Shown: positions 1 to 64,000 of the stretch, piece by piece
Layout: each line of letters begins with the position of its first letter
Numbering within the stretch: the first letter of the stretch is position 1
Assembly (NCBI RefSeq): GCF_027497195.1
Contig: NZ_CP114905.1
Location: 5,839,001 to 5,903,000, forward strand
From: Streptomyces sp. WMMC500
GTDB taxonomy: Bacteria; Actinomycetota; Actinomycetes; Streptomycetales; Streptomycetaceae
DNA: 64,000 nucleotides
Reading direction: 5' to 3'
Translations under genes and position numbers: made by a program
The notes under the pieces: generated by a model
The model's database searches: none
Told to the model about the DNA's origin: nothing
What the model saw: the letters and a program-made list of their open reading frames with translations, nothing else

Positions 1-833
1 TTCTCCATACGCTTGTGCCGGCAGTCGGCGTAGAAGATGCCTTCCTCGCCTTCGAGGACGTCGAGCGCCGCGCCGCCCAGCCTGCCGTCGGCCAATGCGG
101 TGACCAGGGCCTCGGTGTCGATGAGCGCACCGCGTCCCGTGTTGACGACGAACGCGCCCTGCCTTATCTGCTCGATGCGCTGCTGATTCAGCAGATGGTG
201 CGTGTCCTCGGTGAGCGGGGTGTGCAGCGTGACGATGTCGCTGCGCCGCAGCAGTTCATCGAGCGGAACGTAGTCCGCGGCGGTCCCGGGGCGGGGGTCA
301 TGGGCAAGGACGCGACAGCCGAATCCCCGCAGTCTGTCGATGACCGCGGCGCCGATACGGCCAGTTCCGACGACCCCGACGGTCAGGTCCCGCAGCTCTT
401 TCCCGCGCGCTTCACCGAGTCGGTAGTCGTGCATGTCCGCGCGACGGATGACGGATTTCGCGTCGCGCACCGCCATCAGCATCATCATCAGCGTGTAGTC
501 GGCCACGCTGTCCGGCGAGTAGGAGACGTTCTCCACCGTGATGCCGATGGTGTCGGCATATTCCACGTCGATGTGGTTGTACCCGATGCTGCGCGTGGAG
601 ACATACGCCACGCCGGCCCGGCCGAGCGCACGGAGAGCGGCGTTCGTGACGCGGGTCTTGTGCCCGACGCTGATGCACCGGCTGCCGGCTGCGAGATTAC
701 TGTTGGCTTCGGATACCGGTGCGTCGGTGATGACCGGCGTGACGCCGAATCGAGGTGCCAGTTCCCGGAACAAGACGGCCTCGTCCGGGCCGCACCCATA
801 CATGGTGATGCGGGGCGGTTCGCTGTGGGTCAT
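1..833 (-). CDS. vanH: VanH-type D-lactate dehydrogenase (3' end beyond window)
   Basis: NAD-dependent 2-hydroxyacid dehydrogenase that makes D-lactate for D-Ala-D-Lac peptidoglycan precursors. 277 N-terminal residues are visible; the family is about 320-340, so the C-terminus with the catalytic His lies outside the window. Seen: Rossmann motif GTGRIG at residues 156-161 with the NAD-selecting Asp 179, the NTGRGALID segment with the catalytic Arg, and a downstream EGEEG with the catalytic Glu. The stretches SVGHKT, YSPDSVADYT and EGEEGIFYADCR are typical of actinobacterial VanH rather than generic dehydrogenases. ATG at 833 is preceded by GGAGG. It sits behind a promoter module duplicated upstream of the vanK-like gene, which supports co-regulation. 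In known clusters vanA and vanX follow vanH; they would lie left of this window. Confidence 0.85.
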   Translation of the reverse strand, partial: MTHSEPPRITMYGCGPDEAVLFRELAPRFGVTPVITDAPVSEANSNLAAGSRCISVGHKTRVTNAALRALGRAGVAYVSTRSIGYNHIDVEYADTIGITVENVSYSPDSVADYTLMMMLMAVRDAKSVIRRADMHDYRLGEARGKELRDLTVGVVGTGRIGAAVIDRLRGFGCRVLAHDPRPGTAADYVPLDELLRRSDIVTLHTPLTEDTHHLLNQQRIEQIRQGAFVVNTGRGALIDTEALVTALADGRLGGAALDVLEGEEGIFYADCRHKRME

Positions 834-852
834 GCCTCCAGTCAATGCGGCC

Positions 853-896
853 GGGTGTTGCCGGGGCGTATGAGGTTTTCGATACGCCGGCGATAC
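853..896 (-). promoter_or_regulatory. Putative VanR-type promoter of vanH
   Basis: A 44-bp block matches the block at 2831-2874 at 38 of 44 positions and lies at the same distance (19 nt) from the start codon. Read on the minus strand it contains two adjacent 11-bp direct repeats, GTATCGCCGGC and GTATCGAAAAC. An 11-bp period is the usual arrangement for OmpR-family regulators, the family to which VanR belongs. Assignment to VanR is inference from context. Confidence 0.6.
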
Positions 897-969
897 ACCG
901 CGGCGCGTTCACTGGGGACATGCCCCACAGGGAAACGCCGTGATCTCTCGCGGCCCCGGAGAGCCGCGC

Positions 970-1515
970 CTACTTCCGCACGCGGAAGCGGAGCATCGTG
1001 ACGGCGCCCGACTGGATGTTGCTGAAGGGTTCCAGGTCGATCCTGTCGAGCCCCGGGGACGAGAAGCGGACACCGTCGCCGAGGAGCACCGGCAGGACGT
1101 ACACCAGGATCTCGTCGACGAGTCCGCGCTGCAGGCACTGGGCGGCCACGTCGGCACCGAGGATCTCCAGGTTCCTGCCGCCCGCGGCGCTGCGTGCCGT
1201 GGCGACGGCTTCCTCGATGTCGCAGGTGAGGAACGTGACGGTGGGGTCCGGCTCCTCGGGGGGTTCGTGAGTGAGGACGAACTGTGCTCCCCCGTCGTAG
1301 GTGGTGTCCTGGCCGGCGGCCATACGCTTGCCGACCTCGTACGTGCCCCTGCCGACGAGCATGGCGCCCGTGGCCGCCATCACCTCCGGGAACGCATCGG
1401 CGGTCAGGTACTCGAAGATCCAGTCCATGGCGTGGCCGGGACCGGCGATGAACCCGTCCAGCGACATCGCCCTGTTCACGACCACTTTGCCGGTGCCCAT
1501 GTTCAGATCACTCAT
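970..1515 (-). CDS. RibD C-terminal/dihydrofolate-reductase-like protein
   Basis: 181-residue protein of the RibD_C/DHFR-like fold. Seen: opening VVVNRAMSLDGFIAGP, MLVGRGTYEVG near the middle, then NLEILGADVAAQCLQ and ILVYVLPVLLGDGVRF, the order typical of this NADPH-binding family. Members are often single-domain reductases of unknown substrate rather than true riboflavin or folate enzymes. ATG at 1515 is preceded by GGAG at good spacing; an earlier in-frame start at 1584 lacks a good SD site. It lies between the vanK-like gene and vanH on the same strand, a position not occupied in the described Streptomyces coelicolor van cluster, so it looks like an insertion into the resistance locus. 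Its role in resistance, if any, is unknown. Confidence 0.75.
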   Translation of the reverse strand: MSDLNMGTGKVVVNRAMSLDGFIAGPGHAMDWIFEYLTADAFPEVMAATGAMLVGRGTYEVGKRMAAGQDTTYDGGAQFVLTHEPPEEPDPTVTFLTCDIEEAVATARSAAGGRNLEILGADVAAQCLQRGLVDEILVYVLPVLLGDGVRFSSPGLDRIDLEPFSNIQSGAVTMLRFRVRK

Positions 1516-1665
1516 GCGTCTTCTCCGAGGATTGCGGAAGCCCGAGGCCGAATCATAGTGCGGCGGCTCAAGGATTCTCACCACGCGGACGGCACTCGGT
1601 CATGCGCTGAAAATGAGCAGGCCCGAAGCGCTCACCGGAATTCTGCAATAACAGTACTCAGCGCC

Positions 1666-2811
1666 TCAGCGCCCGCGGCGCCTCATGTAGAGGTCGAAAG
1701 CCCGGTAGACCACCGGCCGCAGCGGCAGATCCCACTCCCCGACGTACCGCACCGCCTGACCCCCGGTGCCGGCCTTGAACCGGATCAGTCCGGCGTGCGC
1801 GTCGTCGGGGTCCAGGGTGGCGGTGATGCCGCGCAGGTCGTAGACGTCGCAGCCGGCCGCGAGGGAGTCGCGGATCATCGCCCACTGACAGGCGTTGGAG
1901 CCGCGCACCTCGCGCTTCTCGCTCGCGGAGGCACCGTAGGCGTACACCGCGTGGGTGCCGACGCGGACCAGGAGGGTGGCGGCGACCAGGTCGCCCTGGT
2001 GGCGGGCCAGATAGAGCGTGATCCGCTCGGGGTCCTCGGCGCGCAGAGCAGCGAACATGGTCTCGAAGTAGGGCAGGGGCCGAGGAGTGAAGTGGTCGCG
2101 CTCGGCGGTGTGGACGTAGAGGTCGTGAAAAGCCTTCAGGTCCTCGCCCACGGTGACCTCGACCCCCGCCTTCTCCGCCTTCTTGATGTTGCGGCGCCAG
2201 AGCTGGTTCATGCCTCGCAGGACGTCTTCCGCGGTCCTCCCGGCCAGCGGCACCGCGAACTTGAACTGCGGATGCCCGGACCCGAAGCCGTCCACCGCGT
2301 GCTGCGGCACCCACCCGACATCCCTGAGCTGCCCGGTGACCCGGGCACCCACCGGGTCGGTCCACCCGCCGGCCAGCTCGGTCAGCCGCCTGACACCCGG
2401 ATCCGCGAGGCCCTCCTTGACCTGGTCGGCGCTCCAGGTGTGCGTACGCACCGGCGGCCCGAGCCGGATCGCGAACGCGCCGTGCGCCCGGAGATAAGCC
2501 GCCAGCGGATCGAGCCACGCGGCGATCTCGCCGCTCCAGTCGATGACCGGCCCCTCGGCCAGGTAGGCGAGCGTGAAACGGTCGAACCGCGGCACCGGCC
2601 GGTGCAGAACAAGCCCCGCACCGACCATGCGCCCGCCGTCGAACCAGCCCAGGGACTCGCTGCGCCACTCGGTCTTGACCCTGGCCCACGCCGGAGTCTG
2701 CAGAAAGCTGACCGACGGCTGCGCCCGTACGAACGCCAAGTGCTCGGCGGCGCTGATCGGTTGGACGGCCAGGCGCGTGCCGGCTGTCCGCGGTGGTTCG
2801 CTGGAGGCCAT
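1666..2811 (-). CDS. vanK: FemX/VanK-like peptidoglycan cross-bridge aminoacyltransferase
   Basis: 381-residue FemABX-family protein with two GNAT-like halves. The family transfers an amino acid from aminoacyl-tRNA to the Lys/DAP side chain of lipid-linked murein precursors at the inner membrane face. Seen: SFLQTPAWARVK near the N-terminus, NQLWRRNIKKAEKAGVEV mid-protein, YAYGASASEKREVRGSNACQ, and DLRGITATLDPDDAHAGLIRFKAG near the C-terminus, all classic for the family. In glycopeptide-resistant streptomycetes VanK adds Gly to D-Lac-ended precursors that the housekeeping FemX cannot use. The VanK call rests on proximity to vanH and the shared promoter; by sequence alone it could be a housekeeping FemX. 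ATG 2811 begins the same MxxSEPPR octapeptide as VanH; an in-frame upstream start at 2988 would overlap the promoter and is rejected. Confidence 0.78.
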   Translation of the reverse strand: MASSEPPRTAGTRLAVQPISAAEHLAFVRAQPSVSFLQTPAWARVKTEWRSESLGWFDGGRMVGAGLVLHRPVPRFDRFTLAYLAEGPVIDWSGEIAAWLDPLAAYLRAHGAFAIRLGPPVRTHTWSADQVKEGLADPGVRRLTELAGGWTDPVGARVTGQLRDVGWVPQHAVDGFGSGHPQFKFAVPLAGRTAEDVLRGMNQLWRRNIKKAEKAGVEVTVGEDLKAFHDLYVHTAERDHFTPRPLPYFETMFAALRAEDPERITLYLARHQGDLVAATLLVRVGTHAVYAYGASASEKREVRGSNACQWAMIRDSLAAGCDVYDLRGITATLDPDDAHAGLIRFKAGTGGQAVRYVGEWDLPLRPVVYRAFDLYMRRRGR

Positions 2812-2830
2812 GCCGTCAGCCAAGGCGGCG

Positions 2831-2874
2831 GGGTGTTGTCGGCGCGTATGCGGTTTTCGATATGCCGACGATAT
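2831..2874 (-). promoter_or_regulatory. Putative VanR-type promoter of vanK-like gene
   Basis: Second copy of the vanH promoter block. On the minus strand it has two adjacent 11-bp direct repeats, ATATCGTCGGC (2874-2864) and ATATCGAAAAC (2863-2853). Similarity to the vanH copy continues through the leader and first eight codons (2789-2874 versus 811-896, 70 of 86 identical without gaps). The pair points to one regulator for both transcripts. Confidence 0.6.
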
Positions 2875-2986
2875 GTGGGGGGCGGGCGGGTGCCCGTCCG
2901 GCCCCCGTGGGCGTACTCCCCGGCGTGAGCGGGAAGTTGCCCTGCAACTGAGACCGCGCACCACTCGTCTCATCCACGGGGGAATC

Positions 2987-3973
2987 ATGCTTCACATCGA
3001 GTTCACTTCTGCCGATCTGAACCGCCTGCGGCTGGCGGGCGACGTCAGTCCCATGTGGGAAGTCGTCCTCAGCCTCCAGGCGCTGCAGACCGACCACGCC
3101 GCCCTCGCTCTCGACCCCTGGCGCCGCCGAGTACGGGCCGACCTGCGCGCCGCCGGGCTCGGCGGCACCCTGGAGTCGTTACAACGGCTTTGCCCGGAGG
3201 CCGCGTACTTTCCGGACTTTCTCACCCCCGCCAGTGCCGGGGGTCGGACGCTCGACGCCGAGTTGGACCAGGTGTTGACGACCCCCAAGGGCCGGCTGCG
3301 CAAGGAGATCGGGCGGCTGTGCGGCTACGGCCGCCCGCCCCGCGGCGCGCGGCGGTTGGCCGACGGGGACGCCGCCGCGATGCGGCGGCTCGGGGATGCC
3401 GTGCGGCGGTACTACGCGGTGGCCGTCGCGCCGTACCGGGAGGCGATCCGGTCCGCTGCCGCCGCCGACCGACCCGTACGGGCTGACGCAGCGCTGGGGG
3501 AGGGGGCGGAGGGGCTGTTGGCCAGTTTCGCGCCGGAGGTGGCCTGGCGCGGGGACCGGCTGGAGTGCGCGTACCCGGTGGACCGGGGGTTCGCGCTCGA
3601 GGGGCGGCCGTTGACGCTGATCCCCTCGTTCTTCTGCACCCGCAGGCCCGTCGCTCTCGCCGACCCCGACCTGCCGCCCGTGCTCGTCCACCCGCTCACC
3701 CCCGCCCCCGGCTGGCTCCCGGACTCCGACCCCGGTCGGGGCCCCGACTCCCTCGTACGCCTCATCGGCCTCACCCGCGCCCGCGTGCTGGAACTCCTCG
3801 ACCGGCCCATGTCGACCGGGCGGATCGCCGACGCCCTGTACGTCGCGCCCGCCAGCGCCAGCCGGCACGCCGCCGTCCTGCGCGAGGCCGGGCTCGTGCG
3901 CTCCGAGCGGCGCGGGCCGTGCGTGATGCACCGGCGTACGGACCTGGGGGAGGCCCTGCTCAACGGCGGGTGA
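2987..3973 (+). CDS. ArsR-like winged-helix regulator with DUF5937-type N-terminal domain
   Basis: 328-residue DNA-binding protein. Residues 1-250 resemble the uncharacterised DUF5937 domain (MLHIEFTSADLNRLRLAG, then a CPEAAYFPDFLTP motif). The C-terminus holds a winged helix: LTRARVLELLDRPMSTGRIAD, SASRHAAVLREAGLVRSER, the arrangement of ArsR-type domains. Such proteins are common, poorly studied actinobacterial regulators. ATG 2987 follows GGGGGAA. Codon 65 is TTA (3179-3181), so translation should depend on bldA. It is divergent from the vanK-like gene and shares its 175-bp intergenic region, but nothing in the sequence shows that it controls the van genes. No cysteine metal site typical of true ArsR is visible. 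Confidence 0.7.
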   Translation: MLHIEFTSADLNRLRLAGDVSPMWEVVLSLQALQTDHAALALDPWRRRVRADLRAAGLGGTLESLQRLCPEAAYFPDFLTPASAGGRTLDAELDQVLTTPKGRLRKEIGRLCGYGRPPRGARRLADGDAAAMRRLGDAVRRYYAVAVAPYREAIRSAAAADRPVRADAALGEGAEGLLASFAPEVAWRGDRLECAYPVDRGFALEGRPLTLIPSFFCTRRPVALADPDLPPVLVHPLTPAPGWLPDSDPGRGPDSLVRLIGLTRARVLELLDRPMSTGRIADALYVAPASASRHAAVLREAGLVRSERRGPCVMHRRTDLGEALLNGG

Positions 3974-4213
3974 CGCGGCGCGAGTTCGGGCGGCCCCCCG
4001 GCGGCTCCCCCGGGCGGCCCCCAGAGACCCCCGCACGCCCGCCCAAGGGTATGCGCCTGCTGTGACAACGCACCCGGGTCACGGGCACCGTGGGCGAGCG
4101 CGGTATGAGCGCGGCCCGGGTGATGGGGTACGGTGCCGGGCGGCCGCCGGTGCGTAGGGCGAGTCGGCTTCGGGGGTACGGCGTCGGGCGTGCCCTCGTT
4201 CCTGCGCTGGTGC

Positions 4214-4594
4214 ATGAAGACGAACCGCATGCCCCGCCTCACCCTGCCGCCCCAGGTCATCAAGCAGGACCAGGGGCCACTGCATCAGCACCGCCGACTC
4301 GCCATTCTCCGGCGGGTTCTCAAAGACGACTCCCTGCCCCTGCGGGCCCGGGTCGCCGCCGCGCTCGTCCTCCTCTACGCCCAACCCGTCACCCGCATTG
4401 TCCGCCTCACCGTCGATGACGTCCTCGACAACGGGACCACCGTCACTGTCCGGCTGGGAGACCCGCCGTCTCCGCTTCCGGAACCCGTCGCCGACCTCAT
4501 GCGGGCATACATCCAGTCCCGCCAGCAAGACCGCCACGAGACTGGTCACCGAAGCCGGAGGAACCTGGCGCCGATACGCCCCTGGCGACCATGA
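4214..4594 (+). pseudogene. Remnant of a tyrosine-recombinase/integrase-like protein
   Basis: A 126-residue open frame from ATG 4214 matches, by motif, the middle of a family of Streptomyces site-specific-integrase-like proteins: HRRLAILRRVL, ARVAAALVLLYAQPVTRIVRLT, VDDVL and RLGDPPSPLPEPVADLM. The C-terminal catalytic residues expected of tyrosine recombinases (H-x-x-R and Tyr) are missing because the frame ends soon after IQSR, with an unrelated Arg/Pro tail. The N-terminal half of the family is also absent. It is most simply a decayed mobile-element relic at a genome junction; it could alternatively be a short expressed orphan. It ends 9 bp before the Nudix gene. Confidence 0.5.
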
Positions 4595-4603
4595 ACGGCG
4601 CAG

Positions 4604-5080
4604 ATGACTGACAATGCCGGGATGATCCGACCCAGAATCCGTGTCGCCGCATACGTGATCCGGAACCGCGCCGTCCCCGAAGTTCTGGTCTTCGACCACA
4701 CCGGCATGCCCGAGGCCGGTACCCAAGTCCCGGCGGGGGAAGTCAAATCAGGGGAGGATCTGGAGGAAGCGGTCCTTCGAGAGGTCGCCGAGGAGACCGG
4801 CCTGCTGACAGCCACGGTCGTCCGACAGATCGCCGTGGAGAGCAAGCCCCATCCCAACACCGGTCAGCCACGACGAACCACCTTCTTCTATCTGCAGGCA
4901 TCAGCAGATACCCGAGATGCGTGGAACCACCACGTCAAGGGCGACGGAGATGACGCTGGCCTTATCTTCACCTGCCGGTTCCTCCCCCTCCCTCTGGAGC
5001 AACCACTGGCAGACGACCAAGACGCATGGCTGGGCCACATTGACCCGCGCTGGACCACCGCCAGTGGCGACAGCCAGTAA
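4604..5080 (+). CDS. NUDIX hydrolase
   Basis: 158-residue Nudix-fold pyrophosphohydrolase that cleaves nucleoside diphosphates linked to another moiety; the substrate is not predictable. The Nudix box is intact: G-x5-E-x7-REVAEETGL, from GEVKSGEDLEEA at about residue 45. The N-terminus IRVAAYVIRN forms the first beta strand. No signal peptide or extra domain is seen. Start ATG 4604 is used; a second in-frame ATG at 4622 (MIRPRIRV) would also give a full domain. It lies in a region of gene decay between an integrase remnant and a glycoside-hydrolase scrap and may have arrived with that material. Confidence 0.8.
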   Translation: MTDNAGMIRPRIRVAAYVIRNRAVPEVLVFDHTGMPEAGTQVPAGEVKSGEDLEEAVLREVAEETGLLTATVVRQIAVESKPHPNTGQPRRTTFFYLQASADTRDAWNHHVKGDGDDAGLIFTCRFLPLPLEQPLADDQDAWLGHIDPRWTTASGDSQ

Positions 5081-5387
5081 TCAAAGGTCGGCCCCAGTCG
5101 CTGAATACGCGACACCTCAACATGCGGACTTACCAGTCCCGAGGCCGGATTCCGGCCGCGCGAGGCGGATTCGCGGGCCTCTCGGGTTGACGCCGTCCGC
5201 GCTGGGAGTATTTTCAGATGGTGCCAAATCCCGTACGTTGCCTGATATATCGAACGTCGAAGGTGGCACCCCCCATGGACGCACCCCCCCACCAGAAGGC
5301 GATTACCGGCGACGGCGACCAGCGGCGCAGCCGCCGTCCCGCTCGGCCGGTCCGGAGCGGCGGCGTCGCCGATCGCCGCCCGCTCCG

Positions 5388-5510
5388 GGCCGCGTCGCCC
5401 GGCGCCGGCTACGGGTGGGGGCACCTGTCCGCGTACCCGGAGAGCTTCTTCGACCGGCTGGAGGCGGGGAGCGGCGTCTGGGCGCCGCACTGCACCACAA
5501 CGTCTACCGG
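5388..5510 (+). pseudogene. Scrap of a GH127 (DUF1680) beta-L-arabinofuranosidase
   Basis: In the frame of position 5218 the translation contains GYGWGHLSAYPESFFDRLEA followed by GSGVWAPHCTT. This closely resembles the conserved LSAxPESFFDRLEA...VWAPYYTxHK core of GH127/DUF1680 enzymes. Flanking translation is unrelated and no long frame continues on either side, so only about 40 codons survive. Bases 5081-5387 show no other gene; they hold an AT-richer stretch with the 8-bp palindrome GATATATC (5241-5248) that may be an old promoter/operator. The relic lies beside GH43 and secreted hydrolase genes, suggesting a formerly larger arabinose-polymer locus. Confidence 0.55.
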
Positions 5511-5609
5511 CGCACCGGAGGTTGAGCGCCTGTATTCGGTATCTCGGGCACTGTTCTCTATATCGGCATGTCATGTGCACGACTAATGACGAAAGACGGG
5601 AGGAACAAG

Positions 5610-6322
5610 GTGAAACGACGTGCGGTACTGGCCGCGACGGCCGGGGGCGTGGCGACGGTCGGTTCGTGGGCGCTCACCGGGACCGCCCAGGCGGCCGAGG
5701 GGCCGACGGCGGCGGGGAAGCGGGCCGCCGACCCGCCCACCGGGACGGTGCGGGTGTTCTGGCTCCGGCCCAGGGACGTGCCGTCCGACCAGCGGTACCC
5801 CGACGGCATCTCCGGTGTGCTGCGCGAGTCGCAGCGCTACTACCGGCAGGAACTCGGCGTGACGTTCCGGCTGAACGACCCGGTGGTGGAGGTGGTCGAC
5901 GGTGCACACGATCAGGCGTGGTACGAGAACACGCCGCACGACGCCGAAGAGTACTGGTGGGTCGTGTTCAACATGCAGCAGGAGCTGATGTCCAGGTTCG
6001 GCCTCAGGTCCCGGACCAGCGCTGGCTGTGCGTCGGCGAGATCAGCGCCGAGAAGGACGGCGTCTCCGGCGGCGGCGGTGGTGCGGGCTGGGTCATCCTC
6101 AGCGGCCACGACGCCGACGGCGCGGCCGGGATCAACGGCCCCATGAACCGGTGGTACGGCGGCATGGTGCACGAACTGGGCCACGCCTTCGGGCTGCCCG
6201 ACTCCACGTACACCGACGGCACGCCGATGTCGGCGTCCTTCTACGACTACCCGAACTGCCATTTCAACCAGCAGCAGAAGGACGGGATCCGGAACGGCCC
6301 GTACGGCGGCTTCCTGTCCTGA
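5610..6322 (+). pseudogene. Tat-exported zinc metallopeptidase, frameshifted
   Basis: GTG at 5610 follows GGGAGG and opens a frame with a twin-arginine signal peptide (MKRRAVLAATAGGVATVGSW, ending TAQAAEG) and about 125 secreted residues up to FNMQQELMSRFG near 6003. The rest of the same protein continues in another frame: PDQRWLCVGEISAEKDG, then VHELGHAFGLPDS with a metzincin-like HExxHxxGxxD zinc site, ending GPYGGFLS. Joining the halves requires one missing base near 6000-6015. It is either a true pseudogene or a sequencing error in G+C-rich DNA; coding-type base usage continues on both sides, so the lesion is recent or artefactual. The family is unnamed here. Confidence 0.65.
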
Positions 6323-6371
6323 GCCGCCCCGGTGCCGTCGTGCGCACACCAGCCAAGAAGGAGGCACCGCA

Positions 6372-7370
6372 ATGACGTACCGGAGACTGTTCGCCCGACT
6401 GGTCCCGGCAGTGGCGGCCCTGCTCCTCACCACCACCGTGGCCGCGGCCGAGACCCCGGCCCGTACCGGCCCGGCGGAGAACCCGATCGTCACCGACATC
6501 TACACCGCCGACCCCGCGACGCTCGTCGTCGACGGCACCGCGTACGTCTTCACCGGGCGCGACGAAGCGGCGCCCGGCCAGCAGGCGTTCGTGATGCGCG
6601 AATGGCACGCCTTCTCCTCGCGGTCCCCCTCGAACGACCCGGCCGCCTGGCAGCACCACGGCGCGGTCCTCTCGCTCGACACCTTCGCCTGGGCCGGCGC
6701 CAACGCCTGGGCCTCCGAGGTGGTGCAGGGGCCCGACGGCCGGTTCTACTGGTTCGTCTCGGTCGACGGCCGCACCGACGGCGGGTGGATGAACATCGGG
6801 GTGGCGGTCGCCGACCACCCGCTCGGCCCGTACCGGGACGCCCTCGGCGGCCCGCTGATCTCGGACGCCACCCCCGGCTCGTCCGCGCTGAACATCGACC
6901 CGACGGTGTTCCTCGACGACGGCGAGGTCTACCTGTACTGGGGCTCGTACTGGGAGCCAAGGGCGGTGCGCCTGCAGGACTCCATGACCGCACTCGACGG
7001 CGCGGTCTTCGAGCCGGCGGGCCTGACGGGATTCTGGGAGGCACCCTGGCTCTTCGAGCGGGGCGGCGTCTATTACCTGGCCTACGCCTCCAACTCCGGC
7101 GCCGACTGCGTCACCGACTCGGCCTACGCCTGCATCAGGTACGCGACCGCCGGCAGCCCCGCCGGTCCCTGGACGCACCGGGGAGTCGTGCTGGGCCAGG
7201 TGAGTTCGACCACGAACCATCCAGCGATCATGGAGTTCGGCGACCGGTGGCACATGGTCTACCACACGGCCGGCGCTCCCGGCGGCGGCAACTTCCGCCG
7301 CTCCGTGGCCATCGACGATCTGTTCTTCAACCCCGACGGCACCATGCGGAAGGTCGTCCAGACCCCCTGA
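6372..7370 (+). CDS. Secreted GH43-type glycoside hydrolase
   Basis: 332-residue five-bladed beta-propeller hydrolase, probably an arabinofuranosidase or beta-xylosidase acting on plant cell-wall polymers outside the cell. A Sec signal peptide spans about residues 1-26 (LVPAVAALLLTTTVAAAE). Family landmarks: YTADPATLV (catalytic base Asp), NIDPTVFLDDG (pKa-modulating Asp), FWEAPWLF (acid Glu), and the late NHPAIMEFGDRWHMVYH. It has no carbohydrate-binding module, unlike the second GH43 at 16693. ATG 6372 follows AAGAAGGAGG. It is 49 bp downstream of the broken peptidase and ends at a hairpin. Exact linkage specificity cannot be read from sequence. Confidence 0.85.
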   Translation: MTYRRLFARLVPAVAALLLTTTVAAAETPARTGPAENPIVTDIYTADPATLVVDGTAYVFTGRDEAAPGQQAFVMREWHAFSSRSPSNDPAAWQHHGAVLSLDTFAWAGANAWASEVVQGPDGRFYWFVSVDGRTDGGWMNIGVAVADHPLGPYRDALGGPLISDATPGSSALNIDPTVFLDDGEVYLYWGSYWEPRAVRLQDSMTALDGAVFEPAGLTGFWEAPWLFERGGVYYLAYASNSGADCVTDSAYACIRYATAGSPAGPWTHRGVVLGQVSSTTNHPAIMEFGDRWHMVYHTAGAPGGGNFRRSVAIDDLFFNPDGTMRKVVQTP

Positions 7371-7375
7371 ACCGA

Positions 7376-7404
7376 CGGCGGCCCGGTCCTTCCCCGGGCC
7401 GCCG
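7376..7404 (+). terminator. Hairpin after GH43 gene
   Basis: Perfect 11-bp inverted repeat (7376-7386 with 7394-7404) and a 7-nt loop, directly after the GH43 stop. No U-tract, as usual for streptomycete terminators. Confidence 0.6.
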
Positions 7405-7430
7405 CCTCCCCCACAGAAGAAGGTGATCCC

Positions 7431-8834
7431 ATGTTCCGCAGACGACACACGTCCGGCTTACGGGCCCGGTGGCGGCGCGGCCTCGCCCTGGCCGCCGCGT
7501 CGGCGGTGGCCCTCGTGCTCGCGGGCCCGGCCGGTGCGGTCAGCCAGTCCGCCGCGGTCAGTCCGGCCGCCGCGGCACCGGACACGGAGGTCCGGGCGGC
7601 GAAGCAGACCCGGGTCCCGCAGTTCATGATCGACGCGGGTGCCTCGACCCGCAACGTCGCCGAGTCGGAGCACTTCGCCGTCCGCTGGGGCGACGCGGTC
7701 GACGCCGTCGCCTGGGGCCGGCAGAACCGCGGGATCGACAACTATCCGCAGTGGGTCGCGGACCACATGGACGACATCTACGACTACTACGTGAACCAGG
7801 TCGGGTTCGTCGATCCCGCGGACCACCAGGCCGGATCCCGGTACCGGATCAACCTCTACCTGTGCGGGACCTGGTCCGGCGACTTCCTGCCGCCGGCCAA
7901 CTGGGCCGGCCGCGACGACATCGGGCTGGGCCACATGTGCCTGCCCTACGACAAGATCTGGGACGACTGGGTCGAGTCGCACGAGTTCAACCACGTCCTC
8001 CAGAACTACGCCGTCGACCTCAACATCGCTGCCGGCCACGGCGGCGGCTGGGGCGCCGGCAACCCGGTGTCCGGGCCGGTGTGGGAAGCGCACGCCAACT
8101 ACATGGCCCGCATGAAGCGCCCCGACGTGGTCGTCGGATCCGGCTACTACGTCGACCGCCAGCACCGCCGGTGGCTGTCCCAGGAGACGTACTACGGCGA
8201 CTGGATGCTGTTCACCACCATCCGGGACCTCTACGGGCCGCAGGCGGTCGACCGGCTCTGGTACGAGGCCGAGCAGGGCGAGCACCCGATCGACACCATC
8301 AAGCGCGTCCTCGGTCTCGACCACCAGGAGTTCGCCGGGCTGATCGCCGAGTACACCTCCCGGCAGGTCGTCTACGACTTCGCCGACGGCGCCGCCATCC
8401 GCGGCGACCTCTGGCGCGGCGGCGGGAGCTACCGCCCCCTGCACACCGATCCCCTGCAGAGCCTCGGCGGCGGCCTCTACCGCATCGCGGACAGCGACGC
8501 CCCGCACCAGTACGGGCACAACGTCATCCGGTTGAACCCGACCGGCGGCCAGGTCTCCGTCCGGCTGACGGGCCGGTCCGGCCTCTCCGGCGCCGACTGG
8601 CGGTTCCGCCTCGCGGCGGTCTCCCCCAATTTCTCCGTCCGGTACAGCGCCGCCTTCGCGCCCGGCCAGACGGCGGACTTCGGTCTCCAGAGCGGCGAGA
8701 CGCACCTGATGCTGGTCGTCGCGGCCACCCCGTCCCAGCACCGCAACTACCCGATGTGGCAGGTCGGGGTCGGAGACCCGTTCCCCTACGAACTCTCGAT
8801 CCAGGGCGCGTCTCCGGCACGCGCGACGCAGTAG
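7431..8834 (+). CDS. Secreted HExxH protein, DUF6055-like putative metallopeptidase
   Basis: 467-residue exported protein with an N-terminal signal (LALAAASAVALVLAGPAGA). The central part has WVESHEFNHVLQNY, an HExxH zinc-site pattern, and WEAHANYMA further on as a possible third-ligand Glu. Together with SEHFAVRWGD near the N-terminus this is typical of the DUF6055 family of bacterial secreted proteins. The last 130 residues look like an all-beta domain. Function and substrate are unproven. The SD GAAGGTGA precedes ATG 7431. Codon 10 is TTA (7458-7460), inside the signal-peptide region, so export should await the bldA tRNA. It is the last gene of a run of secreted hydrolases. Confidence 0.65.
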   Translation: MFRRRHTSGLRARWRRGLALAAASAVALVLAGPAGAVSQSAAVSPAAAAPDTEVRAAKQTRVPQFMIDAGASTRNVAESEHFAVRWGDAVDAVAWGRQNRGIDNYPQWVADHMDDIYDYYVNQVGFVDPADHQAGSRYRINLYLCGTWSGDFLPPANWAGRDDIGLGHMCLPYDKIWDDWVESHEFNHVLQNYAVDLNIAAGHGGGWGAGNPVSGPVWEAHANYMARMKRPDVVVGSGYYVDRQHRRWLSQETYYGDWMLFTTIRDLYGPQAVDRLWYEAEQGEHPIDTIKRVLGLDHQEFAGLIAEYTSRQVVYDFADGAAIRGDLWRGGGSYRPLHTDPLQSLGGGLYRIADSDAPHQYGHNVIRLNPTGGQVSVRLTGRSGLSGADWRFRLAAVSPNFSVRYSAAFAPGQTADFGLQSGETHLMLVVAATPSQHRNYPMWQVGVGDPFPYELSIQGASPARATQ

Positions 8835-8914
8835 CGCCGGAACGTCGGCAAGCGCACGTGCGGCCCGTCGTCACCGCAGGCGGCGGGCCGCCCGGGCGCC
8901 GCGGGTGGCGCGTT

Positions 8915-9244
8915 TCAGGAGGACCCCGCCGGGTGCCGGGAGGCGCCGTTCAGCACCGAGTCCAGCAGGCCCGGGAACCGCTCCTCCAGGTCGTCCCGCC
9001 GCAACCGCACCAGCCGCGTGCGGCCCTGGACCGTCGTCCACGTCACGCCCGCCTCGCGCAGCACCCGGTAGTGGTGCGACATCGTCGTCTGGTGGACGTC
9101 GAGGTCGCCGCCGATGGCGTTGCAGCTCTCCTCGCCCGTCGCGGCGAGCCGTAGCACGACCTCCAGCCGCACCGGGTCGGCGAGCGCGCGCAGCACGTCC
9201 ACCATCCGGATCGACTCGGCCGTGGGCTGGGACACCTCGCGCAT
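8915..9244 (-). CDS. ArsR/SmtB-family repressor
   Basis: 109-residue winged-helix regulator. Residues 15-85 form the HTH: VLRALADPVRLEVVLRLA, EESCNAIGGDLDVHQTTMSHHYRVLREAG, then a beta wing TVQGRTRLVRLR. The usual ELCVC metal motif is replaced by ESCNAI, so metal sensing is doubtful; it may sense an organic ligand or redox state through its single Cys. It is divergent from an MFS transporter with a perfect 7-bp inverted repeat between them, so it most likely represses that transporter and itself. Confidence 0.85.
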   Translation of the reverse strand: MREVSQPTAESIRMVDVLRALADPVRLEVVLRLAATGEESCNAIGGDLDVHQTTMSHHYRVLREAGVTWTTVQGRTRLVRLRRDDLEERFPGLLDSVLNGASRHPAGSS

Positions 9245-9290
9245 CGTCTTCCTCTTCTCCGGTACGGCCCCAGCCTACCCACCCATTGAT

Positions 9291-9310
9291 ACATGGACAA
9301 CTATCCATGT
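9291..9310. promoter_or_regulatory. Operator between ArsR regulator and MFS transporter
   Basis: Perfect inverted repeat ACATGGA - 6 nt - TCCATGT in the 86-bp divergent intergenic region, suited to a dimeric ArsR-type repressor. It ends 20 bp before the GTG start of the transporter. Confidence 0.55.
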
Positions 9311-9330
9311 GTTCTCTAGAGTGCCGTTCC

Positions 9331-10506
9331 GTGACCAGACAGCTCCTGCCCCTCGCCCTCGCCACCTTCGCCGTCGGCACCGACAGTTACGTCATCGCCG
9401 GCCTCCTCCCCGCCATCGCCGCCGACCTCGGGGTGTCCACCCCCGCGGCCGGGCAGCTCGTGACGGTCTTCGCCCTGACGATGGCCGTGTCCGCGCCCGT
9501 CTTCGGGGCGCTCACCGGCGGGCTCGACCGGCGGACGACGCTGCTGATCGCGCTCGGCGTCTTCGTCGTCGGCAACGCCGCCACCGCCCTGGCCACCGGC
9601 TACGCGACCGCCATGGCCGCCCGCGTCGTCACCGCCGTGGGCGCCGGCGTCATCAACTCCGCCGCCTCCAGCACCGCCGCCGCGATCGTGCCGCCCGAAC
9701 GGCGCGGCCGGGCGCTGGCGTTCGTGCTGGGCGGGCTGACGCTGGCGACCGCCCTCGGGCTGCCGCTCGGCACGCTGATCGGCCGCGCCGACTGGCAGGT
9801 CACGCTCTGGGCCGTCGCCGGGACCGGGCTGGTGGCGGCGGTCGGCGTCGCCGTCGGGCTGCCCGCCGTGCGGCTGCCCGCCGCCTCGCTCCGCGACCGG
9901 CTGCGTCCGCTCGCGCACGGCGGCCGGGTGCCGGCGCTGCTGGCCGTCACGATGCTGGCCTTCCTCGGCGCGTACACGCTCTACACCTACGTCGCCCCCG
10001 CCCTCCGCGACGCCACGGACGGCGACGAGTCGCTGCTCACCCTGGTGCTGCTGGCCTGGGGCGTCGGGGTGCTCGCCGGGAACACCGCCGCGGGGCGGCT
10101 GGTCGACCGCCGCGACCCCGCCCGCGTCCTCACCGGGCCGCTCGCGCTCGCCGTCCTCGCCCTGGCGCTCACCCCGCTGGCCACCCGCGCCCTCATACCC
10201 GCGCTGGTGTGGGCGGCGGTCTGGGGCGTGGCCGTCGGCTTCGTCGTCGTGCCGCAGCAGCACCGGCTCGTCGCGCTCGGCCCGGCCGCCGCGCCGGTCC
10301 TGCTCGGGCTCAACTCCTCCGCCCTGTACGCCGGGATGGCGCTCGGCGGCGGGCTGGGCGGGCTGGCGCAGGAGTGGTTCGGACTGAGCCCGGCGGGGCT
10401 GGGACCGGTGGCCGCGGGGGTCACCGGCGTGGCGCTGCTGTGGCACCTGGCTACGTCCCGGGCGCCCCGGCCGTCCCGGACGTCCCGCGCGCGGACGCCG
10501 GCCTGA
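9331..10506 (+). CDS. MFS drug/metabolite exporter (DHA1/AraJ-like)
   Basis: 391-residue 12-TM major facilitator. Early FAVGTDSYVIAGLLPAIAADL and GALTGGLDRRTTLLIALGVF match the DHA1 family (loop 2-3 G-x3-D-R motif), typical of drug or sugar efflux permeases. GTG 9331 is preferred; an ATG at 9308 is in frame but lies inside the operator repeat, leaving no room for an SD site. It is probably controlled by the divergent ArsR protein. It converges on the ABC ATPase gene, the two stops lying at opposite ends of one 24-bp palindrome. Confidence 0.85.
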   Translation: MTRQLLPLALATFAVGTDSYVIAGLLPAIAADLGVSTPAAGQLVTVFALTMAVSAPVFGALTGGLDRRTTLLIALGVFVVGNAATALATGYATAMAARVVTAVGAGVINSAASSTAAAIVPPERRGRALAFVLGGLTLATALGLPLGTLIGRADWQVTLWAVAGTGLVAAVGVAVGLPAVRLPAASLRDRLRPLAHGGRVPALLAVTMLAFLGAYTLYTYVAPALRDATDGDESLLTLVLLAWGVGVLAGNTAAGRLVDRRDPARVLTGPLALAVLALALTPLATRALIPALVWAAVWGVAVGFVVVPQQHRLVALGPAAAPVLLGLNSSALYAGMALGGGLGGLAQEWFGLSPAGLGPVAAGVTGVALLWHLATSRAPRPSRTSRARTPA

Positions 10507-10522
10507 AGGCCGGGCCCGGGCT

Positions 10523-10526
<4 letters not shown>
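10503..10526. terminator. Shared bidirectional terminator palindrome
   Basis: Near-perfect 24-bp palindrome with outer arms CTGAAG and CTTCAG and a GGGCCC centre. It contains the TGA of the MFS gene (10504-10506) and, on the other strand, the TGA of the ABC ATPase gene (10525-10523). A long perfect palindrome with almost no loop could also act as a protein-binding site. Confidence 0.5.
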
Positions 10527-11314
<788 letters not shown>

Positions 11315-11316
11315 TG

Positions 11317-12414
11317 CTACGCCCCTCCCAGTCGGACTTCGCGGCGGCTCATCAGGTAGAGGAACAGCGGAGCCCCGATCACGCTGGTGGCCACCCCCAC
11401 CGGGAGTTCCTGCGGCGACATGACCGTACGGCAGGCGATGTCCACCGTGAGCAGGAAGAGCCCGCCGAGCAGCGCCGCCATCGGCAGGAGCCTGCGGTGG
11501 TCGTTGCCCACCAGCAGCCGGGCGATGTGGGGGACGATCAGCCCGACGAACCCGATCGCGCCGGAGAGGGCCACCGCAAGCCCCGTGAGCAGCGCGGCGA
11601 CGACGAAGAGCGTCACGCGCAGGCGCTGCGGGTCCACTCCCACGCTCGCCGAGGTCTCGTCGCCCAGGAGGATCGCGTTGAGCTGGCGGGCCCGCGACAT
11701 GAGGTAGGCGAAGCCGGTCACCAGTCCCAGCGCGGGAAGGCCGAGTTGGTCCCAGGACGCGCCGGCGAGACTGCCGAGGAGCCAGAAGAGGGCCGAGTTC
11801 GTCGTCCCCGGGTCCTCGGCCTGGAAGACGAGGTAGTTGGTGATCCCGGAGAGGCCGGCGCCGACCACCACCCCGGCGAGCAGCAGCCTGGTCGGCGAGA
11901 ACTCTCCCGTCAGCGTGACGAAGGCGTAGATGACCAGAAGCGCGGCGAGGGCGCCGGCGAAGCCCGCGAAGCCGGCCGAGATCCCGCCGAAGACGCCGAC
12001 GCCCAGGACCATGGAGGCCACCGCGCCGAGCGCCGCGCCCGACGAGGTGCCCAGCAGGTACGGATCGGCGAGCGGGTTGCGTACGAGAGCCTGGGTGACG
12101 ACGCCCACGACGGACAGAGCGGCGCCGACCAGTAGGGCGAGCAGGACGCGGGGCAGCCGGAGGTCCCACACGATGCCGTCCTGCACGAGCGTCCATCCGT
12201 CCGGGTCGCCGAGTCCGGTGATCCGGTGGACGAGGATCTCCACCACCGTGGGCGCGGGGATGGCGACCGAGCCCACCGCGAGCGCGACCACGGACAGCAG
12301 GGGCACGCACAGGACGAGGCCGGCCACCGCCCACCGGATGCCGCCGCGGGCGGGACCGGACCCGGCGGCGAACCGGACGCGGGCGGCGGACGCCCCGGCC
12401 TTCGTGCGCGGCAT
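11317..12414 (-). CDS. FecCD/BtuC-type ABC importer permease
   Basis: 365-residue permease with about 10 TM helices. Family landmarks are LRLPRVLLALLVGAALSVVG, QALVRNPLADPYLLGTSSGAALGA and, late, GFVGLIVPHIARLLVGNDHRRLLP (the loop that docks the ATPase). ATG 12414 shares a base with the stop of the binding-protein gene (TGATG), indicating tight coupling. A single permease gene implies a homodimer as in BtuC. The cytoplasmic N-terminus is longer than usual (about 30 residues, Ala/Arg-rich). Confidence 0.9.
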   Translation of the reverse strand: MPRTKAGASAARVRFAAGSGPARGGIRWAVAGLVLCVPLLSVVALAVGSVAIPAPTVVEILVHRITGLGDPDGWTLVQDGIVWDLRLPRVLLALLVGAALSVVGVVTQALVRNPLADPYLLGTSSGAALGAVASMVLGVGVFGGISAGFAGFAGALAALLVIYAFVTLTGEFSPTRLLLAGVVVGAGLSGITNYLVFQAEDPGTTNSALFWLLGSLAGASWDQLGLPALGLVTGFAYLMSRARQLNAILLGDETSASVGVDPQRLRVTLFVVAALLTGLAVALSGAIGFVGLIVPHIARLLVGNDHRRLLPMAALLGGLFLLTVDIACRTVMSPQELPVGVATSVIGAPLFLYLMSRREVRLGGA

Positions 12415-13481
12415 CAGCCGACGAGGCCGGGGTGGAGTTCCCGGGCCAGGCCGGCGACGGCGTCGGCGTTGCGCACGCTGCCGACCGCGTACTCCTCGTA
12501 GGTCACCGGGATGAACCTGCGCTCCTTGACCGCGGTCACGCCGGCCAGCGGCTCGAAGTCGTCGAGGAACTTCTCGGCCTCGTTCACGACCTCGTCGAAC
12601 TCGGCCTTCGTGTCCTTGCCGTAGACGACGATGGCGATCGCGTCGGGGTTGCGGTCCGCGACCTGCTCCCAGCTCACCTTCTCGTAGGTGCTGTCCAGGT
12701 CCGCGAAGATGTTCTTCCCGCCGGCCTGGGTGATCACGGCGTGGGCGAGGGTCCGGTTGCCCTGGGCGTACGGGGTCTGCGTGCCCTCCTCGTACTCGAA
12801 GCCGAAGACGCTGACGGGCTCCGCGGAACCGACCCGCTCCCGGACCGAGGCGACCTTCTCGCGCATGCCGGACACGAGGGCGTCGGACTCGGCCTTCACG
12901 TCGAAGATCCGGCCGTAGTTGTCCAGGTCCTTGTAGACGGAGGCGAAGTCGGTGACCGGGGCCTTGGACGCCGCTTCGCAGGACGTGCTGAACGCGTAGT
13001 AGGAGTCGATGTCCCGCTCGGTGAGCTGCGCCTGGCTCAGCGCCCCGAGGCCCGCGTCGAAGTTCGACGACCAGCCGCCCACGACCAGGTCGGGCTGCAC
13101 GTTCAGCAACTGCTCCTTCTGGACGGGCGCGTAGGACTTCGGTTTGTACTCGCCCGACAGCTTGTGCAGGCCGTCCGCGACGCGCTCCAGTCCGGGGCGG
13201 AACGCGCCCGGGGCCACGGCCTGAATCCCCGCGATCCGGTCCTTCAGGCCCAGGGACAGCAGCATCTCCAGCACGCTGGAGGTCACGGTCGCCACCCGGG
13301 CCGGAGCCGCCCGGAACGTCGACGTGTGCCCCGTGCAGTCCGTCACCGTCCGCTTCGCGTACGGCTCGCCGTCCGTGGCGGCGGCCGGGGAGGAGTCCCG
13401 TCCCGCCGGCCCTCCGCATCCGGACAGGCACAGCACCGCCAGCGCCAGGGCCGCGGCGATCGGGGTGGTTCCTCTGCGCAT
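12414..13481 (-). CDS. Lipoprotein substrate-binding protein, FecB/TroA-like
   Basis: 355-residue lipoprotein with lipobox LSGC (Cys 22). The periplasmic-binding fold typical of ferric-siderophore/B12 binding proteins is seen: RVATVTSSVLEMLLSLGLKD, VQPDLVVGGW, then the second lobe VFGFEYEEGTQTPYAQGN and ITQAGGKNIFADL, with the long helix linker FDVKAESDALVSGMREKV. It captures a metal chelate at the outer membrane face and delivers it to the permease. First gene after the SagB-like dehydrogenase (72-bp gap). Ligand unknown. Confidence 0.88.
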   Translation of the reverse strand: MRRGTTPIAAALALAVLCLSGCGGPAGRDSSPAAATDGEPYAKRTVTDCTGHTSTFRAAPARVATVTSSVLEMLLSLGLKDRIAGIQAVAPGAFRPGLERVADGLHKLSGEYKPKSYAPVQKEQLLNVQPDLVVGGWSSNFDAGLGALSQAQLTERDIDSYYAFSTSCEAASKAPVTDFASVYKDLDNYGRIFDVKAESDALVSGMREKVASVRERVGSAEPVSVFGFEYEEGTQTPYAQGNRTLAHAVITQAGGKNIFADLDSTYEKVSWEQVADRNPDAIAIVVYGKDTKAEFDEVVNEAEKFLDDFEPLAGVTAVKERRFIPVTYEEYAVGSVRNADAVAGLARELHPGLVG

Positions 13482-13553
13482 TCCATCATTCCGTTCTCGG
13501 TGGGTGGCCGAACCCCCGGCGGGCGCGGGCCCGTCGGCGGACTCGGCCCCGGG

Positions 13554-14681
13554 CTAGCGGGGGGACGCGGCGACGCTCATGTCGATCGGATGGCCGTCGA
13601 CCGGCCCGGCCGGGCGGCCCGCGCCGATCAGGTAGAGGGCGGTCTCGGCGATGCCGTCGACGCCGAGGGCGGCTTCTGCCTCGCTGTCGCGGAACGCGGC
13701 GGTCTGGAAGGGGCCCAGGCCCGTCGCCGTGCTCACCAGGGCGAAGGTCTGCGCGAGGTGCCCGGCGTCCAGGAGGATCATCCGCAGCGTGCGCGGGTGG
13801 CGGTACTTGTACGTCGCCCTGGACACCAGCGCGGTCATGAAGACGACGAAGCCTGCCGTGACCGCCATCTGCTGGCCGAAGCCGAGCCGGTCCACGTGCC
13901 CGGCCCGGAACTCGGGGTCGATCAGCTCCAGCGCGTGCTGCTCGACGTTGTAGTGGTAGAGGCCGGGTGCGACGCCCTCGACGTTGAGCACGCCCACGTA
14001 CGCCTCGATCTCGTGGCGTGCGCCGCCACCGGGGCTGGTGCGCATCATGAGCGTGCCGTACTCGCGGGCGTCCACGAAGTACATCGGGCCGAAGGTGTAG
14101 TGCAGCGTCGTGGCGAGCTGCCGCAGCGTGACCGGTTCCGCGGTGAACTCGCGGTGGGTACGGCGGGCCAGCAGCACCTCGTCGAAGTCCCGGCGCAGCG
14201 GCAGGAACGCCCGGGGCAGCCGGACCCGGGGGGCGTCGGGGTAGCTCTTGAAGACGGGCGGCGGGGGGCCGGTCTCCAGCGCGACGGCGGTGGCCGCCGC
14301 GCGGTGCTCCGCGTCGTCGCCGATGTACACGGCGTCCTTCGTGCCGAAGTGGAAGAACCGGGCCTCCTCGCTCCAGGCGGCCCACTCCGAGGCCAGCAGG
14401 TCCTCCTGCCCGGCCTGTTCCGGGGTGTGCAGGAGCCCGGCGTCCGCCAGGGCGTCGATGGCGGTGCGGACGGACGCGGGGTCGTAGCCGGACAGGGCGT
14501 CGAGGACCGACTCGGGATCCGTCCAGTCCTCGAAGCGCTGCAGCAGGCGCAGCGCGTCCTCGTCGACGGCGACCGCGTTGTCCTCGTCCTCGTCGGAGGA
14601 CTTGGCCGACAGGTAGTCTTCGAGGACGAAGTCGCCCTCGTGCCAGTAGCCGACCAGGCTGCGCGTGCGGCGTAGCTTCAT
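13554..14681 (-). CDS. SagB/ThcOx-type FMN dehydrogenase
   Basis: 375-residue flavoenzyme of the nitroreductase superfamily, SagB branch; relatives oxidise azolines to azoles or other peptide bonds in RiPP pathways. Residues 1-90 (LVGYWHEGDFVLEDYLS, then YDPASVRTAIDALADAGLLH) look like the small winged-helix/RRE-like domain often fused to SagB proteins. The catalytic domain shows RRTHREF, RTSPGGGARHEIEAYV, the Lys-Tyr pair of SagB/McbC in YKYRHPRTLRMILLDAGH, and ATGLGPFQTAAF. ATG 14681 follows GGAGG. Just upstream, after a perfect hairpin, is a 23-codon basic peptide gene, its probable substrate or partner. No YcaO cyclodehydratase is nearby, so the chemistry is open. Confidence 0.8.
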   Translation of the reverse strand: MKLRRTRSLVGYWHEGDFVLEDYLSAKSSDEDEDNAVAVDEDALRLLQRFEDWTDPESVLDALSGYDPASVRTAIDALADAGLLHTPEQAGQEDLLASEWAAWSEEARFFHFGTKDAVYIGDDAEHRAAATAVALETGPPPPVFKSYPDAPRVRLPRAFLPLRRDFDEVLLARRTHREFTAEPVTLRQLATTLHYTFGPMYFVDAREYGTLMMRTSPGGGARHEIEAYVGVLNVEGVAPGLYHYNVEQHALELIDPEFRAGHVDRLGFGQQMAVTAGFVVFMTALVSRATYKYRHPRTLRMILLDAGHLAQTFALVSTATGLGPFQTAAFRDSEAEAALGVDGIAETALYLIGAGRPAGPVDGHPIDMSVAASPR

Positions 14682-14718
14682 GCCTTTCCTCCTTGGAGGG
14701 TTCTCCGGGGGTGATGCA

Positions 14719-14753
14719 GGGTGCGGGGCGGCAGTCCGCGCCGCCCCGCACCC
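14719..14753 (-). terminator. Attenuator-like hairpin between peptide gene and SagB-like gene
   Basis: Perfect 14-bp inverted repeat (14719-14732 with 14740-14753) and a 7-nt loop, 13 bp past the peptide stop and 37 bp before the SagB start. A partial terminator in this position is typical of RiPP precursor genes, giving more peptide mRNA than enzyme mRNA. Confidence 0.6.
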
Positions 14754-14766
14754 GCGGTTCAGCGGG

Positions 14767-14838
14767 TTACGCCGCGTGGTTCGACAGGAGCTTGCCGCGC
14801 GTCTTCTTGGCGCGGACCTGGACCTTGAGCTTGGCCAT
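14767..14838 (-). CDS. 23-residue basic peptide, candidate RiPP precursor
   Basis: A tiny gene with an excellent SD (GGAGGTGA, 5 nt before ATG 14838). The product begins MAKLKVQVR, contains an Ala-Lys-Lys-Thr-Arg run, and ends SNHAA; Lys/Arg make up about a third of it, and it has no Cys, one Ser, one Thr and one His. An in-frame ATG at 14858 would extend it to 30 residues, but the SD lies inside that extension. It sits between an MFS exporter and a SagB-type dehydrogenase on the same strand, followed by a strong hairpin, the layout of a precursor-peptide gene. Alternatives are a regulatory leader peptide or a scaffold peptide for amino-acid addition; no PEARL-like enzyme is visible. No homologue is recognised. 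Confidence 0.6.
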   Translation of the reverse strand: MAKLKVQVRAKKTRGKLLSNHAA

Positions 14839-14886
14839 GGTGTTCACCTCCGTTCGCATTCCGGTCGGTTGGTGCGCCCTCGCGTC

Positions 14887-16086
14887 TCACGACGGCGAGG
14901 GAGTACGGGGGCGCAGCAGGTCGATGCGCCAGAAGGCGGCCAGCGCCGCGAGGGCGAGCAGCCCGGCCGCGACGACGACCCCGGCACGCCAGTGGGTGTC
15001 CTGGACGAGCCAGCCGCCGAGGCCGGTGCCGGCGGCGTTGCCGCCGAAGGTGGCGGTGGTCGCCCAGGCGAATCCCTCGGTGACCGTTCCCGCGGGCGCG
15101 CAGCGGCTGATCAGGCTGAACTCGCCGATGGTCGCGGGGGTCAGGGCGAGCCCGGTGAGGACGGCCAGCCCGAACATGACCGCGAAGCCGGTCCCGGCCA
15201 GGAGGAACAGCACGCAGGCCGCGTACAGGGAGAGCAGCACCACGTAGCGGCGTTCGACGGGTGCGGTCCAGTTCCGGCTGCCGTACCACAGGCCGCTTGC
15301 CGCGCTGCCGATGCCGACGGCGGAGTAGAGCAGGCCGCCCGAGGACGCGTCGCCGGAGGCGTCCGCGAACCCGATGAGCGAGACGCGTACGACGCCCAGG
15401 GCCGCGGCGGTGGCGGTGATCGTGGACAGCAGGAGCAGGAACCCCGCCGCGCGCAGCGGGCTGATGCCCCGCCTGGCGCCCGTGGGCCGGGCCGACCGGC
15501 AGGCGGGCAGCGCGGTGAAGACGAGCGTGCCGGCCGCCATGAGGAGGCCGGTCACCGCCACCGCGGCGGAGGGCCCGGCGACGGCGGACAGCCCCGTCAC
15601 CACCAGCGGTCCGGCGATGAGGAAGGCGTCCAACTGGAGGGAGTCCAGGGCGAGTGCGCTCTCGCGCCGCCGGTCGTCGAGCAGCCGCGGCCACAGCGCG
15701 CGCTGACACGCGGAAACCGGCGGCACCGACGCTCCGGCGAGAAAGGCCGCGGCGCCGAGCGGCCAGGCCGACGACAGCCAGGCGGCAGCCGCCAGACAGA
15801 TGCCGAAGGCGCAGGCGTTGACCGCCGCGGCGGACAGCAGCGGCCGTACCGGGCCGTGCCGGTCCGCGGCCCTGCCGAGGGCGGGGCCGAAGACGGCGTG
15901 GCCGATCCCGGCGGCGGCACCCACCGCGCCCGCGGAGCTGAGGGATCCCGTCTTGTCGTGCGCCAGGAGGATGAGGCCGAGCCCGTACATGCTCACGGGC
16001 AGCCGCGCGAGGGCGCCGGCCGCCAGCACGGCGGGGACCTGGGGGGTGCGCAGGAGCGCCGAGTAGGACGAGGAGGATTCAGCCAT
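14887..16086 (-). CDS. MFS transporter of the SagB/peptide locus
   Basis: 399-residue, 12-TM permease related to the SalY/MFS_1 group often found as product exporter or self-resistance gene in biosynthetic clusters. Seen: LPVSMYGLGLILLAHDKTG in TM1, GPALGRAADRHGPVRPLLSA in the 2-3 loop, and CAPAGTVTEGFAWATTATFG in the C-half. ATG 16086 overlaps the end of the ferredoxin-like gene by 8 bp, so the two are co-translated. It lies 48 bp upstream of the small-peptide gene. Probable role: export of the pathway product, whose return would use the FecBCD-type importer. Confidence 0.85.
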   Translation of the reverse strand: MAESSSSYSALLRTPQVPAVLAAGALARLPVSMYGLGLILLAHDKTGSLSSAGAVGAAAGIGHAVFGPALGRAADRHGPVRPLLSAAAVNACAFGICLAAAAWLSSAWPLGAAAFLAGASVPPVSACQRALWPRLLDDRRRESALALDSLQLDAFLIAGPLVVTGLSAVAGPSAAVAVTGLLMAAGTLVFTALPACRSARPTGARRGISPLRAAGFLLLLSTITATAAALGVVRVSLIGFADASGDASSGGLLYSAVGIGSAASGLWYGSRNWTAPVERRYVVLLSLYAACVLFLLAGTGFAVMFGLAVLTGLALTPATIGEFSLISRCAPAGTVTEGFAWATTATFGGNAAGTGLGGWLVQDTHWRAGVVVAAGLLALAALAAFWRIDLLRPRTPSPS

Positions 16087-16492
16087 GGCCGCAGCCCTCC
16101 GCGGCGTTGCCTAACCCCACCGGGGTCTTCGGGGACGACGCCGGAGAGGGACGGCATCCGCACGACTCGGTCTTGCAGGCGCCGGCGTTCGCCGTGGCCG
16201 GGCGGGTGAGGTGCCCGTACAGGAGCGTGACGGCGGCCGACACGTCCGGCGGCACGGACCACTCGCGGCATCCGCCGCGGGGGCCCGCGAGCACGGCGGC
16301 GACCCCGTCCTCGGGGCAGGTGCGCACGCAGCCGGACGCCGCCACGGTCAGGGAGTCGCGCCCCAGCAGCCCGTACAGCCGGCTGCGGAACTCCCGTACC
16401 CAGGCGTCCCCCGCCTCGGGACGGCATCGCCGGCAGACGAACAGCATGGCGTCGTGCCGTGGCCGGCCGTCGGCGCTCTCCTGAAGGCTCAC
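16079..16492 (-). CDS. Cys-rich (2Fe-2S) ferredoxin-like/DUF1636-like protein
   Basis: 137-residue protein with a thioredoxin-like ferredoxin pattern: FVCRRC near residue 20, then VAASGCVRTCPEDGVAAVL about 35 residues later (CxxC...CxxxC). The C-terminal tail adds CKTESCGC and EGCGHG, giving a second cluster of Cys and a His. It could carry a [2Fe-2S] cluster feeding electrons to the flavin dehydrogenase, or act as a metal-binding protein; DUF1636 proteins are often linked to metal or cobalamin loci. Start is GTG 16492, a weak choice; ATG 16447 would remove 15 residues without touching the Cys motifs. First gene of the seven-gene operon. Confidence 0.65.
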   Translation of the reverse strand: MSLQESADGRPRHDAMLFVCRRCRPEAGDAWVREFRSRLYGLLGRDSLTVAASGCVRTCPEDGVAAVLAGPRGGCREWSVPPDVSAAVTLLYGHLTRPATANAGACKTESCGCRPSPASSPKTPVGLGNAAEGCGHG

Positions 16493-16604
16493 CCCTAGTC
16501 AGTCGGGAGCCGGGCCCGCCGAGTTCCCGGCGCGGGCCCGGCGATTCGACGGATGCGCTTCTGCGCGCGGCCCGTTCCGGCCCGGCCGGCTCCGGCGCGA
16601 CGGG

Positions 16605-16620
16605 TTGTACAACGTTGGAA
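16605..16620. promoter_or_regulatory. Candidate LacI-family operator upstream of GH43
   Basis: In the 200-bp divergent region between the ferredoxin-like gene and the GH43 gene, TTGTACAA (16605-16612) overlaps CAACGTTG (16610-16617), both perfect palindromes. A central-CG dyad is typical of LacI-family sugar repressors that control secreted glycosidases. The cognate repressor is not in the window. Otherwise the region holds only G+C-rich DNA. Confidence 0.45.
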
Positions 16621-16692
16621 TCTCCGCTACAAACCTCGTGACACCCTCCTGCGCACCACACCCCCACAGGCACCGCACGGAAGGTACGCACC

Positions 16693-18189
16693 GTGACCCA
16701 CGCCGTACGCAGACTCCGCCGCCGCCCCTGGGCGGCCCTGGCCGCGACGCTGCTCGCCGTCGCCGTGGCGGCCGGCCTCGGCCCGGCAGCCGCCGACGAA
16801 GCCCCGGCGACCGGCGGCGCCGCCGCGGACCGCGCCGCGGCCGCCCCGGCAGCCGGTCAACCCGCTGCCGCCGCCGGCCAGTTCCGCAACCCCGTCAACA
16901 CCGGCGCCGACCCCACCCTCGTCACGTACGAGGGCAACTACTACGTCGCCACCACCCAGGGCGACGCCCTGCGCATGTGGAAGTCCCCCTCCGTCGCGAC
17001 CCTCCTCACCGCCTCCCCGCACGAGGTCTGGCGCGACAGCGACCCCTCCCGCAACCAGCAGATCTGGGCCCCCGGCCTCTTCAGGGACGGCGACCGCTGG
17101 TACCTCTACTACACCGCCAGCGACGGCAACGACGCCACGCACCGGATGTACGTGCTGGAGTCGGAGGGCGCCGACCCGCTCGGCCCGTACCACTTCAAGG
17201 CCAAGGTCGCCGACTTCGGCAACGACCGCTGGGCCATCGACGGAGAGCCCTTCCGGCACGACGGCAAGCTGTACTTCGCCTGGAGCGGCCAGCGCGACGA
17301 CGGCGTCGGCAACCAGCTCTTCGTCGCCCCCATGTCCAACCCCTGGACCCTCTCCGGCGGTCGCGTCCACATCCCCGCGGACGGCAACTGCCCCGAGGTG
17401 CGCGAGGGCCCCACCCCGCTGCACAACGCCGCGGGACGGCTCTACCTCACGTACTCCGCCTGCGACACCGGCAAGCCCGACTACGCGATCTGGGCCAAGT
17501 CGCTGGCCCCCGGCGCGAACCCGCTCGACCCCGCCGCCTGGCGGCAGGAGCCCGGCCCGATGTTCTCGCGCAACGACGGCGCGGGCGTCTACGGCCCCGG
17601 GCACCACTTCTTCTTCAAGTCGCCGGACGGCAGCGAGGACTGGATCGCGTACCACGCCAAGAACACGACGACGTTCACCTACAGTTGGCGCACCACGCGG
17701 GTGCAGAAGATCGGCTGGACCGCGGACGGCCGCCCCGACCTCGGCACCCCCGTGGCCGCCGGCGCGACGATCGACCTGCCCGCGGGCGACCCGGGCCCCG
17801 GCACCACGGCGCTCAACGACACCGACCCGCAGGTGACGTACACCGGCAACTGGAACTCCGGCGGCGGCTGCGCCGTGCAGTGCTTCTGGGGCAACGACCA
17901 CTGGAGCGCGGAGGCCGGCGCGACGGCCACGTTCCGGTTCACCGGGACGCGGCTGGCGCTGCTGTCGGTCAAGGACACCGGCAACGGGATCGCCGCGATC
18001 TCCGTCGACGGCGGCCCGGAGCAGCGCGTCGACTACTACGGCAGCCCGCGCGTCGGCGAGCAACTGCAGTGGGTGAGCCCGGAGCTGCCGCGCGGCGAGC
18101 ACACGGTACGGATCCGGGTGACCGGCGAGAAGAACCCCGACTCGGGCGCGGCGTTCGTGTCCGTCGACCGGGCGGAGGTCTATCCGTAG
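16693..18189 (+). CDS. Secreted GH43 glycosidase with C-terminal beta-sandwich domain
   Basis: 498-residue extracellular enzyme. An Arg-rich N-terminus with hydrophobic core (AALAATLLAVAVAAGLG) forms the signal peptide, followed by an Ala/Pro linker. The GH43 propeller spans about 62-375: NPVNTGADPTLVTYEGNYYV (base Asp), QIWAPGLFRDGDRWYLYYTA, WAIDGEPFRHDGKLYFAWSG (pKa Asp), and CPEVREGPTPL (acid Glu). Residues 380-498, starting DTDPQVTYTGNW, look like a CBM-like jelly roll (TATFRFTGTRLALL). Most likely an alpha-L-arabinofuranosidase or endo-arabinanase relative. GTG 16693 follows GGAAGG. Probably repressed through the LacI-type dyad 73 bp upstream. Confidence 0.85.
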   Translation: MTHAVRRLRRRPWAALAATLLAVAVAAGLGPAAADEAPATGGAAADRAAAAPAAGQPAAAAGQFRNPVNTGADPTLVTYEGNYYVATTQGDALRMWKSPSVATLLTASPHEVWRDSDPSRNQQIWAPGLFRDGDRWYLYYTASDGNDATHRMYVLESEGADPLGPYHFKAKVADFGNDRWAIDGEPFRHDGKLYFAWSGQRDDGVGNQLFVAPMSNPWTLSGGRVHIPADGNCPEVREGPTPLHNAAGRLYLTYSACDTGKPDYAIWAKSLAPGANPLDPAAWRQEPGPMFSRNDGAGVYGPGHHFFFKSPDGSEDWIAYHAKNTTTFTYSWRTTRVQKIGWTADGRPDLGTPVAAGATIDLPAGDPGPGTTALNDTDPQVTYTGNWNSGGGCAVQCFWGNDHWSAEAGATATFRFTGTRLALLSVKDTGNGIAAISVDGGPEQRVDYYGSPRVGEQLQWVSPELPRGEHTVRIRVTGEKNPDSGAAFVSVDRAEVYP

Positions 18190-18244
18190 GCGGCCGTCGG
18201 ACGGTGTGACCGACCGGCGAGGGGGAGCAGTTGCCCGGTGGTGG

Positions 18245-18970
18245 TCATCTTGCCCAGCGCGGGCAGAACTCCACGTGCAACTGCTCCCAGTCGCGCATGT
18301 TCCGTGTGTCCAGGCCCCAGTCGTGGACGGGGCGGCACACGTGGTAGTTGCAGGCGCCGGGAATGTAGAGACCGGTGGCGGCTTCCGGCGGTCCGTACTT
18401 CGTGACGGCGAAGATGTCCCTGGCGCCTTCCCGGAAGGCCGCGGCGCCCCCGGTCAGCAACAGCGTCTCGGCGTAGACGTCTTTGCGAAGGAGGAACTCG
18501 TTCGCCTCCTTCGGGTCGTCCGGAACGCGGTAGTCGCCGTCGGGATCGGGAAGGTCCCGCTCCGGCACACCGGCGGTGTGGAGCTGTCGGGCGGCGTTCC
18601 CCGCGCGCAGGCCCGCCCGGATCCGCTTCCACCGCGAAGGGCGCAACTGCGCGGTGCGCGGGGCCAGTACGAGGTCGAGCGGGTGCTCGCCGTCCTCGCC
18701 GATACCGGGGACGGCCGGGGTGGTGCGCATCGGCAGGTAGACCAGGGAGTGCGGCGACCGCGCCGCGAGCAGCCACAGCGTGCCGACGCGGCGGCCGTCC
18801 GTGCGGTCCACGTACATCTCGTAATGGCTGCGGGTCTTGTAGAGCGCCCCGTTCTTCAGCGGCCCGGCCGGCCGGATCACGCGGTATTCGGTACCGGCCA
18901 CCCGCACCTTCTGCACGACGATCTTCACGCGCAGGCCGTCGCGGGTCAGGCGGGCACGTGACGCGGCCAT
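18245..18970 (-). CDS. Hypothetical protein
   Basis: 241-residue soluble protein with no signal peptide or TM segment. The N-terminal half is basic and beta-rich (LRVKIVVQKVRVAGTEYRVI, then SHYEMYVDRTDGRRVG). The C-terminal half contains KEANEFLLRKDVYAETLLLT, GARDIFAVTKYG and CNYHVCRPVHDWGLDTRNM. I do not recognise the family. ATG 18970 is preceded by GGGAGAG, and the earlier in-frame codons up to 19363 run through the promoter region of the divergent nuclease gene, so they are excluded. Convergent with the GH43 gene, 55 bp apart. Confidence 0.6.
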   Translation of the reverse strand: MAASRARLTRDGLRVKIVVQKVRVAGTEYRVIRPAGPLKNGALYKTRSHYEMYVDRTDGRRVGTLWLLAARSPHSLVYLPMRTTPAVPGIGEDGEHPLDLVLAPRTAQLRPSRWKRIRAGLRAGNAARQLHTAGVPERDLPDPDGDYRVPDDPKEANEFLLRKDVYAETLLLTGGAAAFREGARDIFAVTKYGPPEAATGLYIPGACNYHVCRPVHDWGLDTRNMRDWEQLHVEFCPRWAR

Positions 18971-19103
18971 GCTGCTCTCTCCCGCCTGTCGACGCCGGGG
19001 CCGGCGATCAGCGTATGCCCCGCGCCCCGGGGGAACCGCGCCGTTTAGCATGCGGAGCCGGGGCCCGGCCGGGGTTCCGGCTCCGATGTGAGGTGCGAGT
19101 GCC

Positions 19104-19889
19104 GTGAGACGAATACGCCGCCTGCCGCCGCTCCTTGCCGCCGCCGCGGCCCTGGCCGTGGCGCTGGCCGCGGGCTGCGACACCGCGGTCGACCCCGCGG
19201 ACGGGCTCCCGGCGGAGACGACTCCTGCCGACGGCGCTCCCCAAACCCCGGGCCGCGCCTCCTCTCCCCTCGACAACCCCGACGGCACCGCCCCCGGCCT
19301 CGCCCCCCTCACCGCCGCCGCCGACCGCGAGGCCGCACTCGGCGTCATCGGCCGCCTGGCCACCGGGAGCCGCGGGTCCGGATCCGGCTACGACCGTGAC
19401 GAGTTCGGCTACGCCTGGATGGACACCGCGACCGGGGTGCCGCTGGCCTCGAACGGCTGCGACACCCGCAACGACCTGCTGCGCCGCGACGGGCAGGACG
19501 TACGACTCCAGGGCGACGACTGCACGGTCGAGAGCATGGAGCTGGCGGACCCGTACGCCGGCCGGGACATCGACTTCGAGCGCGGCCCGTCCTCCTCGGT
19601 GGAGGTGCAGATAGACCACGTGGTGCCGCTGTCGTACGCCTGGCAGATGGGCGCCGCGACGTGGGCGGAGGACAAGCGGCGGCAGTTGGCGAACGACCCG
19701 CTGAACCTCCTCGCGGTCGACGGCGACACGAACTCCTCGAAGGGCGACTCGGGGCCGGAGTCGTGGCTGCCGCCGGAGGAGGGGATCCGGTGCGCGTACG
19801 GCGTGCGGTTCGCGCAGGTCGCGCTCAAGTACGAACTGCCGGTGACGGCGGGGGACAAGGAGACGCTGCGGCGCCAGTGCGGGACGTGA
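19104..19889 (+). CDS. Secreted HNH nuclease-like lipoprotein (DUF1524 type)
   Basis: 261-residue exported protein with lipobox LAAGC (Cys 25). The C-terminal domain carries VQIDHVVPLSYAWQMGA and LANDPLNLLAVDGDTNSSKG, the D-H...N...N pattern of HNH/beta-beta-alpha metal nucleases of the DUF1524 group common in actinobacteria. The earlier YDRDEFGYAW and NGCDTRNDLLRRD motifs also belong to it. Expected to degrade extracellular DNA or RNA at the cell surface. Cysteines at CDTRND/DDCTVE and the C-terminus may form disulfides. GTG 19104 is the start. Confidence 0.82.
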   Translation: MRRIRRLPPLLAAAAALAVALAAGCDTAVDPADGLPAETTPADGAPQTPGRASSPLDNPDGTAPGLAPLTAAADREAALGVIGRLATGSRGSGSGYDRDEFGYAWMDTATGVPLASNGCDTRNDLLRRDGQDVRLQGDDCTVESMELADPYAGRDIDFERGPSSSVEVQIDHVVPLSYAWQMGAATWAEDKRRQLANDPLNLLAVDGDTNSSKGDSGPESWLPPEEGIRCAYGVRFAQVALKYELPVTAGDKETLRRQCGT

Positions 19890-19964
19890 CCCGCGGCGCG
19901 GCAGGGCGCGGCGATCCGGACGTGCGCCGGAGCGCGGGCGGCGCGGGCGCGTAGGCTCGGCGCC

Positions 19965-21116
19965 GTGACCGACGACCGGATACGGAAGATCGTCGCGAAC
20001 CTGCCGGCCATGGAGAACGTCAGGGCCGTGTGGGCGGAGGCCGACGAGCGGCTCGCGCGGGGGGACGCCGGCTTCGCGGCGGACCTCGGGGTCGCCCTCA
20101 CCGCGGCGTACGGGACCGGGGGCGGCGGGGACGTCTGGCAGTACCGCGGCGTCTTCGACCACCTGCTGCGGCTGCTGGCGACGACCCCGGGGCCCGGACA
20201 CTGCGCGCACGCGCTGCGGCTGGTGGCCGCGGCGGCGGAGGCCGGCCGGCGGCTGGACCGGTACGCCGCCTCGCTGCTGGCCGGCGGCCAGCCGGCGGCG
20301 GAACTCGCCACGGCGTTCACGGCGGACGCCCCCGACGAGCTACGGGCCTGTCTGCTGCACGAACTGGTCCTCAGGAAGGTCCCCGTCACCGAGACGCCGG
20401 GGATCGCGGAGTGGGCCGCCTCCCCGTACCCGAGCCGGCACCCGCTGGGCCGGCTGCCGCTGACGCTGTGCGATGTGGAAGGGCGGCCGGAGCTGCCGCG
20501 CCACGGCCCCGGGGGCACCGGCCACGCGGTGCCGTACGGCCCGGCGGGCCACCGCGGCGCCCTGCAGGGCGGCTCCGCGGGGCCCGTACCGGCCGCCGAG
20601 GAGACGACCACGGACGCCGGCGCGCGGCGCATGGCCAGGGCCGTGGCGAACTGGGCCGAGGAGTCCAACGGGCGCGTCGAGGCGCGGGAGTTCGCCCTCG
20701 CCGCGCCGCCGGCGGCAGGCGCGGTGCCGGAGACGCTGCTGTCGCTGGGCCTGGCGTGCCTGCGGGAGCCGTCGCCGCGGAACCCCTTCGCCGTCGTGCC
20801 CTGCCCGCCGGCCGAGGCGTGGCGCATGCTCTTCGCCGCCGCGTCCCTGGGCGGGGCGTACAACTCCGGCCTGGGCGGCGCGTACGGCCGGCTGGCGGCC
20901 TGGGAGTCCCTGGCCGCTCTCGCCGGGGTGGCGGAGGGCGCGGGCGCGGAGGACGCGGGCGTCGGGGAGGTGGAGGCCCGGGCGGGGGAGTGCGCCTGGT
21001 ACGGCTTCGTCGCCGACACGGCGTGGTTCGAGCAGGTGGCCTGGGACCTCGCGCTGGCCGCGGTCGGCGCGGAGGGCCGCCGGCTGGCGGTGCTGGCGGC
21101 GACCGACACGGACTGA
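19965..21116 (+). CDS. Uncharacterised DUF6183-like protein
   Basis: 383-residue, Ala/Gly-rich soluble protein resembling the DUF6183 family of streptomycetes (opening IRKIVANLPAMENVRAVWAEADERLARGD is approximated by RKIVANLP...WAEADERL). Helical repeats through residues 1-140, a Gly/Pro-rich linker around 170-210, then a conserved-looking FAVVPCPPAEAWRMLFAAAS segment and WYGFVADTAWFEQVAWDLA. No catalytic motif or signal is seen. GTG 19965 start. Function unknown; the two following glycan genes are separated by a 114-bp promoter region. Confidence 0.55.
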   Translation: MTDDRIRKIVANLPAMENVRAVWAEADERLARGDAGFAADLGVALTAAYGTGGGGDVWQYRGVFDHLLRLLATTPGPGHCAHALRLVAAAAEAGRRLDRYAASLLAGGQPAAELATAFTADAPDELRACLLHELVLRKVPVTETPGIAEWAASPYPSRHPLGRLPLTLCDVEGRPELPRHGPGGTGHAVPYGPAGHRGALQGGSAGPVPAAEETTTDAGARRMARAVANWAEESNGRVEAREFALAAPPAAGAVPETLLSLGLACLREPSPRNPFAVVPCPPAEAWRMLFAAASLGGAYNSGLGGAYGRLAAWESLAALAGVAEGAGAEDAGVGEVEARAGECAWYGFVADTAWFEQVAWDLALAAVGAEGRRLAVLAATDTD

Positions 21117-21192
21117 GACCCGGCGGGGCACGCCCGCCACCGCGGACGTTTGCATGACGGGCACCGAGAATTCACCGTCTGGACTTCTGCGG

Positions 21193-21214
21193 GGCAACCG
21201 TTCAAACGATTGCC
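21193..21214. promoter_or_regulatory. 22-bp imperfect palindrome upstream of glycosyltransferase genes
   Basis: Symmetric site GGCAA-n-CGTT ... AACG-n-TTGCC centred 27 bp before the GTG of the GT2 gene. It could be an operator. A similar A+T-containing leader (CCTCATAGCCTTGCTCA before the start) recurs, from memory, ahead of related Streptomyces glycosyltransferase genes. Confidence 0.4.
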
Positions 21215-21230
21215 CTCATAGCCTTGCTCA

Positions 21231-22256
21231 GTGCCCAAACTGTCAGTCATCGTGCCCTTTCACAACGTGCAGGAGTTCGCGCAGGACACGCTGCGCAGCC
21301 TTGCCCGTAACGCCAGCTCCGACCGGGAGTTCATCCTCGTCGACGACTGCTCGACGGATGCCACCCCGCAGATCGTCGACCGCGCCGCGCGGACACTGCC
21401 CGGCGCGCGCGTGATCAGGCACGAGACCAACCAGGGCATCGCCCGCGCGAGAAACAGCGGCATCGATGCCGCCCGCGGCGACTATCTGACGTTCCTCGAC
21501 GGCGACGACTGGTACGCGCCCGGCTACCTGGACGACCTCATCGCCGCCATGGAGCGGTACGGCACGGACTTCGTCCGCACCGACCACGTGCAGTCCAACG
21601 GCCGCGACCGCGTCGTGCGCCGCGCCCCGGCCCGCCGCCGCGACTCGATACTCGCGGCCCGCGACGGCATCGGTCAGGCCAATCTCGAAACGATGGTCGA
21701 CTACCCCTTCGTCTGGGCCGGGATATACCACCGCCGCCTCTTCAAGGACGGCGCCGGGCGCTTCGCCGCCGAGCTGCGCACCGCCGAGGACCGGCTGTGG
21801 ACGTGGATGCTGCACCTGACCGCCGACACCTTCGCGGTCACGGGCCTGCTCGGCGTCTTCTACCGGCGCGGCGTCAAGACCTCCCTGACGCAGATCAGCG
21901 ACGACCGCCAGCTCGACTTCATCCCCGCGCACGACGCGATGCTCGACGCCGTACGCGCCGACCCGGACGCCGACCGCTTCCTCCCCAAGGCCGTCCGCAC
22001 CTACTGCGCCCTCATCGCCTTTCACCGCGGCAACTCCGAGCGCCTGGAGCCCGGCCTCGCCCGGCGCCTGGAGCGCGCCTCCGCCGAGGCGCTGCGGCGC
22101 ATGCCGCAGGACGTGCTGGAGGAGACCCTGCGCGGCATGGACGAGCAGCGCGGGCGCATGCTGCGGCAACTGCGCGCGTCGGGGCGGGGCAAGCCCGGCA
22201 GGCCGGGCAAACCGGTCAAGCAGGACAGTACGGGAAAGCCGGAAAGGGTCGCCTGA
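21231..22256 (+). CDS. GT-A family 2 glycosyltransferase
   Basis: 341-residue cytoplasmic GT2. Opening KLSVIVPFHNVQEF, nucleotide-binding ILVDDCSTDATPQI, acceptor strand HETNQGIARARNSGID, and metal-binding LTFLDGDDWYAPGY are all intact. The C-terminal third is helical and ends in a Lys/Gly/Pro tail. Probably adds a sugar to a surface glycan or teichoic-acid-like polymer; the substrate is not predictable. GTG 21231 start. It lies 3 bp upstream of the polysialyltransferase-like gene, so the two form an operon for one glycan. Confidence 0.85.
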   Translation: MPKLSVIVPFHNVQEFAQDTLRSLARNASSDREFILVDDCSTDATPQIVDRAARTLPGARVIRHETNQGIARARNSGIDAARGDYLTFLDGDDWYAPGYLDDLIAAMERYGTDFVRTDHVQSNGRDRVVRRAPARRRDSILAARDGIGQANLETMVDYPFVWAGIYHRRLFKDGAGRFAAELRTAEDRLWTWMLHLTADTFAVTGLLGVFYRRGVKTSLTQISDDRQLDFIPAHDAMLDAVRADPDADRFLPKAVRTYCALIAFHRGNSERLEPGLARRLERASAEALRRMPQDVLEETLRGMDEQRGRMLRQLRASGRGKPGRPGKPVKQDSTGKPERVA

Positions 22257-22259
22257 GCC

Positions 22260-23585
22260 GTGCACGAGCACCGCACCCAGATCTTCGAGGTCTCCACGCT
22301 GTACGGGGCGGCGACGCTCGCCGCCGCACTGGACGCCGGGCAGTTCGGACCGCGGGCCGACGCCCGCCGCATCCTGCTCGTCGCCAACAACGCGACCGTG
22401 CCCGAGACCGCGACCCGGCTCTCGGAGATGCACGGCTGGACGCCGGTCTCCGCCCGCTTCGACGAGGTGCTGGACTACAACCACGAGATCCGCCCGCACC
22501 ACCCCGCCGCCTGGCACCCCAAGGGCGGCGACGTGCCGCTGCTGCAGCGGCTGCTGCGCCGCGCCTGGGACCTCGGCGACGGGCCGCTGGACCTGGTGGT
22601 CGAGTCGGTGACCGCGCCGCCCGCCAAGGCGCTCGTCGCGATCTTCGCCGACGCCGACGTGCACGTGTACGCGGACGGGCTGATGAGCTACGGCCCGACC
22701 CGCGAGCGGCTGCCGCAGCACGTGGCCTGCCGGGTGCAGCGGCTGCTGCACCTGGACCTGGTGCCGGGCCTTGAGCCCCTGCTGCTCACCGAGTACGGGG
22801 TCCCGGCCGAGGTGGTGCCGAACGAGGCGTTCCGCGCCGTGCTCGACGAGGTGGCCGCCGCCGCCCCGGCGCCGGCCGCGGACCCCGAGGGGGAGGGCGC
22901 GCCCACCGCCGTGCTCCTCGGGCAGTACCTCGCCGCGCTCAACATCCTCAGCCACGCCGAGGAAGAGGCGCTGCACGAGCGGATGCTGCGCGGCGCCGCC
23001 GCGGCCGGGCACCGCTCGGTCCTCTTCAAGCCCCACCCCACCGCACCCGCCCGCTACTCCACGGGGCTGCAGAAGGCCGCCGCGGACGCGGGCGTCACGC
23101 TGACGGTGCAGGAGGAGCCGATGCTCGCCGAGGCGCTGTACGGCACGCTGCGCCCGCGGCTCGTCGTCGGCTGCTTCTCCACGGCGATGCTCACCGCGGC
23201 CACCCTGTACGACATCCCCGTCGCCCGGGTCGGCACGGAGACGCTGCTGGAGCGGCTGACGCCGTACCAGAACAGCAACCGGATCCCCGTCACCATCGTC
23301 GACTCGGTGGTGCCGGAGCTGGGCGGCCCCGACCGCCCGGCGCGGGACGCCGCCCAACTCGCCGGTCTGCTGGTGGCGGTGGGGTACTGCATGCAGGCCG
23401 ACAACCACGCGCGGCTGCGCTCGCGCGCGCAGGAGTGGCTGGCGGTGTACCTGGACGCCGGCACGCGCCCGTACTTCAAGCGCAAGCGGCTGACGGCGCT
23501 GCGGCTGCCCGGCGGCAACCTCGGCCGGGTCCCCAACGCCCGCAGGGCGCTGGGGAAGGTGCGCAGGGCGCTCACCAAGCCGTAG
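22260..23585 (+). CDS. Polysialyltransferase-family (POLYST-like) glycosyltransferase
   Basis: 441-residue protein resembling the alpha-2,8-polysialyltransferase/capsule family found in many actinobacteria. Seen: QIFEVSTLYGAATLAAALDAG at the N-terminus, the HVYADGLMSYGPTRERLP core, SVLFKPHPTAP, and VVGCFSTAMLTAATLYDIPVARVG, the KPHP and late Ser/Thr motifs of that family. It presumably polymerises or caps a sialic-acid-like (nonulosonate) glycan. No sialic-acid synthesis genes are in the window, so the donor must come from elsewhere or be different. GTG 22260 follows the GT2 stop by 3 bp. The basic C-terminal tail (LGKVRRALTKP) may bind membrane. Confidence 0.72.
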   Translation: MHEHRTQIFEVSTLYGAATLAAALDAGQFGPRADARRILLVANNATVPETATRLSEMHGWTPVSARFDEVLDYNHEIRPHHPAAWHPKGGDVPLLQRLLRRAWDLGDGPLDLVVESVTAPPAKALVAIFADADVHVYADGLMSYGPTRERLPQHVACRVQRLLHLDLVPGLEPLLLTEYGVPAEVVPNEAFRAVLDEVAAAAPAPAADPEGEGAPTAVLLGQYLAALNILSHAEEEALHERMLRGAAAAGHRSVLFKPHPTAPARYSTGLQKAAADAGVTLTVQEEPMLAEALYGTLRPRLVVGCFSTAMLTAATLYDIPVARVGTETLLERLTPYQNSNRIPVTIVDSVVPELGGPDRPARDAAQLAGLLVAVGYCMQADNHARLRSRAQEWLAVYLDAGTRPYFKRKRLTALRLPGGNLGRVPNARRALGKVRRALTKP

Positions 23586-23615
23586 GAGCCACCGAGCCGC
23601 AGGAGCGTCGACACG

Positions 23616-23647
23616 GCCCCCGGACCGGCCCGCAGGCCGCCGGGGGC
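23616..23647. terminator. Hairpin between convergent glycan genes
   Basis: GCCCCCGG (23616-23623) pairs with CCGGGGGC (23640-23647) across a 16-nt loop, between the convergent polysialyltransferase-like and acyltransferase genes. ACACGG/CCGTGT further out may extend the stem. Confidence 0.5.
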
Positions 23648-23694
23648 TCCGCCGTGTCCCGGGCCCCGGCCGTGTCCCGGCCGCGCCCCGCGCG

Positions 23695-24834
23695 CTACCC
23701 CAGCAGCCGCCGCAGTCCCAGCCGTTGCCACAGCAGCGCCGCGCCGAAGGACAGCACCACGCTCGCCACCCAGATCACCGCCGTGAGCAGCACCGCCTCC
23801 GCGCCGCCCAGATCCGCCGACACCAGCGGGTCCGCCAGCGTCCTGATCACCATCAGGTGCACCAGGTACGCCCCGAACGCCGCCCCCGCGACGCGCTTCA
23901 GACGCGGGCGCCACCGCTCCGGCACCCGCACCCGGGTCAGCATCAGCAGCACCGAGCCGGTGAACACCGCGACCAGCACGTGGGCGTTGGGGATCACGTA
24001 GCTCACCTGGGTCTGGTAGACGAGCACGCCCAGCATCGCCGCCGTCGCGGCGCCGAGCCACAGCATGCGCAGTCCCCGCCCGCTCCGCGGCCGCAGCGAG
24101 AAGAGCAGGGCGCCCCCGGCCGCGTACACGAGCGAGTAGACGCCGAACCCCCAGCCGAACGACGGCGTGCCCCAGTCCGTCGCGCGGCCCGCGTCGGCCA
24201 GCAGGCCGGGGCCGAGCGCGAAGCCGAGGAGCACCGCGCCGAGCCACCACGGGCGCTTTCCGGCGCGCAGCAGGACGACGAAGCCGAGGAGGAGGACGAT
24301 GGGGACGTAGGCGTACAGGTACCAGAGGTGGTAGGCGGGGCGTACGGTCCCGAACGCGGCGTCCACCGCCAGGTTCCGCAGGGGGTCCTCGTTCGTCCCT
24401 TCGAGCTTGCCCCAGAGCAGATAGACGACCGTCCACACGCCCATGGGGACGACGATGCGCGTCATCCGCTGCGCGAGGCGCCACCCGTCGCGCGGCGGGG
24501 CGCCGACGAGGACGGCCCAGCCGGCGATGGCGAAGTACATGGGGACGGCGAACCGGCTGATCGCGTCGGCGGTCATGCCCGCCCAGTACGCGGCGGCGCC
24601 GTTCGCCTCCTGGCGGCCGACGGCGTTGATGAACTCCGAGCCGGTGTGGCCCAGGATGACGCCGCAGGCGCACAGCAGCCGGATGACGTCCACGTCGTAG
24701 CGGTGGCCGGACCGCCCCTGCGCGGCGGGCGCCGGAGCGGCGGACGCGGGGGCGGCGGGGGCCCGGGCGGCGGGGCGCTTCGGCGGTGCGGTGGAGGCGG
24801 CTGCCGGCTGCGCCGGCACGTCGGATACGGTCAC
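23695..24834 (-). CDS. Acyltransferase-3 family membrane protein
   Basis: 379-residue integral membrane O-acyltransferase with about 10 TM helices after a 40-residue Ala/Pro-rich cytoplasmic tail. Seen: RYDVDVIRLLCACGVILGHTGSE with the family's catalytic-type His, MYFAIAGWAVLVGAPPRDGW, RIVVPMGVWTVVYLLW and HLWYLYAYVPIVLLLGF. These enzymes acylate sugars of surface polymers or secondary metabolites. Convergent with the two glycosyltransferase genes, so it may decorate the same glycan. ATG 24834 is separated from the divergent lipoprotein gene by 158 bp. Confidence 0.85.
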   Translation of the reverse strand: MTVSDVPAQPAAASTAPPKRPAARAPAAPASAAPAPAAQGRSGHRYDVDVIRLLCACGVILGHTGSEFINAVGRQEANGAAAYWAGMTADAISRFAVPMYFAIAGWAVLVGAPPRDGWRLAQRMTRIVVPMGVWTVVYLLWGKLEGTNEDPLRNLAVDAAFGTVRPAYHLWYLYAYVPIVLLLGFVVLLRAGKRPWWLGAVLLGFALGPGLLADAGRATDWGTPSFGWGFGVYSLVYAAGGALLFSLRPRSGRGLRMLWLGAATAAMLGVLVYQTQVSYVIPNAHVLVAVFTGSVLLMLTRVRVPERWRPRLKRVAGAAFGAYLVHLMVIRTLADPLVSADLGGAEAVLLTAVIWVASVVLSFGAALLWQRLGLRRLLG

Positions 24835-24992
24835 TGCCGAACCTTCTTGTGTCCCGGTGTACGGAACATGAATGACGGCCGAACAGACAAGTCACGCCTC
24901 GGCAGTGGTGGCGTCGGCCGCCCGTTGCATAAGATCGTGATCCGTATCACGAAGTGGCACGCCGCCGCAGGAGAGCCGCCCAGGAGGCCGCC

Positions 24993-25646
24993 ATGCGCAG
25001 GACAGCGCTCGCCGTAACCGCCGCCGCGTTCATCGCGGCCGTGCCGCTGCTCAGCTCGTGCAGCGGCGAACCGCGCGCGGGAGCCGCGGCCGTGCTCGGC
25101 GACGACGAGCGCATCACGGTCGCGCAGTTGCAGAACCGGGTCGCGGACGTGCGGGAGGCGCAGAACGCCAGCCCCCAGGCCGACGAGATGATCGACCAGA
25201 GCGGCGACCTCAGCGTGGACACGTTGAACTCGATGCTCCAGGGCCGGGTCATCGAGCAGGCCGCCGAGAACCACGGCGTGACCGTCCCCCGCGGCGAGGT
25301 GCAGAGCACCCGCCGGGACGAGGCGGACGCGGTCGGCGGCGAGAAGCAGCTCCAGGCCATGTACCTCCAGCAGTACAGCATCCCGCCGCAGGGCCTCGAC
25401 ACCCACTACAAGCAGCAGCTCATGGTGCAGGGGCTGGTGGAGGAGCTGGGCATCGACCCGCAGACGCAGGAAGGCCAGGCGCGGCTCGGCGGGGTGCTGG
25501 TCGAGGCGTCGGAGGACCTGGGCATCGACGTCAGCCCGCGGTTCGGCGAGTGGGACGACGAGCAGGTGCGACTGGGGCGGGCCGAGACCCCGTGGATCAA
25601 GCAGGTCAGCGCCGCCCCGGAGGGCGGCGTCGCCCCCCAGCAGTGA
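24993..25646 (+). CDS. SurA N-terminal-domain-like lipoprotein
   Basis: 217-residue lipoprotein with lipobox LSSC (Cys 23). The body resembles the chaperone N-domain of SurA/PrsA-type proteins (AAVLGDDERITVAQLQNRVADVREAQN, then LNSMLQGRVIEQAAENHGV) with no parvulin isomerase domain. Likely a cell-surface foldase or chaperone. ATG 24993 follows AGGAGG; an in-frame ATG at 24954 would put Arg-rich residues before the signal peptide and is rejected. In streptomycetes this gene usually precedes mazG, as here. Confidence 0.8.
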   Translation: MRRTALAVTAAAFIAAVPLLSSCSGEPRAGAAAVLGDDERITVAQLQNRVADVREAQNASPQADEMIDQSGDLSVDTLNSMLQGRVIEQAAENHGVTVPRGEVQSTRRDEADAVGGEKQLQAMYLQQYSIPPQGLDTHYKQQLMVQGLVEELGIDPQTQEGQARLGGVLVEASEDLGIDVSPRFGEWDDEQVRLGRAETPWIKQVSAAPEGGVAPQQ

Positions 25647-25724
25647 GCGGGCGGGGCGCGTAGGACGGCCGCGGGACCGGCGGCCGGTGCGGGGCTGTCG
25701 GAGGCGTCGGCTACGGTCGGGGAC

Positions 25725-26903
25725 GTGACCGGGCGAATCGTTCTGCTGACCACCACCCACCGCATCGCGCCCGGGCTGCTGTCCTGGCCCGCGTGGGAGG
25801 CGCTGCGCGGCGCCGACCGCGTGCTGTGCGCCGACGCCGCGCATCCTCAGGTGCCGTATCTGCGCGAGGCGGGGGTCGCGGTGGAGACCGCGGAGCCCGA
25901 CGCCCGCGAGCTGGTCGACGCCTGCGCCGCGGGCGCCACCGTCGTCGTGGTCGCCGCGGCGGACGGCGAGCCCGGGCTGACGGACGGCCTGGCTCGGCTG
26001 GCGGGCTCGGGGCGGGTGGAGATGCCGTCCCTGGAGCTGCTGCCCGGTTCGTACGACGTGCCGGGGGCCCGGCTGGTCGACGTGGTGCAGGTGATGGACC
26101 GGATCCGGCGCGAGTGCCCCTGGAGCAGCATCCAGACCAGCGAGGGGCTGGCGGAGCACAGCCTGGAAGAGGTCTACGAGCTGGTCGAGGAGATCGAGGC
26201 GGGGAACCGGCATGCCGTCCGCGAGGAGCTGGGGGACGTGCTGCTGCAGGTCGTCTTCCACGCCAGGATCGCGGAGGACGACCCCGAGGAGCCCTTCTCC
26301 GTCGACGACGTGGCGGGCACCATCGTGGAGAAGCTGGTCCGGCGCCATCCGCACGTCTTCGGCGACGCGGTGGCCGAGACCCCGGCGGACGTGAAGGCGC
26401 ACTGGCTGCGCGAGAAGGCCCTGGAGAAGCGCCGTACGTCGGTCACGGAGGGCGTCCCGCTGGCCCAGCCGGCGCTGTCGCTGGTGGCGAAGCTCGCGGG
26501 CCGCGCCCGCACCGCGGGCCTGAACGTGCCGGTGCCCCCCGGGCCGGGCAACGGCGGCCCGCCCACCGCCGGGCACGGCGGACGTACCGACGAGGCTGCC
26601 GACGCCGTAGGGGAAGGCCGGGGCGAGCCCGCACCGGCGGGCGGTCCCGCGGCCGTCATCGGGGCGGAACTGCTGGCGCTGGCCCTGCGGGCGGAGGCCC
26701 GTGGCGTCGACCCCGAGACGGCGCTGCGGTCGGCGGCGCGCGGGTACCGCGAGGCGATCCTCATCGCCGAGAAGGCGAGCGCCGAGGCTTCGACGCCCGG
26801 CTCGCGCGGTGCGGAACCGGCGGCGGCCGGAGCCGAAGCCCCGTCGTCCGCCGCGGGCGGCGGCGCCGACGGCCCTCCCGGCGCCCCTTCCGGCGCCCGC
26901 TGA
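25725..26903 (+). CDS. mazG: Nucleoside triphosphate pyrophosphohydrolase MazG
   Basis: 392-residue enzyme hydrolysing (d)NTPs to NMP plus PPi. Residues 1-110 are an actinobacterial N-terminal extension (IVLLTTTHRIAPGLLSWPAW). The MazG domain starts at VMDRIRRECPWSS, with SLEEVYELVEEIEAGN and REELGDVLLQVVFHARIAE as the metal-binding E-E-x-x-E/E-x-x-D helices and HPHVFGDA. A low-complexity Gly/Ala insert splits off the last helix (IGAELLALALRAEARGVDPE). GTG 25725 start. The P450 gene begins 1 bp after its stop. Confidence 0.9.
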   Translation: MTGRIVLLTTTHRIAPGLLSWPAWEALRGADRVLCADAAHPQVPYLREAGVAVETAEPDARELVDACAAGATVVVVAAADGEPGLTDGLARLAGSGRVEMPSLELLPGSYDVPGARLVDVVQVMDRIRRECPWSSIQTSEGLAEHSLEEVYELVEEIEAGNRHAVREELGDVLLQVVFHARIAEDDPEEPFSVDDVAGTIVEKLVRRHPHVFGDAVAETPADVKAHWLREKALEKRRTSVTEGVPLAQPALSLVAKLAGRARTAGLNVPVPPGPGNGGPPTAGHGGRTDEAADAVGEGRGEPAPAGGPAAVIGAELLALALRAEARGVDPETALRSAARGYREAILIAEKASAEASTPGSRGAEPAAAGAEAPSSAAGGGADGPPGAPSGAR

Positions 26904-26904
26904 C

Positions 26905-28182
26905 GTGTCCGGCCCCGACGCGCCCGGCGACGGGCCCCGGCCCGCGCTCTTCGGCTGGGAGTTCGCCACCGACCCCTACCCCGCGTACGCCTGGCTGCGC
27001 ACCCACGCGCCCGTCCACCGCACCACCGTGCCCAGCGGCGTCGAGGCCTGGCTCGTCACCCGCTACGCCGACGCCCGCCGGGCCCTCGCCGACCCGCGGC
27101 TGTCCAAGAACCCCGCGCACCACCACAGCGACAAGACCGGCATCCCGGGCGAACGCAGCGCCGGCCTCATGACCCACCTGCTCAACATCGACCCGCCCGA
27201 CCACACCCGGCTGCGCCGGCTGGTCTCCCAGGCGTTCACGCCCCGCCGCGTCGCCGCCTTCGCGCCCCGTGTGCAGGAGCTGACCGACCGCCTCATCGAC
27301 GGCTTCGCGGACCGCGGCGAGGCCGACCTCATCCACGAGTTCGCCTTCCCGCTGCCGATCTACGCCATCTGCGACCTGCTGGGCGTACCCGCCGAGGACC
27401 AGGACGACTTCCGCGACTGGGCGGGCGCCATGCTGCATTTTTCCGGGGGACGCCGCCCGGACCCCCGGAACCACGGCAAGGGCCCCCGCGGCGGCGTCGC
27501 GCGCGCGGTGAAGAAGATGCGCGCCTACCTCGCCGAGCTGATCCACCGGAAGCGCGCGGCGCTTCGCGCCGGCGACGCCGCGGACGACGACCTCATCTCC
27601 GGCCTCATCCGCGCCTCCGACGAGGGCGAGAAGCTGACGGAGAACGAGGCCGCCGCCATGGCGTTCATCCTGCTGTTCGCCGGCTTCGAGACCACCGTCA
27701 ACCTCATCGGCAACGGCACCTACGCCCTCCTCACCCATCCCGCCCAGCGCGCCCTGCTGGCCGCCGAGCCCGCGCTGCTGCCCACGGCCGTGGAGGAACT
27801 CCTGCGCTACGACGGCCCGGTGGAGCTGGCGACGTGGCGGTACGCCACCGAGCCGCTGGAGATCGGCGGGCAGCGCGTCGCCGTGGGCGACCCCGTGCTC
27901 GTCGTGCTGGCCGCCGCCGACCGCGACCCCGCCCGGTTCGCCGACCCCGACACCCTGGACCTGTCCCGCCGTGACAACCCCCACCTCGGCTACGGCCACG
28001 GCATCCACTACTGCCTCGGCGCCCCCCTCGCCCGCCTGGAGGCGCAGACCGCCCTGGGCACCCTGCTGCGCCGCCTTCCCGACCTGCGGCTGGCCGGCGA
28101 GACGTCCGAACTGCGGTGGCGCGGCGGGCTCATCATGCGCGGTCTACGGACGCTGCCGGTGCGCTTCGACCCTTCTCTGTGA
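26905..28182 (+). CDS. Cytochrome P450
   Basis: 425-residue soluble class I P450, CYP107/157-like. The I-helix shows FAGFETTVNLIGNG (the AGxET oxygen-activation motif), the K-helix EELLRYDGPVE lacks a perfect ExxR on first view but EELLR fits, and the haem loop GYGHGIHYCLGAPLARLE carries the axial Cys, with Tyr where Phe usually opens the FxxGxxxC motif. MTHLLNIDPPDHTRLRRLVS is the typical C-helix. No ferredoxin gene is adjacent, so electrons come from elsewhere. GTG 26905 is 1 bp after the mazG stop, implying co-transcription with mazG. Substrate unknown. Confidence 0.9.
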   Translation: MSGPDAPGDGPRPALFGWEFATDPYPAYAWLRTHAPVHRTTVPSGVEAWLVTRYADARRALADPRLSKNPAHHHSDKTGIPGERSAGLMTHLLNIDPPDHTRLRRLVSQAFTPRRVAAFAPRVQELTDRLIDGFADRGEADLIHEFAFPLPIYAICDLLGVPAEDQDDFRDWAGAMLHFSGGRRPDPRNHGKGPRGGVARAVKKMRAYLAELIHRKRAALRAGDAADDDLISGLIRASDEGEKLTENEAAAMAFILLFAGFETTVNLIGNGTYALLTHPAQRALLAAEPALLPTAVEELLRYDGPVELATWRYATEPLEIGGQRVAVGDPVLVVLAAADRDPARFADPDTLDLSRRDNPHLGYGHGIHYCLGAPLARLEAQTALGTLLRRLPDLRLAGETSELRWRGGLIMRGLRTLPVRFDPSL

Positions 28183-28202
28183 TCTGCCCGTGACTCTCAG
28201 GC

Positions 28203-28217
28203 GATCAACTTGTGATC
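28203..28217. promoter_or_regulatory. Small dyad upstream of first rpf gene
   Basis: GATCA - 5 nt - TGATC lies 63 bp before the rpf start, in the 98-bp region after the P450 stop. Together with an A+T-richer stretch downstream (about 28228-28240) it may be part of the rpf promoter. A Crp-like or other regulator is possible; nothing firmer can be said. Confidence 0.3.
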
Positions 28218-28280
28218 GGAGGTACTTCGGTATTAAGTTCTGCCACTGGCTCGAACACACAGGGAACGAAAGGCACTCGC

Positions 28281-29351
28281 ATGCGCTCGGGTAACGGACG
28301 CCACCGACGTCCCCGCCAGGCCCCCGCGTTCGTCGTCGCCGCCGGTGCGACCGGGGCGGGTCTCGCCCTGCCGCTGCTGGGGGCGAGCGGCGCGAGCGCC
28401 GCCGACGCCGGTACGTGGGACCGGGTCGCCGAGTGCGAGAGCGGCGGGCTGTGGAGCGCCGACGAGGGCAACGGGTACTACGGCGGCCTGCAGTTGACGA
28501 TGGACATGTGGCAGGAGTACGGCGGCGAGGAGTTCGCCTCGCAGCCCGACTTCGCCAGCCGGGCGCAGCAGATCACGGTCGCCGAGCGCATCCTCGCCGG
28601 CATGGGCGCCGACAGGGCGTGGCCGGAGTGCGCCGAGGACGCCGGGCTGGACGGCGACGACGCGGTGCCGGAGGTCGACCCCGGCGCCGAGCTGCCGCTG
28701 CCCCCCACGGCGCCGCCCACCCTCGCCCCCGACCCGGGCGCCACGGACGGCTCCCAGGGCGGGGAGAAGGACGGGGACCGGCGTACGGACCGCGAGGACA
28801 AGCGCGACGCCGAGGACGGCGACCGCGACGCCGAGAAGGGCACCGAGGGCGGCGGCAAGCACCGCGGCACCCAGGACCCGGACGAGCGCGACGGCGGGTC
28901 CGGCGAGTCGGCCGGCCGGGACTCCGACACCACCGGCGCCTCCGAGGGCACCGGCCGGCACCGCGCCCCGGACGCCTCCGCGACCCCCACGCCGTCCGAC
29001 ACCCCGCCCTCCGCCCCCGAGGCCCCGCGCGAGGCCGTCGAGACCCCCGGCAGCTCCCAGTCGCCCGACGCGAGCGAGGTGCCCGACACCGGCCGCGAGT
29101 GGATCGCGGAGATCCCCGGCGACGACACGGGGCAGCGAAGCGGGAACCGCGGGAGCGACGGATCCGGCGGCGAAGCCGCGGCGGGCGAGGGCAGTTATAC
29201 CGTCCGACCGGGTGACACCCTCTCGGATATCGCCTCGGAGCATTCACTGGCGGGCGGATGGTCCGAATTGTACGACGGCAACAAGAACTCCCTCGGTGCG
29301 GACCCCGACAACATCAAGCCTGGTCAGGAACTCGAATTGAGCGGGAACTGA
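28281..29351 (+). CDS. Resuscitation-promoting factor with LysM domain (long form)
   Basis: 356-residue secreted muralytic protein that cleaves peptidoglycan during spore germination and growth restart. Signal peptide about 1-40. The Rpf domain is DTWDRV-like: TWDRVAECESGGLWSADEGN with catalytic Glu 53, YYGGLQLTMDMWQEYGG, and a second Cys in WPECAED. Residues 130-300 are a long Asp/Glu/Gly/Pro-rich linker of low complexity, probably wall-spanning. The C-terminal LysM is SYTVRPGDTLSDIASEHSL ... NIKPGQELEL. ATG 28281 follows GGAACGAAAGG. A second rpf gene follows under its own riboswitch. Confidence 0.92.
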   Translation: MRSGNGRHRRPRQAPAFVVAAGATGAGLALPLLGASGASAADAGTWDRVAECESGGLWSADEGNGYYGGLQLTMDMWQEYGGEEFASQPDFASRAQQITVAERILAGMGADRAWPECAEDAGLDGDDAVPEVDPGAELPLPPTAPPTLAPDPGATDGSQGGEKDGDRRTDREDKRDAEDGDRDAEKGTEGGGKHRGTQDPDERDGGSGESAGRDSDTTGASEGTGRHRAPDASATPTPSDTPPSAPEAPREAVETPGSSQSPDASEVPDTGREWIAEIPGDDTGQRSGNRGSDGSGGEAAAGEGSYTVRPGDTLSDIASEHSLAGGWSELYDGNKNSLGADPDNIKPGQELELSGN

Positions 29352-29376
29352 ACGGTCGGCGGGTGAAGTCGGCGCG

Positions 29377-29399
29377 GATTAGTCATATTTGACGTAATC
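29377..29399. promoter_or_regulatory. Imperfect palindrome upstream of riboswitch-controlled rpf
   Basis: GATTA-g-TCA ... TGAC-g-TAATC, an A+T-rich symmetric element in G+C-rich surroundings, lies 26 bp after the first rpf stop and before the riboswitch. Probable promoter or operator region for the second rpf transcript. A CCGTCACAT sequence follows at about 29490 and resembles half of a Crp site. Confidence 0.35.
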
Positions 29400-29511
29400 G
29401 GCTGACCGGGCTACCTGACGGACGGAAAACCGGGCGCGGCGCTTTCCGGGGTCTTTGAATCGCACACGCCTATGTGCTTACCGTCACATCGCTCGCCAAC
29501 GCGAGCCCCGG

Positions 29512-29716
29512 TGATCGCCTCACGCCGAATCCTGTCGGCGTTCACCCGGGCCACCTGTGCATGAAGCACCGCTGACAGGAGCGGGGGACCCACGGTAAGC
29601 GCCGCTCCGGTCCAACGAGAAGGCGGACCGGACGGCTTGGGGTCAAGCCGCACGCTCGACGTACGGCCGGGCACTCACAGCCCGCACCCGACAGCTCACC
29701 TCGCAGGCGTCGGTGA
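29512..29716 (+). ncRNA. ydaO/yuaA c-di-AMP riboswitch
   Basis: The 377-bp leader of the second rpf gene contains the conserved blocks of the ydaO class in order: CGCCGAATCCTGTCGG, CACCTGTGCATGAAGCACC, GACAGGAGCGGGGGACCCA, CTTGGGGTCAAGCCGC, CGGCCGGGC, and GCACCCGACAGCTCACCTCG closing the pseudoknot. It ends 12 bp before the start codon. In actinobacteria this riboswitch class is well known upstream of rpf and other wall-hydrolase genes; high c-di-AMP turns expression off. Boundaries are approximate. Confidence 0.9.
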
Positions 29717-32077
<2,361 letters not shown>

Positions 32078-32187
32078 CCGGGCCGACCCGTACGACATCG
32101 GCGTCGGACGCACCCGGCCCCGGCCGCACCGCGTAAGGTGCGACCGGGGCCGACCACCGCACGCCGCCCGGGGAGGACGCGACGCAC

Positions 32188-32655
32188 ATGGCCAGGGAGC
32201 GCTTCTCCACCACCACCCGGCTCAAGCTGCTCGGCGAGCAGGCCGTCAGCCGGGTCTCGGAGCGCGTCTACCGCGCGCGCCCGCCGCGGCGCAGCCGGCT
32301 GACGGGGCGGGCCGCGGTGCTCGCGCTCGTCGTCTGCTCGCTGGTGGTGGCGCTCGCGTACCCGCTGCGCCAGTACATCGCCCAGCGCGCCGAGATCGCC
32401 GAGCTGGAGCGGGAGAAGGCGCAGGCCGAGCGGCGGGTGGAGGAGCTGCGGGACGAGAAGGCGCGCTGGCGGGACCCGGAGTACGTCCGCCGGCAGGCCC
32501 GCGAGCACCTGCACTACGTGCTGCCGGGCGAGACCGGCTACCTGATGCGCGACGGCACCGGCTCCGCCCGCTCCGGCGAGGCCGGGGAGACGGTGGACAG
32601 GCCGTGGTACGAGAACATGTGGGACGGCCTGGACGCCGCGGACGGGCGGCGCTGA
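32188..32655 (+). CDS. divIC: FtsB/DivIC-family septum-formation protein
   Basis: 155-residue single-pass membrane protein of the divisome, partner of FtsL and FtsQ. A basic cytoplasmic N-terminus of about 45 residues, one TM (AAVLALVVCSLVVALAYPL), then an extracytoplasmic coiled coil (EIAELEREKAQAERRVEELR) and the family motif DPEYVRRQAREHLHYVLPGE. Position immediately after enolase is conserved in actinobacteria. In streptomycetes DivIC is needed for sporulation septation rather than viability. Confidence 0.92.
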   Translation: MARERFSTTTRLKLLGEQAVSRVSERVYRARPPRRSRLTGRAAVLALVVCSLVVALAYPLRQYIAQRAEIAELEREKAQAERRVEELRDEKARWRDPEYVRRQAREHLHYVLPGETGYLMRDGTGSARSGEAGETVDRPWYENMWDGLDAADGRR

Positions 32656-32723
32656 GGCGCGTACGCACGCGCACCCCGCCGGCCGCCGAGCGCCGCCCGC
32701 CGCCCGCCTGTTGAAGAGGAGAG

Positions 32724-33260
32724 ATGGACAAACCCCCGCCGCCCACCGAGCACACCCCCGCCACCGCGGCGGACGCCGCCGCCGTGGCCGCGCAGTTGGG
32801 CCGCTCCCCGCGCGGCCTGCGCGCCGTGGCGCACCGCTGCCCGTGCGGCAACCCGGACGTCGTCGAGACGTCCCCGCGACTGGCGGACGGCACGCCGTTC
32901 CCGACGCTGTACTACCTGACGTGCCCGCGCGCGAACTCCGCGATCGGCACGCTGGAGGCGAACGGCGTGATGAAGGAGATGACCGCCCGGCTGGCGGCGG
33001 ACCCGGAGCTGGCGGCGGCGTACCGCGCGGCTCACGAGGACTACGTCGCCCGCCGCGACGCCATCGCCGAGCTGCCCGGGTTTCCGAGCGCGGGCGGGAT
33101 GCCGGACCGGGTCAAGTGCCTGCACGTGCTCGTCGCGCACGCGCTGGCGGCGGGGCCGGGGGTGAACCCGCTGGGGGACGAGGCGCTGGCGATGCTGCCG
33201 GAGTGGTGGGCCAAGGGCCCGTGTGTGACACCGGAGACGACCGGGGAGGACGAGGCATGA
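32724..33260 (+). CDS. DUF501 family protein
   Basis: 178-residue cytoplasmic protein of the DUF501 family, of unknown function, conserved between divIC and ppx. Seen: VAAQLGRSPRGLRAVAHRCP, CGNPDVVETSPRLADGTPFP, TLYYLTCPRANSAIGTLEA, and KCLHVLVAHALAAGPGVNPL. Cys residues in HRCPCG, LTCPR and VKCLH could bind metal. Its ATGA junction with the next gene shows translational coupling to the exopolyphosphatase. Confidence 0.9.
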   Translation: MDKPPPPTEHTPATAADAAAVAAQLGRSPRGLRAVAHRCPCGNPDVVETSPRLADGTPFPTLYYLTCPRANSAIGTLEANGVMKEMTARLAADPELAAAYRAAHEDYVARRDAIAELPGFPSAGGMPDRVKCLHVLVAHALAAGPGVNPLGDEALAMLPEWWAKGPCVTPETTGEDEA

Positions 33261-34216
33261 CGCGCGTGGCAGCCGTGGACTGCGGCACGAATTCGATCCG
33301 CCTGCTGGTGGCGGACGTCACCGTGCCCGAGAGCGCCTCCGGCGCCGGGGCTCCCGGTGAACTGAAGGACCTGGACCGCCGGATGGAGATCGTCCGGCTG
33401 GGCCAGGACGTGGACCGTACGGGCCGGCTGGCGCCCGAGGCGCTGGAGCGCACGTTCGCCGCCTGCCGCCGGTACGCGGAGATCATCGAGCGGCTGGGCG
33501 CGGTGCGTACCCGGTTCGTCGCCACGTCCGCCACGCGCGACGCCGAGAACCGCGCGGACTTCGTCCGCGGCGTGGAGGAGATCCTCGGCGTCCGCCCGGA
33601 GGTCGTCACCGGCGACGAGGAGGCCGCGCTGGCCTTCACGGGCGCGACGAAGGAGCTCTCCGGCCGGCTGCCGGGCCCGTACCTGGTGGTCGACATCGGC
33701 GGCGGCTCGACGGAGTTCGTCTCCGGCACGGACCGCGTCGAGGCGGCCCGCTCGGTGGACGTCGGCTGCGTCCGCCTCACCGAACGCCACCACTTCGCCG
33801 ACCCTCCGACGCCGCGGCAGATCGAGGCGGCGAAGGCCGACGTCGCCGCGGCCCTGGACGCGGCGGAGGCAACGGTCCCCCTCCGCGACACCACCACCCT
33901 GGTGGGCCTCGCCGGCTCGGTCACCACCGTCGCGGGCATCGCCATGGACCTCCCCGCCTACGACTCGACGGCCCTGCACCACGCCCGCATCCCGGTGGCG
34001 CGGATCCGCGAGATCACGGACTCCCTCCTCACGGCGACCCACGCGGAACGGGCCGCCATCCCGGTCATGCACCCGGGCCGCGTCGACGTGATCGCCGCGG
34101 GGGCGCTGGTGCTGCTGGCGGTGATGGAGCGCACGGGGGCCCCCGACGTGGTGGTCAGCGAGCACGACATCCTCGACGGCCTCGCGTTCACGTGCGCTGC
34201 CGAGCCGGGTCGGTGA
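33257..34216 (+). CDS. ppx: Ppx/GppA exopolyphosphatase
   Basis: 319-residue enzyme of the actin-like ATPase superfamily hydrolysing polyphosphate or pppGpp. Landmarks: VAAVDCGTNSIRLLVADV (phosphate-1), ATSATRDAENRADFV, EEAALAFTGATKEL, LVVDIGGGSTEFVSG (phosphate-2), and GLAGSVTTVAGIAM. Shorter than E. coli Ppx, as usual for the single-module actinobacterial type. ATG 33257 overlaps the DUF501 stop. The transcript ends at a strong hairpin. Confidence 0.93.
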   Translation: MTRVAAVDCGTNSIRLLVADVTVPESASGAGAPGELKDLDRRMEIVRLGQDVDRTGRLAPEALERTFAACRRYAEIIERLGAVRTRFVATSATRDAENRADFVRGVEEILGVRPEVVTGDEEAALAFTGATKELSGRLPGPYLVVDIGGGSTEFVSGTDRVEAARSVDVGCVRLTERHHFADPPTPRQIEAAKADVAAALDAAEATVPLRDTTTLVGLAGSVTTVAGIAMDLPAYDSTALHHARIPVARIREITDSLLTATHAERAAIPVMHPGRVDVIAAGALVLLAVMERTGAPDVVVSEHDILDGLAFTCAAEPGR

Positions 34217-34247
34217 GCGTTCCCGGGCGAGCCTGAACCGTGCGCGA

Positions 34248-34284
34248 GCAGCCTTCCGCACCAGGTCGTGGCGCGGAAGGCTGC
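34248..34284. terminator. Terminator between ppx and tautomerase gene
   Basis: Perfect 12-bp inverted repeat GCAGCCTTCCGC (34248-34259) with GCGGAAGGCTGC (34273-34284), 13-nt loop. Located between convergent genes, so it may serve both. Confidence 0.75.
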
Positions 34285-34306
34285 CGGGCCCGCGTGGGGC
34301 GAGGGC

Positions 34307-34711
34307 TCAGCCGGCGAGCCGCTCGGCGAGCGTGACCATCTCGGGTACGTCCGACTGCAGCCGGCCCGCCCAGCCGACCCGCTCCAGCGGGTAGTCGTCG
34401 AGGAACACGATGACGTTCTCGGTGTCGGCGAGGCCGGCGTAGGCATCGGCCAGGGCCGCGTTGACGCGCCCGACCAGGGTGCGCCTGGCGTCGATGCTGG
34501 ACAGCTCGGGGACCTGGAGGGTGGCGACGGGGCGGATCCTGGCGCCGAGTTCGCCGTCCTGGGCGTAGCCGTCGGCCGGGGTCTCGCGCAGCCAGATCCG
34601 GACGTCCGGGACGTGGTACGCCTCGTCGGCCGCCCGGGTCACCTCCCGGACCAGCTTCTGCCTTGCGCTCTGCGGCAGTCCTGCCGGGCCGTCGATGTGG
34701 ATGACAGGCAT
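34307..34711 (-). CDS. 4-oxalocrotonate-tautomerase-like protein
   Basis: 134-residue tautomerase-superfamily protein with the catalytic amino-terminal Pro (MPVIHIDGPAGLP). Two tandem beta-alpha-beta units are visible: the first ends around DVRIWLRETPADGY; the second starts LQVPELSSIDARRTLVGRVN and ends TENVIVFLDDYPLERVGWAG. Members tautomerise or dehalogenate small carbonyl compounds; the substrate is unknown. Divergent from an HxlR-type regulator with a nested inverted repeat between, suggesting induction by a reactive metabolite. Confidence 0.82.
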   Translation of the reverse strand: MPVIHIDGPAGLPQSARQKLVREVTRAADEAYHVPDVRIWLRETPADGYAQDGELGARIRPVATLQVPELSSIDARRTLVGRVNAALADAYAGLADTENVIVFLDDYPLERVGWAGRLQSDVPEMVTLAERLAG

Positions 34712-34769
34712 GGGGTGCCTCCTGTTGTCGAGGGGATCGGACTTCGTGCTGCCAGCCTACCTCCGGTCG

Positions 34770-34807
34770 GTTGAAAAAATAAACTTCTTTGAGATGTGTT
34801 TAACAAC
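34770..34807. promoter_or_regulatory. Nested inverted repeat, candidate HxlR operator
   Basis: In the unusually A+T-rich 112-bp divergent region, TAAAC (34780-34784) pairs with GTTTA (34798-34802), and GTTG (34770-34773) pairs with CAAC (34804-34807), giving two concentric dyads. It ends 16 bp before the HxlR start, a natural autoregulatory site. Confidence 0.45.
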
Positions 34808-34823
34808 TGACTATGCTTGAGCC

Positions 34824-35477
34824 ATGAAGTCCTACGGTCAGTACTGCGCGCTGGCGCGGGGGCTCGACGTCATCGGCGACCGCTGGCTGCTTCTGATCGT
34901 CCGCGAGCTCCTCGTCGGCCCGCGCCGCTTCGGCGAGCTGCGCCACGGACTCCCGGGCATCGCCAGCAATCTGCTCTCCGAACGGCTGCGCGCCATGCAG
35001 GACAACGGGCTGGTGGTCAAGGCCGACGACCGCTACCGGCTCACCGGGCGGGGCGAGGACCTGCGGGAGGTGGTGTCCGCCGTCGGCGGGTGGGCCGCCC
35101 CCCTGATGGACCGCATGGCGGAGGGCGACGCGTTCCGCGGCCACTGGCTGGCCCTTCCCGTCGCCGACCTCTTCCCGGGCGTCGACCCGGGCCGCCCGGA
35201 GCTGACCGTCGAGGTGCGGTGCGACGACGAACCCGTGACACTCCGCTCGGCCGCGGGCCGGGTCACCATGCGCCCGGGCCGGGCCGCCGCCCCCGACCTC
35301 GTCCTCACCGGTCCGCCCGACGCGGCGTTCGGGCTGCTCGCCCACCGCATCGACCCGGCCGAGGCACGTGCCCGCGGGCTGGCCGTCACCGGCGACGCCG
35401 GTCTCCTGGACGGGCTCCGGCCGGATCCGCGGGGCGCCCGGTCCACCCACGGCGAGCTGGGCGAACGAACTTCGTGA
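34824..35477 (+). CDS. HxlR-family transcriptional regulator with SCP2-like tail
   Basis: 217-residue regulator. Residues 1-85 are the HxlR winged helix: YCALARGLDVIGDRWLLLIV, RELLVGPRRFGELRHGLPGI, LLSERLRAMQDNGLV. Residues 110-200 look like a sterol-carrier (SCP2)-type ligand pocket (ELTVEVRCDDEPVTLRSAAG ... DLVLTGPPDAAFGLLAHRID), so it probably senses a small hydrophobic molecule. ATG 34824. Divergent from the tautomerase gene it likely controls. Confidence 0.88.
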   Translation: MKSYGQYCALARGLDVIGDRWLLLIVRELLVGPRRFGELRHGLPGIASNLLSERLRAMQDNGLVVKADDRYRLTGRGEDLREVVSAVGGWAAPLMDRMAEGDAFRGHWLALPVADLFPGVDPGRPELTVEVRCDDEPVTLRSAAGRVTMRPGRAAAPDLVLTGPPDAAFGLLAHRIDPAEARARGLAVTGDAGLLDGLRPDPRGARSTHGELGERTS

Positions 35478-35747
35478 AGTTATTCACATGCTTCGGGCGC
35501 GGATTTGCCCGCCGAGCTCGAATCCTGGACTCCCGGGCGTCGTGCGGGGTGTGACGGCCGCTTTGCGTCAGAGTGACATCTGTGGGTCCTGGCGCGGAAA
35601 CCGCAGCTCAGCGAGGTGTGGTCGATTTCCGGCCGTGAGCGCGTCACGAGCGCGCAAGGTGTGGCGGGGCAGTGTAGCACCAGGGGGGTCGGAGCTTGTG
35701 AACCCCCTCACGAGCATGCCTCCCCTCCCGGGGGGATACTCGGAAAC

Positions 35748-37256
35748 ATGAGCACTACGGAGCGTCCCAGGATCCTCGTAGTAGGCGGCGGTTACGTCGG
35801 CCTTTACGCGGCGCGCCGCATCCTGAAGAAGATGCGGTACGGGGAGGCGTCGGTCACCGTCGTCGACCCGCGCTCGTACATGACGTACCAGCCCTTCCTC
35901 CCCGAGGCGGCCGCCGGCAGCATCTCTCCCCGGCACGTCGTGGTGCCGCTGCGCCAGGTTCTCCCCGGCGCCGAGGTGCTCACCGGCCGGGTCACCTCCA
36001 TCGACCAGGACCGCAAGGTCGCGGTCGTCGCACCCATCGTCGGCGGCCCGTACGAGGTGCCGTTCGACTACCTGATCGTCGCGCTCGGCGCGGTCTCGCG
36101 CACCTTCCCGATACCCGGCCTCGCCGAGAACGGCATCGGCATGAAGGGCGTCGAGGAGGCCATCGGGCTGCGCAACCACGTGCTGGAGCAGCTCGACAAG
36201 GCCGAGTCCACCAACGACGCCGACACCCGGCGCAAGGCCCTCACCTTCGTCTTCGTCGGCGGCGGGTTCGCCGGCGCCGAGACCATCGGCGAGATCGAGG
36301 ACCTGGCGCGCGACGCGGCGAAGTACTACCCCTCGATCAAGCGCGAGGACATGCGCTTCGTCCTCGTCGACGCCGCCGACAAGATCCTCCCCGAGGTCGG
36401 TCCCGCGCTCGGCAAGTGGGGCCTGAAGCACCTCCAGCAGCGCGGCATCGAGGTCTACCTCGACACCTCCCTGGAGTCGTGCGTCGACGGCCACGTCGTG
36501 CTCAAGAACGGCCTGGAGGTCGACTCCAACACGGTCGTGTGGACCGCCGGCGTCAAGCCGCACCCGGTCCTGAAGGAGTACGGCCTGCCGCTCGGCCCCA
36601 AGGGGCACGTCGACACCGCCGCCACCCTCCAGGTGCAGGGCACGGACTACATCTGGGCCGCCGGGGACAACGCCCAGATCCCCGACCTCGCCGCCCGCGC
36701 CGCCGGCGTCGAGAACGCCTGGTGCCCGCCGAACGCCCAGCACGCCCTGCGGCAGGCCAAGCTCCTCGGCGACAACGTCGTGGCGGAGCTGCGCGGCTTC
36801 CCCCAGCGCGCGTACCGGCACAAGAACAAGGGCGCCGTCGCCGGCCTCGGCCTGCACAAGGGCGTCGCGATGGTCAACGTGTTCGGCCGGTCCCTGAAGT
36901 TCAAGGGCCGCCTCGCCTGGTACATGCACCGCGGCTACCACGGCCTCGCCGTGCCGACCTGGAACCGCAAGATCCGGGTCTTCATGGACTGGACGCTCGG
37001 CGTCTTCCTCAAGCGCGAGGTGGTTTCGCTGGGGGCCATGGAGTCGCCGCGGGACGAGTTCTACGAGGCCGCAGCGCCGGTCACCGCCGCCGCCCGGGCC
37101 CAGCACGACCAGTCCGTACGCGACGGGGAGGCGACGCGCGAGCAGGAGCGGGCGCGCGGCGCCGCCGGCCTGCCGCCCGTCGGCGACACCGGCGCGGCCG
37201 CCGGCGAGGAGCGGAGCCGCGAGGAGCGGAGCCGCGAGGCCGCCCGCGCCTCCTGA
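35748..37256 (+). CDS. ndh: Type II NADH dehydrogenase-like flavoprotein
   Basis: 502-residue membrane-associated FAD protein moving electrons from NADH to menaquinone without proton pumping. FAD-binding ILVVGGGYVGLYAARRIL at the N-terminus, DYLIVALGAVSRTFPIPG, NADH-binding FVFVGGGFAGAETIGEIEDL, and WAAGDNAQIPD close to the FAD ring. The C-terminus after the amphipathic membrane anchor (RIFMDW-type: KIRVFMDWTLGVFL) is a long charged tail of about 70 residues ending in ERSREE repeats. ATG 35748 follows GGGGGA. The 270-bp upstream region (35478-35747) holds no gene. Confidence 0.88.
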   Translation: MSTTERPRILVVGGGYVGLYAARRILKKMRYGEASVTVVDPRSYMTYQPFLPEAAAGSISPRHVVVPLRQVLPGAEVLTGRVTSIDQDRKVAVVAPIVGGPYEVPFDYLIVALGAVSRTFPIPGLAENGIGMKGVEEAIGLRNHVLEQLDKAESTNDADTRRKALTFVFVGGGFAGAETIGEIEDLARDAAKYYPSIKREDMRFVLVDAADKILPEVGPALGKWGLKHLQQRGIEVYLDTSLESCVDGHVVLKNGLEVDSNTVVWTAGVKPHPVLKEYGLPLGPKGHVDTAATLQVQGTDYIWAAGDNAQIPDLAARAAGVENAWCPPNAQHALRQAKLLGDNVVAELRGFPQRAYRHKNKGAVAGLGLHKGVAMVNVFGRSLKFKGRLAWYMHRGYHGLAVPTWNRKIRVFMDWTLGVFLKREVVSLGAMESPRDEFYEAAAPVTAAARAQHDQSVRDGEATREQERARGAAGLPPVGDTGAAAGEERSREERSREAARAS

Positions 37257-37454
37257 CCCGCCGCGCACGCCCGCCGCGCACCCGGCCCATCGCCGGTCAG
37301 GCGCCCTCCCGGTCCGCCGGGCAGGGCGCCTGACTGCTCTTTTCGGCTGGTACCGGCGCGCAACGGGACTTCTCGGGGTGGGCTTTGGTGTTTACGTGTA
37401 GTCCAGTAGCCGCTGACACACGTCGACCACCCGCCCGTCTCACGGAGGTGCGCC

Positions 37455-38744
37455 ATGCCCCACGAAGCCGCCGCGCCCCGGCTCGCCGCCCTCGCGGAGG
37501 AGCTGCTCGGAGGCCCGCTGCCGATCCGTATCCGCGCCTGGGACCACTCGGAAGCCGGCCCCGAGAGCTCCCCCGTCCTCGTCGTACGCCACCGCCGAGC
37601 GCTGCGCCGCATCCTCTGGCGGCCCGGCGAACTCGGCCTCGCCCGCGCCTGGGTCGCCGGGGAACTCGACGTCGAGGGCGACCTGTACACCGCCCTCGAA
37701 CGCCTCGCCGGCCTGCTCTGGGAGCGCGGCCCCGACGCCCCCCGGCCGGGCCCGGCCCGCCTCGCCGCCGCCGCCCGCGGCGCCCTCGCCCTCGCCCGCC
37801 CGCTGCCCCCGCCCCCGCCGCCGCCCGAGGAGGTGCGCCGGCACAGGGCCCGCGGCGCCCTGCACACCCTGCGCCGCGACCGGGCCGCCGTCAGCCACCA
37901 CTACGACGTCGGCAACGACTTCTACTCCCTCGTCCTCGGCCCGTCCATGGTCTACTCGTGCGCCTACTGGCACGACGGCGGCACCCTGGAAGACGCCCAG
38001 GCCGCCAAGCTCGACCTCGTCTGCCGCAAGCTCGGCCTCAAGGAAGGCGACCGGCTCCTCGACGTCGGCTGCGGCTGGGGCTCGATGGTGCTGCACGCGG
38101 CGCGCGAGTACGGCGTACGCGCCGTCGGCATCACGCTCTCCGCCGAGCAGGCCGCGTACGCCCGCAAGCGGGTGGCCGAGGCGGGGCTCGGCGACCGCAT
38201 CGAGATCCGGGTGCAGGACTACCGCGAGACCGCCGACGGCCCGTACGACGCGATCTCCTCCATCGGCATGGCCGAGCACGTCGGCTCCCAGCGCTACGGC
38301 GAGTACGCCCGCGTCCTCCACGGGCTGCTCCGCCCCGGCGGCCGGCTGCTCAACCACCAGATCGCCCGCCGCCCGCTGGCGGACGAAGAGGACTACGCGA
38401 TCGACGAGTTCATCGACGCCTACGTCTTCCCCGACGGGGAGCTGTCGCCCATCGGCACGACCGTGGACCAGTTGGAGCGGGCGGGCTTCGAGGTGCGCGA
38501 CACCCAGGCGCTGCGCGAGCACTACGCGCTGACGCTGCGCCGCTGGGTGGCGAACCTGGAGGCCCGCTGGGCGAACGCGGTGGCGCTGACGTCGCCGGGG
38601 CGGGCGCGGGTGTGGCGGCTGTACATGGCGGCGTCGGCGCTGTCCTTCGAGCGCAACCGGATCGGCGTGAACCAGGTGCTGGCGGTACGGACCCCGGGGT
38701 CGGGGGACTCCGGGGTGCCGCTGCGGCAGCCGCGGTGGCGGTGA
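37455..38744 (+). CDS. cfa: Cyclopropane-fatty-acyl-phospholipid synthase-like methyltransferase
   Basis: 429-residue SAM-dependent methyltransferase adding a methylene to unsaturated acyl chains of membrane lipids. The N-terminal lipid-binding domain (GPLPIRIRAWDHSEAG, LGLARAWVAGELDVEGDLY) is followed by VSHHYDVGNDFYSLVLGPSM and SCAYW, SAM site LLDVGCGWGSMVLHAA, ISSIGMAEHVG with the bicarbonate-binding Glu, and a C-terminal FERNRIGVNQVLAV. Pairing with the NDH-2-like gene just upstream is conserved in streptomycetes. Confidence 0.92.
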   Translation: MPHEAAAPRLAALAEELLGGPLPIRIRAWDHSEAGPESSPVLVVRHRRALRRILWRPGELGLARAWVAGELDVEGDLYTALERLAGLLWERGPDAPRPGPARLAAAARGALALARPLPPPPPPPEEVRRHRARGALHTLRRDRAAVSHHYDVGNDFYSLVLGPSMVYSCAYWHDGGTLEDAQAAKLDLVCRKLGLKEGDRLLDVGCGWGSMVLHAAREYGVRAVGITLSAEQAAYARKRVAEAGLGDRIEIRVQDYRETADGPYDAISSIGMAEHVGSQRYGEYARVLHGLLRPGGRLLNHQIARRPLADEEDYAIDEFIDAYVFPDGELSPIGTTVDQLERAGFEVRDTQALREHYALTLRRWVANLEARWANAVALTSPGRARVWRLYMAASALSFERNRIGVNQVLAVRTPGSGDSGVPLRQPRWR

Positions 38745-38925
38745 CGCGGCGCTTGCGGTGACCCGAGGCGGGAATCCGGAAACGGTACGAGGGCGTCACG
38801 CCGGCGCAGCACGGGGTTAACACGGGTCGGGCAGATTAGAGGACGTCGGCAAGGAACCTCCGGAGCGGCTCCCGGACCTCCTGGTCGCCCGGACGCAGGG
38901 CACATCCTGAACCGGCCCGCGTCCT

Positions 38926-38987
38926 ACGCGGGGACCGCCGTCGTCCCGCCCCTTGGTGCGTGCACCGGGGTGCGGCGGTCCCCGCGT
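38926..38987. terminator. Bidirectional terminator between cfa and ESX-like operon
   Basis: Perfect 15-bp inverted repeat (38926-38940 with 38973-38987) around a 32-nt loop that itself contains GGTG-CGT-GCACC. It overlaps the last codons' boundary of the convergent minus-strand operon. Confidence 0.65.
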
Positions 38988-39655
38988 CACACCTGTGTGG
39001 GCAGGCCCGCGAGCGGGTTGTCGAAGCTGACGTGCTCGGCGACGTCCCGCAGCATCGCGCGGTAGTGCGTACGGCGATCCACCGCGGCCGTGGTCAGGGT
39101 GAGCACGACGAGCCGGCAGCCGTCGGGGTGGGGCAGATAGGCGTGAACCTGCAGCAGCCGATCGACGGCCACCCCGAGATCCGGCGCGACAGCCATGGCC
39201 GCCTCCCCGAGCGCGGCCGGGCCGCAGGGCAGGTCGAGCACCTCGATACGGTCGTGACCTGCGGCGACGGCGCGGGCGGCGGTGAGGTGCCGGGGGGCGC
39301 GACTGATTTCCTGCCACCGGAAGGTGAAGAACGAGGTGAGCAGGCGGCCGTCGCCGTCGTCGTCGCGATGCAGCCCGAGCGAACAGTGCACGACGCCTTC
39401 CTCCCGAAGGGCGAACATCATCCGCTGAGCGCCGGCTAACTGCCCGATGACCTGCTGCCGGACAACCCCGTCGGGGACCGCACCGAGAATCTCGCCGAGG
39501 GCGTCACGCAGGGGCGAGGCGTCGGGACTGTCGGGCGGGGCGGTGAGAGCGCCGAGGGGAAGGGTGGTGAATCCGGCGGGCAGCGCGAACCAGGCTTCGC
39601 GGTCGGGGGCGGTGGCGGAGTCGCTGAGGATGTAGGTGGGGTGTTCTTCAGTCAC
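38987..39655 (-). CDS. Hypothetical protein of ESX-like operon
   Basis: 222-residue soluble protein, last gene of the four-gene operon. N-terminal FALPAGFTTLPLGALTAPPD, mid-region GEILGAVPDGVVRQQVIGQL, and C-terminal RLVVLTLTTAAVDRRTHYRA. The alternating alpha/beta pattern suggests a compact fold; I do not recognise the family, although similar genes often accompany WXG100 loci in streptomycetes and could be chaperones. Codon 73 is TTA (39437-39439), so translation should require bldA. ATG 39655 overlaps the preceding stop by 4 bp. Confidence 0.65.
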   Translation of the reverse strand: MTEEHPTYILSDSATAPDREAWFALPAGFTTLPLGALTAPPDSPDASPLRDALGEILGAVPDGVVRQQVIGQLAGAQRMMFALREEGVVHCSLGLHRDDDGDGRLLTSFFTFRWQEISRAPRHLTAARAVAAGHDRIEVLDLPCGPAALGEAAMAVAPDLGVAVDRLLQVHAYLPHPDGCRLVVLTLTTAAVDRRTHYRAMLRDVAEHVSFDNPLAGLPTQV

Positions 39656-40377
39656 GCCGTCCCCTTACCCACGGCGTGCCGCGCGCGGGCAAGATCCTCA
39701 GGCGATGCCTGCCACGGATTGTCGTCGATGGCTGTCCCTTTCTTCTCGGGGCTGATCTGGGCGAGATAGTGCAGGCGCTTTGGTGTGGGGCTGGCGGGAT
39801 CGCTTCCGGATCTGGTCACGGCTACGACGCCGAAGAAACGCGGATCACCGGCGAACCAAATCGGCGCCAACTGGGCCTTTCGCTCGGGCTTGGCGCGCGA
39901 CGACATCCGTCTTTCCCACCACACGGTGCGGTAGTGCAGGTGAAAGTGCAGCGGTATGGACTCTCCCGGCCGGGCGGGGTTCGGGAACTCCACCCAAGGC
40001 TTCGTGTGAGAGGACTCGGGATGAGGCGACCGGCTGAATGGGCTGTCGCCGAGCTGCCATGGGTACGCCCGAAGGATGCGTCGAGTACGGAAGTCCAGAA
40101 AGATGAGGAGAGGCTGAACGCAAGTACGATACGCGCCGTAAATGGCGGCAACTGCAAAGACGGGGATGAGCGCAGACGGAAGGGAATCGATCAGCGCAAA
40201 GAGTAGCCCCCCGGGAACAAGGAACCATCCCGGGAAGGCGAGAATGCTGATCGTCGCCTGTCTGGCCCACGCACGTCGCGTCGGAGGGTGGTCCCAGGCG
40301 GTGGGGTAGGCGGATGGATGCACGCGAGACCTCGTTCCCTCAGCAGACGACGACGTTGCCTTACCTGATGAGGACAC
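39652..40377 (-). CDS. Membrane protein of ESX-like operon
   Basis: 241-residue protein with a Ser-rich cytoplasmic N-terminus, two adjacent TM helices (ATISILAFPGWFLVPGGLLF and ALIPVFAVAAIYGAYR) and a cytoplasmic C-domain of about 150 residues with Trp-rich beta strands (HFHLHYRTVWWERRM, LAPIWFAGDPRFFGVVAVTR). Base composition is slightly lower in G+C than its neighbours. ATG 40377 lies inside the end of the upstream gene (17-bp overlap), and its stop overlaps the next start. Function unknown; it could anchor or process the secreted partner. Confidence 0.65.
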   Translation of the reverse strand: MSSSGKATSSSAEGTRSRVHPSAYPTAWDHPPTRRAWARQATISILAFPGWFLVPGGLLFALIDSLPSALIPVFAVAAIYGAYRTCVQPLLIFLDFRTRRILRAYPWQLGDSPFSRSPHPESSHTKPWVEFPNPARPGESIPLHFHLHYRTVWWERRMSSRAKPERKAQLAPIWFAGDPRFFGVVAVTRSGSDPASPTPKRLHYLAQISPEKKGTAIDDNPWQASPEDLARARHAVGKGTA

Positions 40378-41773
40378 GGCGGCCGAGAGCGATCAACTCC
40401 CCGCTGCCGAGTCCTGCGATTTCGAGACCGCCGAGAGCGGTGCCCGCCCCTTCGAGGACCTCGTTGTCGAAGGCTTCCACGCCGGTCCCGAGCAGACCTG
40501 TTCCCCCTGACAGCACTCCCAGAGACGTTGCCGTGACCTCAACACCCTGAGCCACCCGTTCAGAACCGCCGACAGCGTGCACCGCGCGTGTCAGCAGGGT
40601 GTTGTCCAGCGCGGCGACGGCTTGAGCCTCTGCCATGACGCGGCCGCCCACTGCGCTGATCTTCTGGCCCAGCGCCAAAGTCTCGGTGCCTGTGCGAACA
40701 ACCTCCACTCCTTGCACAAGGCCCTTTCCGACGGCACTCACGCCGGGCAGCACCGCCAGGCCGTCGGCGACCACGCTCACCGTGTTGGTAAAGAAGTCCG
40801 CGTCGAACTCGCCCTTCGTGAAGCCGTCCGCCAGTGACGCCCGCACCGCCGGGTCCGCCAGCCGAGAAACCAGCGCGCCCGCGCTGAGGGCCGCCGCTGC
40901 CAACAGCAGGATCGCCGTTGCCGTGCCGCCCGTGACGATCGTCAGGGCCGCCAGCGCCACCACCCCCGCCGCTATGCTCAGGATGTCCGGGAGGTTCTCC
41001 GTGATCCAGGCTGCTGCCTTGGCGAAGAAGCCCGGTTCCTGCGGGGCCAGTTTGTCCGTGGCGTCGCGGATCGCGTCCGCCCGGGCCCCCGCCTCCGTTT
41101 CGTGCTCCCACGCAAGGGTGTACGCGCTGGAGAGGATCCGGTTGAGTTCCGCCTGCGCCTCGTCCACCGCCGCGTTGAGGCGCCGCAGCATCGCCTCCGA
41201 GCCCGGGTCGTCGCCCGGCTTTCTCGCGCTCAGATCCGGGCGGTCCCCCGTGCGGGAGGTGCGCGCGCCGGCTTCCTGCTTTGCCGCCCCCGCTCGGGAC
41301 TCCGCCTCCTCCAGAGCCCGGTGCGCCTCGCGGGCCCGGTCGTTGAGTTTCCGCGCCCGGCGCTGGAACTCGTCGAGCTCCGCCTCCCAGCGGGAGAGCT
41401 GCTTGGCGGCCTTCCTGATCGAGCGCGCGGCGTTGCGGAGGTTCAGGGGGAGCGGGCCGTCCTCCAACTGCTCCCGGAAGGCGACGGCCGCGTCGCCCTT
41501 CCAGTAGCTGCCGTCCATCAGCTTGGTGATCATGTCGCGGGTCTCGTCGAGGACCTTCGCGCACGTGGTCAGCTTGGTGCCCAGCGCGTGGACGGTGTCC
41601 GTGCTGCCCGGGGCGGGGTTGAAGCCGAGGTACGGATACGCGTCGGGGACGGTGCCCCGCTGGAGGCCCTGGGGCTGGATGACGGACCAGTCGTCCGTGG
41701 GCGTGGGTAAGTCGAAGGGCTTCCTGTCAGGCTGCGGGGTGCCGGCTAAGCCGGGGGTTCCGTCGTTCGTCAC
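40361..41773 (-). CDS. Putative type VII-secreted protein with WXG100-like domain
   Basis: 470-residue protein. Residues 55-160 form a long helical hairpin with a W-x-G turn (MDGSYWKGDAAVAFREQLED) and heptad-rich ELDEFQRRARKLNDRAREAH, the signature of ESX/T7SS substrates. Residues 260-310 are hydrophobic (ILSIAAGVVALAALTIVTGG, AILLLAAAALSAGALVS), then a Gly/Val-rich C-domain without a recognisable toxin motif. It may be a pore-forming or adhesin-like effector, or a structural T7SS component. Codons 9 and 22 are both TTA (41747-41749, 41708-41710), giving double dependence on bldA. The start overlaps the WXG100 stop by 4 bp. Confidence 0.7.
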   Translation of the reverse strand: MTNDGTPGLAGTPQPDRKPFDLPTPTDDWSVIQPQGLQRGTVPDAYPYLGFNPAPGSTDTVHALGTKLTTCAKVLDETRDMITKLMDGSYWKGDAAVAFREQLEDGPLPLNLRNAARSIRKAAKQLSRWEAELDEFQRRARKLNDRAREAHRALEEAESRAGAAKQEAGARTSRTGDRPDLSARKPGDDPGSEAMLRRLNAAVDEAQAELNRILSSAYTLAWEHETEAGARADAIRDATDKLAPQEPGFFAKAAAWITENLPDILSIAAGVVALAALTIVTGGTATAILLLAAAALSAGALVSRLADPAVRASLADGFTKGEFDADFFTNTVSVVADGLAVLPGVSAVGKGLVQGVEVVRTGTETLALGQKISAVGGRVMAEAQAVAALDNTLLTRAVHAVGGSERVAQGVEVTATSLGVLSGGTGLLGTGVEAFDNEVLEGAGTALGGLEIAGLGSGELIALGRRVLIR

Positions 41774-42078
41774 TTACCGCCTCCCCGGGCAGCCTTCGTC
41801 AGGTTCTCTTCCAGGGCCTTGTCGACCTCGGCGTAGCTCTCCTTGCTGTCCCCGACGATCCCCGCCAGCTCGTCCACCTGCTCCCCGATCTGCCCGGTCC
41901 CGTACTTCCACTCGTCCTGGAAGTCCTCGCACGCGCTGTCGAGGTTGTCCGTGCCGAGTCCGCTGATGGTGGAGTCACGCAGGGCCTTGTGCACCCCTTC
42001 GAGTGACTGCACCGAGCGCTTCAACAGGCGCATGAAGCGCTCCAGTTCGTCGCCGTCGACTGCGAGTCGGTCCGCCAA
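41770..42078 (-). CDS. WXG100/ESAT-6-like small protein
   Basis: 102-residue all-helical protein, first gene of the operon and probable co-secreted partner of the next one. Two amphipathic helices (ELERFMRLLKRSVQSLEGVH and IGEQVDELAGIVGDSKESYA) flank a central loop with FQDEWKYGTGQIG, where the tryptophan occupies the W-x-G turn, though the Gly is displaced. The tail EVDKALEENL resembles the YxxxD/E-type export signal (ESYAEVDKAL). No ESX ATPase (EccC) is nearby, so it must use a system elsewhere. Confidence 0.75.
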   Translation of the reverse strand: MADRLAVDGDELERFMRLLKRSVQSLEGVHKALRDSTISGLGTDNLDSACEDFQDEWKYGTGQIGEQVDELAGIVGDSKESYAEVDKALEENLTKAARGGGK

Positions 42079-42171
42079 TCCGTCCCTCCGTACACGTCGT
42101 CACCGGGATACGGACGCATCGTAGCGGTGCGTGGTGACATGTGTGCGAAGGGTGTGGACAACGTGGCGAGT

Positions 42172-43557
42172 TCACGCCGTACCCGCGGCCTTCGCCAGGT
42201 ACGCCAGCAGGTCCGTCCGTGACACGACACCCGTCGGCTTGCCGTCCACCAGCACCACGGCCGCGTCCGCGCCCTCCAGCACCGCCACCAGGTCGGCCAC
42301 CGGCTCGCCCGAGCCGACCTGCGGCAGCGGGGGGCACATGTGCTGCTCCAGCGGGTGGTCGAGTTCCGCCTTGCGGGTGAACAGCGCGTCCAGCAGCTCG
42401 CGTTCCACGATCGAGCCGATGACCTCCGCCGCCATCACGTCCGGGTGCCCCGCCCCGGGCTTGACGACCGGCATCTGCGAGACCCCGTACTCGCGCAGCA
42501 CCTCGATCGCCTCGCCCACCGTCTCCTCCGGGTGCATGTGCACCAGCGACGGCATGCCCGCCTTGTCCCGCAGGACGTCCGCGACGCTCGCGGCGCCGGC
42601 CTCCTCCAGGAAGCCGTAGTCCGCCATCCAGTCGTCGTTGAAGATCTTCGACAGGTAGCCGCGCCCGCTGTCCGGCAGCAGGACGACGACCACGCCGTTC
42701 TCGTCCAGTCCCTCCGCCACCCGCAGCGCGGCGACCACCGCCATCCCGCAGGAGCCGCCGACGAGCAGCCCCTCCTCGCGGGCCAGGCGCCGGGTCATGC
42801 GGAAGGAGTCCTTGTCGGAGACGGCGACGATCTCGTCCGCCACCCCGCGGTCGTAGGCGTCCGGCCAGAAGTCCTCGCCGACGCCCTCGACCAGGTACGG
42901 GCGGCCCGAGCCGCCGGAGTACACCGAGCCCTCCGGGTCGGCCCCGACGATCCGCACGGCGCCGTCGGAGACCTCCTTCAGGTACCGGCCGGTGCCGGAG
43001 ATGGTGCCGCCGGTGCCGATGCCGGCGACGAAGTGCGTGATGCGGCCGTCGGTCTGCGTCCACAGCTCGGGGCCGGTGGAGTGGTAGTGGGACGCCGGGT
43101 TGTCCGGGTTGCTGTACTGGTCGGGCTTCCAGGCGCCGGGGGTCTCGCGGACCAGGCGGTCGGAGACGTTGTAGTACGAGTCGGGGTGCTCGGGGTCGAC
43201 GGCGGTCGGGCAGACGACGACCTCCGCGCCGTACGCGCGCAGCACGTTGATCTTGTCGGTGGACACCTTGTCCGGGCAGACGAAGATGCACTTGTAGCCC
43301 TTCTGCTGGGCCACCATCGCCAGCCCCACGCCGGTGTTGCCCGACGTCGGCTCGACGATCGTGCCGCCGGGCCGCAGCGCGCCCGAGCGCTCCGCGGCCT
43401 CGATCATGCGCAGCGCGATGCGGTCCTTCACCGAGCCGCCGGGGTTGAAGTACTCGACCTTCGCCAGCACCGTCGCCCGGATGCCCTGGGTCACACGGCC
43501 CAGCCTGACCAGGGGCGTGTTGCCCACCAGGTCGGTGATCGACTCGTGATACTGCAC
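42172..43557 (-). CDS. cbs: Cystathionine beta-synthase
   Basis: 461-residue PLP enzyme joining serine and homocysteine into cystathionine (reverse transsulphuration). The fold-II catalytic core has the PLP Lys 44 in FNPGGSVKDRIALRMI, the cofactor-binding EPTSGNTGVGLAMVA, and GIGTGGTISGTGRYLKEVS. Two CBS domains occupy about 340-460 (HMHPEETVGEAIEVLREYGV, ADLVAVLEGADAAVVLVDGK). No haem domain, as usual for bacterial CBS. ATG 43557; the 405-bp region upstream is shared with a divergent SGNH hydrolase gene. Confidence 0.93.
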   Translation of the reverse strand: MQYHESITDLVGNTPLVRLGRVTQGIRATVLAKVEYFNPGGSVKDRIALRMIEAAERSGALRPGGTIVEPTSGNTGVGLAMVAQQKGYKCIFVCPDKVSTDKINVLRAYGAEVVVCPTAVDPEHPDSYYNVSDRLVRETPGAWKPDQYSNPDNPASHYHSTGPELWTQTDGRITHFVAGIGTGGTISGTGRYLKEVSDGAVRIVGADPEGSVYSGGSGRPYLVEGVGEDFWPDAYDRGVADEIVAVSDKDSFRMTRRLAREEGLLVGGSCGMAVVAALRVAEGLDENGVVVVLLPDSGRGYLSKIFNDDWMADYGFLEEAGAASVADVLRDKAGMPSLVHMHPEETVGEAIEVLREYGVSQMPVVKPGAGHPDVMAAEVIGSIVERELLDALFTRKAELDHPLEQHMCPPLPQVGSGEPVADLVAVLEGADAAVVLVDGKPTGVVSRTDLLAYLAKAAGTA

Positions 43558-43962
43558 CGCTCACTCCAGGGTCCGTGGCTCTCGGGGCGAGCCCAGCGTA
43601 AGGCTCCCCCGCGGGTGATTGAGCCGGGCACAAGGCCGGGCAACAAAGTGTTAGCACGCGCGTAGAGCGCGCGGGGCGGCGGGTCTCCGCGCGTCGCCGT
43701 GGACGGGAGGGGGAGACGGCGTAGGACAGACAGGGGAGGGGACCGGCGGCGGACAGGGACCGGAGAAACGGGGACAGCACTGGCACGGCGGCGTCACGGA
43801 ATCGGTCGTGGGGATACGGCGTTCCCGGCACAGCGTTACGGGCGCGGCTTGCGGGCACGGCGTACGGGCACGGCGTGACGGAGTCGGCGGCACACGGCGG
43901 CAGCGGTAGGGACGGACACGGCGCGGCGCGGCACACGGGGGCCGGGCCGGAACGGAGAGGCG
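43558..43962. other. Long divergent intergenic region, cbs / SGNH hydrolase
   Basis: 405 bp with no convincing gene. It should hold both promoters. It contains short recurring GGCACGGCG words (about 43782, 43855, 43867) and GA-rich stretches near 43700-43780. No clear dyad operator was found. Confidence 0.5.
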
Positions 43963-44991
43963 ATGTCGATGACCAGGGCGAGGGCGGCACGCCGGATCGC
44001 CGCGGCGGCGGCGTACGGCGGCGGGGGCATCGGCCTGCTCGGCGGCGCGACGCTCGGGGTGCTCGTCGCGGAGGTGCACCTGGCGCGGCGCCGGGTGGGC
44101 GGCAGCGACGAGGAGCCGCCGCGGGCCGACGGGCGGTACGGGGCGGCCTTCGGCCGCAGGCGCGGCGTGCGGCCGGTGCTGCTGGCGTTCCTCGGCGACT
44201 CCACCGCCGCGGGCCAGGGCGTCTACCGGCCCCGCCAGACGCCGGGGGCGCTGCTGGCCTCCGGGCTCGCGGCGGTCGCCGAGCGGCCGGTGGACCTGCG
44301 GAACGTGGCGCTGTCCGGGGCGCAGTCCGACGATCTGGACCGGCAGGTGACGCTGCTGCTGGACGAGGAGGGGCTGCGGCCCGACGTCGCGGTCATCATG
44401 ATCGGCGCCAACGACGTCACCCACCGGGTGCCGCCGGCGGTGTCGGTGCGCTGCCTGTCCGACGCGGTCGCGCGGCTGCGCGACGCGGGCACGGAGGTCG
44501 TCGTCGGCACGTGCCCCGACCTGGGCACGATCGAGCCGGTGCAGCAGCCGCTGCGCTGGCTGGCGCGCCGGCTGAGCCGGCAGCTCGCCGCGGCGCAGAC
44601 CATCGCCGTGCTCGACCGCGGCGGGCGCACGGTGTCGCTGGGCGCGCTGCTGGGCCCGGAGTTCGCGGCCAACCCGCGCGAGCTGTTCGGTCCTGACAAC
44701 TACCACCCCTCGGCGGAGGGCTACGCCACCGCCGCGATGGCCGTGCTGCCCACGCTCGCCTCGGCGCTGGGCATGTGGCCGGCGGAGGAGGAGCGCCCGG
44801 ACGTCCGCCGCGACGAGGGCTACCTGCCGGTGGCCAAGGCCGCGGCGCAGGCCGCGGGCGAGAGCGGCACGGAGGTCGCGCCGGCCGGCCCGGCGGGCGG
44901 GCGCGGCCCGTGGGCGCTGCTGAAGCACCGGCGCAGGCGGCGGGTGGAGCCGGAGACGGACGCGGAGCAGGCGGCGGTGGGGGAGCGGTAG
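43963..44991 (+). CDS. SGNH/GDSL hydrolase
   Basis: 342-residue hydrolase with an Arg-rich N-terminus and hydrophobic stretch (RIAAAAAYGGGGIGLLGGAT) that may be a signal anchor. The four SGNH blocks are present: LAFLGDSTAAGQGV (Ser), GAQSDDLDRQ (Gly), MIGANDVTH (Asn) and DNYHPSAEGYA (Asp-x-x-His). Likely esterase/lipase acting on surface lipids or acylated glycans. The C-terminal 60 residues are charged and disordered. ATG 43963 follows GGAGAGGCG. Confidence 0.88.
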   Translation: MSMTRARAARRIAAAAAYGGGGIGLLGGATLGVLVAEVHLARRRVGGSDEEPPRADGRYGAAFGRRRGVRPVLLAFLGDSTAAGQGVYRPRQTPGALLASGLAAVAERPVDLRNVALSGAQSDDLDRQVTLLLDEEGLRPDVAVIMIGANDVTHRVPPAVSVRCLSDAVARLRDAGTEVVVGTCPDLGTIEPVQQPLRWLARRLSRQLAAAQTIAVLDRGGRTVSLGALLGPEFAANPRELFGPDNYHPSAEGYATAAMAVLPTLASALGMWPAEEERPDVRRDEGYLPVAKAAAQAAGESGTEVAPAGPAGGRGPWALLKHRRRRRVEPETDAEQAAVGER

Positions 44992-45008
44992 CCGCCGCGG
45001 GCGGGCGA

Positions 45009-45264
45009 GGCCGTACGGGGACAGGGCGGGCCGTGCGGCCGAGGCCGCGCCGCGGCGGCACGGCTCCTGCACCGCGAAGTGCACCCGGACGTCCGGTGCC
45101 CGACGGCCGCGTCGGCACGCCGCGCGGGCGTACGGGGGCGGGCTAGGGCCGTACGGGGACAGGGTGGGCCGTGCGGCCGAGGCCGCGCCGCGGCGGCACG
45201 GCTCCTGCACCGCGAAGTGCACCCGGACGTCCGGTGCTCGAAGGCCGCGTCGGCACGCCGCGCG
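45009..45264. repeat. Two tandem copies of a 118-bp repeat (138-bp period)
   Basis: Copy 1 spans 45009-45126 and copy 2 45147-45264. They are nearly identical, differing at a few bases such as CGGG/TGGG early and CCCGAC/CTCGAA late. Each contains the near-palindrome GCACCCGGACGTCCGGTGC, able to form a hairpin. The copies fill the 324-bp gap between the convergent SGNH and RpiR genes, where nothing else is seen. Confidence 0.85.
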
Positions 45265-45315
45265 TACCGCCCGGCCGCGCGCTCCCACGGGCCGACCGCC
45301 CCGGGCCCCCGCCCC

Positions 45316-46152
45316 TCAGTCCAGGAACAGCGACCGCTCCGCCGCCCGCGCGTCGAACTCCTCCAGCCGCGCCTGCGCCTCCGGCAGCCCGTCGCACATC
45401 GCCTCCAGCAGCACCCGCCCCAGCAGCATCGGCCCGCACGCCGTGTCGAACGACAGCCCCGTGCCCACCGCCGCCGGCAGCAGGACGTCGCTGTCCTGCG
45501 CGACCGGCGTGAACGAGCTGTCCGCCACCGTGACCACGGTCAGCCCGGTCGCCCGCGCGGTGCGCAGCGCGTCCGCCAGCTCCCGCGGGTGGCGGGGCAG
45601 CGCGAAGCACAGCAGTGCCGTGGCGCCGGCGCGGGCGGCGGCGTCGACGCGGTCGTCGAGCATCGAGCCGGCCTCGTCGAGCACCCGGATGTCCGGGTGC
45701 ACCTTCGCCGCGAAGTACGCGAAGCCGCGCGCCTGCGCCGCCGCGGCGCGCAGTCCGAGCACGGGCAGCGGCCGGGAGGCGGCGAGCAGCCGGCCGGCGT
45801 CCTCGACGGGGGCGGGGTCGGCGAGGAAGGCGGAGAGGTTGCGCAGGTTCTCGATCTCGGCCTGCACGGCCTGCTGGTACTCGTTGCGCTCGGACCGCCC
45901 CGCCGGCTCGCCGAGCCCGGCCTCGCGCAGCGCGCGGCGCAGCGCCGGGTAGCCGTCGAAGCCGAGGGCGACGGCGAAGCGGGTGACGGACGGCTGGCTC
46001 ACCCCGGCCAGCCCGGCCAGCTCCACGCTGGACAGGAACGGCGCGTCGGCGGCCCTGCGCACCATGCAGTGCGCGATGCGGCGCTGGGTGGGCGTCAGCC
46101 GGCGCCCCTCGAAGAGCTTCTGCAGCCGGGCGCCCGCGTCGGCGGAGACCAT
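45316..46152 (-). CDS. MurR/RpiR-family transcriptional regulator
   Basis: 278-residue sugar-phosphate-responsive regulator. HTH residues 1-75: LTPTQRRIAHCMVRRAADAP, SSVELAGLAGVSQPSVTRFA. SIS phosphosugar-binding domain from about 120: RPLPVLGLRAAAAQARGFAY, ATALLCFALPRHPRELADAL, TVVTVADSSFTPVAQDSDVL. Start ATG 46152 follows GGAGGTGGG. It is divergent from a small membrane protein gene with a TGCAT/ATGCA dyad between. Possible targets include the nearby secreted SGNH hydrolase or amino-sugar genes elsewhere. Confidence 0.88.
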   Translation of the reverse strand: MVSADAGARLQKLFEGRRLTPTQRRIAHCMVRRAADAPFLSSVELAGLAGVSQPSVTRFAVALGFDGYPALRRALREAGLGEPAGRSERNEYQQAVQAEIENLRNLSAFLADPAPVEDAGRLLAASRPLPVLGLRAAAAQARGFAYFAAKVHPDIRVLDEAGSMLDDRVDAAARAGATALLCFALPRHPRELADALRTARATGLTVVTVADSSFTPVAQDSDVLLPAAVGTGLSFDTACGPMLLGRVLLEAMCDGLPEAQARLEEFDARAAERSLFLD

Positions 46153-46194
46153 CCCACCTCCGGATCCGGTGTGCTATTCACTGCACGACGACTC

Positions 46195-46210
46195 TGCATG
46201 ACCGTATGCA
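46195..46210. promoter_or_regulatory. TGCAT-N6-ATGCA dyad, candidate RpiR or ArgR-type operator
   Basis: Perfect 5-bp inverted repeat with 6-nt spacer, 43 bp upstream of the rpiR start, in the 138-bp divergent region. Its symmetry fits RpiR autoregulation. It also resembles the TGCAT-rich streptomycete ARG box, so ArgR is an alternative. Confidence 0.4.
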
Positions 46211-46290
46211 CCACGGCAAGGGCGCACGGGAACGAATTGGGGGGGTAGCACCACTGCACCTGTGTGGACGGACTCCGTACCGTACGGGGT

Positions 46291-46707
46291 ATGAGTGCGC
46301 GGGACCCGGAGATCAAGAGTGAACTCGATGCCACCCTGCAGACCCGCAGGGACCTCGGCCCCGAGTACGAAGAAGAGCTGATCGAGGGCTTCCTCGAGAA
46401 GGTGCAGCAGCGGATGGACGGGACGTTCGACACCCGGCTGCGCCGCCAGCTCGCCGAGCAGCAGATGCAGGTCGCGCGGGGCACGCAGCCGGGCACCGGC
46501 TCGCCGGACGGCACGTTCGGCGAGCGCTTCGGCTTCGCCGCCGTGTCGATGGTGCTGGCGATTCCGCTGTCGGCGATCGGCGTGGTCAACGAGGGGCTGG
46601 CCGGGCTGCTGGTGACGTGGGGCGGCATCGTCGGCGTGAACGCGGTGCACGCCACCGGGCTGTTCCGCCGCCGCCGGGCGGAGAAGAACAAGTCCGACTG
46701 GGACTGA
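46291..46707 (+). CDS. Small conserved membrane protein
   Basis: 138-residue protein. A charged helical N-terminal half (LDATLQTRRDLGPEYEEELI, EGFLEKVQQRMDGTFDTRLR) precedes two TM helices (FAAVSMVLAIPLSAIGVVNE and GLAGLLVTWGGIVGVNAVHA) and a basic RRRRAEKNK tail. Unknown function. ATG 46291 is chosen; a GTG at 46264 would add nine residues. Confidence 0.7.
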   Translation: MSARDPEIKSELDATLQTRRDLGPEYEEELIEGFLEKVQQRMDGTFDTRLRRQLAEQQMQVARGTQPGTGSPDGTFGERFGFAAVSMVLAIPLSAIGVVNEGLAGLLVTWGGIVGVNAVHATGLFRRRRAEKNKSDWD

Positions 46708-46812
46708 CGCGGACGCACCGGTTGCCCGTGGGTGTGACGGCGGGCGAGTTTGGCATGACCCTGTCCGGGCGGTGGCGTTGACCGGGGTGGCGGCCGGCCG
46801 TAGCGTACGGTC

Positions 46813-46845
46813 TGAAATTTTCGGCACGCCTCTCGAAATATTTCG
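46813..46845. promoter_or_regulatory. Two A+T-rich dyads 21 bp apart upstream of SGNH hydrolase
   Basis: TGAAATTTTCG (46813-46823) and the perfect palindrome CGAAATATTTCG (46834-46845) start exactly 21 bp apart, two helical turns, which favours cooperative binding on one DNA face. They lie 24 bp before the ATG of the secreted hydrolase. GAAA...TTTC sites fit RpiR-, LacI- or ROK-type regulators. Confidence 0.5.
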
Positions 46846-46868
46846 CCGCCTCGCTCCGGGAGCCGCAG

Positions 46869-48224
46869 ATGCCCCAGCCCGCGTACCGACGCCGCCGTGA
46901 CCTCCGCTCCGCCGTGTCCCCCTACCTCGCCGCCGCGCTCGTCATGGCCCTCGTCGCCGCCGTGGCGGTGGCGGCGCACGCGCTGCGCGGCCTCGCCCCC
47001 GCCGAGGGCGCACGCGCCGAAGCGGCGGCCGGCGCGTCCGGCGGCCCGGCGCAGTGGGTCGCGGCCTGGACCTCGATGCCGCAGCTCACCGAGCCGGCGA
47101 ACCTGCCGCCCCCGCCGTTCACCCGGGACGACGGCGTGCTGCACGACGCCACCCTGCGCCAGACCGTGCGCCTGACCGTCCCCGGCGACCAGGTCCGGTT
47201 CCGCTTCTCCAACGCCTTCGGCGGCGCCGACCTGCCGATCACCCGCGCCGCGGTCGCCCTGCCCGCCGGCGGCCGGGCCGGCGTCGACGGCATCGTGCCC
47301 GGCAGTTCGCGCCCGCTGACGTTCAGCGGCCGGCCGGCCACCACGGTCCCCGTCGGCGCGCAGGTCGTCTCCGACCCGGTGCGCCTCGACGTCGCGCCCG
47401 GCGCCAACCTGACCGTGACCCTGTACCTCGCCGACGGTCAGGCGTCCACCGACGTCACCTCGCACCCGGGCTCGCGCACCACCTCGTACCTCCTGGCCGG
47501 CGACCACACCGACGCCGCCGCGCTGCCCGGCGCGACGACCACCGACCACTGGTACTTCCTCAGCGGCATCGAGGCGAAGGCCCCCGCCCGCACGCGCACC
47601 GCCGTCGTGCTCGGCGACTCCCTGAGCGACGGCCGCGGCTCCACCACCAACGGCAACGACCGCTGGCCCGACCTCCTCTTCGACCGCCTGCGCGGTGACG
47701 GCGCCCCGCCCGTCGCCGTCGTCAACCAGGCCGCCGGCGGCAACCGCGTCCTCGACGACGGCCTCGGCCCCAACGCCCTCGCCCACCTCGACCGCGACGT
47801 GCTGGCCGTGAGCGGGGCGCGCTGGCTGCTGGTCTTCGAGGGGGTCAACGACATCGGCACGGCGCCCGCCACGCCGGCCGCGCAGCGCGAGACCGGGGAC
47901 GAACTGCTGGCCGCGTACGACCAGATCGTCACGCGCGCGCACGCGCAGGGCATCCGCGTCTACGGGGCCACGCTCACGCCGTTCGGCGGCAGCACGCCGT
48001 ACGACGACCCCGCCGGGCTGCGCGAGGCGACCCGGCAGCGCGTGAACGACTGGATCCGCACCAGCGGGCGCTTCGACGCCGTCGTCGACTTCGACGCCGC
48101 GACCCGCGACCCGGCGCACCCCCGCGCGCTGCTGCCCGCCGTCGACACCGGCGACCACCTCCACCTCAACCCCGAGGGGTACGCTCTCCTCGCCCGCACG
48201 GTCCCGCTCCGCCTCTTCCGCTGA
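46869..48224 (+). CDS. Secreted SGNH/GDSL lipase-esterase
   Basis: 451-residue exported hydrolase with signal anchor YLAAALVMALVAAVAVAAHA after an Arg-rich N-terminus. An N-terminal beta domain (residues 65-235: LRQTVRLTVPGDQVRFRFSN) precedes the SGNH domain: AVVLGDSLSDGRGS (Ser), NQAAGGNRVLDDG (Gly), FEGVNDIGT (Asn) and DHLHLNPEGYALLA (Asp-x-x-His). Resembles extracellular GDSL lipases that have this extra domain. Expression is probably controlled by the tandem dyads immediately upstream. Confidence 0.9.
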   Translation: MPQPAYRRRRDLRSAVSPYLAAALVMALVAAVAVAAHALRGLAPAEGARAEAAAGASGGPAQWVAAWTSMPQLTEPANLPPPPFTRDDGVLHDATLRQTVRLTVPGDQVRFRFSNAFGGADLPITRAAVALPAGGRAGVDGIVPGSSRPLTFSGRPATTVPVGAQVVSDPVRLDVAPGANLTVTLYLADGQASTDVTSHPGSRTTSYLLAGDHTDAAALPGATTTDHWYFLSGIEAKAPARTRTAVVLGDSLSDGRGSTTNGNDRWPDLLFDRLRGDGAPPVAVVNQAAGGNRVLDDGLGPNALAHLDRDVLAVSGARWLLVFEGVNDIGTAPATPAAQRETGDELLAAYDQIVTRAHAQGIRVYGATLTPFGGSTPYDDPAGLREATRQRVNDWIRTSGRFDAVVDFDAATRDPAHPRALLPAVDTGDHLHLNPEGYALLARTVPLRLFR

Positions 48225-48431
48225 CGTTGTTTCGACGCGTTCACGGGGATATGGGTGCTGAAACGGATCGGCCTTCCGGTCAACCGGAACTACGCGGGTA
48301 ATACGGAACGTTCTTTTTCACTTGGCACCGCTAATTCCTGTGCCGTTGAATTCGCGTATGCGGTCCCGCCGCGGTGGCAATAGGCGGGATTTTCCGGTAC
48401 GCGAATACCGCGCACCCCGCGCCGGCCGCCG

Positions 48432-49016
48432 TCAGACGGTGGCCGGCGAGCCCCGGCGTACGCCCCCGCCCGGCAGCGCGTCGCCCGCGGCGATGCCCGT
48501 GCGGACGTACGCAGTGTCCGAACCGCCGGTTCCGGCGCCCCTGCGGGTGACGGCGTCGACCGGCAGCCACAGCAGCGCCTCCTGCTCTCGCTCCCAGCGG
48601 CCGAGCCACGCGGCCTTCGCCCGCAGCCCCGCACCGGCCCCGGCCAGCGCCAACCCGCCGGCGATCGGCACCGCCGCCGCCGAGCCGGCCGCGACGGCGA
48701 ACCCCGCCGCCAGCCACCACCGGCGCGCCCGCCGCCATGTCCGTACGGTCACCGCCCGGTCCTGCAACACCGCGCCGCGGCCCGCCCGTTGGGCCTTGTG
48801 CGCCTGCGCCAGGCAGCGCCCGCGGCGGGCCGCGTAGACCCCGGGGGCGACGACGAGGAACAGGCCCGCGCCCCCGTAGAGTCCGATCCACTGACCGGTC
48901 AGCCCGTCCTGCCAGGCGCCCGCCGCGGCGGCGGCGATACCCAGCCACCACAGCGGCGCCGCGCCCGCGCGCACCACGACCGCCGCCCGCGCCAGCGTCA
49001 CCGTTCCGCGCGCCAC
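48432..49016 (-). CDS. Hypothetical membrane protein
   Basis: 194-residue protein with three or four predicted TM helices (APLWWLGIAAAAAGAWQDGL, GLYGGAGLFLVVAPGVYAA, WLAAGFAVAAGSAAAVPIAG) and a Trp/Arg-rich loop between. The C-terminus carries WLPVDAVTRRGAG. Family not recognised. The 207 bp between its stop and the convergent SGNH gene (48225-48431) show nothing notable. Confidence 0.6.
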   Translation of the reverse strand: MARGTVTLARAAVVVRAGAAPLWWLGIAAAAAGAWQDGLTGQWIGLYGGAGLFLVVAPGVYAARRGRCLAQAHKAQRAGRGAVLQDRAVTVRTWRRARRWWLAAGFAVAAGSAAAVPIAGGLALAGAGAGLRAKAAWLGRWEREQEALLWLPVDAVTRRGAGTGGSDTAYVRTGIAAGDALPGGGVRRGSPATV

Positions 49017-49223
49017 TTCTCGCTCCTCCCGTCGGGGGTCTTCGATCGCGTGCGCGGGAGGCTACCTGCGGATTCTGAGGACGGGATGAGAAGGGAGGAG
49101 GGGCGGCCGCCGGGGCCGGGGGCGGCGCAGTGATCGGATCAGAGCGCGGCGTCGCGCGGGTGAACGTTTCAGCTACGTGGCCGGTTCCAGACTGCCGGGG
49201 CGAGGTCGACACCGGGCGTCAGC

Positions 49224-49248
49224 GGTGCCCCGGAGGGGCGGGGTCACC
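49224..49248 (-). terminator. Hairpin downstream of bldA
   Basis: GGTGCCCCG pairs with CGGGG-t-CACC (one bulge) across a 6-nt loop, 48 bp past the tRNA 3' end in the tRNA's direction of transcription. Confidence 0.5.
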
Positions 49249-49295
49249 GTTGCTGACCAGTCGTCTTCGCAGGTCGACGACCTCTTGCCGGGAGG

Positions 49296-49377
49296 TGCCC
49301 GGAGCCGGACTTGAACCGGCACGGCCCGAAGGCCAGCGACTTTTAAGGTCGCCGTGTCTGCTTTCCACCATCCGGGC
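49296..49377 (-). tRNA. bldA: tRNA-Leu(UAA), bldA
   Basis: 82-nt class II tRNA. Acceptor stem GCCCGGA/TCCGGGC is perfect; the anticodon stem GCGAC/GTCGC encloses loop CTTAAAA with anticodon TAA (49345-49343); a long variable arm TGGCCTTCGGGCCG and T-arm GCCGGTTCAAGTCCGGC follow. The discriminator is A; the CCA is not fully encoded. It decodes UUA, the rarest codon in streptomycetes, and bldA mutants fail to form aerial hyphae or many antibiotics. A possible -10 (TACTCT on the minus strand, 49435-49430) lies about 53 bp upstream. Confidence 0.95.
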
Positions 49378-49728
49378 AGGACTCCCGGCCCGCACACGCT
49401 GCGTACGGACCACCGCATGGCGCGTAACCAGAGTAGCGGTGCGGATGGGCCGAACTGGCCATCTACGGACTGATGTTGGCTTGAATTAGGCCCGAGTTGT
49501 CGAAGAAGTCCTCGGATGAAATTCCACTTCCCAAATTGCCCCTCTGGAGGCCCTCCGCCCCATGTCTTCCTCAGGGTGCGGGTCATCCCGGAGGAGGAGC
49601 CGCGCGGGGCCGGAGTACGTCCTCGGTCTCGCCCGGAACCGGAGCGCGGGCTGATCCGGGCGACCGGATCCGCGGCCACGATGGACGGGACAGGTTGCAC
49701 ACCACCGTCCCGACAGGAGCCCACCGCC

Positions 49729-50517
49729 GTGACCACCACCATCCCCGGCGCCTCCGGCCGCGGCACCGCCTATGCCCCCGTGGCGGCGGCCGGTGCCACC
49801 GAGCTGACCAAGGTCTACGGCGAGGGCGAGACGAAGGTCGTCGCCCTCGACCGCGTCTCCGTAGAGTTCATGCAGGGCGAGTTCACCGCGATCATGGGCC
49901 CGTCCGGCTCCGGCAAGTCGACCCTCATGCACTGCATGGCCGGCCTCGACACCATCTCCGGCGGCTCGTCGCGCATCGGCGAGACCGAGCTGACCGGGCT
50001 GAAGGACAAGAAGCTCACCCAACTGCGCCGCGACAAGGTCGGCTTCGTCTTCCAGGCCTTCAACCTGCTGCCGACGCTGAACGCGCTGGAGAACATCACG
50101 CTGCCCATGGACATCGCCGGCCGCAAGCCCGACGAGCAGTGGCTGCGGCAGGTGGTGGAGACCGTGGGCCTGTCCGGCCGCCTCAAGCACCGCCCGAGCC
50201 AGCTCTCCGGCGGCCAGCAGCAGCGCGTCGCCGTCGCCCGGGCGCTGGCCGCCCGGCCCGAGATCATCTTCGCCGACGAGCCCACCGGCAACCTCGACTC
50301 CCGCTCCGGCGCCGAGGTGCTCGGCTTCCTGCGCAACTCCGTGCGCGAGCTGGGCCAGACGGTCGTCATGGTCACCCACGACCCGGTGGCCGCCGGGTAC
50401 GCGGACCGCGTCGTGTTCCTCGCCGACGGCCGCATCGTCCACGAACTGCGCGACCCGAACGCCGAGACGGTGCTCGACACCATGAAGCGCTTCGACGCCA
50501 AGGGCCGGGTCAGCTGA
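49729..50517 (+). CDS. MacB/LolD-type ABC exporter ATPase
   Basis: 262-residue ATPase partner of the large FtsX-type permease that follows. Walker A GPSGSGKST, signature LSGGQQQR, Walker B IIFADEPTGNLD and VTHDP switch region are intact; ELTKVYGEGETKVVALDRVS is typical of the MacB family. GTG 49729 has AGGAG upstream and removes a 71-residue low-complexity extension. Such pairs export antimicrobial peptides or lipids, or transmit mechanical signals, rather than import. Confidence 0.9.
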   Translation: MTTTIPGASGRGTAYAPVAAAGATELTKVYGEGETKVVALDRVSVEFMQGEFTAIMGPSGSGKSTLMHCMAGLDTISGGSSRIGETELTGLKDKKLTQLRRDKVGFVFQAFNLLPTLNALENITLPMDIAGRKPDEQWLRQVVETVGLSGRLKHRPSQLSGGQQQRVAVARALAARPEIIFADEPTGNLDSRSGAEVLGFLRNSVRELGQTVVMVTHDPVAAGYADRVVFLADGRIVHELRDPNAETVLDTMKRFDAKGRVS

Positions 50518-50582
50518 GCCTCGCTCGCCGACCCAGAAGGCCGCCCGCTACCGGCTTCTCACCCGTACAGGACTGACCCCAT

Positions 50583-53147
50583 ATGCTTCGCACCGCCTTG
50601 CGCAACGTGTTCGCGCACAAGGCCCGGTTGCTGATGACCGTGCTCGCCGTCATGCTCGGTGTGGCCTTCGTCTCCGGCACCCTGGTCTTCACCTCCACGA
50701 TCTCCGACGCCTACACCAAGAGTTCGGAGAAGGGCTTCGACCACGTCGACGTCCGCCTGCAGCCCGACGACGACGCCGACGAGGGCCGCCCCGGCGAGCC
50801 GCCCCCGCTCACCCAGGACCTGCTGGACGAGGCCGCCGCGCTGCCCGGCGTGAAGTCCGCCACCGGCAACGTCGCCGGCTTCGCCGCGCTCGCCGACAAG
50901 GACGGCGACCTCGTCGGCGACGGCTGGTCCACCAGCGGCGCCAACTACTACGGCGGCAAGGACGGCAAGGCCGCCGACCCCCGCTACCCCATGCGCGACG
51001 GCCGCGGTCCCGCGGGCCCGAACGAGATCGCCATCGACGCCAAGACCGCCGAGCGCACCGGCTACGGGGTCGGGGACACCCCGCGGATGTCCGTCGACGG
51101 CCCCGTACTCGAACCGACGATCACCGGCGTCTTCACCACCGACGACGGCAACGTCGCGGCCGGCGGCAGCCTCGTGCTCTTCGACACGAAGACCGCGCAG
51201 GACCTCTTCACCGAGCCCGGCGAGTACACCGAGATCGACCTCGCCGCCGCCCCCGGCACCTCCGAGAAGCAACTGCGGGCCGAGGCGCAGAAGATCCTGC
51301 CCGCCGAGGCCGAGGCCGAGGCGCTCACCGGCACCAAGCTCGCCGACGACCAGGCCCGCGAGATCGAGCAGGGCATGGAGGGGCTGCGTACCGGCATGCT
51401 CGCCTTCGCCGGCATCGCGCTCTTCGTCGGCATCTTCCTCATCGCCAACACCTTCACCATGCTCGTCGCCCAGCGCACCAAGGAACTGGCGCTGCTGCGG
51501 GCCGTCGGCGCCAGCCGCCGCCAGGTCACGCGCTCGGTGCTCTTCGAGGCCACGGCCGTCGGCACGGTCGCGGCGCTCGCCGGCCTCGCCGCGGGCACCG
51601 GCATCGGCGCCGGGCTGCGCTCCCTGATGGGCGCCACCGGCCAGACGGTGCCCGACGGGCCGCTGGTCGTCTCGCCCACGACGGTGATCATCTCGCTCGC
51701 CGTCGGCATCGTCGTCACCGTGCTCGCCGCCTGGCTGCCCGCCCGCAGGGCCGCGAAGATCCCGCCGGTCGCGGCGATGAGCAGCGTGCACGCCCGGGCG
51801 TCCACCCGCAGCCTCGTCGTCCGCAACACCATCGGCGCGCTCATCGCGGGCGGCGGCGCCCTGATGGTCGTCGCCGGCACCACCGCCGACGACGGCAAGG
51901 CCCTCATGGGCGGCGGCGCCGCGGTGCTGCTGATCGGCATCTTCGTCCTCACCCCGCTGCTGTCCCGGCCGCTGATCGCGCTCTCCGCGCCGCTGCTGCG
52001 GATCTTCGGCGTCTCCGGCAAGCTCGCGCGCCAGAACGCCGTACGCAACCCGCGGCGCACCGCCGCCACCGCCTCCGCGCTGATGATCGGGCTCACCCTC
52101 ATCACCGGCCTGACGGTGATCGGCGCCGGCATCTCCCACGCCATCGACAAGATGGCCACCGACGCCATGAAGGCCGACTACTCGGTCTCCATGTCGAACT
52201 TCACCCCGCTCAGCCCGGAGGTCGAGAAGAAGCTCTCCGGACTCGACGAGGTCACCGCCTCCTCGCCGCTGCGCTCCGTGCCCGTGGCCATCGGCGGGGA
52301 CGAGGAGGACCTCACCGCCGTCCGCGGCGACGAGGTCGGGCAGTTGCTCGAACTGGACTTCTCGGCAGGTTCGTTCGACGGCCTCGCCGAGGGCGTCCCG
52401 GCCGGCGGCGGCGCCGCCAAGGCGATCGTCGACGACGACACCGCCGAGGACGAGGGCTGGAAGATGGGCGACACCATCGAGGTGACGTACCAGGACGGCG
52501 CCAAGGGCGCGCTCACCGTCTCCGGCCTCTACCAGGGCAACGAGATGATCAAGGGCATCATGCTCGACACCTCGGTCGTCGACACGCACGTCGACAAGAT
52601 CACCGACTTCGAGGTCTGGCTGAAGACCGACGGCGGCGAGAGCGACGCGATGAAGGACAGGCTGGAGGCGGCCCTCGGCGACAACCCGGCCATCGCGGTG
52701 ATGAACGAGGAGGACGTCTCCGAGATGATCGCCGGGCTCATCAACATGATGCTGAACATCCTCTACGCCATGCTCGGCATGGCCGTCCTGGTCGCGGTCC
52801 TCGGCGTGATCAACACGCTGGCCATGTCCGTCTTCGAACGCTCCCAGGAGATCGGCATGCTGCGCGCCATCGGCCTGGACCGGCGCGCGGTGAAGCGGAT
52901 GGTCCGGCTGGAGTCGCTGGTCATCTCGCTCTTCGGCGGGGTGCTCGGCATCGGCCTCGGGGTCTTCCTCGGCTGGGCCGCCGGCGAGCTGATCTCCGCC
53001 TCGCTCGACACGTACGCGCTGGTGCTGCCGTGGGAGCGGATGGGCTACTTCCTGCTCGGCGCGGCGCTCGTGGGCATGCTGGCGGCGCTGTGGCCGGCGC
53101 GCCGGGCGTCGCGGCTCAACATGCTCGCGGCCATCAAGAGCGAGTAG
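50583..53147 (+). CDS. FtsX/MacB-family ABC permease
   Basis: 854-residue permease with duplicated FtsX modules: TM near 15-40 (LLMTVLAVMLGVAFVSGTLV), a large extracellular domain, three TMs around 270-400 (GIALFVGIFLIANTFTMLVA, RTKELALLRAVGASRRQVTR), a fourth set near 480, a second external domain, and a final FtsX block (VAVLGVINTLAMSVFERSQE, IGMLRAIGLDRRAVKRMV). The mechanotransmission architecture fits export of peptides or lipoproteins. It starts 65 bp after the ATPase stop and ends at a hairpin. Confidence 0.92.
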   Translation: MLRTALRNVFAHKARLLMTVLAVMLGVAFVSGTLVFTSTISDAYTKSSEKGFDHVDVRLQPDDDADEGRPGEPPPLTQDLLDEAAALPGVKSATGNVAGFAALADKDGDLVGDGWSTSGANYYGGKDGKAADPRYPMRDGRGPAGPNEIAIDAKTAERTGYGVGDTPRMSVDGPVLEPTITGVFTTDDGNVAAGGSLVLFDTKTAQDLFTEPGEYTEIDLAAAPGTSEKQLRAEAQKILPAEAEAEALTGTKLADDQAREIEQGMEGLRTGMLAFAGIALFVGIFLIANTFTMLVAQRTKELALLRAVGASRRQVTRSVLFEATAVGTVAALAGLAAGTGIGAGLRSLMGATGQTVPDGPLVVSPTTVIISLAVGIVVTVLAAWLPARRAAKIPPVAAMSSVHARASTRSLVVRNTIGALIAGGGALMVVAGTTADDGKALMGGGAAVLLIGIFVLTPLLSRPLIALSAPLLRIFGVSGKLARQNAVRNPRRTAATASALMIGLTLITGLTVIGAGISHAIDKMATDAMKADYSVSMSNFTPLSPEVEKKLSGLDEVTASSPLRSVPVAIGGDEEDLTAVRGDEVGQLLELDFSAGSFDGLAEGVPAGGGAAKAIVDDDTAEDEGWKMGDTIEVTYQDGAKGALTVSGLYQGNEMIKGIMLDTSVVDTHVDKITDFEVWLKTDGGESDAMKDRLEAALGDNPAIAVMNEEDVSEMIAGLINMMLNILYAMLGMAVLVAVLGVINTLAMSVFERSQEIGMLRAIGLDRRAVKRMVRLESLVISLFGGVLGIGLGVFLGWAAGELISASLDTYALVLPWERMGYFLLGAALVGMLAALWPARRASRLNMLAAIKSE

Positions 53148-53230
53148 GGCCGGGGGAGTACGGCCGCCGGAAACCCGCGGAAGCCACGGGGGAAGGGGGG
53201 AACGGGGAGACGGGTCGCCACGCCCGTCGG

Positions 53231-53269
53231 AAGGGCCCGCGCGGAGGGATCACCCTCCCGCGGGCCCTT
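53231..53269. terminator. Terminator after ABC exporter operon
   Basis: AAGGGCCCGCG...GGAGGG pairs with CCCTCC...CGCGGGCCCTT around a 4-nt loop, with one bulged base; lies 84 bp after the permease stop and before the convergent DUF4287-like gene. Confidence 0.7.
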
Positions 53270-53316
53270 CGCCGTCCTGTGGGCGCTCGTTGCGCCAGGC
53301 GTGCGCTCGTCCCCTC

Positions 53317-53547
53317 CTAGAGCAGTTTGCGCGCGGCCCGTCTCAGGTCGTACTCGTGGATGATCGCTTTGGCGTGGCCGTACGCCAGGTTGTGCTCGCC
53401 ACGGAGCCAGCTCACTTTCTCCTCGAAGCGGAGGAGACAGGGACCGTCTTCGACGGTCTGCAGCCAGTCGGAGACTTCACGGCCGGTGCAGTGGGGGATG
53501 CGGGAAAGCAGGTTCCGGTGGGTTTCTGCGGAGAAGACTTGGGACAT
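53317..53547 (-). CDS. DUF4287-like small protein
   Basis: 76-residue helical protein, MSQVFSAETHRNLLSRIPHC at the N-terminus, then GREVSDWLQTVEDGP, VSWLRGEHNLAYGHAKAIIH and a C-terminal RRAARKLL. The pattern matches the DUF4287 family, widespread in actinobacteria and often fused to DUF5655; function unknown. ATG 53547. Confidence 0.82.
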   Translation of the reverse strand: MSQVFSAETHRNLLSRIPHCTGREVSDWLQTVEDGPCLLRFEEKVSWLRGEHNLAYGHAKAIIHEYDLRRAARKLL

Positions 53548-53664
53548 CGGCGCCTCCGGTATGCAGTCCTTCTACGCACCGTGCCTCAGGGGACGGCGAT
53601 TGACAACCGTCTGGAGCGGGCCGGCTGGAACCTTCGCCGGCTACCGGCGGGTTAGGCTCGGCCC

Positions 53665-53973
53665 GTGCTCGACGTGCTCGACTTCGTGAACGCCGTTGAC
53701 CGGATCGCCGACCGCCTGCGGTCGCTGCCGCAGAGCCGGCTGCGCGCGGGGGCGGCCGCCACCGGGCTGGCGCTGGCCCGCGACCTGTCCGCGCGGGCGC
53801 AGCGGCTGGAGGCGCCGGGGCGTACGCCGTACGAGATGCCGGCGGCCGGGGAGTTCGCGGTGGGGGACCAGGTGGCCGTCGCGGGGCGGGACCTGGCGGA
53901 GGCGCTGCGGGCGGCGGGGGACGTGGAGGGGCTCGCGGAGGCACTTGCGGTGGTACGGGACGTACGGCTGTGA
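53665..53973 (+). CDS. Hypothetical protein
   Basis: 102-residue Ala/Arg/Leu-rich helical protein with no signal or TM segment (VDRIADRLRSLPQSRLRAG, LAEALRAAGDVEGLAEALAV). Family not recognised. GTG 53665, divergent from the DUF4287-like gene. Confidence 0.55.
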   Translation: MLDVLDFVNAVDRIADRLRSLPQSRLRAGAAATGLALARDLSARAQRLEAPGRTPYEMPAAGEFAVGDQVAVAGRDLAEALRAAGDVEGLAEALAVVRDVRL

Positions 53974-54035
53974 CCGCGTGCTGACAGCCCGCCGCGGCTG
54001 GGCACGCGGGGCACGTACGGCGCGGCCCGTACGGC

Positions 54036-55004
54036 TCAGAGAGAGGCGATGACGCGGTCCGCGAGGATGTACACGCTCTCGCCCGCGCAGTCGAAGGTCA
54101 GCGCGAACGCCCCGCTGATCGCGGAACCGCCCAGCAGCACCGGCTCCGTGCCCCCGTCGAGGGCCTCCGCGAGCCGCTCCGCGGTGTCGCGGTGGCCGGG
54201 GGAGAGGCAGAGCGTGGTGCCGTCGGCGAAGACGTAGACGTCGAGCGTGCCGAGGGGGCCCAGCCGCACGTCGGTCAGCGGCGTACGGCCCGCGGCCAGG
54301 TCCTCCAGCCGGTTCACCGTGCGCTCCTGGTCGGCGACGGCGGGCTGCGGGCGGAAGTCGGGGTGCGAGGGGTGGCGCCGGCGGGCGGCGGCCAGCTCGG
54401 CCGACTCGCCCTCGGCGGGCGGCGCTTCCGCGGCGGCGGTGTCGGCGGGGTCGGCGGGCTCGCCGCCCTCCATGCGCTCCAGCCGGTCCATGCGGTCCAG
54501 CCGGTCCATCGGGTCGAGCAGCGGCTCGAAGCCGGCGAAGTCGGTCTGCCGCGGTATGAACACCTCGCCGCCGAAGTCGACGGGATCGCCCGGGAAGGGC
54601 GTCGCGTCGATGCTGTCGCGCGCCTCCTGCTCGGCCCAGAACGCCCGGGCCTCGGCCAGTTCGCGCTCCCGCTCGTCGGCGAGCGCCTGCGCGACGGCGA
54701 TGCGTATCTCCGCGGCCGGTACGGGCCGGGCGGCGGGCACCGCGGTCCCGTCCGCGCCGTGCTGCCCCTCGGCGGCGTCGGTCTGCGTCTCCGCCGCCGT
54801 CTCAGCCGCCGCCGTCTCCGTCTTCGACTCCGGGACGGCCCGCGCCCGTTCCCCGGCGCCCCGAGCCGCGGTCTGCGCGGTCAGTTCGGCACGGAGCGTG
54901 ACCACCTCGCGGCGCAGTCCGCTCACCGCGCGTAGCACCGCGACGCCGAGCAGTACGGCGGGGGCGGCGGCGGCCAGCAGGACGGCGAAGGTGGTGGCGC
55001 TCAC
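54036..55004 (-). CDS. Hypothetical membrane-anchored protein
   Basis: 322-residue protein with one N-terminal TM (FAVLLAAAAPAVLLGVAVLR), a charged coiled-coil/low-complexity region with many Thr/Glu/Ala, and a C-terminal domain of about 90 residues (LGPLGTLDVYVFADGTTLCL, then ALDGGTEPVLLGGSAISGAF). The C-domain looks globular and cytoplasmic. Family not recognised. ATG 55004. Confidence 0.6.
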   Translation of the reverse strand: MSATTFAVLLAAAAPAVLLGVAVLRAVSGLRREVVTLRAELTAQTAARGAGERARAVPESKTETAAAETAAETQTDAAEGQHGADGTAVPAARPVPAAEIRIAVAQALADERERELAEARAFWAEQEARDSIDATPFPGDPVDFGGEVFIPRQTDFAGFEPLLDPMDRLDRMDRLERMEGGEPADPADTAAAEAPPAEGESAELAAARRRHPSHPDFRPQPAVADQERTVNRLEDLAAGRTPLTDVRLGPLGTLDVYVFADGTTLCLSPGHRDTAERLAEALDGGTEPVLLGGSAISGAFALTFDCAGESVYILADRVIASL

Positions 55005-55289
55005 TGTCGGACTCCCGATTGATGTAGGACCCCCATGTTCTACCTCAGCCTGCCGGAGCGCAGAACCCCACCCCTAGCGGAAAATGGCATGAATAGGACG
55101 GGCCTTTGGTCCCACCGCCGGGTGAGAGGGCGTGGGACACCCCCTGTGCGCCCCACGCCCGGTCCGTACAACTCCGCGCGGGCGACGGCTCCGTACCGGC
55201 TCCGGCGTGCGCGCGGCTCAGCCCCACACTCAGCTCAGCCGCTCCGCTTGATGGTCGCGCTGAGCTTCGCTTCCGCTGCGGGCGGGTGC
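55005..55289. other. Intergenic region with hairpin and repeat
   Basis: No gene is seen in the 327 bp between the divergent-promoter side of the anchored-protein gene and the thiolase stop. It contains a GGCGTGGG/CCCACGCC hairpin (55129-55159) and a 17-bp direct repeat beginning CTCAGCTCAGCC at 55229-55245, whose second copy (55331-55347) covers the thiolase 3' end. Confidence 0.5.
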
Positions 55290-55310
55290 CGCCCCTCGTA
55301 CCTCGGGGCG
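55290..55310 (-). terminator. Terminator of thiolase gene
   Basis: CGCCCC (55290-55295) pairs with GGGGCG (55305-55310) across a 9-nt loop, 21 bp past the thiolase stop. Confidence 0.45.
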
Positions 55311-55331
55311 CCCCCCACCCTCCGCTGCAGC

Positions 55332-56564
55332 TCAGCTCAGCCGCTCCAGCACCATGGCCATGCCCTGGCCCCCGCCCACGCACATCGTCTCCAGCCCGAA
55401 CTGCTTGTCGTGCCACTGCAGGGAGTTGATGAGCGTCGTGGTGATCCGCGCGCCCGTCATGCCGAAGGGGTGCCCGACGGCGATGGCGCCGCCGTTGACG
55501 TTCAGCCGGTCCAGGTCGATGCCCAGATCCCGGTACGAGGGGATGACCTGCGCGGCGAACGCCTCGTTGATCTCCACCAGATCGATGTCCCCGACCGTCA
55601 TCCCGGCCCGCGCCAGCGCCTGCTTGCTCGCCTCCACCGGACCCAGGCCCATGATCTCCGGCGACAGCGCCGAGAGCCCGGTCGAGACGATCCGCGCCAG
55701 CGGCGTGAGACCCAGCTCGCGCGCCCTGGTGTCGGACATCACGACGACCGCCGCGGCGCCGTCGTTCAGCGGGCAGCAGTTGCCGGCGGTGACCAGCCCG
55801 TCGGGGCGGAACACGGGCTTCAGCCCCGCGACCCCCTCCCTCGTCACGCCGGGCCGCGGGCCGTCGTCCTTGCTGACGACCGTGCCGTCGGGGGTGGTGA
55901 CCGGGGTGATCTCGCGCTCCCAGAAGCCCGCGGCGATGGCCTTCTCGGCGAGGTTCTGCGACCGTACGCCGAACTCGTCCATGTCCTGCCGGGTGACGCC
56001 CTTGACCCGCGCCAGGTTCTCGGCGGTCTGCCCCATGGCGATGTACACGTCCGGCACCAGGCCGTCCGCGCGCGGGTCGTGCCAGCTCCCGCCGTCGAAG
56101 TCCGCGCCCTTCTCCTGCCGCTCGGCGGTACGGGCCTCGGCGTCGGCGAAGAGGGGGTTGTGGGTGCCGGGCATGCCGTCCGACGAGCCGTTGACGAACC
56201 GCGAGACGGTCTCCACGCCCGCCGAGACGAAGACGTCGCCCTCGCCCGCCTTGATGGCGTGGAACGCCATCCGCGTGGTCTGCAGCGAGGAGGAGCAGTA
56301 GCGGGTGATCGTGCAGCCGGGGAGGTGGTCCATGCCGAGCTGTACGGCGACCACCCGGCCCAGGTTGTGCCCCTGCTCGCCGCCGGGCAGGCCGCAGCCG
56401 AGCATGAGGTCGTCGATGTCCGCCGGGTCCAGGGCCGGCACCTTGTCGAGGGCCGCCCGGACGATCCCCGCGGTCAGGTCGTCCGGGCGGACGTCCTTCA
56501 GTGAGCCCTTCCCGGCCCGGCCGATCGGGGAGCGGGCGGCTGAGACGATCACGGCTTCGGGCAT
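55332..56564 (-). CDS. Acetyl-CoA acetyltransferase (thiolase)
   Basis: 410-residue thiolase interconverting two acetyl-CoA and acetoacetyl-CoA, or acting in beta-oxidation. Nucleophilic Cys 90 in TITRYCSSSLQTTRMA, the EINEAFAAQVI and GGAIAVGHPFGMTGAR (His) motifs, and the second catalytic Cys in ETMCVGGGQGMAM are all present. ATG 56564 has GGGAG 5 nt upstream; the overlapping GTG at 56567 is too close. A stand-alone gene between two unrelated ones. Confidence 0.93.
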   Translation of the reverse strand: MPEAVIVSAARSPIGRAGKGSLKDVRPDDLTAGIVRAALDKVPALDPADIDDLMLGCGLPGGEQGHNLGRVVAVQLGMDHLPGCTITRYCSSSLQTTRMAFHAIKAGEGDVFVSAGVETVSRFVNGSSDGMPGTHNPLFADAEARTAERQEKGADFDGGSWHDPRADGLVPDVYIAMGQTAENLARVKGVTRQDMDEFGVRSQNLAEKAIAAGFWEREITPVTTPDGTVVSKDDGPRPGVTREGVAGLKPVFRPDGLVTAGNCCPLNDGAAAVVVMSDTRARELGLTPLARIVSTGLSALSPEIMGLGPVEASKQALARAGMTVGDIDLVEINEAFAAQVIPSYRDLGIDLDRLNVNGGAIAVGHPFGMTGARITTTLINSLQWHDKQFGLETMCVGGGQGMAMVLERLS

Positions 56565-56799
56565 CACGGCTCCCAGGGGACGCGGGCGGGTCAGGCTCCT
56601 GGGCTGAAGTTACCCGTACGTAGCGAAGGGGTCACGGCTCTCGTACTGTGACGCGGACCTCAATTTCTGAGCGCTTGCTTACCTGGCGGGGAAAGACTGG
56701 GAAAAGCCTTGTAAAGATCCTCCTGAGGTCTGGCGCGATGTCTTTGCCTACCCATTACTCTTGTCTCAAGGCCGCGCAGTGCGGCCATGGAGGAGTGAG

Positions 56800-57699
56800 A
56801 TGAGGAGCAGCAACCCGGTCTTCACGCGACGGGGGTTCAGCCGCGAGGGCGGTTCGGCAGGCTTCAACGCGCCGTCGCAGGCCGGGGGCCCCACTGTCGC
56901 TCAGGGCAACAACCCGTACGCCCAGCCCGGCACCAACCCGTATGCGCAGCAGCCGGGTGCCGCCCCGCGGAACCCCTACGCGCCCGCGGACCAGCAGCAG
57001 GGCGAGTGGGCGCCGTACGCGGCGCCCGCCGGCGGTCGGATGACGATGGACGACGTCGTGTCCCGTACGGGCATGACGCTCGGCCTGGTGATCCTCGCCG
57101 CGGCCGCCTCCTGGATCACCTTCGACGGTGAGAAGTCGCTCGGCCTCGGCCTGATGGCCGCGCTCGGCGCCTTCGTGCTGGCGATGGTCCAGGCGTTCAA
57201 GCGCCGCCCGGTCCCCGCGCTGATCCTGTCGTACGCGGTCCTCGAGGGCGTCTTCCTCGGCATCATCAGCGAGTACTTCAACACCTACGTCAACGGCGCG
57301 GTCATGCAGGCCGTGCTCGGCACGATGGCGGTGTTCTTCGGCGTCCTCGTGGCGTACAAGCTGCGGATCATCCGGGTCACGGCCCGGTTCCAGCGGTTCG
57401 TCGTCGGCGCGGCCATCGGCTTCGTGCTGCTGATGGCGGTCAACCTGTTCGCCGCGCTCATCGGCGGCGGCGACGGCCTGGGCCTGCGCAGCGGCGGCCT
57501 CGGCATCCTGTTCGGCGTCATCGGCGTCGTGCTCGGCGCGTGCTTCCTGGCCCTGGACTTCAAGCAGGTCGAGGACGGCATCGCCTACGGCGCGCCGAAG
57601 AACGAGGCGTGGCTCGCCGCCTTCGGGCTGACCCTGACCCTGGTCTGGATCTACCTGGAGATGCTGCGCCTGGTGGCCATCCTCCAGGGTGGCGACTGA
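56800..57699 (+). CDS. Bax inhibitor-1/YccA-family membrane protein
   Basis: 299-residue protein with a disordered Gln/Pro/Asn/Gly-rich cytoplasmic N-terminus of about 85 residues (NNPYAQPGTNPYAQQ) and seven TM helices. Landmarks: MTLGLVILAAAASWITF, ALILSYAVLEGVFLGIISEY, VMQAVLGTMAVFFGVLVAYK and DGIAYGAPKNEAWLAAFGLT. Family members are pH-sensitive calcium-leak channels or assist membrane-protein quality control. ATG 56800 follows GGAGG. The transcript ends at a hairpin. Confidence 0.92.
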   Translation: MRSSNPVFTRRGFSREGGSAGFNAPSQAGGPTVAQGNNPYAQPGTNPYAQQPGAAPRNPYAPADQQQGEWAPYAAPAGGRMTMDDVVSRTGMTLGLVILAAAASWITFDGEKSLGLGLMAALGAFVLAMVQAFKRRPVPALILSYAVLEGVFLGIISEYFNTYVNGAVMQAVLGTMAVFFGVLVAYKLRIIRVTARFQRFVVGAAIGFVLLMAVNLFAALIGGGDGLGLRSGGLGILFGVIGVVLGACFLALDFKQVEDGIAYGAPKNEAWLAAFGLTLTLVWIYLEMLRLVAILQGGD

Positions 57700-57721
57700 C
57701 CCGGCAGGCACGACCGACCCT

Positions 57722-57761
57722 GTGGCCCGGCGCGGAGGCGTACGCCCTCCGGCCGGGCCAC
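57722..57761 (+). terminator. Terminator after Bax-inhibitor-like gene
   Basis: GTGGCCCGGC (57722-57731) pairs perfectly with GCCGGGCCAC (57752-57761); a second small stem forms inside the loop. Confidence 0.7.
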
Positions 57762-57781
57762 CGGCATGAGAAGGGGGCACC

Positions 57782-58438
57782 ATGGCGGACGACCTGAGGG
57801 GACTGCTGCGCGGGATCGAGGTCTTCGCGGGCGACCTGCCGTCGTTCGATCCGCGGGAGACACCGGACGAGCCGGTCCCGCTCTTCACCGACTGGCTGCT
57901 GGCCGCCGTACGGGCGGGGGTGCGCGAGCCGCACGCGATGACTCTGTCGACGGCCGACGCGGGCGGCGACCCCTCCGCGCGGGTGCTGATCCTCAAGGAC
58001 GTCGGCCCGGACGGCTGGCAGTTCGCCTCGGACGCGGGCAGCCCGAAGGGCCGCGACCTGGCCAAGCGGCCGTATGCGGCGCTGACGTTCTACTGGCCGC
58101 CGCTGGCCCGCCAGGTACGGGTCCGGGGCCCGGTCGGCACCGCCGACCCGGAGCAGAGCGCCGCCGACTTCCTCGCCCGCGGCCCCGGCGCCCGCGCGGA
58201 GGCCCTGCTCGGCCGCCAGTCCCGCCCCCTCGGGGACCCGGCGGAGCGGGACACGGCGGTCGGCGAGTCGCTGGCCCGGGTGGCGGCCGACCCGGGGCTG
58301 GTGGCGCCCGGGTGGACGCTGTACTCCGTGCGGCCCCAGACGGTGGAGTTCTGGCAGGGCGACAGGGAACGCCGCCACACGCGCCTCGTCTACGAGGCCA
58401 CGCCACCCGGGTGGACGAAGCGCATGCTGTGGCCCTGA
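57782..58438 (+). CDS. PdxH-like FMN flavin-nucleotide oxidase
   Basis: 218-residue split-barrel flavoprotein resembling pyridoxamine/pyridoxine 5'-phosphate oxidase. FTDWLLAAVRAGVREPHAMT, SARVLILKDVGPDGWQFASD, RPYAALTFYWPPLARQVRVRG, SRPLGDP and a C-terminal PQTVEFWQGDRERRHTRLVY ... WTKRMLWP correspond to the family. It probably makes PLP or acts on a related substrate; the missing fuller dimerisation tail leaves this open. ATG 57782 follows AAGGGGGC, 20 bp after the upstream terminator. Confidence 0.82.
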   Translation: MADDLRGLLRGIEVFAGDLPSFDPRETPDEPVPLFTDWLLAAVRAGVREPHAMTLSTADAGGDPSARVLILKDVGPDGWQFASDAGSPKGRDLAKRPYAALTFYWPPLARQVRVRGPVGTADPEQSAADFLARGPGARAEALLGRQSRPLGDPAERDTAVGESLARVAADPGLVAPGWTLYSVRPQTVEFWQGDRERRHTRLVYEATPPGWTKRMLWP

Positions 58439-58441
58439 GAC

Positions 58442-59806
58442 TCACTCCTGTCCGGTCGCCCGCAGCGCGACGTGGTTGACGACCCACAGCCCGATCCCGA
58501 TGGCCAGCAGCACGCCGGCCCGGATGTAGACGTCCGCGGGCCGGTCCGACAGCGGGCTGGCCAGGATCCCGGCGGTGACGGCGCCCAGCACGGGGATCCA
58601 GGTGGGCGCGCGGAAGTGGCGGTGGCCCACCGGGTCGCGGCGCAGGACGAGCACGGCCACGTTGACGACCGCGAAGACGCACAGCAGCAGGAACGACGTG
58701 GTGTCGCCCAGCCCCTCGATCTCGCCGGTCGACACCAGCCCGATGGCCAGCGCGGTGACGAAGACGATCCCGACCACGGGCGTCCGCCGCCCCGGCAGCA
58801 CGCGCGCCATCCCGCGCGGCAGCACGCGCTCGTTGGCGAGCCCGTAGCACAGCCGGGAGGCCATCATGATGTTGATCAGCGCCGAGTTGGACACCGCGAA
58901 GAGCGCGATGAGCGCGAACAGCTTCGCGGGGAAGTCCACGCCGCTCTCGTCCACGACCAGCAGCAGCGGCCCGCTGGAGCCCGCCAACCGCTCGTGCTCG
59001 ACCATCAGCGAGGAGACGAGCGCGACGAGGACGTAGATCGTGCCGGTGATGGCCACCCCGAGGAAGATCGCCCGCGGGAAGTTCCGCACCGGGTCCTTGG
59101 TCTCCTCCGCCATGTTGACGGAGTCCTCGAACCCCACGAAGGCGAAGAACCCCAGCGCGGTCGCCCCGAGCACCCCGGTGAGCACGGCGTACCCGGTCCC
59201 GCCGGTCTCGAACTCCGTCAGCCGCGACGGCTCGCCCTCACCGGTCAGCACGGCGGCGACGCCGATGCCGAGGATGACGAGCAGGCCGGTCACCTCGACG
59301 ATCGTCAGCACGACGTTCGTCTTCACCGACTCCGAGACGCCGCGCAGGTTGAGCGAGGCGAGTACGACGACGAAGAGGATCGCGATCAGCGTCGGCGAGA
59401 CGTCGACGAACTCCTGGAGGTAGTCCCCGCTGAAGGCCCGCGCCGCGGCGCTCGCGGACGACAGCCCCGAGCACATCACCATGAAGGCGACGATGAACGT
59501 CAGGAACGGCACCCGGAACGCCTTCTGCGTCTACAGCGCCGCCCCCGCGGCCCGCGGATACTTGCCGACCAGCTCGACGTACGAGGCGGCGGTCAGCATC
59601 GCCACCACGAACCCGATCACGAACGGCAACCACAGCGCCCCGCCGATCCGCCCGGCGACGGCACCGGTGTTGGCGTAGATGCCGGTGCCGAGGATGTCGC
59701 CGATGACGAAGAGCAGCAGCAACTTGGGCCCGATGGCCCGCTTCAGGGGCGTACCGTCGGCGTCGGGAGGGGGTGGGGCGGCCGATTCCTTGGGTGAATT
59801 CAGCAT
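58442..59806 (-). pseudogene. APC amino-acid permease, interrupted by an in-frame TAG
   Basis: Full-length architecture of an APC superfamily permease in one frame (454 codons), but codon 92 is TAG (59533-59531). Before it: KLLLLFVIGDILGTGIYAN, SYVELVGKYPRAAGAAL; after it, without frame change: TQKAFRVPFLTFIVAFMVMC, GFEDSVNMAEETKDPVRNFP and more TMs. Relatives have a Tyr at the site, so one C-to-G change of TAC explains it. Alternatives are read-through, reinitiation at GTG 59512, or a sequencing error. If expressed whole, it would import amino acids across the membrane. Confidence 0.8.
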
Positions 59807-59942
59807 GCCCCTGCGAATGCCCAGCGGCCCCTGACACCAACCCCTTACATCCGCCCCTTACCCGGAAGCGCCACCGCCGACCGGTCACACGGTGAGGGCC
59901 GCGGTGGCACCCGCCGGGCTTGCCGATGATTTGACGCCCTCC

Positions 59943-59957
59943 ATAGCTAACCGCTAT
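59943..59957. promoter_or_regulatory. Candidate PadR operator
   Basis: ATAGC - 5 nt - GCTAT, a perfect dyad in the 179-bp region upstream of padR, 28 bp before its GTG. PadR proteins usually bind such A+T-containing dyads near their own promoter. Confidence 0.5.
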
Positions 59958-59985
59958 CCATTGGGGGTCGTCGAGGAGGGGATCC

Positions 59986-60528
59986 GTGCAGGACGTGGTG
60001 CTGGCGCTCCTGGTCAAACGACCCTTGCACGGCTACGACCTGCGCAGGCGCCTGGCGGCGGCGCTGGGGCCGCTCGGGGAGACGCTGAACGCGGGGCAGG
60101 TCTACGTCACGCTCACCCGGCTCGAAAAGGCGGGCCTGGTCGTCCACGTGCGTGAGGAAGCGGCGGTGCGCGGCCCGAAACGCAAGGTGTTCGCGCCGAC
60201 CGCGGCCGGGCACGAGCGGGTGGCCGCGTGGATGGCCGAGAGCACCGGCCCCCGGGCTGACGTGACGGAGTTCCATCTGAAGCTGGTGGCCGCCCACGAG
60301 TCCGGCACGGCCGATCCGCTCGCGCTCGTGCACGCGCGCCGGCGGGAGCTGATGAGCAGCCTCGCCGAAGCCCAGCACGCCGCCCTCGCTCACGACACGG
60401 GTGCGGAGGCCGGGCTGCTGCTGGAGGGCGTCGCGCTCCGGTTGCAGGCCGATCTGCGCTGGTTGGAGGCGTGCGAGCGGCGCTGGTCCGGCCGCACGAC
60501 GGGTGGGAAAGGCAGAGGAGACAGATGA
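59986..60528 (+). CDS. PadR-family transcriptional regulator
   Basis: 180-residue regulator. N-terminal winged helix: VVLALLVKRPLHGYDLRRRL, LNAGQVYVTLTRLEKAGLV, VRGPKRKVFAPTAAGHERV. C-terminal helical dimerisation domain (LALVHARRRELMSSLAEAQH). PadR genes beside ABC exporters typically sense antibiotics or peptides. GTG 59986 follows GGAGGGG. The stop overlaps the ATPase start (ATGA). Confidence 0.9.
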   Translation: MQDVVLALLVKRPLHGYDLRRRLAAALGPLGETLNAGQVYVTLTRLEKAGLVVHVREEAAVRGPKRKVFAPTAAGHERVAAWMAESTGPRADVTEFHLKLVAAHESGTADPLALVHARRRELMSSLAEAQHAALAHDTGAEAGLLLEGVALRLQADLRWLEACERRWSGRTTGGKGRGDR

Positions 60529-61370
60529 CGAGAAACGGTCGGCGGGGCCGCTCGCGGCGGCGCGGTACGGACGACGGCGCGGGGGCGCGCCGGCCGGATG
60601 AGGCCTCCGGGCCGGCGCTGCCCGCGTCCGGGCCGGCGCTGCGCGCGGTCGGCCTGGCGCGCGTGTACGGCGAGGACGAGAGCGCGGTATGGGCCGTCGA
60701 CGGGGTCGACCTCGACGTCCCCGCCGGACAACTGCTCGCCGTGACCGGACCCAGCGGCTGCGGCAAGTCCACGCTGCTCCAACTACTGGGCGGCCTCGAC
60801 CGGCCCACCGAGGGCGAGGTGTGGCTCGGCGGACGGCGCATCGACGGCCTCGGCGAGCGGGCGCTCGCCCGGCTGCGGCGCCGCTCCCTCGGGTTCGTCT
60901 TCCAGACCTACCACCTGGTCGACGAGCTGACCGCGGCGGAGAACGTCGAGTTGCCCGCGCTGCTCGCCCGCGCCTCGCCCCGCGCCGCCCGCCGCCGCGC
61001 CGCCGAACTCCTCGATCAGGTCGGACTCGCCGACCGGGCCCGCCATCTGCCCTCGCAGTTGTCGGGCGGGCAGCGGCAGCGGATCGCCATCGCCCGCGCC
61101 CTGGCCAACGAGCCGCTGGTCGTCCTCGCCGACGAGCCCACCGGAAACCTCGACAGCGCCGCCACGCACGACATCCTCCGGCTCTTCGACGACCTGCGCG
61201 CCGCCGGCCAGACCGTGGTCATCGTCACCCATGACGAGCGCGTCGCCGCCACCGCCGACCGCATCGTCTCCCTGCGCGACGGGGCGCTGGACGACGACAC
61301 CCGCCTGGACGGCCACGGCGGCGGCGCCGGCACCGCACGGCTCGGTGCCCTCTTGAACTGGGAGAACTGA
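60525..61370 (+). CDS. ABC exporter ATPase of PadR operon
   Basis: 281-residue ATPase with an Arg/Gly/Pro-rich N-terminal tail of about 50 residues. Walker A GPSGCGKST, signature LSGGQRQR, Walker B VVLADEPTGNLD and VTHDE are intact; Q-loop FVFQTYHLVDELT. LolD/MacB subfamily. ATG 60525 overlaps the padR stop. It pairs with the permease 2 bp downstream. Confidence 0.9.
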   Translation: MTRNGRRGRSRRRGTDDGAGARRPDEASGPALPASGPALRAVGLARVYGEDESAVWAVDGVDLDVPAGQLLAVTGPSGCGKSTLLQLLGGLDRPTEGEVWLGGRRIDGLGERALARLRRRSLGFVFQTYHLVDELTAAENVELPALLARASPRAARRRAAELLDQVGLADRARHLPSQLSGGQRQRIAIARALANEPLVVLADEPTGNLDSAATHDILRLFDDLRAAGQTVVIVTHDERVAATADRIVSLRDGALDDDTRLDGHGGGAGTARLGALLNWEN

Positions 61371-61372
61371 CC

Positions 61373-63151
61373 GTGGGACACCTGTTCCTGATGGGGCGCC
61401 TGGTCCTGCGCGACGTGCGCCGCCGCCCCGGCGAGGCCGTCGTCTTCCTGCTCGCCGTCATCATCACGAGCACGAGCCTGACCCTCGGCCTCGCGACCGG
61501 TCACGCCGTCGAAACCGGGTACGAGAAGACGCGCGCGGTCACCGCGGGACCCGACATCACCGTCGTCACGACGGCCACCGACCCCTCCGGCCTGGCCGCG
61601 AGCCTCGCGGACACTCCCGGTGTGACCGAGCAGGCGGACCCGGTCTTCGCGTTCGACACGTACATCGAGGCCCACGGCAAGAGTGCGCACTCCGCGGTCG
61701 AAGGGCGCGACGCCTCAAAGGATGCCGCGGTCGACCAGCCGCTGGTGACCTCCGGCACCTGGGTACGGCCCGGCGGCGCCGTGCTCGAACGCGGCTTCGC
61801 GAAGGCACTCGGCGTGCGCGTCGGCGACCAGGTCGCCGTCGGCGGGCGCGACTATCCCGTCGTCGGAACTGCGATCAGCGCGGCGACCCCGGTGTATCCG
61901 TGGAGCGACCACGCGCAGGGGCCCGGGCCCTCCGACTTCGGCGGCAGGATGTGGCTCACCTCCGCGGACACCCGCCGGGCCGCGGGCGACGCCGCCGGAG
62001 TCCACCTGATCCATCTGAAGCTGGACGATCCCTCCGCGACGCGGCACTGGATGGACACCACGTTCGCCGAGCGGAGCGAGGCTGACGGCTGGGTCAACGC
62101 CCATGACTGGCAGGGTGTCCTACGGACCGACCAGGCCATGATCAAGCACATCCGGCCCGCCCTGGTCGTCGGCGGCTGGCTGCTCGCCGTCGCCGCGATC
62201 GTCACCCTCGCCGCACTCGCGACGGCACGCGCCGTCCGGGACAACCGGCGTGCCGCCCTGCTCAAGGCCGTCGGCGCCAGTCCCGCCACCGTCACCACCG
62301 CCCTGCTCGCGCAGTACCTGCTGCTCACCCTCCTGGCCACCGCGATCGGCCTGACCGCCGGCACGCTTGCCGCGCCCCGCCTGGTCGACCCCGGCGCCGG
62401 GCTCCTCAACACCGTCGGTCCTCCCGACTCCGGCACCGTTGCCGCCGCGGTCCTCCTCGCCGTCGTCGTCGCGGTGACGGGCGCGCTCCGTCCCGCCCTG
62501 CGTGCGGCCCGCACCAGTACCGCCGACGCCCTGGCCGACCCGGCGCATCTCCCCACGCGCCGCCCGCGCCTCCCTGCCCTCACGGCGTACCTGCCGACGT
62601 CACTGCTGCTCGGCACCCGGCTGCTCGCCCGTCGTCCCGGCCGCGCCGTGCTGGCCGGTGCCGGCGTGGCGGCCACCACGCTCATGGTCACCGCACTGCT
62701 GACCTGGCACGCCGAACTCGCCGCGCGACCCGACTTCACGCAGTTCGGCCCCATCGGCGTACGGGCCGACCAGACCGGGCGGGTGCTGCTCGCCGTCACG
62801 CTCGCGCTGGTGGCGATGTCCACACTCAACACCGTGCTCCTCGGCTTGAGCGCCGCCGTGCAGGCCCGGCCCACCCTGTCCGTCGCCCGCACCCTCGGCG
62901 CCACCCCCGGCCAGGTCGTCGCCGCACTCTGCGTTGCGCAACTCCTGCCCGCCGTGCCCGGAGTGGCAGCGGGCATTCCGGCCGGGCTCGGCATGTACTG
63001 GCTCTTCGGCACCCAGACCGTGCCCCCGGGCTCGTGGCTGCTCGCCACCGCACTCGTGGTCCTGCCGGCGGTCGGAGCGCTGACCGCCCTGCCCGCATGG
63101 GCCCACACCCGCACCCCTGCCGGCCACGCCCTCAGCGCCGAACCCGCCTGA
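61373..63151 (+). CDS. FtsX-family ABC permease of PadR operon
   Basis: 592-residue permease with two FtsX modules. N-terminal TM (AVVFLLAVIITSTSLTLGLA), an external domain of about 200 residues, TM block around 265-400 (LVVGGWLLAVAAIVTLAALA, RRAALLKAVGASPATVTTAL), then a second set ending LLATALVVLPAVGALTALPA. Probable export or sensing of a peptide antibiotic under PadR control. GTG 61373 is 2 bp after the ATPase stop. Confidence 0.9.
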   Translation: MGHLFLMGRLVLRDVRRRPGEAVVFLLAVIITSTSLTLGLATGHAVETGYEKTRAVTAGPDITVVTTATDPSGLAASLADTPGVTEQADPVFAFDTYIEAHGKSAHSAVEGRDASKDAAVDQPLVTSGTWVRPGGAVLERGFAKALGVRVGDQVAVGGRDYPVVGTAISAATPVYPWSDHAQGPGPSDFGGRMWLTSADTRRAAGDAAGVHLIHLKLDDPSATRHWMDTTFAERSEADGWVNAHDWQGVLRTDQAMIKHIRPALVVGGWLLAVAAIVTLAALATARAVRDNRRAALLKAVGASPATVTTALLAQYLLLTLLATAIGLTAGTLAAPRLVDPGAGLLNTVGPPDSGTVAAAVLLAVVVAVTGALRPALRAARTSTADALADPAHLPTRRPRLPALTAYLPTSLLLGTRLLARRPGRAVLAGAGVAATTLMVTALLTWHAELAARPDFTQFGPIGVRADQTGRVLLAVTLALVAMSTLNTVLLGLSAAVQARPTLSVARTLGATPGQVVAALCVAQLLPAVPGVAAGIPAGLGMYWLFGTQTVPPGSWLLATALVVLPAVGALTALPAWAHTRTPAGHALSAEPA

Positions 63152-63272
63152 CGGTCCCGTGACCGGTGGACTGCTACCGCCGCCCGGTCACGCAGTGATG
63201 AGGCGGCGGGTGAAGCCGTCGCGCAGGAGGGATGGGAAGGTCGTCCGGTCCTGCTTCACGGGCGTGGGCGGG

Positions 63273-64000
63273 TCAGGTGAGGGTGGTCAGGGACGTGGCG
63301 TGGGTGCCGCCGGATTCGGTGACGATCTCCTGGAGGGTCTGGGCCGTTCTGACCGTCGCGAAGCGGACGTCGGACCCGTCCGTGGTGAAGCCGTGGACCG
63401 CCGGGCGGGGGAGGCTGTTGTAGGAGAAGGGGTTGGAGAAGTAGTACGCGCCCGTGTCGAGGAGCGCCACGTGGTCGCCCGCCGCCAGCGGGGGGAGTTC
63501 GCGGGCGCGGGCCACCAGGTCGCCGGCGAAGCAGCACGGACCCGCCACGTCCTGGGCGATCCGGGGGCCCGTCTTCGGGCGGCCCTGCGCGTCGTACGCC
63601 GCCACCCGCAGGGGCCACGACTCCGGGGTGAAGACGGTGCGTACGGCGACCTGGACGCCCGCGTGGGTGACCGCGATGGGGCGGCCGCCCGCGGACTTGG
63701 CGTACTCCACGCGCGCCAGCACCAGGCCGTTCTTCGCCAGCAGCGAGCGGCCGAACTCCGTGATCAGCGCGTAGCGGCCGTCGAACAGGCCCGGGATCTC
63801 GGTGCGCAGGAGGCGTGCGTAGTCCTGGAAGGCGGGCGTGACCTCGTCGGAGTCGAAGTTGACCGGGAGCCCGCCGCCGATGTCCAGCGTGGTGACCTGG
63901 CGCCGGCCCGCGGCGGCGTTGATCTCCTCCGCCAGCTCGTACGCCGCGCGTACCCCCGCCGCCATCAGCGGCAACGGCACGCCCTGGGAGCCCGTGTGGG
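63273..64000 (-). CDS. Fold-III PLP decarboxylase, DapDC-like (5' end beyond window)
   Basis: C-terminal 242 residues of a diaminopimelate/ornithine-decarboxylase-type enzyme; the start lies past the right edge. The first visible codons read HTGSQGVPLP, the HxGSQ motif after the alpha/beta barrel, followed by TTLDIGGGLPVNF (PLP phosphate binding), EFGRSLLAKNGLVLARVEYA, VAGPCCFAGDLVARARELPP with the catalytic-type Cys, and DTGAYYFSNPFSYNSLPRPA. The substrate could be diaminopimelate or another basic or dicarboxylic amino acid. It converges on the ABC permease gene. Confidence 0.85.
   Translation of the reverse strand, partial: HTGSQGVPLPLMAAGVRAAYELAEEINAAAGRRQVTTLDIGGGLPVNFDSDEVTPAFQDYARLLRTEIPGLFDGRYALITEFGRSLLAKNGLVLARVEYAKSAGGRPIAVTHAGVQVAVRTVFTPESWPLRVAAYDAQGRPKTGPRIAQDVAGPCCFAGDLVARARELPPLAAGDHVALLDTGAYYFSNPFSYNSLPRPAVHGFTTDGSDVRFATVRTAQTLQEIVTESGGTHATSLTTLT

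Follow-up and report, generated by a model that had tools for sequence, protein, structure and literature searches.

SagB-type enzymes usually work with YcaO partners, as azoline oxidases acting after YcaO. The NCBIfam family TIGR04511 (SagB_rel_DH_2) pairs with TIGR04509 (mod_pep_NH_fam) in putative peptide maturation systems. FMN dehydrogenases of the SagB/McbC/ThcOx group occur in the streptolysin S, microcin B17 and cyanobactin systems and, as BmdC, with the bacillamide NRPS. In the accessible part of PMC7413640, a SagB-type dehydrogenase of nocobactin clusters is reported to oxidise the oxazoline of an NRPS siderophore, and the accessible part of PMC7726476 describes a Pseudomonas SagB-type gene with a small protein, of which the SagB-type mutant gave no mobility shift. 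Copper-binding RiPPs include the methanobactins, the His-butyrine-crosslinked peptides of PMC10206099 and the product of the Microbulbifer cluster of PMC12538549 (the latter two as far as the available portions go). For M. tuberculosis, the available portion of PMC7924339 reports that SigC prevents copper starvation, that inducing SigC increases expression of ctpB and of the nrp operon, and that copper reverses the growth defect of a sigC mutant in copper-poor medium.

The operon described here lies in a 64,000-nucleotide stretch of Streptomyces sp. WMMC500 (contig NZ_CP114905.1), the whole of which is called the window. It encodes a very short peptide, named the NH peptide after its C-terminal NH pattern, and an enzyme that shares the nitroreductase fold, the RRE-like N-terminus and the Lys-Tyr pair with the SagB/McbC/ThcOx group. 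Unlike the systems of that group, the operon has no YcaO partner, its peptide has no Cys, and a single modifying enzyme is present. As in the nocobactin clusters (accessible part of PMC7413640), a SagB-type enzyme would stand beside a metallophore pathway, but the operon showed no NRPS gene. With the methanobactins and other copper-binding RiPPs the system would share a ribosomal peptide proposed to bind copper; methanobactins, however, are made by MbnBC acting on Cys (available portion of PMC8888699), whereas SagB is the sole modifying enzyme seen here. No description of the NH peptide-SagB pair was found in the literature searched, which took in little of the subscription literature, and the pair is absent from the accessible parts of PMC7726476, PMC12710340, PMC7470986, PMC7413640, PMC8939145 and PMC7924339.

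The NH peptide precursor, assigned from its open reading frame and its conservation, has 23 residues (MAKLKVQVRAKKTRGKLLSNHAA) and is encoded on the minus strand at 14767..14838, including the stop codon. The upstream sequence, AACGGAGGTGAACACCATG, carries a strong Shine-Dalgarno (SD) element, and sagB starts 85 bp 3′ of the stop codon. A first-pass annotation, made from the letters of the window, had proposed this pairing of a 23-codon ORF and a SagB-type dehydrogenase; it is confirmed in the window and kept at 13 loci. The starting set consisted of 69 loci from one scan of genome contigs, and a script run over the scanned loci found short ORFs with an SD 5′ of many SagB genes. The NH pattern was present at 13 SagB loci from several actinomycete genera (the window, L003, L004, L005, L008, L009, L010, L012, L013, L015, L016, L017 and L020), after three extra regex matches (in L020, L060 and L098) had been set aside as spurious. 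The 12 loci beyond the window come from Amycolatopsis (two), Herbihabitans, Spongiactinospora, Streptosporangium (two), Nocardia, Allonocardiopsis, Sinosporangium, Actinoalloteichus, Nonomuraea and a Streptosporangiales MAG.

In the alignment of the 13 peptides, Arg9, Thr13, Arg14, Leu18, Asn20 and His21 (window numbering) were invariant, and residue 17 was Leu in all but L016, which has Ile. The arrangement Leu18-[Ser/Asn]-Asn20-His21 was found in 13/13. The annotation had remarked on the lack of Cys and on the single Ser and Thr of the window's peptide; this is borne out, Cys is missing from all 13, and the core is not rich in Cys, Ser and Thr as is required of TOMM/LAP substrates. It had proposed aligning the peptides to look for a conserved leader and a variable core; the 13 peptides show no clearly variable core. 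Across the 13 loci, synonymous and nonsynonymous changes numbered 225:214 in frame, compared with 80:379 and 14:421 in the shifted frames; the substitution pattern fits a translated peptide, and conservation ends at the stop codon. Judged from this constraint on the sequence, the ORF is not a chance one, and a conserved short encoded precursor beside a modifying enzyme, as expected for a RiPP, is found at all 13 loci. The peptide gene lies 3′ of sagB in L003 and 5′ in the other 12; since the pairing survives this change of gene order, peptide and enzyme appear to be linked. Loss of the peptide from syntenic loci, or a lack of covariation with the enzyme, had been named as evidence against the pair; this check favoured the pair, the NH peptide being found at 12/12 FecB-bearing SagB loci with flanking sequence. 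The 13th locus, L016, retains the peptide, and no FecB orthologue was found there (best match 33% identity).

The SagB/ThcOx-type FMN dehydrogenase (375 residues; 13554..14681, minus strand) was identified from profile matches, an AF2 model and solved relatives. It scored 102.3 bits against TIGR03605 (SagB family peptide dehydrogenase), above the curated cut-off of 78.4. The nearest NCBIfam model by score was TIGR04511, with 166.3 bits, below its curated cut-off of 240, so that the TIGR04511/TIGR04509 system is the closest match and yet falls short of membership. A TIGR04509-type precursor was considered and rejected; the 87-position model had no match in the window's genome (G000), the model being silent on the controls too. 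Residues ~1-80 form an RRE-like domain and residues ~150-358 the nitroreductase fold. In the AF2 model (mean pLDDT 85.3, 33-row alignment), the N-terminus contains strands 3-5, 9-14, 17-22 and 36-38 and helices 41-50, 56-62 and 68-80, followed by the nitroreductase domain; we take this strand-helix order to be the PqqD/RRE pattern. ThcOx, BmdC and McbC were among the best solved relatives, and the alignment with ThcOx and BmdC begins at residue 1. The predicted topology and this alignment agree with the RRE-like N-terminal domain suggested earlier, although peptide binding by it is putative. The Lys-Tyr pair that the annotation had called intact is Lys292-Tyr293, which is invariant.

SagB proteins of this family were found in 19 of 392 genomes of the genus Streptomyces (E <= 1e-60) and in 5 of 394 genomes in the class-level search; among the Streptomyces matches that were fetched, only the window's SagB had an NH peptide. 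In a tree of 63 SagB rows of at least 320 residues, from which 7 duplicate or near-duplicate loci had been omitted, the NH loci fell in one 17-row group (support 89, an open fork and not decisive), which also contains three loci without the NH peptide.

Other tiny peptides were observed beside SagB genes. The members of a second class have a leader like MRKISxxAxPVxRxDR and a variable tail, often rich in Trp and Tyr, and resemble a classical leader/variable-core RiPP family; they occur in L021-L035, L037, L039, L040, L042, L096-L100, L109 and L117, including two Mycobacterium genomes. In L102 and L103 (and, with one variant, L101), two or three near-identical tandem copies of MDIVIIEDREVVAHHPSL lie 5′ of SagB, and these loci adjoin JmjC/cupin-cluster genes (PF08007 was tested in L011 only). 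In L056, L057, L061 and L063, ORFs of 76-97 residues 5′ of SagB end in YRYRG[DN]TCC[VA], and this Cys-Cys tail sets them apart from the NH class.

Neither YcaO (PF02624) nor LanB (PF04738) was matched in the window's part of G000. In the genome as a whole, three YcaO-domain matches fall between 3.937 and 3.951 Mb, with one LanB-domain frame at 3.944 Mb; these genes cluster together (C1:3937533-3951091), 1.9 Mb from the NH operon, and likely form another RiPP cluster. Among the 14 NH-type genomes (that of L018 included), PF04738 was present in 13 and PF02624 in 12. Both were undetected in the Herbihabitans genome G765 (L005), which has the full operon, and PF02624 was undetected in G775 (L020); assembly completeness is not given for either. 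The pathway, as far as the genomes indicate, thus shows no sign of requiring YcaO or LanB, and the earlier suggestion of a peptide-SagB pair that works without YcaO, LanB or PEARL enzymes is supported by a conserved, co-varying pair and by G765. The peptide tail resembled a PEARL scaffold; this reading was dropped because G765 has no PF04738 match.

The operon reads, on the minus strand, Cys-rich ORF (16492-16079), MFS transporter (16086-14887), NH peptide, SagB (14681-13554), FecB (13481-12414), permease (12414-11317) and ATPase (11314-10523). The MFS protein, a putative product exporter, matches PF07690 with 76 bits, and the same cluster is found in 10 loci. FecB is a substrate-binding lipoprotein (PF01497). 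The FecCD-type permease was assigned from its gene call and from a cluster shared with L003 and L008 genes that match PF01032 (~298 bits), and the ATPase of the same importer from sequence and clustering. All NCBIfam matches of FecB were far under cut-off; the best was a putative F420-0 transporter, the others included siderophore, B12 and heme binders, and none was for copper.

The transporters follow the peptide closely. We compared 72 SagB-bearing loci after removal of 5 duplicates; 13 loci without a SagB of the cluster in the gene calls are not counted, and neither is L018, whose peptide would fall off the contig, among the NH loci. FecB was found at 12/13 NH loci and 0/58 other SagB loci (Fisher p 1e-12, a guide only, because the NH loci are related), FecC at 11/13 and 0/58, and MFS at 9/13 and 0/58. 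An ECF sigma gene was counted at 5/13 and 0/58, the true NH number being at least 6/13, as the gene of L015 was called short. L018 itself has FecB, FecC, MFS and the ECF sigma factor. The gene calls came from a custom script, not a standard caller, and some starts are wrong. The FecBCD genes lie 5′ of the peptide in L003-L005 and 3′ of SagB in the window, L008, L009, L010, L012, L013, L015, L017 and L018; in L020, FecB is oppositely oriented and FecC was not called. The families and their co-occurrence with the peptide support the earlier view of a product that is probably exported and re-imported, its metal binding being putative. No protease gene conserved across loci stood out.

The Cys-rich protein (137 residues, 16079..16492, C-x2-C ... 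C-x3-C) is the first gene of the operon; it is 2Fe-2S-like by motif only, and its true start is uncertain. Among the matches listed, homologues occur in L004 and L005 (E 2e-23 and 2e-28), with five Cys shared, and a separate homologue search with the protein returned only itself. The annotation had taken this ferredoxin-like protein, together with the flanking transporters, as a hint of a metal-binding product; since it is present at only 3/13 NH loci, we consider it accessory. In L012, a second small Cys-motif protein (9218-9613, plus strand; CRGCCC ... C-x3-C) lies directly 5′ of the NH peptide and, among the matches listed, had no significant BLAST match to that of the window. Ferric-reductase-like membrane proteins (PF01794), possible metal reductases, are encoded near the NH loci of L013 (8374-9471, minus strand) and L016 (12686-13579, plus strand).

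A putative SigC-type ECF promoter, GGAAC-N17-CGACT, lies at 16501..16527 on the minus strand of the window, a motif shared among the NH loci and derived from k-mers common to the regions 5′ of the peptides. The form GGAAC-N17-CGAC was present within 200 bp 5′ of the peptide or operon at 11/13 NH loci, L003 and L020 lacking it; for the window, L004 and L005 the region searched was that 5′ of the Cys-rich gene, for L003 that 5′ of FecB, and for the others that 5′ of the peptide. Other spacers from 10 to 25 occurred at no more than 1 NH locus each, and the motif was found in the 400 bp 5′ of 0/59 SagB genes that have no NH peptide. In 500 dinucleotide shuffles it occurred at a mean of 0.04 loci (maximum 2), which is not an independent test because the motif came from the same sequences, the checks in G000 and Mycobacterium described below being closer to one. 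The Mtb SigC consensus, in the form used here, had no match 5′ of the operons. In the window, the GTG at 16492 follows the −10 element after about 8 bp, which would make this start either leaderless or wrong; in L004, the site falls inside the first gene call, 5′ of a later ATG. Cobalamin or other riboswitch control was also considered and rejected: over window positions 9000-18500, Rfam gave only a sub-threshold CRISPR-DR29 match (26 bits, threshold 39) inside the permease gene, and the seven of the 12 other NH loci that were scanned gave nothing at gathering score.

ECF sigma genes of a single cluster lie near L004, L005, L008, L016, L017 and L018, and an intact one stands beside L015. The two sigma factors tested (L005 and L017) matched NF007231 SigC best, with 157.9 and 172.7 bits, below the cut-off of 219. 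A SigC-like orthologue was found in 13/14 NH-type genomes; leaving aside the genome of L017 itself, these orthologues share 47-75% identity with the L017 protein. The best match in G775 reached only 36%.

The exact promoter pattern occurs 25 times in the 8.6 Mb of G000, compared with 24 for the reversed control; as the genome-wide count is at chance, only position and conservation are informative. Two of the 25 sites were inspected, that of the window and C1:987471-987445. Downstream of the latter come an ORF of 72 residues, a P-ATPase of the copper type (PF00403 and PF00122), a PCuAC copper chaperone (PF04314), a membrane ORF and the genome's own SigC-like sigma gene (C1:982692-983201). In G769 and G770, too, PCuAC genes are found near the SigC-like gene, and G768 has a copper-type ATPase there; among these three regions, the strict motif stands 5′ of an importer gene set only in G770. 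In the genome of L003, a GGAAC-N17-CGAC site (L130, position 9047, plus strand) was noticed between a SigC-like gene and a FecB-permease-ATPase set other than that of the NH locus; this set may be a second importer under SigC control.

In the Mycobacterium genome G780 (the source of L034), a looser pattern gave 128 sites vs 172 for the control. Among the 100 of these listed, 22 begin with GGAACT, and 20 of the 22 were fetched as a chosen sample. Five of the 20 lead into a CtpB-like copper ATPase, a 120-residue heavy-metal-associated-like ORF, two PPE genes and a PE-like gene; behind the remaining 15, nothing copper-related was recognised. The ATPase starts 39 nt 3′ of its site and is 61% identical to the ATPase of G768. 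One of the site-linked PPE genes is followed by TauD, a 224-residue ORF, an AMP ligase, a carrier protein (PP-binding) and an NRPS, a layout which we take to be that of ppe1-nrp. The NH promoter sequence thus appears to be shared with counterparts of known SigC targets. The mycobacterial diisonitrile chalkophore locus ppe1-nrp has the same promoter type 5′, a SigC-like factor and copper-starvation control, the last as reported for Mtb in the available portion of PMC7924339; its product, however, is an NRPS-made isonitrile lipopeptide, made without SagB, whereas that of the NH operon would be a ribosomal peptide. Six GGAAC-N17-CGAC sites were also observed in a 19-kb stretch of a Mycobacterium genome (L164), chosen for its site clustering, an apparent copper island with PPE-TauD, a copper ATPase, a zf-HC2 protein, DUF5134 and a CtaG-type cytochrome oxidase assembly gene.

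From promoter position and conservation, the NH operon very probably belongs to a copper regulon. The SigC-type promoter and sigma factor make copper the most likely metal. We propose that low copper would free the SigC-like factor, which would read the promoter at 16527-16501. The N-terminal part of the peptide, basic and with alternating hydrophobic residues, may bind the RRE-like domain of SagB, as fold and pattern suggest. SagB, which we infer to act on the NH peptide, would then oxidise its otherwise unmodified C-terminal part near the conserved L-[S/N]-N-H, without YcaO or LanB. A host protease would trim the product. A cut after Leu would yield NH2-[Ser/Asn]-Asn-His, the ATCUN arrangement, which binds Cu(II); this step is speculative and rather doubtful. 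The MFS protein would export the product and FecBCD would take up its metal-loaded form, as the transporter families and their co-occurrence suggest. The chain as a whole, in which the operon answers copper starvation with a RiPP metallophore that is matured by SagB only, exported by MFS and recaptured by FecBCD, is in our judgement somewhat probable. More tentatively, the system may be a new class of RiPP as well as a chalkophore of a new kind, in which an RRE-fused SagB alone oxidises an otherwise unmodified 19-28-residue peptide around a conserved Leu-[Ser/Asn]-Asn-His, the peptide is trimmed to a dehydrogenated ATCUN-type copper ligand, and the pathway is switched on by a SigC-type sigma factor in copper starvation.

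The regulation data would also fit an operon of the copper regulon whose modified peptide is no metallophore but serves as cofactor, signal or small copper ligand inside the cell, with FecBCD importing something else, such as a foreign chalkophore or a corrinoid. Cofactor precursors such as PqqA and MftA are conserved along the whole peptide, as the NH peptide is; the lack of a conspicuous protease gene and a FecBCD specificity that is not pinned by family matches also speak for such a role. We nevertheless regard it as unlikely, since MFS and importer both co-occur with the peptide in the usual export-recapture layout, and an intracellular ligand needs neither. A metallophore for iron, zinc, nickel or cobalt is more improbable still. 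The FecBCD family of the importer and the ferric-reductase-like genes near L013 and L016 would suit it, but the promoter is shared with the copper ATPase/PCuAC genes of G000 and with SigC-target counterparts in Mycobacterium, and Rfam found no riboswitch in window positions 9000-18500 and no match at gathering score in the 7/12 other NH loci that were searched.

The usual pairing of SagB with YcaO, the YcaO and LanB-domain genes at 3.94-3.95 Mb of G000 and the presence of these domains in 12/14 and 13/14 NH-type genomes, respectively, could mean that SagB oxidises azolines made by a YcaO encoded elsewhere (TOMM/LAP), or that tRNA-dependent ligases extend the peptide, which would then be a PEARL scaffold. 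Either is very improbable given G765 without both domains, G775 without YcaO, peptides that all lack Cys and the grouping of the G000 genes 1.9 Mb away. Least credible of all is an attenuator or chance ORF in place of a substrate. The ORF is short, basic and immediately 5′ of sagB at 12/13 loci, as an attenuator might be, but it is constrained at the amino-acid level, it lies 3′ of sagB in L003, and other SagB clades have tiny peptides of their own.

Returning to the metallophore reading, the operon is conserved in relatives and carries a copper-starvation switch sequence, and it therefore probably encodes a secreted copper-scavenging peptide of a new kind. This suggests that non-mycobacterial actinomycetes acquire copper via a ribosomal product; if so, one regulator would command chalkophores of two origins, NRPS-made in mycobacteria and ribosomal in the other actinomycetes. 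GGAAC-N17-CGACT may serve as a sequence handle for actinomycete copper-acquisition genes. A conserved SagB family also seems to work without YcaO and with tiny substrates of its own, and two short genes would therefore suffice to test for a new reaction of a flavin enzyme on an unmodified peptide.
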